From Bacillota bacterium (GTDB lineage Bacteria; Macinerneyibacteriota; Macinerneyibacteria; Macinerneyibacteriales; DSCS01), in NCBI GenBank assembly GCA_011048995.1, contig DSCS01000053.1, positions 1 through 40,350 on the forward strand: a stretch of DNA of 40,350 bases, written 5' to 3'. The position numbers and the translations under genes were made by a program. How positions within the stretch are numbered: the stretch's first letter is position 1; each line of letters opens with the position of its first letter. This document shows positions 1-40,350 of the stretch, in pieces. Below the pieces are notes generated by a model. The model made no database searches. It was not told where the DNA came from and saw only the letters and a program-made list of their open reading frames with translations.

Positions 1-139
1 ATCCAATCAAACCTTATCCTTTAACTTTCTTTCTATCGGCAAAGTATCAATAATATGCTATTTTCATTTTTTCCCGAAAGCTGAATCACTCGACACGCTT
101 TTTTATTTGACGGAAGTAAAGGGGTGACGACTCTTGCTT

Positions 140-2596
140 TTATTGATCCCGTTGTAAAACCGATCTTATCTTTTGAAGAAGCTCTGCCTTGGTGAAAGGT
201 TTTGGGATCACTCCTGCTATCTGGCTGTTCTTCCTGATCTTTTCCAATACGTCTTCACCATGTCCGGTAATGATCAGAAAGGGGATCTCGATTTTTGCTG
301 CTTTGATCTCATCGGCCAGTTTTGCCCCGTTGATCTTCGGCATGGTCAGATCAGAAATGACAAGATCAATGGAACCGCTGTTGACTTTTATATAATCCAA
401 GGCCTCTAAACCATCCTTCATCGCCGTCACGTAATACCCCGATTCCTCAAGATTCTGCTTGATCAATTCAATGACAGGCTCATTATCTTCAACAAGCAGA
501 ATAGACTCTTCCCCCTGTATAAAATATTCATCATCTTTATGCTGTTCATTGTCCCGGATCTCATAGACAGGCAAATAGACAGTGAATTCCGAACCGCGAG
601 AAATATCGCTTTGTACGTCAATCCCCCCCTGAAGGGATCTCACAATATTAAGAGCCATGGCCAACCCCATTCCCGTACCTTTCCCGGGAGCCTTCGTTGT
701 GTAAAACGGTTCAAATATGTGGGGCAGTTCCTCTACGGCGATTCCTTCTCCGGTATCCTTAATCCGCAAACGCACATAATCACCCGGATTCAAAACATTG
801 CCGAATTCTGTCATTTTCTCCTGATCAAAACGGATTTCATCCAGTCTGACCAGTATATCCCCTTTTTCATCCTTTAAGGACTGGCCGGCATTAATACACA
901 TATTCATAACGATTTGATGAAGTTGTGTCGGTTCACCCAAAACCAACGAAGAAGCGGAAATTTCCGTATTGATAGTAACCGAACGAGGGAGAGAGGCTTT
1001 CAAAAGCTTTAGGGCTTCCCGGACCACTGATTTCATTTCAACGGGCTGCAATTCATCCTTTGTTTTGCGGCTGAACGTCAAAATCTGTTTGACCAGATTC
1101 CTGGCATGCATCCCGGCTTTATAGACTTCTTCCAATTTGTCGTAAATCAACTTGTTTGTCTTTGTCTTTTCCATGACCACTTCTGTATAACCGATAATGG
1201 CTGTCAGTATATTATTGAAATCATGGGCTATGCCTCCGGCCAAAACGCCCAGGGCCTCCATTTTTTGTGTTCTGATCAATTGCTCTTCCAAGACTTTCCT
1301 GTCAGAAATATCAATAGCCATGGCCCGAACCTCTGTCAGATTATGACCTGTATCATAGACACCTGTTACTGAAAGATTGGCCCAAATCATTTCACCGTCC
1401 TTTCTAACCATCTGGACTTCTCTGTTCATCGTCTTTTTATCCCGCATAAATTCATCGAACACAGCTCTGGCGCGGGGTTTCCCTCCCGGGGTATCGGGGA
1501 AAAGGGAGTTAAATATCAATCCTCTGATATCATCTCCCGAATAACCCAAAAGCGCCTTTGCAGCTGTGTTCAGACTTTCGATATGTCCTTTTTCGGGAGT
1601 TATCATAAAATAGGCGACAGGCGAGTTTTCAAAAAGCTCATTAAACTTTTTTTCGCTTTCTTTTCGGACTTCAATTTCACTTTGAAGAGATTCATTAACC
1701 TGAATAATATGTTCTGTTCTTTTACGGACTTCTTTTTTAAGAATATACGCAGCGCTCATTGTCAGGATTCCCACGGCCGAAAGCAAAAGAATAAGAACCC
1801 AGACCCATGAAGGAACAACTGTCTGATTCGTCTCACCGAACCACCGGCTAATTGCTTTGAAATAAAAGGAGTCAGTGTCGGAGGACATTTTTTTTAATTC
1901 TTCATCAATAGCCTCAAGCACAGCAGGGTCGACGGCGAAGGAGGCTGCAAAATGAAGGCGGGTCGGATGGAAGATGATCGCAGTTTCACTGACATCGAAA
2001 TCGCTGAGGTATTCCATGCCGTAAAACCGGTTTACAATAACGGCATCCACCTGTTTTCGATGCAGCATTCTGAATGATTCCGTATAAGACTCAAAGGGTA
2101 TCAATTCACATTGAAACCCGAATTCCTTCACATGCTTTGAAAAAGCTTCCTCCTGAACAGATTGGGTCAACACAGCAACCCTCTTCCCGCGCAGATCCAC
2201 AACGGAATAGATATCAGAACCTACGTGGACATAGACTTGAAACCAGTCGGAAAGAACCGGGACAGAATGGTAGCGCCACTTCTCAGCCCGTTTTTCCGTG
2301 TAGGCCACATCGGCCATCAAATCGATTTCACCTGTAGTCAAACGAGAAAGGCCTTCAGACCACGTGCCATAACAATACTGGATCTCCCATCCTTTTTTCC
2401 CGGCGATCTCATTCATAAGGTCAACAAAAAAACCTGAAGGTTCCCCATTATCATCAATGAAAACCTTGGGGGGATTATCATAAATCCCGACCCGAAGCCT
2501 TTCGGCCTGAAGAGTTCCAAAGCAAACAATAAAAAGGAGAAAAGAGACGGCACTTCTTTTAAAGAAAAAAAAAGGCTTTTTCGAAAAATCATCCAT
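140..2596 (-). CDS. Hybrid sensor histidine kinase with periplasmic solute-binding sensor domain
   Basis: Membrane two-component hybrid kinase of 818 aa. A signal/membrane segment (about 13-31) is followed by a periplasmic family 3 solute-binding domain (about 33-255), a transmembrane helix (263-287), a short coiled linker, a PAS domain (about 313-435), the HisKA dimerisation helix with phospho-acceptor H458 in GGIAHDFNNIL, an HATPase domain (N-box N565/N569, G1 box DTGEG at 614-618, GTGMGLA near 640) and a C-terminal receiver (acidic E703/D704, phospho-acceptor D749, T777, K799). Family knowledge: such kinases sense small amino-acid-like ligands through the periplasmic domain. No separate response regulator lies next to it. 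The ligand is unknown. The start ATG has no Shine-Dalgarno sequence and sits exactly where a strong promoter would begin transcription. Confidence 0.93.
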   Translation of the reverse strand: MDDFSKKPFFFFKRSAVSFLLFIVCFGTLQAERLRVGIYDNPPKVFIDDNGEPSGFFVDLMNEIAGKKGWEIQYCYGTWSEGLSRLTTGEIDLMADVAYTEKRAEKWRYHSVPVLSDWFQVYVHVGSDIYSVVDLRGKRVAVLTQSVQEEAFSKHVKEFGFQCELIPFESYTESFRMLHRKQVDAVIVNRFYGMEYLSDFDVSETAIIFHPTRLHFAASFAVDPAVLEAIDEELKKMSSDTDSFYFKAISRWFGETNQTVVPSWVWVLILLLSAVGILTMSAAYILKKEVRKRTEHIIQVNESLQSEIEVRKESEKKFNELFENSPVAYFMITPEKGHIESLNTAAKALLGYSGDDIRGLIFNSLFPDTPGGKPRARAVFDEFMRDKKTMNREVQMVRKDGEMIWANLSVTGVYDTGHNLTEVRAMAIDISDRKVLEEQLIRTQKMEALGVLAGGIAHDFNNILTAIIGYTEVVMEKTKTNKLIYDKLEEVYKAGMHARNLVKQILTFSRKTKDELQPVEMKSVVREALKLLKASLPRSVTINTEISASSLVLGEPTQLHQIVMNMCINAGQSLKDEKGDILVRLDEIRFDQEKMTEFGNVLNPGDYVRLRIKDTGEGIAVEELPHIFEPFYTTKAPGKGTGMGLAMALNIVRSLQGGIDVQSDISRGSEFTVYLPVYEIRDNEQHKDDEYFIQGEESILLVEDNEPVIELIKQNLEESGYYVTAMKDGLEALDYIKVNSGSIDLVISDLTMPKINGAKLADEIKAAKIEIPFLIITGHGEDVLEKIRKNSQIAGVIPKPFTKAELLQKIRSVLQRDQ

Positions 2597-2602
2597 ATTC
2601 TA

Positions 2603-2630
2603 ATTATACGCACAAATAAAAAACTATCAA
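2603..2630 (-). promoter_or_regulatory. Sigma70-type promoter of the hybrid kinase
   Basis: Minus-strand TTGATA (2625-2630) and TATAAT (2603-2608) are separated by 16 nt. Only six bases separate the -10 box from the ATG at 2596, so the usual +1 position coincides with the A of the start codon. Confidence 0.6.
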
Positions 2631-2685
2631 GATATACTCTTAAGAAATATGGAATAATTCCAAACTTATCAAATGAGCTCACATA

Positions 2686-3366
2686 TCAGGCTTCGCCCTT
2701 TTCCTTTGTTTTGAAAGGAGAAATCCCAAGCAACAGACGCACGCTCCGGTGAAACCGAAGCCATAACAGGGCCATGATCAGAATAAAAAGAAGCCCGCCG
2801 AAGGGAGCAAACGCTGCAATCGTATTAAAAGCGGCATGGGCCAAAATCGATGCTCCGAGATAAAGAGAAAGAGCCGGCCGCCGTGGCGTTGTATTAACAA
2901 ACTGCAGGGCCAATCCTAAAGCCCAGATCGTGGAAAACAGGAAATGTCCCGGAACACTCAACAAAGCCCTGAGAAAGGCGACCTGGGGCAGATTGCCCCG
3001 AACAGCCGCTGTCAGGAGGTATCCCAGATTCTCAATTGTAGCAAACCCCAAGGCAACGGCTGTCGCATAAATCAATATGTCAAGTGGCTCATTCACTTCT
3101 TTGTTTTTGAGAAAGAAAAAAACAACGACAAAACATTTTATGCACTCTTCTACAACCGGAGCGACGACGATAAGGGAAAAAGTCCCGTCAAAGCCAAAGA
3201 TGATCTCAAGAACAAGCGCAGGAATTGTGCTGAGCGCTCCGCAAAAAAAGGCTTTAGTCACAAGCGAGAGAGGCTCCGGCTCGAAAACATCCTTTTTGTA
3301 GACATACCACATCCAAAAAAGCCCCGGGGCGGCCCCGGCCGTCAGAATCACCAATAAGGCAAACAT
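2686..3366 (-). CDS. PrsW-family intramembrane metalloprotease
   Basis: Polytopic membrane protein of 226 aa with about seven hydrophobic segments. It carries the signatures of the PrsW/CAAX-protease-like superfamily: E73-E74-xx-K77, FATIEN with E112, PGH with H141, and HAAFN with H177. These Glu and His residues are the expected metal and catalytic ligands within the membrane. Family members such as PrsW cleave membrane or secreted proteins in envelope-stress signalling, but no anti-sigma factor substrate is visible here. It lies 12 nt downstream of the DUF2259 gene and is probably co-transcribed with it. Ribosome binding site is AAAGGAA. The protease family is well supported; the substrate is unknown. 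Confidence 0.85.
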   Translation of the reverse strand: MFALLVILTAGAAPGLFWMWYVYKKDVFEPEPLSLVTKAFFCGALSTIPALVLEIIFGFDGTFSLIVVAPVVEECIKCFVVVFFFLKNKEVNEPLDILIYATAVALGFATIENLGYLLTAAVRGNLPQVAFLRALLSVPGHFLFSTIWALGLALQFVNTTPRRPALSLYLGASILAHAAFNTIAAFAPFGGLLFILIMALLWLRFHRSVRLLLGISPFKTKEKGEA

Positions 3367-3378
3367 TTTTTCCTTTCT

Positions 3379-4104
3379 TTACAAAGAGTCATCCCCTGTT
3401 TCTTTCCCGGAGAGGCTGACAGGAAAGATATCTCCCAAAATCACCGGGACGGTATCAGGCCCTTCAAAACCCGGAATCTGATGAGTAAAAAGGGCCATCA
3501 ATGTTTTGTCAAAGACAATGACCTGTCGGAGCTCATAATTGAATTTAAATTCATGGACCTCCTGAGCCGCCGTATGGGCATAAACTAAACGCTCCTTGCC
3601 TTCAAGCCCCGTAAAAAGCTTAAAGCTTGACGGAGTAAACATATCATAAAAAGAAATTTCTCCCGGATATTCTTCAAAGCGGAGAGATATCCTTTTCTCT
3701 TTCACTTTGAACTCCAGCCCTGTGACCGGAAAGTCGCTTTCTTCTCTTTGATAGATGATCAAACCCCGATTCAAACGATAAATACAGTATTTTTGAAGGA
3801 TACTCTCTATTTCACCGTGATAGAGTTCACGCATATGGCCATAAGCAGCCTCTTCGCCGAGATCATCCCGAGATTGATCCATTTTAAAAAACAACGGCTC
3901 AGGGAAGACATTGTCCTGAAAATCAAAAATCATAAGAGCGATATACGGAAATCCTGAACCGTCAGCGACCCCCCAATACTCTAATGCAGCATAACGACCG
4001 TCTGATGAAAAGCCTGTGAATTGATACTGCGAAGCCAGATTGGCCTGTACTCGGGGAATGCAGAAACCGGAAAAAAGAAAAAGGAATAACAATATTTTTT
4101 TCAT
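3379..4104 (-). CDS. Secreted DUF2259-like protein
   Basis: Protein of 241 aa with a cleavable signal peptide (about 1-21, ending VQA). The mature N-terminus, with FTGFSSDGRYAALEYWGVADGSGFPY, matches the pattern I associate with DUF2259 predicted secreted proteins, whose function is not known. There is no transmembrane segment after the signal peptide and no enzyme motif; predicted location is periplasm or outside. The ATG follows GGAGG at a 5-nt distance. It is the first gene of a likely two-gene unit with the PrsW-like protease, separated from the upstream glycosyltransferase by about 90 nt that contain a promoter. The DUF assignment is from memory of the family and moderately sure. Confidence 0.7.
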   Translation of the reverse strand: MKKILLFLFLFSGFCIPRVQANLASQYQFTGFSSDGRYAALEYWGVADGSGFPYIALMIFDFQDNVFPEPLFFKMDQSRDDLGEEAAYGHMRELYHGEIESILQKYCIYRLNRGLIIYQREESDFPVTGLEFKVKEKRISLRFEEYPGEISFYDMFTPSSFKLFTGLEGKERLVYAHTAAQEVHEFKFNYELRQVIVFDKTLMALFTHQIPGFEGPDTVPVILGDIFPVSLSGKETGDDSL

Positions 4105-4124
4105 TTAAGCCTCCATTTTTCACC

Positions 4125-4153
4125 AGTATATCGCGCACAGAAAAAAAACACAA
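4125..4153 (-). promoter_or_regulatory. Probable promoter of the DUF2259/PrsW pair
   Basis: Minus-strand TTGTGT (4148-4153) and TATACT (4125-4130) with a 17-nt spacer lie about 20 nt before the start at 4104. The -35 box is weak. Confidence 0.45.
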
Positions 4154-4196
4154 GAAGTTGAGTCAACCGTTTTTTTTCTTTTCTCCCGAAAAAAGA

Positions 4197-5129
4197 TTAT
4201 TTTTTCTCAAGGAACGACCTCCTCTTCAGCGAATCCAGAAAAATCCCCAGATATCCTATCACGGTTTTAATTTTTAACGGGTCATGCCGGGAGGCTTTTC
4301 GAAAATACAGGCAAGCAGCACGCGTATTCTTTTGAAAATAATAACGGCGGCATAAATCCATATAATGAGCGTAAGCCACTTTCTTCATAAGAGGGTAACG
4401 ATCCGGCGGAAACGTTTTTTTCTTGAGATGAAAAAGGATCTTTTCTCCCATGATCTTGCGACTGCCGGTGGTAATTCTTTTCCCCATGTGATAATACATA
4501 TTCACAAGAGGTTCTTCATTGTAATCAACATCATATCCGGCGGCTAATATGCGCATGATCAATTCATATTCATGGCCTGTGAGAAGGTCCCGGAACCCGC
4601 CGACATCTTCCAAAACCTCTTTTTTGATCATAAGACCTGAAGTGGGAGCTAAATTCCTGACCAAATGCTTTTCCAGTGCTATTTTGTTCCCTGAAGCATG
4701 CATGGGGGCTCTCATTTTACGAAACCGTCCCCCACTATCCATAAAATTGATCTGGCAATAGACCATGCCCGTTTTTTCAGAGGGGCTTTGTTCAAATTTT
4801 TCCACCTGTTTTTCAATCTTTTCAGGAAGATATTCATCATCATCATCCAGAAAGGTAATATAAGCTCCTGAGGCTTCTTTGATACCGCTGTTCCGGGCCA
4901 TAGCACCGCCTGCATTTGCAAGCATTTTGACGTATTTCAGAGGAAGCGCGGAAACGTATTTTTTCATAAAAAGTTCTGTTTTTTTTCTGTAGCTGTTTTC
5001 AGGGTTGTTATCGTCCACAACGATGATTTCAATATTTCTGTAGGTCTGAGCATTGACACTGTCCAGTGCCCGTTTCAGTTTATCGGCACGTTGATATGTC
5101 GGAATGATCACACTCACAAGCCCGCCCAT
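4197..5129 (-). CDS. Family 2 glycosyltransferase
   Basis: Cytoplasmic GT-A fold glycosyltransferase, about 310 aa. The N-terminus VSVIIPTYQRADKLKRALDS and the D39-D40 nucleotide-binding pair are typical of GT2, and the metal-binding acidic run is LDDDDEYLP (D95-D98). A central MARNSGI motif and a GHEYELIMR acceptor-side motif are also present. No transmembrane helix is seen, so the product probably acts on the inner face of the membrane in polysaccharide or lipid-linked sugar synthesis; donor and acceptor cannot be told. I chose the ATG at 5129 because TAAGGAGAGA precedes it directly; an in-frame TTG at 5156 gives nine more residues but lacks a ribosome binding site. Confidence 0.9.
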   Translation of the reverse strand: MGGLVSVIIPTYQRADKLKRALDSVNAQTYRNIEIIVVDDNNPENSYRKKTELFMKKYVSALPLKYVKMLANAGGAMARNSGIKEASGAYITFLDDDDEYLPEKIEKQVEKFEQSPSEKTGMVYCQINFMDSGGRFRKMRAPMHASGNKIALEKHLVRNLAPTSGLMIKKEVLEDVGGFRDLLTGHEYELIMRILAAGYDVDYNEEPLVNMYYHMGKRITTGSRKIMGEKILFHLKKKTFPPDRYPLMKKVAYAHYMDLCRRYYFQKNTRAACLYFRKASRHDPLKIKTVIGYLGIFLDSLKRRSFLEKK

Positions 5130-5190
5130 CTCTCTCCTTAATTTTTTATCACTCAAAAGGATTCCTAAGAAAGATTACAGGATTTTTTTT

Positions 5191-5835
5191 CTAAGAGGAA
5201 GGAGAAAAGACAGCCGCGGCATAAACCGGAGCCCCGTCGGACTTTTGATAGAGAAGAGGAAATGCGCTGAAGGAGAAACGTCTCCCTCTCAGCCTGTCAA
5301 GGCCGGCAAGGTTTTCCACAAGGAGAAAGCCCTTTCCCAACAGAATATGGTGAATGCGCTGAGGGCCCTTTACAGGGTCGAAGGAAGGTGCATCCAGCCC
5401 GATACCTTTAAGGGGGAGAGAAGCCAGCCAGAGGGCTGTTTTCGGGCTTAATACGGGGTAATTTTCAAAGTATCCGGGTCTCCCCCACAAACGATCCCAG
5501 CTCGTATGGATGAGAAGATAGTCGCTCTTTCGGATCTCTTCCTCTTTTTGCATCATGATATCAAGGGGGATCTCCTTCCCTCCGAAAGCGGTAGCATCAA
5601 CAAGAACACCCGCCCCTGTAAAAGAGCCGGGGTTGTAGTGATCAAGCGTCTTTCCTCCGGGAATCATATGAGCCGGAGCATCCATATGGGTCCCTGTGTG
5701 TGAAGAAAAGGAGAGACGCGTTTCGGCGAAATGATCCTTTTCCACTGAAAAGATCCTCTTCACAGAGGGCTGTTCTGTCCCCGGAAAGAGGGGCATCTCC
5801 TCTTCAATGAGATGAGAGAGACAAAGGGTCTCCAT
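5191..5835 (-). CDS. Cyclase-family (kynurenine-formamidase-like) metal-dependent hydrolase
   Basis: Protein of 214 aa in the cyclase/formamidase superfamily. The metal-binding signature H46-TGT-H50-M-D52-xPx-H56 is complete, and the region LGLD-type (GIGLDAPSFD near 150) is also typical. Relatives hydrolyse N-formylkynurenine, isatin or similar amides and lactones with zinc or manganese; no tryptophan-catabolism genes lie nearby, so kynurenine formamidase is not assigned. It starts 15 nt after the second outer-membrane paralogue and is probably in the same transcript. It has no signal peptide and is cytoplasmic. The substrate is unknown. Confidence 0.85.
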   Translation of the reverse strand: METLCLSHLIEEEMPLFPGTEQPSVKRIFSVEKDHFAETRLSFSSHTGTHMDAPAHMIPGGKTLDHYNPGSFTGAGVLVDATAFGGKEIPLDIMMQKEEEIRKSDYLLIHTSWDRLWGRPGYFENYPVLSPKTALWLASLPLKGIGLDAPSFDPVKGPQRIHHILLGKGFLLVENLAGLDRLRGRRFSFSAFPLLYQKSDGAPVYAAAVFSPSS

Positions 5836-5850
5836 GGGTCCCTTTCTCTT

Positions 5851-7143
5851 CTAAAAGACCTTATAACCCAGAATGAGATATAGATCAGTCCCCCATACCC
5901 TCCGCTCATCATCCTGGACCAATTCTTTCTCTTCTCTATGACTCAATCTCGCTTGGCTCTCAAGCGTAAGACGCGTCGTCAGAGCATAATATGCACGTGC
6001 TCCGAACCGATGCACCCTGCTACGCTGCAATTCAATCTCACCTTCATCCTTTTTGGAAAAATAATATTCATAAAATAACCGGAAAGAGCTCCGTGTGTCA
6101 GGAAAATACTGCAGTCCGGTTTCTAACATCACCCTTTCTTCCCGGGCGTTTTGAGAGGCTATGTTCATCCCCGTGTGATCATAATCAGCAGATCTCCATT
6201 CTGCTCCTGCTGCAAAGGACAGAAAACGATTGATGATCTTATAGTAAAAGGCCGAAGCACTGAAAAAGGGTCCGTTTTCCGTTTCTTTGGACTGCACTCC
6301 ATCCATCCAACGCCTATAGACATGGCTTTTCTGATAGCCGAAAGCCGATGAGAGCCTGGATCCGTTGAATCTTTCCGCCTCAAATTTATAAAGCATCATA
6401 TCCTGAAGAATGGCAAAATATTCAATATTCTCTTCCCGAAGCAGGTTTCTTTCCCTTAAGAAAGCATCAATGCGTTTAAAGTCTTCCATGCGTTTAAGAC
6501 GGCTATCCAAGACCCGTCCCTCTTCTAACTCACAGACCAGGTCCCCCAAAGCCCGGAGATCCTTATCTGCGGGATAACGGGTCAGTAAATCGTTATGATA
6601 AAGCTCATCGACGATAATAAGAGCTCTGACCATAGCGCTCATATCAAAGACCCTTCCGTACCCTATTCCCCCTTGAAGCCGGTTTTCAGTTTTATAATAA
6701 CGTTTATCCGTCTCCCGATAATTGGTATACTTCTCCTCATAACGAAATTCTTCGCCGGCAAGAACAAAAAAGCGCCCGCCGATATAATAACGTCCGTCAA
6801 AAGAGGCCGCTAATCCATAAAGTTTTTCATGCCGGGAGTCGTTATTATCCTTGAAGAGTGTGTAGCCGATATCGCCGCGCAGATGATAATCCGTTTCCCA
6901 TTTTTCTCTATAGAAATATCCGAAATAATGTCCTCCCAAAGATGTTGAAAAATAAGTGCGATAAGCTTCCTCTCCGTCTGTTTCACTGCTTTCCGCTGAA
7001 AAGATCAGGCCCGGAAAGGTAAATTCCAAACCCTGCCTGTGAAAATCCGGCAAGGTATAAGAGGAAAAGTCAAAATTCGGTTGTTCTCCATAAACAGAGG
7101 CCGTCAAAATCAACAACATAAAAAAATATATCCCTTTTTTCAT
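5851..7143 (-). CDS. Putative outer-membrane beta-barrel protein, second tandem paralogue
   Basis: Secreted protein of 430 aa with a signal peptide (about 1-19). The mature start FDFSSYTLPD and a central helical region (about 171-255: ALIIVDELY, LLTRYP, VLDSRLKRMEDFKRIDAF, ENIEYFAILQDMM) are shared with its upstream neighbour. Both flanks of that region show alternating aromatic/polar strands, and the chain ends LGYKVF, with the terminal Phe typical of the barrel-assembly signal. I do not recognise the family. The ATG at 7143 is preferred because AAGGTG lies six nt upstream; an upstream TTG at 7158 overlaps the previous stop. It likely shares a transcript with the upstream paralogue and the downstream cyclase. 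Confidence 0.7.
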   Translation of the reverse strand: MKKGIYFFMLLILTASVYGEQPNFDFSSYTLPDFHRQGLEFTFPGLIFSAESSETDGEEAYRTYFSTSLGGHYFGYFYREKWETDYHLRGDIGYTLFKDNNDSRHEKLYGLAASFDGRYYIGGRFFVLAGEEFRYEEKYTNYRETDKRYYKTENRLQGGIGYGRVFDMSAMVRALIIVDELYHNDLLTRYPADKDLRALGDLVCELEEGRVLDSRLKRMEDFKRIDAFLRERNLLREENIEYFAILQDMMLYKFEAERFNGSRLSSAFGYQKSHVYRRWMDGVQSKETENGPFFSASAFYYKIINRFLSFAAGAEWRSADYDHTGMNIASQNAREERVMLETGLQYFPDTRSSFRLFYEYYFSKKDEGEIELQRSRVHRFGARAYYALTTRLTLESQARLSHREEKELVQDDERRVWGTDLYLILGYKVF

Positions 7144-7154
7144 AATCATCACCT

Positions 7155-8465
7155 TCAAAATATTTTATAGGCCAGCTGGGCCTGAACTGTTCCGGAAACA
7201 ATCTCACGTTTATGGCTGTAAAAAGAATCATTGGTATTGATTCTTTTCCGCAATTGAGACTCTGCTGAAAAGGTCAGCCGAGACGAAAGATAATAGGAGA
7301 AATTAATCCCCAAAAAATAATCCCATTGGGACATCTGGTCTTCAATATAATAGGAATAACTTCCTTTTCTTTTCCCGTACATCCCGCCGATCTCAGCTTC
7401 TAAAACAGTCCGTGTATCCGGGTGCCAGGCTATTCCGGAGCGAAGCAGATAGGCATTTTCCGTCCGGTTTATCATTTCACTAAAAGAACCCGGGTAATCG
7501 ATGTCACCTGTTTCTTTCTTCCCCTGCCATCGGGCAGAAGCGGAAAAGACCCAATAACGGTTTAATATTTCCCGGTAAAGGAGTTGTGCAGAATAAATAT
7601 CACTTTTGTAGTTCTCTTTTATCAGAAAAAATGAATCCCACTCGTCATAGCGATGCCCTTGCCCTTTCCCCAGGCCAAAGGACATCTCATATCCCCGGCT
7701 CCAGCCGGATGGAGAAGAGTAGAAAAGCATATCATTCAAGAGAGAAAAATAGTCGATGTTTTCCGAAACAAGAAGCCCATGCTTTGCGAAGAAGGCGTCG
7801 ATTCGCTTCAAGTCCTCGATTCTTTTGATGCGGCTGTCATAGACACGGGTGTAACTCAAATCATATAAAAGGTCTGCCAAAGCATGCAGAACCTTTGTTT
7901 CCGGGTATTGGACGAGTAAGCCGGCCTCATAGAGTTCATCCACAATATAGAGGGCCCGACGCATATCATTCATCGGATTCATGCGTCCGTAACCGACCCC
8001 GGCTATGACATCGCCCCTATAAGAATGATAGTCACGCAAGTCCCCGGAGTCTTCATAATAATTCAGATAATAATCCCCCTGAAGAAAGAAAGGTTTCAGA
8101 ATATAGTACCGCAAATGACCCTGAGAGTCCGCATACATTTGATTCGTTTTGAATTTGACTGAACTTTCCTTTTCCCTGTTCAAAAATCCTGAAAGGCTTC
8201 CATAAAACTCTCCCTCCCATTGGTCAAGCCGGAATGTGCGCTCATAGAAGCCGTCAGCTCCAGCTCTGAAACGAGAATTCATAAAAGATTCTCCATTCTC
8301 TTTGATGCTTTGTGAATGATAATAAATCGGACACATAGACAAGGTCAGCTGATGAAGCCTGTGATCCGGGACAGTATAAGCTGAAAAGTCAAAGTCAGGC
8401 AACTCTGCCATGACAGCAGGCGCCAGGGCCAGAATCAAAAGTCCCAAAAAAAATGTCTTACGCAT
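7155..8465 (-). CDS. Putative outer-membrane beta-barrel protein, first tandem paralogue
   Basis: Secreted protein of 436 aa with signal peptide 1-20 (ending VMA). The mature start is FDFSAYTVPD. Residues about 168-250 form a charged, mainly helical stretch (ALYIVDELYEAGLL, YDSRIKRIEDLKRIDAF, ENIDYFSLLNDML), flanked on both sides by aromatic-rich alternating strands. The protein ends LAYKIF, which resembles a C-terminal barrel signal. It is clearly paralogous to the next gene along its whole length. No enzymatic motif is visible; possible roles are a porin, an adhesin or a structural barrel. An excellent ribosome binding site (AAAGGAGGATCT) precedes the ATG. It is the first gene of its unit, with a strong promoter overlapped by a perfect palindrome. 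Confidence 0.72.
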   Translation of the reverse strand: MRKTFFLGLLILALAPAVMAELPDFDFSAYTVPDHRLHQLTLSMCPIYYHSQSIKENGESFMNSRFRAGADGFYERTFRLDQWEGEFYGSLSGFLNREKESSVKFKTNQMYADSQGHLRYYILKPFFLQGDYYLNYYEDSGDLRDYHSYRGDVIAGVGYGRMNPMNDMRRALYIVDELYEAGLLVQYPETKVLHALADLLYDLSYTRVYDSRIKRIEDLKRIDAFFAKHGLLVSENIDYFSLLNDMLFYSSPSGWSRGYEMSFGLGKGQGHRYDEWDSFFLIKENYKSDIYSAQLLYREILNRYWVFSASARWQGKKETGDIDYPGSFSEMINRTENAYLLRSGIAWHPDTRTVLEAEIGGMYGKRKGSYSYYIEDQMSQWDYFLGINFSYYLSSRLTFSAESQLRKRINTNDSFYSHKREIVSGTVQAQLAYKIF

Positions 8466-8476
8466 AGATCCTCCTT

Positions 8477-8496
8477 TATACTGATGATTCAGTATA
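8477..8496. promoter_or_regulatory. Perfect 8-bp inverted repeat over the -10 box (candidate operator)
   Basis: TATACTGA (8477-8484), a 4-nt spacer TGAT, then TCAGTATA (8489-8496). The distal arm contains the -10 hexamer and the proximal arm covers the expected +1, the classical place for a repressor site. It could alternatively fold as a short hairpin at the mRNA 5' end next to the ribosome binding site. Confidence 0.5.
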
Positions 8497-8518
8497 ACAA
8501 TGAATTTTGGTTAGTCAA
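8491..8518 (-). promoter_or_regulatory. Sigma70-type promoter of the outer-membrane paralogue operon
   Basis: Minus-strand TTGACT (8513-8518) and TATACT (8491-8496), 16-nt spacer; expected +1 near 8484, about 19 nt before the ATG. Confidence 0.65.
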
Positions 8519-8608
8519 GAATTAAACCAATTGAATTGTGAAACATTCTCCTGCCCTCGGGTGTCCAAGTTGCAAAATCCATGGATCAACCTATCAAGGA
8601 GGTTTTTA

Positions 8609-9367
8609 ATGAAACGTTTCCCTCTCTGTTTTACCGTCCTTGTTCTTCTGCATGTGTCACTCTGGGGCCTCTCCAAAGAGGATGTCATTATCCCCATCTC
8701 AGACGGCCGCTCCATCCAGGCAACTGTCTACAAGCCGGAAGTCATTTCAAGCCCATGTCCGGTGGTGATCATCGCCCCCGGCAGCGGATATCACCGCGGG
8801 CTTCCCTTATTGGCTGGATTTGCGCAACGCTGCGCCGAGAAGGACATGATCGCCGTGACTTTCGACTGGCACTACTATTCTCAAAAGGAAAAGATCTCTG
8901 AAGGCCGGGTGCGGGAAAAAGAGGATCTCGCTGCGGCAATGGCTTATGTCCGTTCTCTGAAAGAAGCCGACAAGGAAAGTCTCGTCCTCGTGGGCAAATC
9001 CTTCGGCTCTGTCATCGCCTGGGACCATTTCCGCCGGGATACAGCATTGAGAGCGCTTATTCTCCTCACTCCCGTGATCCCCGATGAGGAGTATGAAGCC
9101 AAGCTCTACCCCGGTCTTTGAGAGGAAAACCGGCCTGTAGTCATGGGGCTGGGAGCGTCAGACAACGACAACGGGCCTCTGGAACAGATCTACAGGACCC
9201 TAAGCAGGTGTGAAAAGAAGATCCCTGTATTTATCCTTCCCGGTGACCACGGCATGAATGTGGGTTCCCGGGATGAACCCCTGTTCGAAATGATCAATGC
9301 GCGCAACATCCGCCTGACCATCGAAATCACATCACATTGGATCACTGTTCTTTTGGGGAAATATTAA
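8609..9367 (+). pseudogene. Alpha/beta hydrolase interrupted by an in-frame TGA
   Basis: One reading frame of 252 codons with TGA at codon 171 (9119-9121). A signal peptide (about 1-20) leads into an alpha/beta hydrolase fold: oxyanion region IIAPGSGYHRG (54-64) and nucleophile elbow G129-K-S131-F-G-S. After the TGA the same frame continues with EENRPVVMGLGASDND (candidate acid D185) and ILPGDHGMN (candidate catalytic H214). A product ending at the TGA would lack acid and histidine, so it would be inactive. AAGGAGG lies six nt before the ATG at 8609. The gene looks GC-richer than its neighbours and is the only plus-strand gene in this part. Probably a recent nonsense mutation (for example TGG to TGA); read-through cannot be excluded. 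Confidence 0.75.
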
Positions 9368-9410
9368 TCGAAGACTTTCTTGGTTGGACGTTGATTCATC
9401 TGTAAAACAA

Positions 9411-9444
9411 ATGCTCTCTCTCTTTCAAAAAAGAGAGAGAGCAT
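9411..9444 (-). terminator. Perfect 15-bp hairpin terminator
   Basis: ATGCTCTCTCTCTTT (9411-9425), loop CAAA, and the exact complement (9430-9444). On the minus strand it begins 4 nt after the flavoprotein stop codon and is followed by TTGTTTT. It could also stop the converging hydrolase transcript. Confidence 0.8.
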
Positions 9445-9448
9445 TTCA

Positions 9449-10813
9449 TCAACAGGAGCAAAGGCCCATTTTCTTTTTGGCTGCATCTTCTGCAGCTTTA
9501 AGAAGCGGATAAGCAGCCGGTGAGGCCGTCAATAACGGATGTGTTCCGATTTGGGAAACAAGAACAGCATTGATGTCCATTCTGTTTTGAATAATAAATC
9601 CCAAAGCATTGGTTAATTCTCCTATGGAAAGGCCTCCGGTTATTTCTCCGCCGAGAATGATCCCCGCTTCCTTGCCGACGATAAGCTTGACCGTTTGCTT
9701 TTTCATCCCGGGTAATTTTCCCGGATGTTTGTCGGGGCCTTCAAATTCTCCGGTGATAATATCAAAACCCTCTTCCAGGGCCCGTGACTCTGTCAACCCG
9801 GCTACACCGAAGGCATCCTCACCAAGGGCTGTAGCAAAAATGGAAATAGTCCCGCTGAACGTCTTGACCAAAGATAACTTAAAAAGGTTCATTCCCGCGA
9901 TACGGGCTTCGGCACAGGCAGTAGAAGCTAACATGGTCCCTATGCTCTTACGGGTCACAAAATCCTTCTTTTCAGCGCAGTCACCTACGGCAAAAATATT
10001 TTCATCTTCTGTGCGCAGATATTCATCTACTTTAACAGCACCGAATTCATTAAGAGGCAATCCGGCATCCGAAGCCAATCCCGTGTTAGGCCTGTATCCC
10101 ATGGCCAAGACAACGGCATCTGCCTTGATGCTTTCTCCGTTATCAAGAAGAACCTCTTCCACTTTACCTGTTCCTTTTATCTCTTTTACTCCGGCACCGG
10201 TCATTACTTTAACGCCGGTATTTTTTAAGATCTCTTCAGCTTTAGAAGCTGTCTTTTCGTCAAATGCTTTCCCTAAAATATGAGGCAGCTTTTCCACCAG
10301 AGTCACGTCAAGGCCGCTTTTATTGAGCTCATCTGATAGTTCGACGCCGATAAAACCTGCTCCGATCGTAACAACAGAACGGCAATTCTTTAAAGTCTCC
10401 TGCATCTTGTCCAAGTAAGCCTTATCCTTGGGAACGGTGAAAACATTCTTTAAATCAGCCCCCTTAAGCCAGGAGGGTATAAACGGAACCGATCCCGTCG
10501 CCAAAACAAGACGCTCATATGTTATGGTTTCTCCGCTTTCCAATCGGCATTCTTTTTTTCCCCGGTCGATGGAGACAGCTTTATCTTCAAGAAGTGAAAT
10601 GCCGAGTTTTTCAAACTGCCCTTCCACGGGGATCACATTATTATCTGTTTTCTCAACAGTGGAAAAGGCATAGGGAATCCCGCAAGGAACTAAGGTCTTT
10701 CCCTTCATGCGCAATACAGTCACGCTTTTTTGAGGATAGGATGTTTTTGCTGTAGCGGCGGCAACTAATCCCGCTGCAGAGCTTCCAATAATAAGAACAT
10801 CTGTCTTTTGCAT
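9449..10813 (-). CDS. FAD/NAD(P)-dependent pyridine nucleotide-disulfide oxidoreductase (CoA-disulfide reductase/NADH oxidase type)
   Basis: Flavoprotein of 454 aa. FAD-binding GSSAAG is at 10-15, the single redox cysteine C44 lies in LVPCGIPY (the position used by CoA-disulfide reductases and NADH oxidases/peroxidases), ATGS is at 105-108, the NAD-binding GAGFIG at 151-156, and the second FAD motif IFAVGDCAE at 273-281. A dimerisation domain completes the C-terminus, which ends CSC. Cytoplasmic; likely roles are thiol-disulfide control or NADH-dependent removal of oxygen or peroxide, which suits an anaerobe, but the exact substrate cannot be read from sequence. The ATG at 10813 has AAGGAG seven nt upstream; a GTG at 10819 is too close to that site. 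Monocistronic, with its own promoter and terminator. Confidence 0.88.
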   Translation of the reverse strand: MQKTDVLIIGSSAAGLVAAATAKTSYPQKSVTVLRMKGKTLVPCGIPYAFSTVEKTDNNVIPVEGQFEKLGISLLEDKAVSIDRGKKECRLESGETITYERLVLATGSVPFIPSWLKGADLKNVFTVPKDKAYLDKMQETLKNCRSVVTIGAGFIGVELSDELNKSGLDVTLVEKLPHILGKAFDEKTASKAEEILKNTGVKVMTGAGVKEIKGTGKVEEVLLDNGESIKADAVVLAMGYRPNTGLASDAGLPLNEFGAVKVDEYLRTEDENIFAVGDCAEKKDFVTRKSIGTMLASTACAEARIAGMNLFKLSLVKTFSGTISIFATALGEDAFGVAGLTESRALEEGFDIITGEFEGPDKHPGKLPGMKKQTVKLIVGKEAGIILGGEITGGLSIGELTNALGFIIQNRMDINAVLVSQIGTHPLLTASPAAYPLLKAAEDAAKKKMGLCSC

Positions 10814-10856
10814 AGGCACGCTCCTTTGTTAGCTTTAGCTATCATTTTATGTGCAT

Positions 10857-10884
10857 ATTATAACATATCATATGGCCGTGACAA
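10857..10884 (-). promoter_or_regulatory. Sigma70-type promoter of the flavoprotein gene
   Basis: Minus-strand TTGTCA (10879-10884) and a consensus TATAAT (10857-10862) with a 16-nt spacer; +1 near 10850. The leader holds a small palindrome TAGCT-TT-AGCTA (10830-10841) just before the ribosome binding site, which could be a regulatory site. Confidence 0.65.
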
Positions 10885-10892
10885 TTATTTTT

Positions 10893-11426
10893 TCACCTTT
10901 TTTGATAAATCTCTCCATCCCGGATGCTATAGTCCTTCTTTTTGAGATAAGCCCCTAAAAGAATAGAGGAAAGAAGGATCAGAGGCAAAGAAACGGAAAA
11001 ACGGATGGCGGTAAACTTCAGGCCCATAAAGGAGGCTTCAAAGACAGCCATAGGCACCCGAAATACTGCGGCGGCGCTGATGTAGGTAAAAATCACACTG
11101 AGTTTGGCCCCTTTTTTATAGAGGCTATGGGCAACGGGAAAGGCCACATAAAGCCCTCCCACCGTTGTCCCGGCTAAAAGAAGAGCCCAGATATAACCCA
11201 TGGAGAGAGACCCTTCTCCCAAATGCTTCTCAACAGTCTCTTTTTTCACCCACACTTCAAAAAGCCCGATAAGAATAAAAGCACAGAGGAGGATTTTTAT
11301 CATATCTAAAGTAAAAAGCCAAATTTTTCTTCCCATTTCTTCCCCCGGAGCAAAATTCATCAGGTAGGAAAGCCCCAAAAAAAGGATGAACCCTGCAGCG
11401 GCGATAATCCGGATTTTCTTTTTCAT
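10893..11426 (-). CDS. Permease (UPF0718/DUF318-like), C-terminal half protein
   Basis: Membrane protein of 177 aa with about four or five hydrophobic helices, resembling the C-terminal half of COG0701 predicted permeases (motifs LLAGTTVGGLYVAFPVAHSL and SAAAVFRVPMAVFEA). In many species both halves are one chain of about 300-350 aa; here the partner is the gene just upstream. The start ATG at 11426 overlaps the upstream TGA as ATGA, with GGGGAG upstream, so the pair is translationally coupled and likely equimolar. A longer open frame to 11702 exists but only overlaps the partner gene. Members have been linked to export of metalloids or other ions; the substrate here is unknown. Confidence 0.75.
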   Translation of the reverse strand: MKKKIRIIAAAGFILFLGLSYLMNFAPGEEMGRKIWLFTLDMIKILLCAFILIGLFEVWVKKETVEKHLGEGSLSMGYIWALLLAGTTVGGLYVAFPVAHSLYKKGAKLSVIFTYISAAAVFRVPMAVFEASFMGLKFTAIRFSVSLPLILLSSILLGAYLKKKDYSIRDGEIYQKR

Positions 11427-11908
11427 TGTCCCAGCTCCCCGAAAAAGAAGCCTGTGGCTAACGTGACAATAAGAGCCGTAAGAAAGCTGAAAGCATTTCT
11501 GATCAGCGTCACTCTTGTCCCGAAATAAGCTTTCTCCACAGGGAAGGTAATGACCCCGACCATCATCAATGTCGTGGTAAAGGCCGAAAGGACCATATAA
11601 GAGATCCCCTGTTTCAAAAGAAGACCGCATAAAGGGAAAACGATAAAGCCGGGCATCAATGTCACAGAACCGATCAATGCAGCAGTGGCCACTGAGATCC
11701 AAACCTGTCCGTTGCCCAAAACACGGGCGATGACATGCTCCGGTAGAGCTGTCAGAACAGCTGCCATAAGGATCAGAACCATAACAAACCCCGGGGCGAT
11801 GTGGGCAAATTTCTTCCAGGCGATTTTTAAGGCTTGCCTTGTCTTCTGCTTATCTTTAAAAAATGAAAAAAGAAGGAGGAAAAGAGTCCCCGCGTAAAAA
11901 TAAATCAT
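11423..11908 (-). CDS. Permease (UPF0718/DUF318-like), N-terminal half protein
   Basis: Membrane protein of 161 aa with four or five hydrophobic helices. It resembles the N-terminal half of COG0701 permeases (FAHIAPGFVMVLILMAA, then IGSVTLMPGFIVFPLCG and FTTTLMMVGVITFPVEKAYFG). A cytoplasmic loop rich in Lys and Arg (19-34) follows the first helix. It overlaps the companion half by four bases (ATGA). GAGGAG lies upstream of the ATG. The transcript starts from a strong promoter whose first bases form a palindrome, so the pair is probably induced by its substrate or an effector. Substrate unknown. Confidence 0.75.
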   Translation of the reverse strand: MIYFYAGTLFLLLFSFFKDKQKTRQALKIAWKKFAHIAPGFVMVLILMAAVLTALPEHVIARVLGNGQVWISVATAALIGSVTLMPGFIVFPLCGLLLKQGISYMVLSAFTTTLMMVGVITFPVEKAYFGTRVTLIRNAFSFLTALIVTLATGFFFGELGQ

Positions 11909-11920
11909 CGCTGCTCCTCG

Positions 11921-11938
11921 GGTTAGTGCACGTTAACC
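11921..11938. promoter_or_regulatory. Palindromic candidate operator of the split permease
   Basis: GGTTA (11921-11925) and TAACC (11934-11938) flank GTGCACGT, giving a near-symmetric 18-bp site immediately after the expected +1 (11940). Its position suits a repressor; no regulator gene is adjacent. Confidence 0.5.
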
Positions 11939-11946
11939 TTTTCTCA

Positions 11947-11975
11947 AAGATACCCTCCCTCTTTTTCTTTGTCAA
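11947..11975 (-). promoter_or_regulatory. Sigma70-type promoter of the split permease
   Basis: Minus-strand consensus TTGACA (11970-11975) and TATCTT (11947-11952) with a 17-nt spacer. Confidence 0.65.
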
Positions 11976-11985
11976 GGTGCAAAAG

Positions 11986-12010
11986 AAGAGGGAAACGATG
12001 TTTCCCTCTT
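11986..12010 (-). terminator. Intrinsic terminator of the RND efflux operon
   Basis: AAGAGGGAAAC (11986-11996), loop GAT, GTTTCCCTCTT (12000-12010): a perfect 11-bp stem beginning at the stop codon of the last efflux gene, followed on the minus strand by CTTTTGC. Confidence 0.75.
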
Positions 12011-15000
12011 TAAAGTTTATGCTTTTCCAGCTTTGCCACCAACGCAGTGTAGATCACCGGAATAATAACCAGGGTCAATATTGTGGAAGTTGTCAGCCCT
12101 CCTATGATCGTCACAGCCAGGGGCCGAGTCAATTCGCTGCCTTCACCGATCCCGATAGCTAACGGGACAAGGCCGAGGATCGTCGTTAACGATGTCATTA
12201 AGATCGGGCGGAAACGTAATTTGCCCCCTGTTTTAACAGCTTCAAGCAAACCGTAACCTTCTTCTTTTCTCAGCCTGTTGATAATATCGATTTTTACAAT
12301 AGAGTCGTTGACCACGATACCCACAAGGACCACCATACCCATAAGGCTCATAATATTCAGCGAGGTGTTTGTCATCAGCAGAAGGAGCAAAACGCCTATA
12401 AACGCCAGGGGAACAGCCAGGATGATGACAAAAGGCTGGAAAAAAGATTCGAACTGAACACCCAGAATCATATAAACCAGAATAAGAGAAAGGATAAAGG
12501 CAAATCCCAAGCCTGAAAAAGATTCCCGCATGTTTTCGATTTTTCCTCCGAATTTGATTTTGATCTTTCCTGTATCAGATAGCTGATAGAAGCTGTCTCT
12601 CGCTTTTTGGATGGCTTCTTCCAAAGAAAGGCCCTTGATATTACACATTAAAGAGACTTTTCTCCGCTGGTCTTCGCGTTTCAACTCATTAGGCACTTTG
12701 ACAACCGTCATATCGACAATGTCGCGAATTTTATAATCGAAGCCGTCAACCGTAATGATCTTTTCCAAAAACACATCATAATTTGGAGGACGTTCTTCAT
12801 TCTTGACCCAGATATTGATCTCTTTATCCGTATCATAAATCGTTGTTGCCAAATCCCCTACTGTATATTTTTTTAATTGCTCGATGACAACATAGAGAGG
12901 AGTATTGATCGTGTCGATAAAATAGTCCTTAAACCGCATTTCAATGATCTCCCGCTCTAATTCCATGTCTTTGAGGACCAAGCGGAATCCATTGATCTTT
13001 TCGATTTCCGGTTTAAGCCGGTCGGCTACAGCATTCAGCTCTTCGATCTCCTCTCCCTCCAGAATAACTTCGATGTCATATTCTCCAAAATCAAAAAACT
13101 GATTGTAAATACTCCCTGCAGAATAGAATGATATGGAGCCTTCTAAAGCCCCCAGCCGGCTCAAAAGATACTGTTTAAACGGTTCCACCTGACGCTTCTT
13201 TTTCATGGCGAACATAAAATATCCGGTATTTAAACCCGAAATGCTGTTGCTGTATGTCTTCCCAAGGTTCACCACATAATAATCGATCTTGTCTTGTTCC
13301 TGTTGAATAACTGATTCTACAAAACTGACATACTTTTCATTGGCCGCCATAGTCGCCCCTGTAGAAAGCTTATACTCCATGAAGAATTTATTCTCTTTGA
13401 CATCAGGAACGAACTCCCGCCTCAGAAAAAAGGAAAGCCCTGTGGTCAAAAGCAAGACTCCTAACGTGAGAAGCAAAGCTTTTCTTTTTTGGGCCAATGC
13501 TTTGTCCAGAACTTTCTCATAAAATTCCATGGCTTTTTCCAAAAAGGAGTCGAAAAAGTCAAACAGATTTTTGCCTTTCCGGACGACAAATCCATTTAAG
13601 TTCCGAATCATCCTTGAATCTTGAGCGAAGACCATGGGCACTAATGTCAAAGCGGCCAGGAGTGAAGCAAAGAGAGAAACCGTTATCACAAAGGCCTGCT
13701 GTTTGAAGAGGACAGCGATGACGCCTTTGAGATACAGGACCGGCAAAAAAACAGCAATGGTCGTCAAGGTCCCTGCAAGGATCGCCATGGCGACTTGAGA
13801 TGCTCCTTTCACGGCGGCCTCTTTAGGCTGAAGCCCATACTTCAGGTAGCGGTCCATATTTTCTAAAACAACAATAGAATTATCCACCAGAAGGCCGATG
13901 CCTATAGCCAATCCCCCCAATGAAAGAATATTAACGCTGATCCCCGCTAAATAAAGGGCGATGAAAGTGGCAATTATGGAAAGCGGCATTGAAAGTCCGA
14001 TAATAAATGGAGATTTAAAGTCATGTAAAAAGATGAAGAGGACGAAAAAGGCCAGTATGCCCCCGATGAGAATAGAGATGATCACATTATTAATAGCATT
14101 TTGTATGGTTTCCGAATCATCATACAGAATCTGAAGTCTCAGCTTGGGGTCTTCTTTGCGAAGATCTTCAATGAGGCTCCGGATCTCAGAAGAGACCTTG
14201 ACAGTATTGGCTGTTGAAGATTTAACGATGAGAAGCCCTATGCCGCGTTTCCCGTTGAACCGGGAAAATTCATCTAAGTCGGCCGCTCCACGCCTGATCT
14301 CTGCCACATCTTTCAGCCGGACATCCCCTTTGACTTTCATATTTCCTATCTCTTCAACGGTATAACGGCTCTTTTCCAGAGAAAGAGAATAAGAAAAATT
14401 CTCGTCACCGATTTCTCCGGCAGCACTCACAAAATTGTTCCGGCTCAACACGGTGGCGATTTCATTAAAAGTGATCCCGTAAGAGATCATGTTGCGGTTC
14501 GAGATAAGGACAGTGATCTCTTCTTCATCAGCACCCACCACATCGCAAAGAGCAACCCCTTCCAGGCGTTCAAAACGCCGTTTCAAGCTGTCAGATGCGT
14601 AATTACTCAATGTGAGAAAATCATAATCCCCTTCTACCATGATCTGCATGATCGGAGACTGGGCGGGGTCAAAATAAAGAATATTGGGTTTTTCCGCATC
14701 TCCCAGCTGTCCCGAAAGATTATCCAGCTTCTCCCGGGCCTTGAGCATCGTGTACTCCATGTTGACGCCCCAATAGAATTCCACGGTGATCAGGGACTTG
14801 GATTCTGTCGAGATCGAAGTGATCTTTTTGACATTGGGAAGGGTCCCCAATTGCCTTTCTATCTTTTGAGTCACATTGGTATCGACCTCTTCGGGAGGCA
14901 TGTTGGTCGCCTTTGTCTCTACAGTGATCTTGGGAATATCGATAGAAGGCAAAAGTTCGATATTGAGCATCTTAAAAGAAATGAGGCCCAGAAGAAGGAC

Positions 15001-15060
15001 GGCCATAAAGATCATGGTCGTCGTTACCGGCCTGCGGACAGAAAACTGAGGTAAGCTCAT
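12010..15060 (-). CDS. RND-family efflux pump, inner-membrane subunit (second RND gene)
   Basis: Inner-membrane proton-driven exporter of 1016 aa, the usual length of the AcrB/HAE1 family. It shows the N-terminal signature FSVRRPVTTTMIFMA, the TM4 motif GLAIGIGLLVDNSIVVLEN with one acidic residue D393 for proton relay (AcrB has two), and the TM10-11 block MGMVVLVGIVVNDSIV. Two large periplasmic loops follow TM1 and TM7. It is the last gene of a four-gene operon: its ATG overlaps the adaptor stop as TAATG and has GGAGGAATA upstream. It presumably works with the adaptor and TolC protein beside it; whether it pairs with the other RND protein in a mixed trimer is not known. Confidence 0.93.
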   Translation of the reverse strand: MSLPQFSVRRPVTTTMIFMAVLLLGLISFKMLNIELLPSIDIPKITVETKATNMPPEEVDTNVTQKIERQLGTLPNVKKITSISTESKSLITVEFYWGVNMEYTMLKAREKLDNLSGQLGDAEKPNILYFDPAQSPIMQIMVEGDYDFLTLSNYASDSLKRRFERLEGVALCDVVGADEEEITVLISNRNMISYGITFNEIATVLSRNNFVSAAGEIGDENFSYSLSLEKSRYTVEEIGNMKVKGDVRLKDVAEIRRGAADLDEFSRFNGKRGIGLLIVKSSTANTVKVSSEIRSLIEDLRKEDPKLRLQILYDDSETIQNAINNVIISILIGGILAFFVLFIFLHDFKSPFIIGLSMPLSIIATFIALYLAGISVNILSLGGLAIGIGLLVDNSIVVLENMDRYLKYGLQPKEAAVKGASQVAMAILAGTLTTIAVFLPVLYLKGVIAVLFKQQAFVITVSLFASLLAALTLVPMVFAQDSRMIRNLNGFVVRKGKNLFDFFDSFLEKAMEFYEKVLDKALAQKRKALLLTLGVLLLTTGLSFFLRREFVPDVKENKFFMEYKLSTGATMAANEKYVSFVESVIQQEQDKIDYYVVNLGKTYSNSISGLNTGYFMFAMKKKRQVEPFKQYLLSRLGALEGSISFYSAGSIYNQFFDFGEYDIEVILEGEEIEELNAVADRLKPEIEKINGFRLVLKDMELEREIIEMRFKDYFIDTINTPLYVVIEQLKKYTVGDLATTIYDTDKEINIWVKNEERPPNYDVFLEKIITVDGFDYKIRDIVDMTVVKVPNELKREDQRRKVSLMCNIKGLSLEEAIQKARDSFYQLSDTGKIKIKFGGKIENMRESFSGLGFAFILSLILVYMILGVQFESFFQPFVIILAVPLAFIGVLLLLLMTNTSLNIMSLMGMVVLVGIVVNDSIVKIDIINRLRKEEGYGLLEAVKTGGKLRFRPILMTSLTTILGLVPLAIGIGEGSELTRPLAVTIIGGLTTSTILTLVIIPVIYTALVAKLEKHKL

Positions 15061-16223
15061 TATTCCTCCGTACCGTCTTCCCCGCCGTTAAGCACAGTCA
15101 CGGCGGCCTTATGGTTTAAGACATAATGTCCTTCCACAATAATGGTTTCTCCCGCTTTGAGTTTATCTTCAATGACAACAAACTCATAATTTTCAGGGCC
15201 CACATCCACATAAGTCCAGTAGCCCAGCCCTTCTTTAACGACAAAGACAAGCTTTTTTCCGTCCCTTTCCAAAACCGCTGCTTTAGGGACTAAAACCTTG
15301 TCTTTGATCAGATCCATTTGTAAAAGCACATCACAGAAAACTCCCGGATAAAGCTCTCTTTTTTCGTTAGAAAGTTCGACCACGGCATAGGTAGAATTAT
15401 CGTCATAGATCAGGGGATTGACGGAAAAGACACGCCCGGTATATTTTTCATCAGACACTACAGGAAAAATAACAGCATTCGCCCCTTCTTTGACATGATG
15501 AATATCTTTGACCAGTATTTTTGCTTTAATACGTAAACGGCTGATATCAGCAATGCTCAAAACGGGCTTCCCCGCCTGAAGGTATTCTCCCTGTTTAACA
15601 TCTATTTTGCCGATCACACCGGAAAAAGGCGCGCGTATCGAACATTTTTTGTAGTTTTCAAGGGCCTGCTTGAGAGCCAACTCCTGCTCGCCCAAGCGGT
15701 ATTTGATGCGCTCTCGGGTAATCGTCCCTTCCTGAAGCCCCAAGACGACCTCCTGCTGGATCTTGGCCACTTCTTTATCATCAGAGTAGAGGTCTGTCTG
15801 CTCCACGGCAAATCCCTCAAATCCTTCCATATCTTCAGAAATGGCCAGATATTGAATATAGGATTTTTTATAATCCAAGAGGGCTTTTTCATAGTTGATC
15901 TGATAGGTGGGATTATCAATCGTAAAAAGCAGCGTTCCCTGGCTTACCACCTGCCCTTCTTTCACCTTGATGTTGATATTCCCGGCGACTTCAGCGATAT
16001 AATCGTTGACACGAATTGCTTCCAGTTTCCCTGAAGACGAGACGTAAAGAGGAAGATCCCCCTGCCATGACTGAGTCACTTTGACAGGGACAGGAGCCGC
16101 CAAAGGCTTGCTGGTATCTTCTGCTTCAGCAGCTTTCCCTTTGAAAAAGAGAAACCAGGCTCCCAAAGCTGACAGAGCCAAAATTAAGACGATGATGAGT
16201 GTGACCAGAACCTTTTTTTTCAT
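15060..16223 (-). CDS. RND efflux periplasmic adaptor (membrane fusion protein)
   Basis: Adaptor of 387 aa linking RND pump and TolC. It has one N-terminal membrane anchor (about 5-27), two half lipoyl-like segments (about 70-105 and 195-230, the second with CSIRAPFSGVIGKIDVKQGEYL), an alpha-hairpin between them (108-190), a beta-barrel domain (about 235-315) and a membrane-proximal domain to the end. There is no lipobox, so it is anchored by its helix. It overlaps the TolC gene by 4 nt upstream and the RND gene by 1 nt downstream. GGAGGAATTGTT precedes the ATG. The substrate is unknown. Confidence 0.92.
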   Translation of the reverse strand: MKKKVLVTLIIVLILALSALGAWFLFFKGKAAEAEDTSKPLAAPVPVKVTQSWQGDLPLYVSSSGKLEAIRVNDYIAEVAGNINIKVKEGQVVSQGTLLFTIDNPTYQINYEKALLDYKKSYIQYLAISEDMEGFEGFAVEQTDLYSDDKEVAKIQQEVVLGLQEGTITRERIKYRLGEQELALKQALENYKKCSIRAPFSGVIGKIDVKQGEYLQAGKPVLSIADISRLRIKAKILVKDIHHVKEGANAVIFPVVSDEKYTGRVFSVNPLIYDDNSTYAVVELSNEKRELYPGVFCDVLLQMDLIKDKVLVPKAAVLERDGKKLVFVVKEGLGYWTYVDVGPENYEFVVIEDKLKAGETIIVEGHYVLNHKAAVTVLNGGEDGTEE

Positions 16224-17617
16224 AACAATTCCTCCATGATCTCATTGCTATTACCGACATATGAGCTGATTTCCAGGGCGGTGAGATTATAATATTTTAA
16301 CAGGTTTAAATACTCTAATTCCGAACTGATATACTCGTCTTCAATATCCATAAGCTCCTGCAAAGTGATCGCACCGATATGAAAACGGGAAAGGCTGGAG
16401 CGGTAATTCTCTGCCAAAGTCGGCAAAATCACCTGAAATAGCTCGATTTTTTCTTTGTATATGTCCAGCTGTGTCATCAGTTTTTCAAACGAGATCCCAA
16501 CAATTTCTTTTTCATCTTCATAACGGTTTTTTTCCTGAAGATAATTGATCTTCTCCATCTTTAACCCTGCAACCTTGGATAAGTTGGCAAAAGGGATAGA
16601 GAGGACAAGAGATGCCGTATAACGGTCCCTTTCCAAAGGCCCGGGAGACGAGGCTCCCTCAGCTGAATAGGTCGCTTCCAATTCACCGAAAAGCGCAGGC
16701 TCATAGGCCCGCCGTTTGAGTTTGTAATTGCGCAGAGCATTGTCCAACAGGATCTTCTGACTATCTGTTTTTGCCTGCGGGCTGCATTCACGGAAAAGGT
16801 CATAACTGATATTGATGATCTTCTTTTCAGGATCTTCAAAAGGCTCGTTCAGATAAAGCTCCATCTTTTTATCGGCTTCTTTCAATTGCATTTCGGCTTC
16901 TTTTAGCGCCATTTCCAAAAAGACATGGCGCTTTTTTATTCTGTTGTAGGTGATGAGGTCCGTCAACCCCATTTTATAACTGTTTTCCGTAGCCTTAAAT
17001 ATATCACGGTAACGCTCTGTCTGGCCTTTGTTTAATTCATAATTCCGGAGAAGGGACAAATAATCCAGATAATTTTCATAAGCGCTTCTCAGGAAATTCA
17101 AAACGTTTTGATCCCGTTTGATCTCACTTTCACGGCGGCTGTTCAGCCAGCGTTTTAAACGGTGAAATCCGGCATTGCTCCCCCACAAATATTGCCGGAC
17201 CGTCAATGTCAAACGTCCTGTTGCAAAACCGCCGTCAATTTCGGCATCGCCTGACTGATAGGTAGTATAATCACTGTAATGGAAAACAGTCTGTATTTCC
17301 GTATTCGTTGGGAGAACCTGATTGAGTATGGCACGCCCTCCGTAGAAAAGATATTCATTTTCATATTCGACGCCAAGGCCTTCATACCGCTCTATAGCAT
17401 TACTGTATGACGGAAGGTAAAACTCAAAATCGATTTGAGGAAGAATTGCGGAAAAATCTGAGCGGTAAGACCACGCCGCATAGCGGTCTGCCAACTCCAG
17501 ATCGCGCCCTCCGTCTCCTTTTTCATAGGCTTTCCTGAGATACTCTCTGAAATCCAATGCTGATCCCTGAAAAATCAACAAAGAAAAAAGAACGATAACA
17601 ATAATCGTGCGCTTCAT
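16220..17617 (-). CDS. TolC-family outer-membrane efflux protein
   Basis: Outer-membrane channel protein of 465 aa with signal peptide 1-20. Long amphipathic helices with the TolC repeat pattern are visible twice (for example ENYLDYLSLLRNYELNKGQTERYRDIF near 185-215 and SSLSRFHIGAITLQELMDIEDEYISSELEYL near 405-440). In the family three subunits form a barrel and periplasmic tunnel. It sits between two pump genes: it overlaps the upstream RND gene by 4 nt and the downstream adaptor by 4 nt, and GGAGGTCTTC precedes the ATG. Role in drug, metal or metabolite export is inferred from family and operon. Confidence 0.9.
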   Translation of the reverse strand: MKRTIIVIVLFSLLIFQGSALDFREYLRKAYEKGDGGRDLELADRYAAWSYRSDFSAILPQIDFEFYLPSYSNAIERYEGLGVEYENEYLFYGGRAILNQVLPTNTEIQTVFHYSDYTTYQSGDAEIDGGFATGRLTLTVRQYLWGSNAGFHRLKRWLNSRRESEIKRDQNVLNFLRSAYENYLDYLSLLRNYELNKGQTERYRDIFKATENSYKMGLTDLITYNRIKKRHVFLEMALKEAEMQLKEADKKMELYLNEPFEDPEKKIINISYDLFRECSPQAKTDSQKILLDNALRNYKLKRRAYEPALFGELEATYSAEGASSPGPLERDRYTASLVLSIPFANLSKVAGLKMEKINYLQEKNRYEDEKEIVGISFEKLMTQLDIYKEKIELFQVILPTLAENYRSSLSRFHIGAITLQELMDIEDEYISSELEYLNLLKYYNLTALEISSYVGNSNEIMEELL

Positions 17618-20600
17618 GAAGACCTCCGTCTGTTTTTTCGTTTTTTAAATTTCTCCTTTAAGGAGCCTATAAATTTCGCCGCATAGGCTGCATAACGGGG
17701 CAAATGCTTCACGTGGTGCGGAATCCGTTTTGTTTCCTTCCAAATAAGGGCCGGCATCTTCCTCCACCGAACAGCCCTGACCCATGAAAGAAATCCCGTC
17801 CCCGAATAAGGTTTTTCTCCCGGCGTTTTTTTACTGAAGAAGAAATAAAGGATCGGCATAAAAGTCAGCGTAAAGAAGGTCGAGGTGGTCAACCCCCCCA
17901 CTGTAGCATAACTTAAATGCTTCCAAATATCCGCTGTAGAAGAATCATCGCTCTTATCTTTCAAAAGAATAATGGGAAGGAGTCCCATGATCGTGGTCAG
18001 TGACGTGATGAGAATAGGACGGATGCGGTCTGAAGCTCCCAGAATAATACCGAAGGCCCTCTTTACGCCTTTTTCGCGTCTGAGATGATTGATATGATTG
18101 ACCATAATAATCGCATTATTGACAACGATCCCGGCCAGCAGCATCGAACCCATAATCGCATGCACCCCGAAATTGAGCTTGAATATCTTATAGAGCCAGA
18201 TGACACCCACAAAAGCCAGAGGCAATGTCAACAGAATAATAAACGGCTCCGTATAACTTTCATATAAAGCGCCCAGTATCATATAAATCAGAATAATCGC
18301 AAACCCCAGAAGAATAAGGATCTTATTATAATCAGTCTCTTCATCCCACCAACGGTAGGCATCGTCTTCAATTTTCAGCGAAAAGCCCGGCGGATAGAGG
18401 ATATTGTCTCTCAGCCCCTCTTTAAACTGCTTATCTGTCTGGTCTGAGCTCGAAAAGTCATAAGAGATGGGATAGGAGTAAACCTGGTCTTCTCTTTCGA
18501 TGTAACGGGTACTGGCTTCTAAATCAATATCAGCCACATCAGTAAGCTTGACGCCATGCGCCAAATAAAGGTTTTTTAATTCATAAAGGCCGATCTTCTC
18601 TTCGGGAGCCAGAGTAAAATTAATATAATCGCGTCCTAACTTCACCGTATTCTCTATGGTATACTCCGAAACAAGACTACGCACTTTTGAAGCGACATCA
18701 TTCAAAGAGAGCCCGTAAATATCCAATTTTTCAGAATCGATTTTTAAGACAGCTTTTTTTACCGAGGAGGTTGTCACTTCTCCCAGTTTGACATCAGAAA
18801 TCTCCCTGAAGGAGAGAAGGATAGTCTTGAATTTTGCGGCCTCCTCTTTCAGCCGGGCATAATTATAGCCCTGAAGCCAGACAGTCGACTGATACCGGGT
18901 TCCCCCCATAAACCCGCCGCCGCCGAAATCAGGCCCTATTCCCCAAACCCGGACATTGACCTGTGACATGCGGTTGCCGTAAACTTTTAATTTTTCTCTT
19001 AAAGCATACGCTTCGGCACTTCCCTCGAAATCCTTTTTGAAGTATATAATGATCTGTCCACGGGTCTCGGAGATAGATGTCCTGTAATACTCTATGATCT
19101 CATTCCCTTCAACAAGTCCTTCAAACTGATTCACGGCAGCTTTCAATCGGAAATCGGGGACATTGGTCTCAGGGTAAAATATGCAGCTGAGCTCCGGAGG
19201 ATACTCGAAACCTCCCCACGAAAAACTGCTTTTATCAACATCCTCAATAAAGACATAAAGGCTGTAGCCGATAATAAACGCCATAAGCGCTAAGGCCACC
19301 CATCGGATACGAAGAAGAAATCCGACATATTTTTGATAATACCCGATCGCCTTGCTTTTCGACTTTCTTATTTTTGATTCGATGTGAAAATAGCTGAAAG
19401 CAATGGGAATCAAAGAAAAAGAAATAAAAATAGAAGCAATCAGGGCCACAACAATTGTCTTGGCAAAAGGGATATAATAGACTTTCAGTTCTTCCTGAAG
19501 AAAGACAAAGGGAAGAAGAACACATACTGTTGTCACCGTTGAAGCGATAATCGGGATAAACATTTCCTTAAAAGAAAGAGCGATAGCTTCTTTGACCCGT
19601 TTCCCTGAATAGTAATGTTTATGAATGTTTTCATAGACCACAACAGCATTATCCACCAGAAGGCCGAAAGCCAGTGCTATACCGCTGAGAGTAAATTTAT
19701 TCAGGCTCTCTCCGGCAAAAAAGAGATAATTGATTGCAAACGAGACAGAGAGGAAAATCGAAGACATCGTAATCAATGAAGGCTTGACATGGCGCATAAA
19801 AGAGAAGAGGACAAGGAAGATCGCCAACACAGAGACGAGGATCTTGACAAGGATAGTGCTGTACCCGTCCAAGACCTTTTCCCCCTCGTTATCGGCCACT
19901 TTACAGAGAATACTGGGATTGTCCCTTTGCATCGACTCCAGTTTTTTAAGGACAGCCTGTGAAACAAGGATGGCATTAGCATCTGCGGCTTTGGTCAAAA
20001 GGACATAGACTGCCGGCTTCCCGTTTATTTTATGAATCGTCTGGGGCTCTTCATCCCGAAAAGAGGCTTGAGCTACCTGAGATAGCCTGACACCGTTCCC
20101 CATGTCCCAGTTCCCTATATTTTGCAGATCCATATCGTTGATGAAGGAAATATAAAGCCTTTTGTCACGAAAGCGAACATGACCCATGGTAATCTTTTTA
20201 TTCATGCTCATGACTTTTTCTACAATAGAATAAAAAGAGATATTGTACTGCTCAATAGCAGCTTGATCATAGGCGATTGAAAGTTCCCTTTCCATTCCCC
20301 CGTAAATTGAAATTCCTGAGACACCCGGGATTTCCGCCAACTCCCGTTGAAGGTCATCTTCTGCGAATTGCGTCAACGTATACCCGTCCAGAATATCGCT
20401 GGAGAGATAAAGACTGAAAAAAGTGTCCTCTCCGATTTCACGGGGAACATACGGGTGAACAGTGGGCCCGCTGACTTCCTGAGGTAATTTATCCTTTATC
20501 GATGAGATCTTTTCATTGACAAGAAACATGATGAAATCAGGGTCCGCTTTCCGTTCCAATTCCACAGTAATACGGCAGTACCCTGTTGATGTTACAGACG

Positions 20601-20841
20601 ACACGTCGAGGACACCCCGTACAGCCGCTAATTCTTCCTCGATGACCGATGTCACATATTTAATGACATTTTCGGGAGATTGATTAGGAAGGCCCGCAGT
20701 GACAGTCAGCCGCGGATAATCCACGACGGGAAGGTCTTCTTTGGGGATTTGATAAAAGGCATAGATCCCCGTGATCAAAATCACAAGGAAGATGAGAATA
20801 AACCCTTTGGGCCTGTGAGTAACCAAGTCTGAATATGCCAT
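17614..20841 (-). CDS. RND-family efflux pump, inner-membrane subunit (first RND gene)
   Basis: Exporter of 1075 aa, first gene of the efflux operon. It has the RND N-terminus with THRPKGFILIFLVI, TM4 motif GIALAFGLLVDNAVVVYEN with D397, and the TM10-11 block MGSMLLAGIVVNNAIIM. Odd features are a Gly-rich periplasmic loop (FGGGGFMGG near 640) and a C-terminal extension of about 60 residues that is strongly basic (ends KFKKRKNRRRSS) and must be cytoplasmic. It is clearly different in sequence from the second RND gene 2.5 kb downstream. The start ATG has no ribosome binding site and lies six bases after a -10 box. Confidence 0.93.
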   Translation of the reverse strand: MAYSDLVTHRPKGFILIFLVILITGIYAFYQIPKEDLPVVDYPRLTVTAGLPNQSPENVIKYVTSVIEEELAAVRGVLDVSSVTSTGYCRITVELERKADPDFIMFLVNEKISSIKDKLPQEVSGPTVHPYVPREIGEDTFFSLYLSSDILDGYTLTQFAEDDLQRELAEIPGVSGISIYGGMERELSIAYDQAAIEQYNISFYSIVEKVMSMNKKITMGHVRFRDKRLYISFINDMDLQNIGNWDMGNGVRLSQVAQASFRDEEPQTIHKINGKPAVYVLLTKAADANAILVSQAVLKKLESMQRDNPSILCKVADNEGEKVLDGYSTILVKILVSVLAIFLVLFSFMRHVKPSLITMSSIFLSVSFAINYLFFAGESLNKFTLSGIALAFGLLVDNAVVVYENIHKHYYSGKRVKEAIALSFKEMFIPIIASTVTTVCVLLPFVFLQEELKVYYIPFAKTIVVALIASIFISFSLIPIAFSYFHIESKIRKSKSKAIGYYQKYVGFLLRIRWVALALMAFIIGYSLYVFIEDVDKSSFSWGGFEYPPELSCIFYPETNVPDFRLKAAVNQFEGLVEGNEIIEYYRTSISETRGQIIIYFKKDFEGSAEAYALREKLKVYGNRMSQVNVRVWGIGPDFGGGGFMGGTRYQSTVWLQGYNYARLKEEAAKFKTILLSFREISDVKLGEVTTSSVKKAVLKIDSEKLDIYGLSLNDVASKVRSLVSEYTIENTVKLGRDYINFTLAPEEKIGLYELKNLYLAHGVKLTDVADIDLEASTRYIEREDQVYSYPISYDFSSSDQTDKQFKEGLRDNILYPPGFSLKIEDDAYRWWDEETDYNKILILLGFAIILIYMILGALYESYTEPFIILLTLPLAFVGVIWLYKIFKLNFGVHAIMGSMLLAGIVVNNAIIMVNHINHLRREKGVKRAFGIILGASDRIRPILITSLTTIMGLLPIILLKDKSDDSSTADIWKHLSYATVGGLTTSTFFTLTFMPILYFFFSKKTPGEKPYSGTGFLSWVRAVRWRKMPALIWKETKRIPHHVKHLPRYAAYAAKFIGSLKEKFKKRKNRRRSS

Positions 20842-20847
20842 GTGAGC

Positions 20848-20875
20848 AGTTTACCCCCATTGTTTTATTCGTCAA
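20848..20875 (-). promoter_or_regulatory. Sigma70-type promoter abutting the start of the RND operon
   Basis: Minus-strand TTGACG (20870-20875) and TAAACT (20848-20853) with a 16-nt spacer, then six bases and the ATG at 20841. A separate TATAAT (20914-20919) lies further upstream but lacks a matching -35 box. Confidence 0.5.
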
Positions 20876-20944
20876 TACTTCAAACAAGACAACTGACATT
20901 ACAAAATTGTTTCATTATATCATACGGTTGACCTAGATATTTGT

Positions 20945-20978
20945 CCCGGCCGAAGATGGGATAAAATCCCCGGCCGGC
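20945..20978 (-). terminator. Nested hairpin after the M16C peptidase gene
   Basis: CCGGCCG (20946-20952) pairs with CGGCCGG (20971-20977), enclosing a second hairpin GGGAT-AAA-ATCCC (20958-20970). It starts 6 nt beyond the stop codon. It lacks a clear T-run on the minus strand, so it may be a weak or Rho-assisted terminator. Confidence 0.45.
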
Positions 20979-20983
20979 AAGAA

Positions 20984-23914
20984 CTATTCATAAAATCCGA
21001 TAACAGACTGGAAAAGGCCCTCCTCTTTGCGGATCGCTGACTCACTTCCAATAACGCAAAACACCTGTTTCGATAGCACATCTCTCAACAGTCCTGACAA
21101 TTCACGGATCTCTTCTTCTGTTACCTGAAGGACTTCCCGGCGCTCCTGTTGAAAATCGTGCTGATTCAACCCCTGCAACTCGCGAGACAAAATAATATCC
21201 CCCTTCATAGCAGGAGTCACAGGCTTATCAAGTTCACTGACGGTCCCGATAATATACTTCAAAATCTCTTCCGGCCCCAAATCCAATGAAGAGATAAAAT
21301 CAGGGATCCGGCTGTAAACATCCAGGGTCTTTTTCAGCTGAGGGTCTCTGTAAGAGCAGAAAAGCATCAACCCGGAGCGGGTCAAACGGGGAAAAACCCC
21401 ATAGGCTCCCCCTTGAACCCGTATTTGATTCCACAGATAATCATATTTCAAAATAGTCGCCATGACTAAAAGGGTTCCTTTATAACGGTAACCTAATTGA
21501 TGATAGTTATAACCCTGAGCCACATACTGGACCTGCCCGGGGATGGTAATCCCTTCATTCAACTGTTTATGAGGCTTTAAAACAAGAGTTTTTTCTTTTT
21601 CAGGGAATGGTCCGGGAGGGATCAGGCTGAGAAGCCTCTCTTTAAGAGCATCAATCGGAATCAAGCCGTTTGTGGTCACAGAAAAAAGAGGCCGTGATTC
21701 CGCAAAAACAGTCCGGGCCGCTTTTTCAAGAGAACTTTTGATCTTTTCAAAATCATCGTCGAAGTTGTCGACGGTCTGTTTAATAAAACGGTAATATTCC
21801 AATCCTGAAACAGCTTCCGAGAAATTCCCTTCTGCTGAAAGTGAAGCGGAGAGACGTTTCATCGCCAATACATGGCCGGACATCATGGCCTGAGATTCCA
21901 GGCGGGCCCGGACGTTCTGCAAGATCTCATGAAGCCGTTCTTTATTCCCGAAATCCGTTTTATACAGAATCTCTTTCATCAAAGAAGCCACTGCATCAGA
22001 TTTTTCATTTAAAAAACGAGCATGGACGACAATTCCGGCATTGATGGCTCCAGGGTTTTTTTCGGGGTTTGCATAAACGGTGATATCTGTGTTGAAATCG
22101 CCAAACAGCTTATCCATAGCCTTGGAAAGACTCTGATAATCATAGTTTTCCGTATCCATTCCCCCGAGAATTTCGGCCAGCAGCGCTGCTGACGGCCACT
22201 CTTCTCTGCCGAGCTCTGTCAAAGGGAAAAAAATGTGATCATAAGTAATTCCATTAGTCTCCGCTGTCGAATGAAGAAGAAGAGAGTCTCCGATATCGTA
22301 ACGCGCTGCCGAGAATTCCTCAGCATCCGGTTTGATATCACTGATTTGCAGACGCGGCAGTGAAGCGGCGGCTTCAGGAGTATCCGGCGTATTTTGCCAT
22401 TCTCTCAGCTGGCGTTGTTCTTCGATGATTTGAGATATTTCCTCAGGGCTCATCGTCTCTTTTTTCCGTTGAAGCTTTTCCGCAAGCTCTGTTTCCATTT
22501 CTTCGATCTTGCCGGGCTGGGGAGACATCGTAATGACTGTGGCATGCGAATTGTCCAAGATAAAGGTTTTGATCAACTCTTCAAAATATTTGTTTTGGGC
22601 TTTTTTCTTAATAGAAGCCAGGGGTTTTTCAAATGCTAAATGAAGAGCGGGATCTCCGTCAAAGAGCCATCCCTGGAAAGCGGCAATATTGTAGACAAGG
22701 CCTCGCGGGAATCCCTGGAAGTCCCCTTCCCGGAGCTCAAACTCTTTTCTGTTGACAGCTCCCTCCACAATGGAAGGGTCCAACCCTTCTTCGGCGCACT
22801 GCATAAGCGTTTGGCTGACCGTCTGAAGGAATTCATCTTTTTTCTCTGCCTCACTTCCCTTGACCATGACAGTCAAAAGAGGTTGGCGTATGCCGGATAA
22901 ATACATGCCGTAAACTGATTTCCCGATTTTTTTCTCCATAAGAGACCTCCGGAGAGGCGAGGCGGGCGTGTCCAGCAGAATATATTTCAATATATCCATT
23001 CCCAATACTGTTTCCGGATCTAATGCATCTCCCGCAGCGACACTCCATGCGAGATAAGTCTTCCCTTCTGTCTCTTCTCCGCCGGATACCGGATATCGGT
23101 ATGATTCTGTACGAAGAGAGTCAAAGGGGGTTTGTTTTTTAATAACCGAAGGACAGTCGATCTTTGAATACTCTTTCAAATAGCGGTTATGAAGAAATTC
23201 AAGGACTTCTTCTGTTTTGGCATCTCCGTAAAGGTAGAGATAGCTGTTTGAAGGGTGATAAAAAGTCCTGTGAAAATCCGAAAATGCCTCATAGCTCAAT
23301 TCGGGAATAAACTCAGGATCCCCGCCTGAAACAAATCCGTAAGAGGTGTCCGGGAAGAGGCTGTTTAATATTTTTCTGAAAAAATAACTGTCCGGAGAGG
23401 AAAAGTCCCCTTTCATCTCACTGTAAACGACTCCGTTGCAGCGAAGAGGAGAATCTTTGTCTTTTAATTCGTAATGCCATCCTTCCTGCAAAAAAATATT
23501 TTTGTTCTTATAGATCAAGGGATGGAAAACAGCATCACAGTAAACATCCATCAAATTAAAAAAGTCTTTTTTATTCCTGCTGGCTACCGGATAAACTGTC
23601 TTATCGGGATAAGTCATCGCGTTGAGGAAGGTCTTAAGAGAGCTTTTGTTCAGTTCAATAAAAGGGTCTTTTGTGGGATACTTTTCTGAGCCGCAAAGGA
23701 CAGAATGCTCCATAATATGGGAAACTCCGGTATGATCCGCCGGAGGTGTCCGGAACCCGACAGAGAAGACTTTGTTGTCATCCTCATTTTTAACATGGAT
23801 AAATCTTGCTCCGGTCTGTTTATGATGGTAAACGAAAATTTCTGACGAGATCTCCGGAACAGACTCGCTTTTGACAAACTCAAATCCATGTGTTTCTTTC
23901 ATAGGGCCCGCCAT
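20984..23914 (-). CDS. M16C metallopeptidase, presequence-protease-like
   Basis: Large insulinase-family zinc peptidase of 976 aa, the size of single-chain M16C enzymes such as PreP. The inverted zinc motif H66-IM-E69-H70 lies in DHTGVSHIMEHSVLCGS, and the third ligand is probably E166 in GVVYSEMKG. The C-terminal half carries the paired non-catalytic M16 repeats. Family members degrade short unfolded peptides inside a closed chamber. No signal peptide, so probably cytoplasmic. Start: the ATG at 23914 follows GAGAGGAGC at six nt; an earlier ATG at 23938 overlaps the upstream gene and lacks a site. It lies 14 nt after the carboxyltransferase gene, likely in the same transcript, with no obvious functional tie. 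Confidence 0.9.
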   Translation of the reverse strand: MAGPMKETHGFEFVKSESVPEISSEIFVYHHKQTGARFIHVKNEDDNKVFSVGFRTPPADHTGVSHIMEHSVLCGSEKYPTKDPFIELNKSSLKTFLNAMTYPDKTVYPVASRNKKDFFNLMDVYCDAVFHPLIYKNKNIFLQEGWHYELKDKDSPLRCNGVVYSEMKGDFSSPDSYFFRKILNSLFPDTSYGFVSGGDPEFIPELSYEAFSDFHRTFYHPSNSYLYLYGDAKTEEVLEFLHNRYLKEYSKIDCPSVIKKQTPFDSLRTESYRYPVSGGEETEGKTYLAWSVAAGDALDPETVLGMDILKYILLDTPASPLRRSLMEKKIGKSVYGMYLSGIRQPLLTVMVKGSEAEKKDEFLQTVSQTLMQCAEEGLDPSIVEGAVNRKEFELREGDFQGFPRGLVYNIAAFQGWLFDGDPALHLAFEKPLASIKKKAQNKYFEELIKTFILDNSHATVITMSPQPGKIEEMETELAEKLQRKKETMSPEEISQIIEEQRQLREWQNTPDTPEAAASLPRLQISDIKPDAEEFSAARYDIGDSLLLHSTAETNGITYDHIFFPLTELGREEWPSAALLAEILGGMDTENYDYQSLSKAMDKLFGDFNTDITVYANPEKNPGAINAGIVVHARFLNEKSDAVASLMKEILYKTDFGNKERLHEILQNVRARLESQAMMSGHVLAMKRLSASLSAEGNFSEAVSGLEYYRFIKQTVDNFDDDFEKIKSSLEKAARTVFAESRPLFSVTTNGLIPIDALKERLLSLIPPGPFPEKEKTLVLKPHKQLNEGITIPGQVQYVAQGYNYHQLGYRYKGTLLVMATILKYDYLWNQIRVQGGAYGVFPRLTRSGLMLFCSYRDPQLKKTLDVYSRIPDFISSLDLGPEEILKYIIGTVSELDKPVTPAMKGDIILSRELQGLNQHDFQQERREVLQVTEEEIRELSGLLRDVLSKQVFCVIGSESAIRKEEGLFQSVIGFYE

Positions 23915-23928
23915 ATTGCTCCTCTCAA

Positions 23929-25470
23929 TTAAAACCATCCGCCTTCACCGATTTGCTCTGAAAACTCTCTGATCTGCTCATACTCTTTTTCCCGTTCCCG
24001 TGTGTAATCTTTTAGTCTTTTGTTTTTCAAAAAAACTTCAGCAGTCTGGGGGAAAAGGAGATAGAGAAGCCGTTCTTTAGGAGTCGAACATAAAGGCATC
24101 CCGCATTCATCACAAAAAGGGTCACCAAAATCGACATCTTCCTTCAGATAAAAAGACGGTTCTGATTTTCCCGTAATCATTTTTCGAAAATCAGTGTCAA
24201 TGGGCGACGGAGTTTTGCCGTAAGCCCCCTGAACCAAAGCTTTAAAAGGAGCTGTGACCATTTTGTATTTGCCTTTGATCACATTCATCACGGCCTGGAC
24301 TCCAACGATTTGGGATGTAGGCGTCACCAAAGGAGGATACCCGGCATCACGCCGGACTTCAACGATTTCCTTCATAACATCCTGAATACGATCTGTCGCG
24401 TTGAAGCTCTCCAACTGTAAAAGGAGATTGGTATACATTCCTCCGGGTATCTGCGCTTCTAAAACCAGGTAATCAGGAGGAGAAAAATTGAACATCTTCT
24501 CTAACTCATGCATCTCTTTCAACGCATGATTGAAATCCTTTTTGTCCACATAATCGATGATCCGTCCGATTTTCTCTTCCAACTGCCGTGGAAGGACAAC
24601 AGGGAACGGCATCGGAGTATTCAATTTATCAAAGGGTTCCAGTTCTTTGCGTATAGCCCGCAACCTGTTATCGATCTCCGCAAAAAGCTTGGGGTCATAC
24701 CCGACACTACGCCCCATTTTCTTTCCGAAAACACTTAAAATCTCAATAGACGGAAGAGACGAGCCTCCGCTCATGGACATAAAAGCCGTATCAACGGCAT
24801 CAATGCCCAGGGCCATGGCGATCACACCGTTCAAATGCCCGTATCCCGGCGTTGTGTGCGTATGGAGGTGGAGAGGGAGAGAAATTTTGGCTTTGAGCTT
24901 TGTAATCAATTCATAAGTCATCTGGGGAGAAAGCAGTCCGGCCATGTCCTTTATCGTGATGATGTCAGCCCCCAGCTCCTCCAGCTTCAACGCGTAATCC
25001 ACAAAATAGTCAGCATCAAAAACAGGGCCGGTTGTATAGGCGATAGCCCCGTCAAAGATCCCGTTCTCCTCTTTAACCGCCTTCACGGCTGTTTTAAGGT
25101 TTTCGGGGTCATTGAGGGCATCGAAGATCCTCATCACCGCCACCCCGCTCTGCACGGCCAGCCGGTTGAATTCATCGACGATCTCATCGGGATACGGATT
25201 GTAACCGAAGAGGTTCTGTCCTCTGCATAAGGCCCTTATAGGGACAGCGGGCCCGAGGGAGCTATATATCTTGTCCAGCCTCTCCCAGGGATCTTCATTC
25301 AGATAACGCATTGTGGCGTCCAAAGTCGCGCCTCCCCAGGCTTCTATACTGTTTAAGTCTGCTTTTTTTAACTCATCAAGAACATTTAATATCTGATCTG
25401 TGGTCATCCGTGTGGCCAAAAGGCTTTGATGGCCGTCTCGAAGTGAGACATCATTGAACCTGATACGCAT
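23929..25470 (-). CDS. Pyruvate/oxaloacetate carboxyltransferase subunit (OadA/PycB-like, no biotinyl domain)
   Basis: TIM-barrel carboxyltransferase of 513 aa. It carries R11-D12-GHQSLLATRM, the carbamylatable lysine K174 in IIKD-type TIKDMAG, and metal ligands H203 and H205 in LHLHTHTTPGYGHL, as in transcarboxylase 5S, oxaloacetate decarboxylase alpha and pyruvate carboxylase B. The chain stops after the PYC_OADA-type region with a small CDECGMPLC motif and has no C-terminal biotin-carrier domain (no AMKM motif), so carboxybiotin must come on a separate protein not in this window. The exact reaction (decarboxylase pump, transcarboxylase or pyruvate carboxylase) is therefore open. First gene of a unit with the M16C peptidase; AAGGGGG precedes the ATG. 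Confidence 0.88.
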   Translation of the reverse strand: MRIRFNDVSLRDGHQSLLATRMTTDQILNVLDELKKADLNSIEAWGGATLDATMRYLNEDPWERLDKIYSSLGPAVPIRALCRGQNLFGYNPYPDEIVDEFNRLAVQSGVAVMRIFDALNDPENLKTAVKAVKEENGIFDGAIAYTTGPVFDADYFVDYALKLEELGADIITIKDMAGLLSPQMTYELITKLKAKISLPLHLHTHTTPGYGHLNGVIAMALGIDAVDTAFMSMSGGSSLPSIEILSVFGKKMGRSVGYDPKLFAEIDNRLRAIRKELEPFDKLNTPMPFPVVLPRQLEEKIGRIIDYVDKKDFNHALKEMHELEKMFNFSPPDYLVLEAQIPGGMYTNLLLQLESFNATDRIQDVMKEIVEVRRDAGYPPLVTPTSQIVGVQAVMNVIKGKYKMVTAPFKALVQGAYGKTPSPIDTDFRKMITGKSEPSFYLKEDVDFGDPFCDECGMPLCSTPKERLLYLLFPQTAEVFLKNKRLKDYTREREKEYEQIREFSEQIGEGGWF

Positions 25471-25493
25471 GGATACCCCCTTTCGACCCGTTG

Positions 25494-25521
25494 ACTATAC
25501 CACACCGCTAATATCTTTCAA
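25494..25521 (-). promoter_or_regulatory. Promoter of the carboxyltransferase gene
   Basis: Minus-strand TTGAAA (25516-25521) and TATAGT (25494-25499), 16-nt spacer; +1 near 25487. Confidence 0.5.
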
Positions 25522-25553
25522 TAAAAAAGGGGAAGCGGCTCCTCATAAAGATG

Positions 25554-25581
25554 TTGACAAAAAGACAGCAGCGCTTATGAT
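25554..25581 (+). promoter_or_regulatory. Promoter of the PTS IIA gene
   Basis: Consensus TTGACA (25554-25559) and TATGAT (25576-25581), 16-nt spacer; +1 near 25588, only a few bases before the AAGGAGG at 25593-25599. Divergent from the carboxyltransferase promoter. Confidence 0.6.
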
Positions 25582-25604
25582 AATCCCAAACTAAGGAGGC
25601 CGCG

Positions 25605-26051
25605 ATGCAGCTCAAAGACTACTTGACTCCCCATTTGATTTTTTTCGAAGAGAAGCCTCTCTCTAAGGAAGAATCGATCAAGCTGTTGTGCCGGCGTGTC
25701 GCCGACGATCAACAACTGGATGCCCCGTCCCTTTTCGGGGAAGTCATGGAGCGCGAAAATAAAATGACCACGGGGATGGGCAGCCATATTGCTGTTCCTC
25801 ACGCCCGGATTGATTCTCTTGACCGGTTTCAGACCGCCTGTCTCGTCAGCGAAAATGGAATCGACTTTGACGCGTTAGACGAAAAGCCCGTTCATATTGT
25901 CGTGCTTTTACTCTCTCCCAAAAGAATGGTCAAAGAGCATATTGCCCTTCTCTCCAAAATCTCCTATTTTCTTACTGACAAAGAAAATTTTAAAAAGATC
26001 ATGGAGGCTTCTTCCATCGAAGAGATCCAAGAAATGGTCCGTTTATATTAA
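25605..26051 (+). CDS. PTS IIA protein, PtsN/fructose-mannitol type
   Basis: Single-domain phosphotransferase EIIA of 148 aa. The phosphorylated histidine is H66 in IAVPHAR, with the conserved H61 before it. No EIIB or EIIC domain and no sugar operon lie nearby, so it may be a regulatory protein of the PtsN (nitrogen PTS) kind rather than a transporter component; this is inference from isolation. Cytoplasmic. It has its own promoter and a strong AAGGAGG. Its stop codon overlaps the stop of radC on the other strand by the palindrome TTAA. Confidence 0.88.
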   Translation: MQLKDYLTPHLIFFEEKPLSKEESIKLLCRRVADDQQLDAPSLFGEVMERENKMTTGMGSHIAVPHARIDSLDRFQTACLVSENGIDFDALDEKPVHIVVLLLSPKRMVKEHIALLSKISYFLTDKENFKKIMEASSIEEIQEMVRLY

Positions 26052-26728
26052 AGAAGCCCCCGGCTTCTCAAACTGACGTAATCATCAGCGCAAACAATAA
26101 GATGATCCAGGAGCTGAATATCCAGCTCCCTGCAAAGCCGGCTCAGTTTTTCCGTGAATGCGATATCAGCCCGGGACGGCTCATTGATTCCCGAAGGGTG
26201 ATTATGAACAAGGATGATCCCTGTAGCTCCGGTGTTAAAGACATCCCGTACAATATTGCGGGGATAAAGATAAGAGTAATTGACGCTTCCCTCCTGATAA
26301 TGGAAAAGGTTCAGCACATGGTTCTGCCCGTTCAGGCACAGCACGCAAAATATCTCATTTTCCTTCCCCCCGTACCAAGCCCGGAAATAATCAACGACTC
26401 CTTCCGGAGATTGAACCCGGACCTTTTCCTGTTTCATATTTTGCCCCAGGTAATAAACTAAAAGGCTCTTGACTACTTTCAGAAGATCCGCCGTCCGCTC
26501 ACCGACTCCCCTGACACGGAGAAGCTCTGGCCGGGGGGCATCCAAAATATTCTTCACTGACCCAAACCGGGCCAACAGGTCTTTCGCCAGAGGTTTTGTG
26601 TCTTTACGGACGTTGACAGCCCCCAAAAGAAGCTCGACCACCTCATATTCGGCAAAACCGTCAAAATCCGAAAGGCGGAATCGCTCTCTCAATCGTTTTT
26701 TATGTCCTTTGTTCAACTCATGTGCCAT
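26048..26728 (-). CDS. radC: RadC family JAB1/MPN-domain protein
   Basis: Cytoplasmic protein of 226 aa with a helix-hairpin-helix region (RVRGVGERTA, 71-80) and the JAMM metal-binding signature E125, H175-N-H177-PSG-S and D188. The name RadC is historical; a firm role in DNA repair has not been shown for the family. It is the last gene of the long minus-strand series, six nt after the CDF transporter. No clear ribosome binding site is seen before the ATG, which suggests translation coupled to the upstream gene. The 3' end overlaps the converging PTS IIA gene. Confidence 0.92.
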   Translation of the reverse strand: MAHELNKGHKKRLRERFRLSDFDGFAEYEVVELLLGAVNVRKDTKPLAKDLLARFGSVKNILDAPRPELLRVRGVGERTADLLKVVKSLLVYYLGQNMKQEKVRVQSPEGVVDYFRAWYGGKENEIFCVLCLNGQNHVLNLFHYQEGSVNYSYLYPRNIVRDVFNTGATGIILVHNHPSGINEPSRADIAFTEKLSRLCRELDIQLLDHLIVCADDYVSLRSRGLL

Positions 26729-26734
26729 ACAAAA

Positions 26735-27886
26735 TCAATAAGAAAACAACGGCTCGACTTTCATAATCACATTTTTTACAGCCGGAAAGGCTTGATTCAA
26801 TTCTCGCAGCAAGGTTTCCCGCACAGCTTCCTCTTCTCTACGTGAGACAGCCCGCTTTGTGGAGAGATCCAACAGGACAGAGATCCTTTTCTTTCCGATT
26901 TTTCTCAAATCATGGAAAGAATCGACAAAATCAAACCGCTCCAGAAGCGGCGTTACAGTTGCATGGATCTCCCGAAGAAGAGAATCCGTTTTATCAACCG
27001 GGTCAATATGAACGACCGATTTCACATGAAAGGCCTCATCCAATTTTTCTTCGACCATCTCGCTGTAATAGTGAGCCTTCTCAAAAGTCAATCGGCTGTC
27101 TAACTCCACGTGGAGGCTTAAAATCTTTGTCCCCTCATAATTGTTGATAATAATATCGTGAAGCCCTTCCACAAAGTCAAAACTTTTGACAAATGTCTTT
27201 AATTCTTCGAGGAACTCCGAAGAAGGGTGCTCTCCTATAAGAACGCTGACGGCTTTCTTGGCAATTGTGATTCCTGACCAGAGGATAAAAAGAGCCACCG
27301 CTATACCAAGATATCCGTCAATACGCGGGATAAAAAAAGTGAACAGAACCAAAACAGAAGAGATGGCGTCACTGCGATGATGCCATCCGTCAGCTTTTAA
27401 TGTTTCGGATCTTATTTTCTTTCCAAGAAAAAAAGAGACCCGGGACATGATTTCTTTAACAAAAATAGATGCGATGACAGCGCCAACAAAAAAGAGAGAG
27501 CGTTCTACCTCGCGTCCATCGGTAATGGCCTTGACAGAACTTCTAACAAACTCAATACCCGTGAGAAGAAGGAGAAAAGAGACTCCCAACGTGGCAATAT
27601 GCTCCATCCGTCCATGACCGTAAGGATGTTCACAATCAGCCGGCCTGTAGGCCATTTTAAAGCCGAAAAAAACGCCCAGAGAGGAGCCGATATCCGACAA
27701 AGTATGAACCGCATCAGCCAGTACGGCGATACTACCGCTGAGAAGCCCCACAACACCTTTGATGATGAAAAGGACACCGTTAAGAATAATGCTTAAAACT
27801 CCTTCATAACGGCCCCAATACTCTCGGCAGTCGGGAGGATGCTTTTGAAAAGATTTTCTGTAAAGACGATCCAAAAAGGCGCTCAC
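26735..27886 (-). CDS. Cation diffusion facilitator (CDF) metal transporter with duplicated C-terminal domain
   Basis: Inner-membrane metal/proton antiporter of 383 aa with six predicted helices. Site A residues are H61 and D65 (AVHTLSDIG, TM2) and H169 and D173 (GWHHRSDA, TM5). This HD-HD set is typical of zinc-type transporters, though selectivity is inferred. A metal-loop motif HPYGHGRMEH (87-96) joins TM2 and TM3. After TM6 there are two tandem cytoplasmic ZT-dimer-like domains: FDFVEGLHDI (237-246) recurs as FDFVDSFHDL about 80 residues later, where most family members have one. GTG start with GGAGG nine nt upstream; 15 nt after the small secreted protein gene. Confidence 0.9.
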   Translation of the reverse strand: MSAFLDRLYRKSFQKHPPDCREYWGRYEGVLSIILNGVLFIIKGVVGLLSGSIAVLADAVHTLSDIGSSLGVFFGFKMAYRPADCEHPYGHGRMEHIATLGVSFLLLLTGIEFVRSSVKAITDGREVERSLFFVGAVIASIFVKEIMSRVSFFLGKKIRSETLKADGWHHRSDAISSVLVLFTFFIPRIDGYLGIAVALFILWSGITIAKKAVSVLIGEHPSSEFLEELKTFVKSFDFVEGLHDIIINNYEGTKILSLHVELDSRLTFEKAHYYSEMVEEKLDEAFHVKSVVHIDPVDKTDSLLREIHATVTPLLERFDFVDSFHDLRKIGKKRISVLLDLSTKRAVSRREEEAVRETLLRELNQAFPAVKNVIMKVEPLFSY

Positions 27887-27901
27887 AACGGTCTGCCTCC
27901 A

Positions 27902-28303
27902 TTACAGGCTTTTCATCGCTTCTTTCAGCTTGATCAGTTCTTCTTGTCTCTCGATAGAATATTCTTTGTCCCGGAAATAAAGAGTCTTCCCTTTTATATG
28001 AATAATATGGTCTTTATCAAAAACTTTCGCGTGCTCTTCAGAGCAGGCGCCTTTTCCGATAATCAGAAAAGCCCCCGGGGGAATCTCTGCAGGAAGCTCA
28101 TCTGCGGGCTCAATACCGAAAAAATCTGAAATCGATTCCATCGATTTTGAGGGCGCACAGGAGCATGGTAAAAGAAAGACTTTCAGTTCTGCTCTCTCTG
28201 GGGGCTCGTAAGTACAAACGCCATCGATACAGACAGGTGCCCCCTGTATTATGCCGGTGAATAAAGAAAAAAAGATTAAAATAAGACAAAAAGGCCTCAG
28301 CAT
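27902..28303 (-). CDS. Small secreted cysteine-containing protein, unknown function
   Basis: Protein of 133 aa with signal peptide 1-21 and about 112 mature residues. Five cysteines remain after cleavage: C25 and C30 (CIDGVC), C47 and C49 (a CxC in LLPCSCAPS) and C87. The rest has alternating strands and helices and ends in a charged helix. I do not recognise a family; the CxC after a beta strand could be a redox or metal site of a thioredoxin-like fold. The gene starts inside the last codons of purM (7-nt overlap) with GGGGGA upstream, and precedes the CDF transporter by 15 nt, so a metal-related role is possible but unproven. Confidence 0.65.
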   Translation of the reverse strand: MLRPFCLILIFFSLFTGIIQGAPVCIDGVCTYEPPERAELKVFLLPCSCAPSKSMESISDFFGIEPADELPAEIPPGAFLIIGKGACSEEHAKVFDKDHIIHIKGKTLYFRDKEYSIERQEELIKLKEAMKSL

Positions 28304-29286
28304 AATGATATCCCCCGTTCGCCTTTGATCACACGTCCGATCAGCATCGGATTTTCACCGTTATTCTTCAAGATGTCCATGGCTTTTTCTTTGTCAGCAG
28401 GGGCTACGGCTATCATCAACCCGATTCCCATGTTAAAGGTCGTAAACATCTCGTCTTCTTCTACCAGCCCCTTTTCGGCAATGCTCAGAAAGATCCCGGG
28501 GATGGGCCAGCTCCCCTTTTTGATCTCGGCGCGGCAGCCGTCAGGCAGCATCCGTGGAATATTTTCATAAAACCCGCCCCCGGTGATATGAACCATTCCG
28601 TGGACGCCAATCTCCTCCAAAAGAGGCAAAACAGCTTTGACATAGATCTTTGTCGGTGTTAAAAGCTCATTAAGAATCGATGGCTCCGGTTTTTTCTCGT
28701 TGATGAGCACCTTTCTCGCCAGGCTGTATCCGTTCGAATGAATTCCGCTTGAAGGAAGGCCTATAAGAAGATCACCTTCCCGGATTTTTTCTCCGGTAAC
28801 GATTTTCTCCTTTTCACATACACCAACGGCAAAACCGGCCAGGTCATACTCTCCCGGGGCATAAAAATCAGGCAATTCAGCTGTCTCTCCGCCTAAGAGA
28901 GCACATCCCGAACGGCGGCAGCCTTCGACGACACCGTCGACGATCTCTTCAATTTGGGCGGGATCAACCGATGATGTCGCAATATAATCCAGAAAAAAAA
29001 GAGGGCGTGCTCCCTGGACAAGAATGTCATTCACACTCATAGCGACAAGGTCGATGCCCACTGTATGGTGCGTGTTCAGTAAAAAGGCGATCTTCAGTTT
29101 TGTCCCGACCCCGTCTGTCCCTGAAACCAGCACGGGTTCCCTGTACCCCTGTAAGGCATAAAGCCCCCCGAAGGAGCCAAGATCCGTCAGAACATGAGCA
29201 TCAAAAGTCGTTTTGACTTTTTCTTTTATTCTGCGGACAGCTTCATTTCCCTTTTCAATATCAACACCGGCATCACGATATTTCAT
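28297..29286 (-). CDS. purM: Phosphoribosylformylglycinamidine cyclo-ligase (AIR synthetase)
   Basis: Cytoplasmic purine-synthesis enzyme of 329 aa that closes the imidazole ring of AIR using ATP. Family signatures are present from the start: YRDAGVDIEKGN, SGTDGVGTKLKIA (54-66), VNDILVQGARPLFFLDY, LLGGETAELPDFY and the C-terminal HITGGGFYENIPRM. Length is normal. No other purine gene is in the window, so it is isolated from its pathway. It sits 19 nt after the pseudouridine synthase gene with GGAGGAATT before the ATG, and its end overlaps the small secreted protein gene. Confidence 0.95.
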   Translation of the reverse strand: MKYRDAGVDIEKGNEAVRRIKEKVKTTFDAHVLTDLGSFGGLYALQGYREPVLVSGTDGVGTKLKIAFLLNTHHTVGIDLVAMSVNDILVQGARPLFFLDYIATSSVDPAQIEEIVDGVVEGCRRSGCALLGGETAELPDFYAPGEYDLAGFAVGVCEKEKIVTGEKIREGDLLIGLPSSGIHSNGYSLARKVLINEKKPEPSILNELLTPTKIYVKAVLPLLEEIGVHGMVHITGGGFYENIPRMLPDGCRAEIKKGSWPIPGIFLSIAEKGLVEEDEMFTTFNMGIGLMIAVAPADKEKAMDILKNNGENPMLIGRVIKGERGISLC

Positions 29287-29305
29287 AATTCCTCCAAAAT
29301 AATCC

Positions 29306-30007
29306 TTACTTTGATAATAACCGGATTTCCTCCTGCGTCAACTCCCTCCATTGATTGGGCTGAAGCCCTTCAACAGTCACCGGGCCTATCCGCACTCTCT
29401 TTAACGCTGTCACTGTCAATCCCACTTTAGAAGCCATGCGGCGCACCTGTCTGTTTTTTCCTTCTGTCAGAATAATAGCAAAAGAATGAGGAGAGCGCTT
29501 GGAGACATAAGCCTTCCGCAGAGCTTTCCCGTCGAGCATCATCCCCTGCCGCATTTTTTCAAGAGCGCCTTCATGAACCGTTTCCGCCACAGTGACTTCA
29601 TACTCTTTTTCTTTTAATTTTTCCGGCGCGCGGACTGAAGCGATAAATAAACCGTCATCGGAGAGTATCATAAGTCCCTCGCTCTCCTTATCCAGCCTTC
29701 CGGCATAGGATAATGCTTGAAAGGTTAAGAAGATATCTCCCAGGGACTTTCCTTCTTTTTGAGCAAATGTACTGACGATCCCCTTAGGTTTGTAATAGGC
29801 AATATACTTTTTGTCTTTTAAATGATCATTTCCTGTTGATGTCAAAGCGATGATGTCTTTATCGAGATCCACATGATGCCAGGGCTCTTTGACAATAATC
29901 CCGTTTACGGTGACTTCTCCCTGACATATGAGTCTGTCTCCTTCTCTCCTTGAGGCCAGCCCTAATTCTTTTAAGGCTTTGTTCAACCGCAGAGGTCTTT
30001 CTGCCAT
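29306..30007 (-). CDS. RsuA/RluB-type pseudouridine synthase
   Basis: RNA-modifying enzyme of 233 aa. An S4 RNA-binding domain (about 5-50: RLNKALKELGLASRREGDRL) precedes the catalytic domain with YYKPKGIVST (71-80) and catalytic D106 in GRLDKESEGLMIL. The C-terminal EGKNRQVRRM motif is diagnostic for the RsuA/RluB/RluE/RluF group. Which rRNA uridine is modified cannot be told. It begins 8 nt after the small membrane protein gene. The ATG lacks an evident ribosome binding site, so coupling to the upstream gene is likely. Confidence 0.92.
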   Translation of the reverse strand: MAERPLRLNKALKELGLASRREGDRLICQGEVTVNGIIVKEPWHHVDLDKDIIALTSTGNDHLKDKKYIAYYKPKGIVSTFAQKEGKSLGDIFLTFQALSYAGRLDKESEGLMILSDDGLFIASVRAPEKLKEKEYEVTVAETVHEGALEKMRQGMMLDGKALRKAYVSKRSPHSFAIILTEGKNRQVRRMASKVGLTVTALKRVRIGPVTVEGLQPNQWRELTQEEIRLLSK

Positions 30008-30015
30008 AAATCGTT

Positions 30016-30366
30016 TCAGCGGTCAAGGTTCAGATGCCGAGCTAAGAAGCCGATGACCGGGAACTCAACAATTTCTTTCTGCCAATAGAGAACGATTCCG
30101 ATGACAGATAAAGAAAATTGGAAAAGCATCCCCAAAAGGAAGAGGATCTCCCCGATTTTAGGAATAAAAAGCAGCAAAAAAAAGAGCAAAAAGAAAGCGA
30201 ATTGAACAAGCCCCTGTTTAGCGTGATAATGAATAAATTTATTTTTTCCTGAAAAAAGGAACAGCGGCAGAAGGGATAAAGGCAGCCCGTAAGCAAAGAT
30301 ACCCCAGATCCAGGAAGCGCGTCTCAAGTCCCGGTCTTCAAAAGTATAATATTGGCGATGCTCCAT
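30016..30366 (-). CDS. Small membrane protein, DUF4870/Tic20-like
   Basis: Protein of 116 aa with three hydrophobic segments (about 17-38, 50-70 and 72-95). The FIHYHAKQGLVQFAFF motif resembles the HAxQG pattern of small DUF4870 or Tic20-like proteins, a family of unknown function. It starts at the very end of iorB through a TAATG overlap and is therefore translationally coupled to it. A link to IorAB is not established. The family call is moderate. Confidence 0.65.
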   Translation of the reverse strand: MEHRQYYTFEDRDLRRASWIWGIFAYGLPLSLLPLFLFSGKNKFIHYHAKQGLVQFAFFLLFFLLLFIPKIGEILFLLGMLFQFSLSVIGIVLYWQKEIVEFPVIGFLARHLNLDR

Positions 30367-30950
30367 TATCTCGCCAACTCCTTTCCCTTTTCAAACGCGT
30401 TCAGGTTTCCTGTGACATATTTGGGAGGGACCATGCTCTCTACGGCCTTTTTCATCGATGTGTCTGATATTTTCATCAAATGGGAAACCGTCCCTAACAA
30501 CACGACATTGGCAAAGCGGACATTCCCCAGCTCTCGGGCGATATTGACAGCATCGATCAAGTAAAACTTTTTACCGAAGGCTGTCTTTAATGCTCCCGCC
30601 GGATCTTTCGGGTATTTGACCTGGCTGAAATAAACAGAGTTGGGGATGATCTTTTCGTTACTGCAAACGATAAAGCCCTCTTCTTTAAGGTATTTGGAAA
30701 ATCTCAGGGCTTCGACTAACTCAAAAGAAAAAATGATGTCAGCTTTTCCTTCTTCAATCAGGGGAGAATAGACTTTACGGCCATAGCGTAGATGTGAATT
30801 TACACTGCCGCCCCGCTGGCTCATACCGTGGACCTCAGCCTTTTTGACATCGAACCCTTCCAGCATGAGCGCCTCACTGAGAATCTCGCTGGCTGTCAAA
30901 ACGCCTTGTCCTCCAACGCCGACTAACAGAATATTTTTTATATCATTCAT
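30366..30950 (-). CDS. iorB: Indolepyruvate:ferredoxin oxidoreductase, beta subunit
   Basis: Cytoplasmic gamma-type domain subunit of 194 aa. The nucleotide-binding-like N-terminus GVGGQGVLTASEIL (12-25) and the MSQRGGSVNSHLRYG motif are characteristic of IorB and related 2-oxoacid:ferredoxin oxidoreductase gamma domains. With IorA it oxidatively decarboxylates aryl pyruvates (from aromatic amino acids) to aryl-acetyl-CoA, reducing ferredoxin, or runs the reverse direction in anaerobes. It follows iorA by 14 nt with AAAGGAGG before the ATG. Confidence 0.93.
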   Translation of the reverse strand: MNDIKNILLVGVGGQGVLTASEILSEALMLEGFDVKKAEVHGMSQRGGSVNSHLRYGRKVYSPLIEEGKADIIFSFELVEALRFSKYLKEEGFIVCSNEKIIPNSVYFSQVKYPKDPAGALKTAFGKKFYLIDAVNIARELGNVRFANVVLLGTVSHLMKISDTSMKKAVESMVPPKYVTGNLNAFEKGKELAR

Positions 30951-30964
30951 TCTTTTTCCTCCTT

Positions 30965-32719
30965 TTAAACCAGCTCAATGGCATCTTTAGGACAGACCTG
31001 GGCACACACTGAGCAACCGGTGCAAAGGGATTCCACTATATGGGATTTTGTTTCGTCCTCGTTCTTGACGACAGCAGGACACCCGACTTTCAGGCAAAGG
31101 CCGCAATTGATGCATTTATCCTCATTGACTTTATATTTCTTCTCGGCAAAATTCATCCTTCTGATCAGCATACACGGGTTATACGTGATGACCACAGAGA
31201 CTTCCGGACGCTCCATTTCTTCTTTGATGACCTCTTTTAAAGCTTTGAGGTCATATGAGTCCACTTTACGGACATGTTCCACTCCGATAGCTTTCGCCAA
31301 GGCCTCCAGATCGACCTCTTTGGTCTCTTCACCCATGAGAGTGTAACCCGTTCCGGGATTCTCCTGGCGTCCGGTCATCGCCGTAATTCTGTTGTCCAAT
31401 ATGATGACGGTATTGGACCCTTTGTTGTAAACGGCATCCATCAAACCGGTTACTCCTGAATGCATGAAAGTCGAATCCCCGATCACAGCGACTGACTGAC
31501 GGGAAAAATCGAGGCCCAGAGCCTTCTCCAGCCCGATGTTGACTCCGATAGAGGCTCCCATGGCAATCGTTGAATCCATTGCTGAAAGCGGAGGCTGAAC
31601 TCCAAGGGTATAACAGCCTATATCTCCGGTGACCACCGCTTTTAGTTTGTTGAGTGTATAAAAGACTCCACGATGGGGACAGCCCGGACACAGCACAGGA
31701 GGCCGGACAGGCAATAATGCGGTATCAGCCTTCTCCTCTCCTTGGGGAGCATGGCTGATCTCTGAGAGGGCCTGCCGGACGATGTCCACATTCAACTCTC
31801 CGCAGCGCGGAACGATTGCTTTCCCCGTACAAGGGATGCCTGCCGCTTTGATCATCTCTTCAATAAAAGGCTCCAGCTCTTCGACAATGTAGAGTTTTTT
31901 GACCCGGGCGGCAAATTCGGCGATCATTTTCATGGGAAGAGGAAAACTCATTCCCAGTTTCAAAACAGAAGCTTCAGGGAAGGCCTCTTTGACATATTGA
32001 TAGGCGATTCCCGAAGTAATGATCCCGATCTCGTTATTCTTCATCTCAATACGGTTGATCTCTGTTTTTTCTGCTTCTTCAGCCAGTCTCAACGTTCGTT
32101 CTTCGACGACAGGGTGGCGTTTTTTGGCATTGGCAGGAACCATTACATATTTTGAAGGGTTCCTTTCAAATCCGGTCAACCCCTCTTTCTCACTGCGCTC
32201 CTTTAATTGAACAACTGTTTTTGTATGGGAAATCCGGGTCGTCGTGCGAAGCATGACAGGCGTATCAAAGCGTTCACTGATCTCCAAAGCAAGGCCGACA
32301 AAATCTTTGCATTCCTGTGAATCAGAAGGTTCCAAAAGCGGCATTTTAGCGAATTTAGCATAATAACGGTTATCCTGTTCGTTTTGTGACGAATGCATTC
32401 CGGGATCATCAGCGGATATAAGCACAAAACCACCCTTAATACCGGAGTAAGTCACTGTCAAAAGAGGGTCTGCGGCCACATTGACGCCCACATGTTTCAT
32501 GGCGACCAAAGTCCGCGCGCCTCCGAAAGAGGCTCCGATTCCCACTTCCAGGGCCACTTTTTCATTGGGAGACCATTGCGATTTAACCTTCTCTTTATAT
32601 TGAACCATATTTTCCAATATTTCCGTGCTGGGCGTTCCCGGATAGGCCACAGCGACCTTTCCGCCGTATTCATAAAACCCGCGGGCAACAGCTTCATTTC
32701 CTGATAACATCTTTTTCAT
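30965..32719 (-). CDS. iorA: Indolepyruvate:ferredoxin oxidoreductase, alpha subunit
   Basis: Catalytic subunit of 584 aa. The order is a pyrimidine-binding domain (GNEAVARGFYEYGGKVAVAYPGTPSTEI), a transketolase C-like domain, the thiamine-diphosphate domain (CPGCPHRG, GDIGCYTLG, GDSTFMHSG...ILDN) and a C-terminal double [4Fe-4S] ferredoxin domain. Cluster cysteines are C536, C539, C542, C547 and C566, C569, C572, C576; the longer gap in the first motif (CxxCxxCxxxxCP) is normal for IorA. It acts in amino-acid fermentation or synthesis and points to an anaerobic lifestyle. It overlaps the TPR gene by 4 nt; GGGAGG precedes the ATG. Confidence 0.95.
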   Translation of the reverse strand: MKKMLSGNEAVARGFYEYGGKVAVAYPGTPSTEILENMVQYKEKVKSQWSPNEKVALEVGIGASFGGARTLVAMKHVGVNVAADPLLTVTYSGIKGGFVLISADDPGMHSSQNEQDNRYYAKFAKMPLLEPSDSQECKDFVGLALEISERFDTPVMLRTTTRISHTKTVVQLKERSEKEGLTGFERNPSKYVMVPANAKKRHPVVEERTLRLAEEAEKTEINRIEMKNNEIGIITSGIAYQYVKEAFPEASVLKLGMSFPLPMKMIAEFAARVKKLYIVEELEPFIEEMIKAAGIPCTGKAIVPRCGELNVDIVRQALSEISHAPQGEEKADTALLPVRPPVLCPGCPHRGVFYTLNKLKAVVTGDIGCYTLGVQPPLSAMDSTIAMGASIGVNIGLEKALGLDFSRQSVAVIGDSTFMHSGVTGLMDAVYNKGSNTVIILDNRITAMTGRQENPGTGYTLMGEETKEVDLEALAKAIGVEHVRKVDSYDLKALKEVIKEEMERPEVSVVITYNPCMLIRRMNFAEKKYKVNEDKCINCGLCLKVGCPAVVKNEDETKSHIVESLCTGCSVCAQVCPKDAIELV

Positions 32720-33357
32720 AGCACCTCCCTTATGGCTAACATCTTCGGATAAGGGGATTCTTTATATTCATCCCTGTTCAACTCATTAGCCGCTTTTTGA
32801 GCCAATGACTCATCCCGCGCGCCCTTACCGCATAAGTAAAGAAGATAAAGAACATTATCATAGAGCGGGCTTTCCTTGCTGATTTTGTATAAATATTCTT
32901 TGGCTTTGTCATATTCCCCGGTTTTCACGTAGATGCCGGACAAAGCCAAATGAGCAGGGTCTTTCTCATACAGCGAACTCGCAGCCAGAGAATAATACTT
33001 CACAGCCTTTTCCGTGTCTTCTTCGGCAAAATGCTGGCCTAATCGGAAAAGAAGCGCCGCTCCTCCAGGCGTATTTTTATATTTTTCTCCCATTTCCTCA
33101 AGAAGCGTCATCTTCTCTTCAGGAATCTTCTCCCATGAGCCTCCTAAATCCTGAAGCGTTTTAGTAATATTGACCCCTGCGGCCTTATTTCTTGTTTCTT
33201 TTTGATATCGGATAATCCAAAGAGCCACGACAAGAAGGATCAGGATTCCGACGACAGCGAGAATAGTGTTCAGCCGCGGAGTGACCCAATGGATTATACG
33301 GGACAATGCAGAAGCAAATTCATTTTCTTTTAATTTATGCCTTTCGGTAGACTTCAT
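32716..33357 (-). CDS. Membrane-anchored tetratricopeptide repeat protein
   Basis: Protein of 213 aa with a short cytoplasmic N-terminus, one transmembrane helix (about 29-49) and a helical repeat domain facing the periplasm. TPR-like units are seen around 90-185 (LLFRLGQHFAEEDTEKAVKYY, ALSGIYVKTGEYDKAKEYL). Overall layout resembles YfgM/tetratricopeptide Tol-like helpers of envelope proteins, but I cannot assign it. It is the first protein gene after tRNA-Arg (22 nt downstream), and AAGGGGG precedes the ATG. Its stop overlaps the iorA start by 4 nt. Confidence 0.8.
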   Translation of the reverse strand: MKSTERHKLKENEFASALSRIIHWVTPRLNTILAVVGILILLVVALWIIRYQKETRNKAAGVNITKTLQDLGGSWEKIPEEKMTLLEEMGEKYKNTPGGAALLFRLGQHFAEEDTEKAVKYYSLAASSLYEKDPAHLALSGIYVKTGEYDKAKEYLYKISKESPLYDNVLYLLYLCGKGARDESLAQKAANELNRDEYKESPYPKMLAIREVL

Positions 33358-33379
33358 TCGATACCCCCTTTGAGTGTTA

Positions 33380-33453
33380 TACGCCAGGAGGGATTCGAAC
33401 CCCCGACCCTTGGTTTAGGAAACCAATGCTCTATCCTACTGAGCTACTGACGC
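33380..33453 (-). tRNA. tRNA-Arg (anticodon CCU)
   Basis: A complete 74-nt cloverleaf on the minus strand. The anticodon loop TTCCTAA is closed by TTGGT/ACCAA, giving CCU. The D-arm (AGCTCAGTAGGATAGAGC) and the T-arm with TTCGAAT are present. The acceptor stem GCGTCAG/CTGGCGT has two G-U pairs, including G1-U72, with A as discriminator. CCA is not encoded. It reads rare AGG codons. The TPR gene follows in the same direction after 22 nt, so it is probably processed from a longer transcript. Confidence 0.95.
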
Positions 33454-33471
33454 TTGGATTTTGACACAGCC

Positions 33472-33499
33472 AGTATATCGGGAGAGCCCCGATTGTCAA
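33472..33499 (-). promoter_or_regulatory. Sigma70-type promoter of tRNA-Arg and the following gene series
   Basis: Minus-strand TTGACA (33494-33499) and TATACT (33472-33477), 16-nt spacer; +1 near 33465, 12 nt before the mature tRNA. No promoter is visible in the 22 nt between tRNA and the TPR gene. Confidence 0.7.
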
Positions 33500-33539
33500 T
33501 AAATTTTTCCTCTTCGATTCTGCAGAGCCCAGGTGAGAA

Positions 33540-33568
33540 TTGACAAAAGCTGCTCTCTGATATATATT
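33540..33568 (+). promoter_or_regulatory. Promoter of the AMIN/NlpC gene pair
   Basis: TTGACA (33540-33545) and TATATT (33563-33568), 17-nt spacer, divergent from the tRNA promoter. Confidence 0.6.
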
Positions 33569-33585
33569 AAAGAAAAGGAGGCTTT

Positions 33586-34146
33586 ATGAGAAGATTTTTT
33601 TCAGGGCTTGTCCTTCTTTTCGGGTTTTTCAGTATTCTCCGGGGAGAGGCACTACTCAAGGATTTTAACATCAATGAATATAAAAATATGTACCAGATCA
33701 CAGTCTCTTTTGACCATGTGCCGGTGTATAAAGAGATGACCTTAGAATCTCCTATGCGTATTGTGCTGGACTTTCAGGAAACGACGATGACACCTCCAAA
33801 GCGGACAGTGGCTATTCAGCGCCCTCCCTTCAGAGAGATCCGTGTTGCTCAATTCAGCCCGACAACAGTCCGTTTTGTCCTGGAACTTTCTGAAAAGCTG
33901 CTCTATACTGTCTCCAAAAACCAAAATTCTCTGATTATTTCTCTTCCCTATGCTAACGAGAATACAGTCGACACAGTAGAGCGCTTTGTGGATGTCAAAG
34001 TCGCTCCCCGAAAAGAAAGTGTCACATTGACCCGGGTCAAGATCGGAACCCCTGTTAAAGTCTTGAACGAAAGAGATAATTGGCTGATGATCATGCTCCC
34101 TGACGGTCAGGATGGCTGGGTTCGGAAGCAAAGTATCCGTCTTTAA
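33586..34146 (+). CDS. Secreted AMIN-domain and SH3-domain protein
   Basis: Protein of 186 aa with a signal peptide (about 1-20). Residues about 25-122 fit an AMIN domain (YQITVSFDHVPVYKEMTLESPMRIVLDF, then PFREIRVAQFSPTTVRFVLEL), which in amidases such as AmiC targets peptidoglycan or division sites. Residues about 130-186 are a bacterial SH3 domain (KIGTPVKVLNERDNWLMIML, GWVRKQSI). There is no catalytic domain, so it may be a cell-wall-binding partner of the peptidase encoded 2 nt downstream. AAGGAGG precedes the ATG. Confidence 0.82.
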   Translation: MRRFFSGLVLLFGFFSILRGEALLKDFNINEYKNMYQITVSFDHVPVYKEMTLESPMRIVLDFQETTMTPPKRTVAIQRPPFREIRVAQFSPTTVRFVLELSEKLLYTVSKNQNSLIISLPYANENTVDTVERFVDVKVAPRKESVTLTRVKIGTPVKVLNERDNWLMIMLPDGQDGWVRKQSIRL

Positions 34147-34148
34147 CG

Positions 34149-35231
34149 ATGAAACACATAACGGCTCTTCTGCTCATTACATTAACTGCCGCATGGGCAT
34201 GGGCCGGCCCGGGCGTTTCTATTTCATTCAAAAAATCCTACACCGTGTTGGATTTCCGGAACATCACCATCAAAGAAATCCGCCCCCATCCTGCCGAAAA
34301 TAAGATTATTCTGACTGTCACCGCATCTCTCAAGGAAAAACACACGGTTGTTGATTACAGAGCCCTGAAAACTGTCTCTTTTTTCACTAACCGCATCGAA
34401 ATCCTTTTATCCTATCAAAGAAATTATTTCCTGAACGCAAACACCCTTTACATCATGGATTCTTTTCCCCAAAAAGCCATAGCGCTAGAGCCACGGGTCC
34501 CCCTTTATGAAAAAAATGATATCTCCTCCACTTTGGAGACGGAGTTGATCCAGGGAGCTTTATGCCATATCATTAAAAACAAAAAAAACTGGCTTTTCGC
34601 TGAAATTCCGGATCAGGGGGATCATGCCGGCTGGCTCAAAGAAGAGCAGGTCAACCTTCTTCTTCCGGGAAACTTTCATTTTGATGCGGTTATTTCCCAA
34701 AAGGATGTTGTGATGACAACCCACGACGGATCCCGCCGAAATCTTCAGGGCGGAACACCTTATTCCATCCTCAAAGAAGGAGCCGACAGAACAGAGATCG
34801 AGTTAACAGACGGGACGCGTGGGTTTATCCCGCACAGATCTCCCCTTCTCTTTCAGGGATTACGTCACAGCCTTGTCGAAACAGCCAGAGAGTTTTTGGG
34901 TGTCCCTTATCTGTGGGGCGGCACAACAGGCCGGGGATTGGACTGTTCAGGACTCACATGGCTGGTTTACCGTATGAACGACATTAAGATCCCGCGTGAC
35001 GGAACACCGCAGTTCAAATCAGGGAAAAGAATCAGTCAAAAAGACCTGCAACCCGGCGATTTAGTTTTTTTCTCCACGTTCAAACCCGGGCCTTCTCATG
35101 TCGGCCTTTATATAGGATCTGGTGAGTTCATTCATGCGGCCACAGAAGGAGTCCGCATTTCCTCTCTCAGCGAAAAATATTGGGCCAAGCGCCTTTACGG
35201 CTGTGTAACCCTCTTGAGTGAAACAGATTAA
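34149..35231 (+). CDS. Secreted NlpC/P60 cell-wall peptidase with SH3-like domains
   Basis: Peptidoglycan endopeptidase of 360 aa. Signal peptide 1-19; an N-terminal AMIN-like strand-rich region (about 22-108); SH3-like segments (about 115-170 and 180-232); and a C-terminal NlpC/P60 domain (about 240-355). The catalytic residues are complete: C266 in GLDCSGL, H317 in SHVGLYI and H329 in FIHAATEGV. It is expected to cut stem peptides in the periplasm. It starts 2 nt after the AMIN-SH3 gene, so the two are co-translated. Its stop overlaps the stop of the ABC ATPase gene on the other strand (TTAA). Confidence 0.92.
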   Translation: MKHITALLLITLTAAWAWAGPGVSISFKKSYTVLDFRNITIKEIRPHPAENKIILTVTASLKEKHTVVDYRALKTVSFFTNRIEILLSYQRNYFLNANTLYIMDSFPQKAIALEPRVPLYEKNDISSTLETELIQGALCHIIKNKKNWLFAEIPDQGDHAGWLKEEQVNLLLPGNFHFDAVISQKDVVMTTHDGSRRNLQGGTPYSILKEGADRTEIELTDGTRGFIPHRSPLLFQGLRHSLVETAREFLGVPYLWGGTTGRGLDCSGLTWLVYRMNDIKIPRDGTPQFKSGKRISQKDLQPGDLVFFSTFKPGPSHVGLYIGSGEFIHAATEGVRISSLSEKYWAKRLYGCVTLLSETD

Positions 35232-35959
35232 TATTTCAAAACTTTGTCCAAAAAGACACGAAGACGCTTTTCTGCGGGATTCTCAAAGATCTCTGACGGC
35301 GTACCGGAACTTACTATTTTCCCTTCATCTAAAAAAAGGACATGATCAGCCACACTTTTAGCAAATCCCATTTCATGAGTCACAAGAATCAGATCCTTTC
35401 TTTCTTCACGGAGCTCTTCAATGACATCTAAAACTTCCGAGGTGTACTCAGGATCCAACGCCGATGTCGGTTCATCAAAAAGAAGAAAAGAGGGCCGGAT
35501 GGCAACGGCCCGGGCAATGGCAATTCGCTGTTTCTGCCCCCCTGAGAGCAGAGCCGGTTTTTTATGGCCGTGAGCACTGAGTCCGAAGCGGTGTAAAAGG
35601 CGGCCTGACTGACTTAACGCCTCTTCACGACCCATATGATGAACGCGCTGCAGGGGCAGCACAATGTTTTCAAGAGCCGTCAAATGAGGAAATAGATTGT
35701 AGGACTGAAAAACCATGCCAATGGTCATTCGATACCGACGCAAATATTCTTCTTCAACAGGAATCTCCCTGCCGTTAATTGCGACTTTCCCGGTTTCCGG
35801 GACCAGAAGGCCCGCGATGATACGTAACAGTGTGGATTTCCCCCCGCCTGAAGGCCCGATAACAGCTAATGAATGGACATCACTTAATTCAAGAGATATA
35901 TCGTCCAATACCGCTTTACCCTCGAAATATTTAGTCAACTGCCTGATGCTAAGTCTCAT
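35228..35959 (-). CDS. Amino-acid ABC transporter ATP-binding protein
   Basis: ATPase of about 243 aa of the polar amino-acid uptake (GlnQ/HisP) family. Walker A is GPSGGGKST, the Q-loop lies in FQSYNLFPHLTALEN, the signature is LSGGQKQR, Walker B is LLFDEPTSALDPE and the switch histidine is in LVTHEMGFA. It powers the importer formed with the adjacent permease. I chose the ATG at 35959; a TTG at 35977 adds six residues without a ribosome binding site. It overlaps the permease gene by 11 nt and is the last gene of the series. Confidence 0.95.
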   Translation of the reverse strand: MRLSIRQLTKYFEGKAVLDDISLELSDVHSLAVIGPSGGGKSTLLRIIAGLLVPETGKVAINGREIPVEEEYLRRYRMTIGMVFQSYNLFPHLTALENIVLPLQRVHHMGREEALSQSGRLLHRFGLSAHGHKKPALLSGGQKQRIAIARAVAIRPSFLLFDEPTSALDPEYTSEVLDVIEELREERKDLILVTHEMGFAKSVADHVLFLDEGKIVSSGTPSEIFENPAEKRLRVFLDKVLKY

Positions 35960-36746
35960 AGGCGAACGTCTTTTCAAGTTTTTTGGACCAATGGGATATA
36001 GGATATGTAATAACGAGATATCCCAAAGCCAGGGGGATATAGGATTCTAATGTGGAATAGGTGTAGGCATTGACTTCCTGAGCATTCAGCGTAAATTCAC
36101 TTACAGAAATGATGGAAAGCAGCGATGAATCCTTGATAAGGGAGACTAATTGCCCGGCTAAAGGCGGGAGAATCCTTTTAAAGACCTGAGGAAAAATGAT
36201 AAACCGATATAGCTGAAACCGTGTCAGTCCCAAAGAACGGCCTGTTTCCCATTGGGTCTGGCCGATGCTGTCGATCCCCGCTCTGATAATCTCCGAGATA
36301 TAGGCTCCCGCAAAAAGCGAAAGGATCATCACCCCGGTGACATAACGGTTATGGACATGAAAAGCATTCGCAATAACATAAAAAAAGACTAAAATCTGAA
36401 CCAGAAGAGGAGTTCCCCGAATAATTTCCACATAATAACGACTTAAAAAATACAGAGGAAGAATTCTTGACTTTTGTCCTAAAGCAAAAAGAAGGCCTAA
36501 AATAAAACTCACAAATAACGAAAAGAAAGAAATCACCAGAGTCATCCCAAGTCCCTGGAGAAACTTAGACCGATAGGCCCAGACACCATGCCAATGAAAA
36601 TCATACTCAAGGCGGGAAAAGGCAAAAGCAAAAAGAGTAAGCAGCACTCCCCCTACTAAAAGCGCATTAAGCAAAGAAGCCGGACAGCGTGGCGGAGCTT
36701 CCCGGGTGTTTTCTCTCAAAAAACAATGATACCAATGCTTTCCCAC
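35949..36746 (-). CDS. Amino-acid ABC transporter permease
   Basis: Inner-membrane permease of 265 aa of the HisM/GlnP family. After an extra N-terminal helix (about 25-46) come the usual five helices, starting at GLGMTLVISFFSLFVSFILGLLFALG. The EAA-loop equivalent is GRSLGLTRFQLYRFIIFPQ, which contacts the ATPase. Only one permease gene is present, so it presumably forms a homodimer. GTG start with a weak AAAAGG upstream, 12 nt after the binding-protein gene. Confidence 0.93.
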   Translation of the reverse strand: MGKHWYHCFLRENTREAPPRCPASLLNALLVGGVLLTLFAFAFSRLEYDFHWHGVWAYRSKFLQGLGMTLVISFFSLFVSFILGLLFALGQKSRILPLYFLSRYYVEIIRGTPLLVQILVFFYVIANAFHVHNRYVTGVMILSLFAGAYISEIIRAGIDSIGQTQWETGRSLGLTRFQLYRFIIFPQVFKRILPPLAGQLVSLIKDSSLLSIISVSEFTLNAQEVNAYTYSTLESYIPLALGYLVITYPISHWSKKLEKTFAYET

Positions 36747-36758
36747 AGGAAAAGCCTT

Positions 36759-37550
36759 TTACGGAGAAAAGAAAAAAGGAATTCCCAAGGACTCAAAGAT
36801 CTCCTTCTCTTTAGACAAATATTTTTCAGCCAGGCGTTCAAAACCTCCGCTCTTTTTGAACTCCAGAAGAAAAGCATTCACTTGGCCATGAAGCTTAGGA
36901 TCTCCTTTTCTCATTGCGATTCCCCAATATTCAAAATCATCCTGGAACGGTTCCAAAACAGCACGAGTCGTTTTGATATTTTTTTGCCATTGGGTGAAAA
37001 TCGTCATTTGGTCATAAATAAAGGCATCTGCTTTTCCCTGTACAACTTCCAGTACGCAAGCGCTTTCTTTATCAAAGACATTGATCCGGGCCGAAGGTAA
37101 TTTCTCCCGGGCATAAAGATGTCCGGTCGTTCCTTTTTTCACGGCAATAACCCGCCCTTTTTTATTCAAATCTTCGACTGATTCAACAGGAGAATCCCGG
37201 TTGAGAAGAAGGGCCAAATAGGCTTTTGAATAGGGGTTGGAAAAGGTGACAGAGCGGCTCCTTTCTTCAGTAATAGTCATCGATGAGATGATCATATCGA
37301 TTTTCCCTGTTTTCAGCGAAGGAATCAGTCCGTCAAAGCTGATATTTGAGATTTGAACAGGGCGGCCTAAATACTCTCCTAATTCATAAGCCATATCGAC
37401 ACTGATTCCGGCCGGAGTCCCGTTTGTATCGGTCATTTCAAAGGGCGGATAAGCTAATTCCATGCCCACACGAAGCACATCTTTTTCCCCTGAAAGGCAT
37501 CCGGAAAAGAAAAGTCCTGACAGGCCGATCCAAAATAGTATTTTTTTCAT
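36759..37550 (-). CDS. Amino-acid ABC transporter substrate-binding lipoprotein
   Basis: Family 3 extracellular solute-binding protein of 263 aa with lipobox LFFSGC (lipid-modified C18). Family hallmarks are VGMELAYPPFEMTD, GISVDMAYELGEYLGR, FDGLIPSLKTGKIDMIISSMTITEERS and the late KADAFIYDQ motif. It delivers an amino acid to the permease beside it; the ligand cannot be read from sequence. AGGAG precedes the ATG, 9 nt after the DUF4197 gene. The sensor domain of the hybrid kinase at 140-2596 belongs to the same fold family. Confidence 0.94.
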   Translation of the reverse strand: MKKILFWIGLSGLFFSGCLSGEKDVLRVGMELAYPPFEMTDTNGTPAGISVDMAYELGEYLGRPVQISNISFDGLIPSLKTGKIDMIISSMTITEERSRSVTFSNPYSKAYLALLLNRDSPVESVEDLNKKGRVIAVKKGTTGHLYAREKLPSARINVFDKESACVLEVVQGKADAFIYDQMTIFTQWQKNIKTTRAVLEPFQDDFEYWGIAMRKGDPKLHGQVNAFLLEFKKSGGFERLAEKYLSKEKEIFESLGIPFFFSP

Positions 37551-37559
37551 GGTTTTCTC

Positions 37560-38282
37560 CTATGTATTGCTAAAGACTTTCCGCAATATATCACTGGTTC
37601 TGGCCGCAGGGTCTTTTCTGATCTTAGCCTCTTCCCGGGCAAGAAGATGGAAGAGTCCGTCCAATGCCTTTCCCGTCACATAAGTCTCCAGGTCTTCATT
37701 CATAATTTGAACAGGCAACGTCTTAATCTTGTTTTCGATCTCCTGATATGCGGCAGTCACCCCGACTTCATTCATCGTGCTTCGGACCAAAGGCCGGAAA
37801 AGACCCTGCAGTTTGGAATAGGACCTGGATTTAAAATACTCCGTTGCGGCATGCTCATCCCCTTTCAGGATTCCCCATGCATCAGAAAAAGTCATCTCCT
37901 TAATAACTCCCCAAAAGACGTCAAGGGCCTGAGGAGCCGCTTTTTCCGCTGCACAATTCATTGAACGATGAAATTCATCGACTTTTTGTCCGAACCCGGC
38001 CATTCTCAAAACACTTTCTGCTTTTTGAATCATTCCCGGAAGAGGAATACGGATAGAACCGTTGGACCAATATCCTCCGTCTTCCGCAGCTTGAAGAACA
38101 GCCCTATGGGCTCCTGTCTTCAGAGCCGCAGTAAGGCCCTGTATGACCTCTTCTTCAGTCAATTCGCCGGATGCACCTCCTGTAATCAACGTCGTCATAA
38201 GCTGAACATCCGAAGTCGTGCAACTAAACGTCACCGTGATCAGTAACAAAAAAAGCATGATCCCGACCATCTTTTTGGCCAT
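37560..38282 (-). CDS. DUF4197-family probable lipoprotein
   Basis: Protein of 240 aa. An N-terminal hydrophobic stretch ends TFSC (C21), a plausible though imperfect lipobox. The body matches the DUF4197 pattern: IRIPLPGMIQKAESVLRMAGFG, EFHRSMNCAAEKAAPQALDVFW, IKEMTFSDAWGILKGDEHAATEYF and FRPLVRSTM. Function is unknown; the family is all-helical and exported. AAAGGAGG precedes the ATG. It lies 21 nt after the diguanylate cyclase gene and 9 nt before the ABC binding protein, so the three are probably on one transcript. Confidence 0.85.
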   Translation of the reverse strand: MAKKMVGIMLFLLLITVTFSCTTSDVQLMTTLITGGASGELTEEEVIQGLTAALKTGAHRAVLQAAEDGGYWSNGSIRIPLPGMIQKAESVLRMAGFGQKVDEFHRSMNCAAEKAAPQALDVFWGVIKEMTFSDAWGILKGDEHAATEYFKSRSYSKLQGLFRPLVRSTMNEVGVTAAYQEIENKIKTLPVQIMNEDLETYVTGKALDGLFHLLAREEAKIRKDPAARTSDILRKVFSNT

Positions 38283-38303
38283 GACGCCTCCTTTAGTCTT
38301 TCC

Positions 38304-40350
38304 CTATCCATCGTGCGAAATTCGTCCTTCTCTATAAAACAACATTGTCTTTTCAAAAATCATCCGACCCATAAGCGTAGCAAATCTTTTATCCAGATGA
38401 ACATCCAAAGACGAGTTCTGAGTATTATAGTAGAGCGCCGTTTCTATTCCCTCATAGGCCCCTCTAAATATTTCTACAAGGGTATCCGAAAGGTGAACAG
38501 GCAACTGGCTCAATTTAGAATAATCTTCCCTGTCAGGATAAAAATAAAGATTTTCATTTTCCTTGATTCCCAGGACAAAGCTTCCGTTAAAACAGCGGGA
38601 CACAATATCATTGCCCGTATCAATAATATATTCGGGCGACATTATTTCCGAGCTGATCTGAGCCAAATCGAGAAGAGCGCGGATTTTTCCGCCTTCCCGC
38701 GACGGATTGGAAATAATCTCATCACTTTCTTTTCGTTTCCTTTCCTTTGTGCTGATGTTTTCCCAAAGCGAGACTCTGTTACGTCCGCTCTCTTTTGCGT
38801 TTAGCAGAGCAAAATCAGCCTTTTCAATTAATTCATCAAGCATGGATCCGTCATCAGGATAAAGAGAAAGGCCCAGACTCACTGTAATGTTTTTCCCCTC
38901 CATTATTTTTTTATTCTCCACAGCGGATCTGATTCTTTCAGCGATCATCTGCCCCTGTTTTTTGTTTTTGACCATCAAGGCAAAGACGAACTCTTCTCCG
39001 CCGTATCTCCCGACAATATCAATGCTTCGGGTGGACACCAAAAAGACATCGGCCACTTCTCTTAAAATACGGTCTCCTTCCTTATGGCCGTATTCATCGT
39101 TCACATTTTTAAAAAAATCGATATCAGCCATAAGAAAGACCAGATGCCCTTCACTCATCCTTTGTCGGTCCAAAAGGCCCTTAGCCAAAGAGATCCAACT
39201 GCTTCTTTTGTAAAGTCGGGTCAAAGGATCCATGAGGGTCTTTTCTTTGAGAAGGTTATAATACACAGTGGCATTCGCGTATTCCCGCATAAAAAAAAGG
39301 CGGTTGAGATCAGGCTGGAAAGGCTTGGTCACTACTTTTTTTGTATCAAAATAAAAACATCCTTTAATAGAGAGCACATTACTGAAAGAGGAACTCTCTG
39401 AAGATGTCGAAGAGCGCACAGTCGCAATATCGGTGACCGGAAAGGAAAAGGCCTGGGCAATACCCCGTGATTCTATAATATCCCGGGGTTCTATAAAATA
39501 AAGAATGTCTTCCGATAAAAAGAGTTGTTTGTTCAAAACTGATTCAATGATCGGCTCTTCAGGACTGTGGTACATCTTATCATAGATCTCGTTTTTTTTG
39601 ACCCATTTTTTTACAGGATCGAATTCATAATAAATCCCGCGAGTCACTCCGTACATAGCCATGGTCTTTTTGATACACTCTTCGGCCATACCCTCTACTG
39701 TTACCATATGGGAATAAGCAGCTTTCTCATAAAACTTTTTGAGAAGGGTTTTATTTTCCCTTTTGACCCTGGGAGAAAGCTTCTTCACAAATTCTTCAGC
39801 TGACATGGTCAATGGCTGTAATCCTCTCTTTTTCAAAAGGCCTGTATGTATTTTCCAAAACGGAGTCTTTTCCATCAATGAAAAGGCCTCTTTTCCCAAA
39901 CGCGCTTTCACTTTTTCCAGCATCAACAGATACAAGGCCGTATAATTATGATCCTGCAAAGAAAGTTCAGGGTGGGTGCTCAGATAGACATAGAGAAAAA
40001 GAGCTTTCGCCGAAAAGAAGTGGGCATCAGCCATGATAAGGTTTTCGGGAGCAGGGTGCTCCCCTGCCATAACCAGAAAGAGCTCGACCGCATACTGATA
40101 TTGCGGTTCTGTATTGACTTTATACTCATTCATTTCGTTAAACATCTTCACGGCCAGCTTTTTGATAACCGGATACATTCGCGGATAATAGAAACAATAA
40201 AAGATCAGACAGGCATAGATATTATAGAGCGGGCCGGGGTTCTCTAAAAAATAGCTCTCCTTTTCAAGGCTGTTGATAAACGCTTCCGCTTTGTCATATT
40301 CTCCACGGTGGAGAGCCCTGATCACTTTCATGGCAAAATACTGGAAAAAA
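38304..40350 (-). CDS. GGDEF diguanylate cyclase with helical-repeat and GAF-like regions (5' end outside the window)
   Basis: C-di-GMP synthase fragment of 675 residues from the first Met in view. The frame stays open to the window edge (40350) and that Met (40331) lacks a ribosome binding site, so the true start probably lies outside. Numbering from that Met: helical, TPR-like repeats (about 1-200), a GAF-like sensory region (about 205-355), a GGDEF domain (about 365-525) with active-site GGEEF at 444-448 and an intact inhibitory I-site R435-SI-D438 exactly five residues before it, then a C-terminal region (545-675) that looks like a degenerate GAF. No membrane helix is seen. The product should be an active, feedback-inhibited cytoplasmic cyclase. 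First visible gene of the ABC transporter series. Confidence 0.92.
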   Translation of the reverse strand, partial: FFQYFAMKVIRALHRGEYDKAEAFINSLEKESYFLENPGPLYNIYACLIFYCFYYPRMYPVIKKLAVKMFNEMNEYKVNTEPQYQYAVELFLVMAGEHPAPENLIMADAHFFSAKALFLYVYLSTHPELSLQDHNYTALYLLMLEKVKARLGKEAFSLMEKTPFWKIHTGLLKKRGLQPLTMSAEEFVKKLSPRVKRENKTLLKKFYEKAAYSHMVTVEGMAEECIKKTMAMYGVTRGIYYEFDPVKKWVKKNEIYDKMYHSPEEPIIESVLNKQLFLSEDILYFIEPRDIIESRGIAQAFSFPVTDIATVRSSTSSESSSFSNVLSIKGCFYFDTKKVVTKPFQPDLNRLFFMREYANATVYYNLLKEKTLMDPLTRLYKRSSWISLAKGLLDRQRMSEGHLVFLMADIDFFKNVNDEYGHKEGDRILREVADVFLVSTRSIDIVGRYGGEEFVFALMVKNKKQGQMIAERIRSAVENKKIMEGKNITVSLGLSLYPDDGSMLDELIEKADFALLNAKESGRNRVSLWENISTKERKRKESDEIISNPSREGGKIRALLDLAQISSEIMSPEYIIDTGNDIVSRCFNGSFVLGIKENENLYFYPDREDYSKLSQLPVHLSDTLVEIFRGAYEGIETALYYNTQNSSLDVHLDKRFATLMGRMIFEKTMLFYREGRISHDG

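Follow-up and report, generated by a model that had tools for sequence, protein, structure and literature searches.

Which type of protein is encoded by two adjacent genes on the minus strand of a 40,350-nucleotide stretch of DNA, and which function it may fulfil, is the question raised by this locus. The stretch, referred to as the window, represents the entire contig C17 of a 1.88 Mb genome distributed across 75 contigs. Among the 98 nearest-relative genomes, one belongs to the same genus, one to the same order and the rest to the same domain only, so the lineage of the organism is little sampled.

The tandem gene pair and its surroundings

The first gene, P0002 (7155..8465, minus strand), encodes 436 amino acids from an ATG start and comprises a signal peptide, the start FDFSAYTVPD, predicted strands 1–6, a four-helix insert, strands 7–14 and a C-terminal Phe. 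The second gene, P0001 (5851..7143, minus strand), shows the same layout by alignment and encodes 430 amino acids from an ATG at 7143, which is a likelier start than the TTG opening the mechanically derived reading frame of 435 amino acids (5851-7158, minus strand). Since this ATG is located 11 bases beyond the stop of P0002, both genes probably belong to one transcript. Upstream of P0002, a candidate promoter-like site (8491..8518, minus strand; TTGACT, 16 bases, TATACT) and a candidate ribosome-site-like AAAGGAGG (8470-8477, minus strand) were read by eye.

In the initial annotation, the proteins were described as adjacent paralogues with a common signal peptide, an FDFS-YT-PD start, shared motifs and a C-terminal Phe, and every quoted motif was recovered. 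Both contain FDFS[SA]YT[LV]PD, IVDELY, DSR[LI]KR[MI]ED, KRIDAF and ENI[ED]YF, and their C-termini read YKVF and YKIF. Moreover, they are identical at 142 of 442 positions (32%) with an E-value of 1e-61, by which a chance resemblance of the two reading frames was ruled out. A genome search identified P0001 and P0002 as the sole clear family copies in the window genome; the further match was one short stretch on contig C15 (E 0.017), in a gene that appears protease-like by eye.

The one same-genus genome (G001) harbors just one copy, which shares 38% identity with P0001, in a syntenic position between an alpha/beta hydrolase and a cyclase gene within a conserved block. The pair would reflect either a duplication in the window species or a loss in the sister species, and the tree does not separate the branching order of P0001, P0002 and the G001 copy. 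The putative cyclase gene (PF04199; 5191..5835, minus strand) lies downstream of the pair and likewise downstream of the single sister-species copy. The divergent upstream neighbour encodes an alpha/beta hydrolase (PF20408; 8507..9121, plus strand) ending about 90 residues before its intact sister-species counterpart of 294 amino acids; because the frame goes on past the stop with similar sequence, to about 9400, the truncation apparently results from either a recent nonsense mutation or an error in sequencing. Further along the window (12010-20841, minus strand), four genes with overlaps of a few bases apparently constitute one operon and were read by eye as encoding an RND pump, a membrane-fusion protein, an outer-membrane factor and a second RND pump.

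Predicted fold and conserved regions

Based on an AlphaFold model calculated with 11 aligned sequences (pLDDT 76.9, pTM 0.69), P0002 consists of six strands, four helices and eight strands, with the four-helix insert located between strands 6 and 7. Mean pLDDT values of the five models ranged from 76.9 down to 40.2, the helices being moderately confident only. From AlphaFold/DSSP and conservation, the insert was delimited to residues 164-256 (7698..7976, minus strand), with AlphaFold/DSSP helices at residues 167-180, 190-205, 212-228 and 238-247. For P0001, the order of six strands, four helices and eight strands was assigned by alignment only, and its insert was placed at about residues 172-264 (6367..6645, minus strand) by alignment to P0002. 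The same order was predicted for a Zixibacteria relative (L039, modelled with nine others; pLDDT 78.8, pTM 0.69), despite 18% identity to P0002 in alignment A7. The earlier proposal of a helical domain within a putative barrel thus agrees with both models, which represent 14-strand barrels with an inserted four-helix domain; structure prediction supports it directly for P0002 and one distant relative, and for P0001 the layout follows from alignment. Accordingly, both genes are predicted to encode outer-membrane beta-barrels of the 14-strand porin type carrying a four-helix domain of about 90 residues between strands 6 and 7. Outer-membrane barrels of this class have an even strand number and both ends in the periplasm, so the turn after strand 6 would be periplasmic and the helices would lie either in the lumen or below it.

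Structure comparison of the P0002 model by Foldseek and VIA returned CymA, the cyclodextrin porin of Klebsiella oxytoca, as first match (Foldseek E 9e-18, Z 22.9, rmsd 3.7, 292 aligned residues). Like the model, CymA is a 14-strand monomer-type barrel, and the available text of PMC4827864 places its family at TCDB 1.B.26. In contrast to P0002, to which it is about 10% identical in the structural alignment, the 311-residue chain of CymA is devoid of a counterpart of the 80–90-residue helical insert. Furthermore, OmpG (Z 17.7, rmsd 4.5 over 268 residues) and FadL/TodX (Z about 15) are 14-strand barrels like the model; they share 7–8% identity with P0002 and possess a different plug or none. For the L039 model, OmpG or CymA came first, with Z values of 15.8 and 16.1, respectively. 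Since CymA and OmpG tie in this comparison, the CymA match appears to reflect strand number. In PDB sequences, among which CymA chains are present, P0001 and the three-row profile A1 (the form in which P0002 was searched) matched no chain up to E 10, and no sequence kinship with CymA was found.

Regarding conservation, the central part had been annotated as better conserved than the strand-rich flanks. P0001 and P0002 are identical at 46 of 81 helical positions (57%), versus 26/116 (22%) in strands 1–6 and 48/171 (28%) in strands 7–14 (Fisher p = 4e-7), which upholds the claim against the strands; the N-terminal start is equally well conserved (10/17) and qualifies it. In the 15-row broad alignment A6, mean pair identities reached 0.55 for the N-terminal start, 0.65 for the GYGR motif and 0.46 for the helices, as compared to 0.31 and 0.30 for the strand regions. 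The GYGR motif terminates strand 6 of P0002 (7983..7994, minus strand) and, in the form G-x-GYGR, represents the strongest family signature, occurring at this position in P0001, P0002 and the sister-species copy. Given the equally well-kept start, the conserved unit extends beyond the helices and comprises the start, the GYGR end of strand 6 and the helices. The pattern suggests that the helical insert may be the functional core of the paralogues. An internal duplication within the insert, composed of two helix-G-L-L-helix units, is only hinted at by hhalign, which scored 14.8 at a probability of 9%, the highest score among 30 column shuffles being 13.4.

An uncatalogued family in many phyla

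The family was searched for in Pfam (up to E 10), NCBIfam and PHROGs, and no family match was obtained for P0001 or P0002; rows at E 0.08–0.37 in the catalogue and PDB searches were far below the cut-offs or short. In particular, none of the porin families of Pfam matched either protein up to E 10, FadL/Toluene_X included, which was likewise absent up to E 1 among nine relatives. For these nine, no Pfam or NCBIfam model covers the core. An OmpA-like C-terminal peptidoglycan-binding domain was not matched by Pfam in P0001 or P0002, and the C-terminal half of P0002 is predicted to form strands 7–14. In open-licence PMC text, no description of this helical-domain barrel family was found. The initial assumption that no described family has this layout therefore holds for Pfam, NCBIfam, PHROGs and PDB sequences, with neither a porin nor a DUF model of the three catalogues matching either window protein, and has to be restricted insofar as the barrel itself is of the known 14-strand porin type.

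A single-sequence search (2 of 98 genomes, and no confirmed match in the genome_contigs collection) had pointed to a family confined to one genus. A three-row core profile overturned this view, as 31 of 386 genomes passed E 0.1, about a dozen of them with the full layout by eye. Unrelated proteins (e.g., L018, L031 and L036) were removed before alignments A3–A6 were built. Profile A6, composed without the window proteins, matched 17 of 386 sampled genomes from many families at E 1e-3 and recovered P0001 in the window genome (E 1.3e-6) as well as the sister genome (9.4e-4). Conversely, the window profile found broad-family members down to 4.9e-8, so that significant matches were obtained both ways, and profile–profile comparison of A1 and A6 yielded a probability of 98.6% (E 9.6e-16, 386 columns). 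Of 245 genomes from the class to which an Ignavibacteriaceae genome belongs, 31 matched at 1e-20. Records of named members refer to Gemmatimonadota, Zixibacteria, Bacteroidetes, Poribacteria and Ignavibacteriaceae. A tree of 59 rows places the window genus together with L010 and L011, members from different phyla or families (SH-aLRT 99%, with long branches), and a further match in the phylum of L010 (G636, 1.9e-20) again features the DSR-KRIED motif. On profile and tree evidence, the window pair is a divergent branch of a broad, uncatalogued family. The occurrence of the barrel-with-helical-insert layout in many phyla extends the initial annotation; the analysis is on firm ground for this architecture and for the existence of the family.

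Two members deviate in organization. One (L015:430-2202, genome G150) carries an N-terminal SH3_3 domain (E 2.8e-11) before the barrel, which, by analogy, could bind the cell wall much like the OmpA-type domain of other porins. In the Poribacteria locus L166 (genome of L044), members at 7974-9119 and 10049-11308 are arranged nearly in tandem with one 272-amino-acid gene in between.

Gene neighbourhoods and the proposed role

Neighbourhoods of family members were screened for recurrent partners. A single constant neighbourhood for the whole family was rejected, as neighbours vary widely among loci. The commonest ones by count, namely dihydrolipoamide dehydrogenase, dapF and E2 genes (9–11 loci), all originate from clade L146-L154 (class of G390), where the barrel gene is located between dapF and the dihydrolipoamide dehydrogenase gene in nearly every genome, a gene order that was probably inherited.

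Genes for MscS-type proteins (PF05552) were searched in 52 genomes, 50 of them containing a family member at E 1e-3 or lower and the sister genome and G298 being among the 52. At E 1e-3, PF05552 matches were present in 29 genomes and absent from 23. In seven of the 52, the PF05552 gene directly adjoins the barrel gene, six times on the same strand and once divergently, compared with about 0.07 genomes expected under random placement. The corresponding probabilities are 5e-13 for at least seven and 7e-7 for at least four linked genomes under random placement with kinship among genomes ignored, the seven representing less than seven fully independent events. Among 58 neighbourhood loci, seven have a PF05552-type gene at most 150 bases away from the barrel gene and none has one solely at greater distance, the remaining 51 having no such gene within the stretch examined. 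On the tree, the seven linked loci need six label changes, so the linkage spans more than one clade. Pfam confirmed PF05552 in six linked proteins (two to four copies), two of which also gave a weak match to the MscS beta-domain; in L142, the PF05552 and barrel genes share an overlap of 4 bases. Moreover, CorA genes were detected in three loci, two of them related and with CorA 4 bases downstream, the third with CorA at a distance of 1.6 kb. Four loci contain a cation-chloride-cotransporter-like gene, three of them within 4 kb and one at 5 kb, and MscS genes lie within 4 kb of the barrel gene in five loci. The window genome and its sister encode one PF05552 gene each, on contigs other than those of the barrel genes and thus unlinked; that of the window genome is located on contig C1 beside other genes. 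In two unrelated genomes (L180:4029-5822 and L182:4012-6040), a gene for a secreted beta-rich protein, presumably DUF3078-like, lies just before a PF05552 gene and perhaps encodes another barrel type paired with MscS-type genes.

Furthermore, an ECF sigma factor gene precedes the PF05552–barrel pair in L142, L145 and L043, the frame in L043 (G389) being broken by one TAA. For the intact sigma factors of L142 and L145, the best of 18950 NCBIfam models was NF007222 SigX, with 93 and 98 bits at a cut-off of 194, which places both outside the formal membership of the model, and for four other ECF genes this model was absent among the 25 best of each. Genomes G573, G630 and G389 contain 6, 7 and 9 SigX matches, and the linked gene is the best in each (92.6, 97.0 and 94.7 bits, followed by 86.5, 79.4 and 78.2 bits). 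The cut-off was passed in none of nine genomes and by no control genome, Bacillus subtilis included, so NF007222 is not the Bacillus SigX; the model is presumably built on Pseudomonas. In G391, 370 bases separate a second PF05552 match from a SigX-like gene located at the end of a contig. A SigX-like sigma factor gene together with a PF05552 gene thus adjoins the barrel gene in L043, L142 and L145, and no such combination adjoins the window pair.

In Pseudomonas aeruginosa, oprF, encoding an OmpA-type protein, is located directly downstream of sigX. In the available text of PMC7641640, cmaX (CorA homologue), cfrX and cmpX (MscS homologue) are placed upstream of sigX and OprF is named alongside; that of PMC10965496 places cmpX directly upstream of sigX and cfrX-cmpX under SigX control. 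Some loci of the broad family resemble this arrangement in that a SigX-like ECF factor and a PF05552/MscS-type gene, and elsewhere CorA, lie beside an outer-membrane protein gene. They differ in the order sigma–MscS-type–barrel, OprF shows no homology to the window barrels by any search made here, and the window pair, unlike the Pseudomonas genes, is located outside any such locus. The parallel is one of gene sets around an unrelated barrel and not of barrel homology.

Considering these results, the preferred reading, at a probability of roughly 0.4, is that a wide uncatalogued family of barrels with a periplasmic helical plug provides the pore in the outer membrane for a module that deals with envelope or osmotic stress, the window pair being a divergent, duplicated branch. 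The conserved N-terminal start, GYGR turn and helices would form a single periplasmic module plugging or gating the barrel. To judge from the linkage in relatives, the pore would act with an inner-membrane partner, the MscS-type (CmpX-like) protein encoded beside it, to which some loci add CorA, a cation-chloride cotransporter or a SigX-like ECF sigma factor; the place of the barrel beside the MscS-type gene would be comparable to that of OprF with SigX and CmpX in Pseudomonas. Since most members and the window pair are unlinked to stress genes, the function of the window proteins is inferred from distant relatives, and the pair probably retains the pore role outside that gene cluster.

Alternatively, the proteins may represent CymA-like uptake porins specific for an oligosaccharide or similar substrate, with the helices as nutrient-selecting constriction and the stress-gene linkage as a lineage-specific feature. 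A glycosyltransferase gene two genes downstream in both species fits this unlikely explanation, but it belongs to family 2, which is usual in envelope synthesis; moreover, genes for sugar uptake or degradation were not seen by eye to recur next to members, and the tie of CymA with OmpG for L039 weakens the structural argument.

It is also conceivable, if quite improbable, that the barrel is non-conducting and sealed by the helices at its periplasmic end, acting at the surface as a lectin or adhesin, or in a structural role. The precedent is the outer-membrane lectin Wzi, described in the available text of PMC3791409 as an 18-strand barrel that binds capsule and has its periplasmic end plugged by a bundle of helices; the likeness lies in this bundle and the difference in the 18 strands. 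The fast divergence of the loop-bearing strand halves (22% and 28% vs 57%), as known from surface loops, is consistent with such a role. Nevertheless, no capsule gene set was seen by eye beside members, and the linkage to MscS-type, cotransporter and CorA genes favours solute or ion balance. No sequence relation to Wzi was found, and neither Wzi nor ushers occur among the structural matches listed. An export channel with the helical domain as docking plug opened by a periplasmic partner, in the window possibly encoded by the neighbouring transport genes, would match the plug site of pilus ushers, which is located between strands 6 and 7, and the RND efflux gene set 3.5 kb downstream of the hydrolase gene in the window and likewise in the sister species, but is hardly probable, as this set has its own outer-membrane factor-like gene (16220-17617, by eye) and no export system recurs beside other members.

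Returning to the pore of an envelope or osmotic-stress module, a more far-reaching and very doubtful version would regard the family as the outer-membrane part of an ancient stress valve spanning both membranes, in which a CmpX/MscS-type inner-membrane protein and a helix-gated 14-strand pore operate under a SigX-like sigma factor. The helical domain would respond to tension in the envelope or make contact with the inner-membrane partner, and the outer membrane would be opened simultaneously. If so, sigX-cmpX-oprF of Pseudomonas would be one version of a wider design with unrelated porins in the same seat. If the proposed role is true, a multi-phylum barrel family absent from Pfam, NCBIfam and PHROGs in the present searches would gain a defined architecture and an initial clue to its function. 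Organisms in which the two genes overlap would then allow tests of the route by which solutes leaving mechanosensitive channels of the inner membrane pass the outer membrane, and of a coupling between this release and outer-membrane pores. Moreover, G-x-GYGR followed by about 90 helical residues would provide an annotation signature for many ‘hypothetical proteins’.
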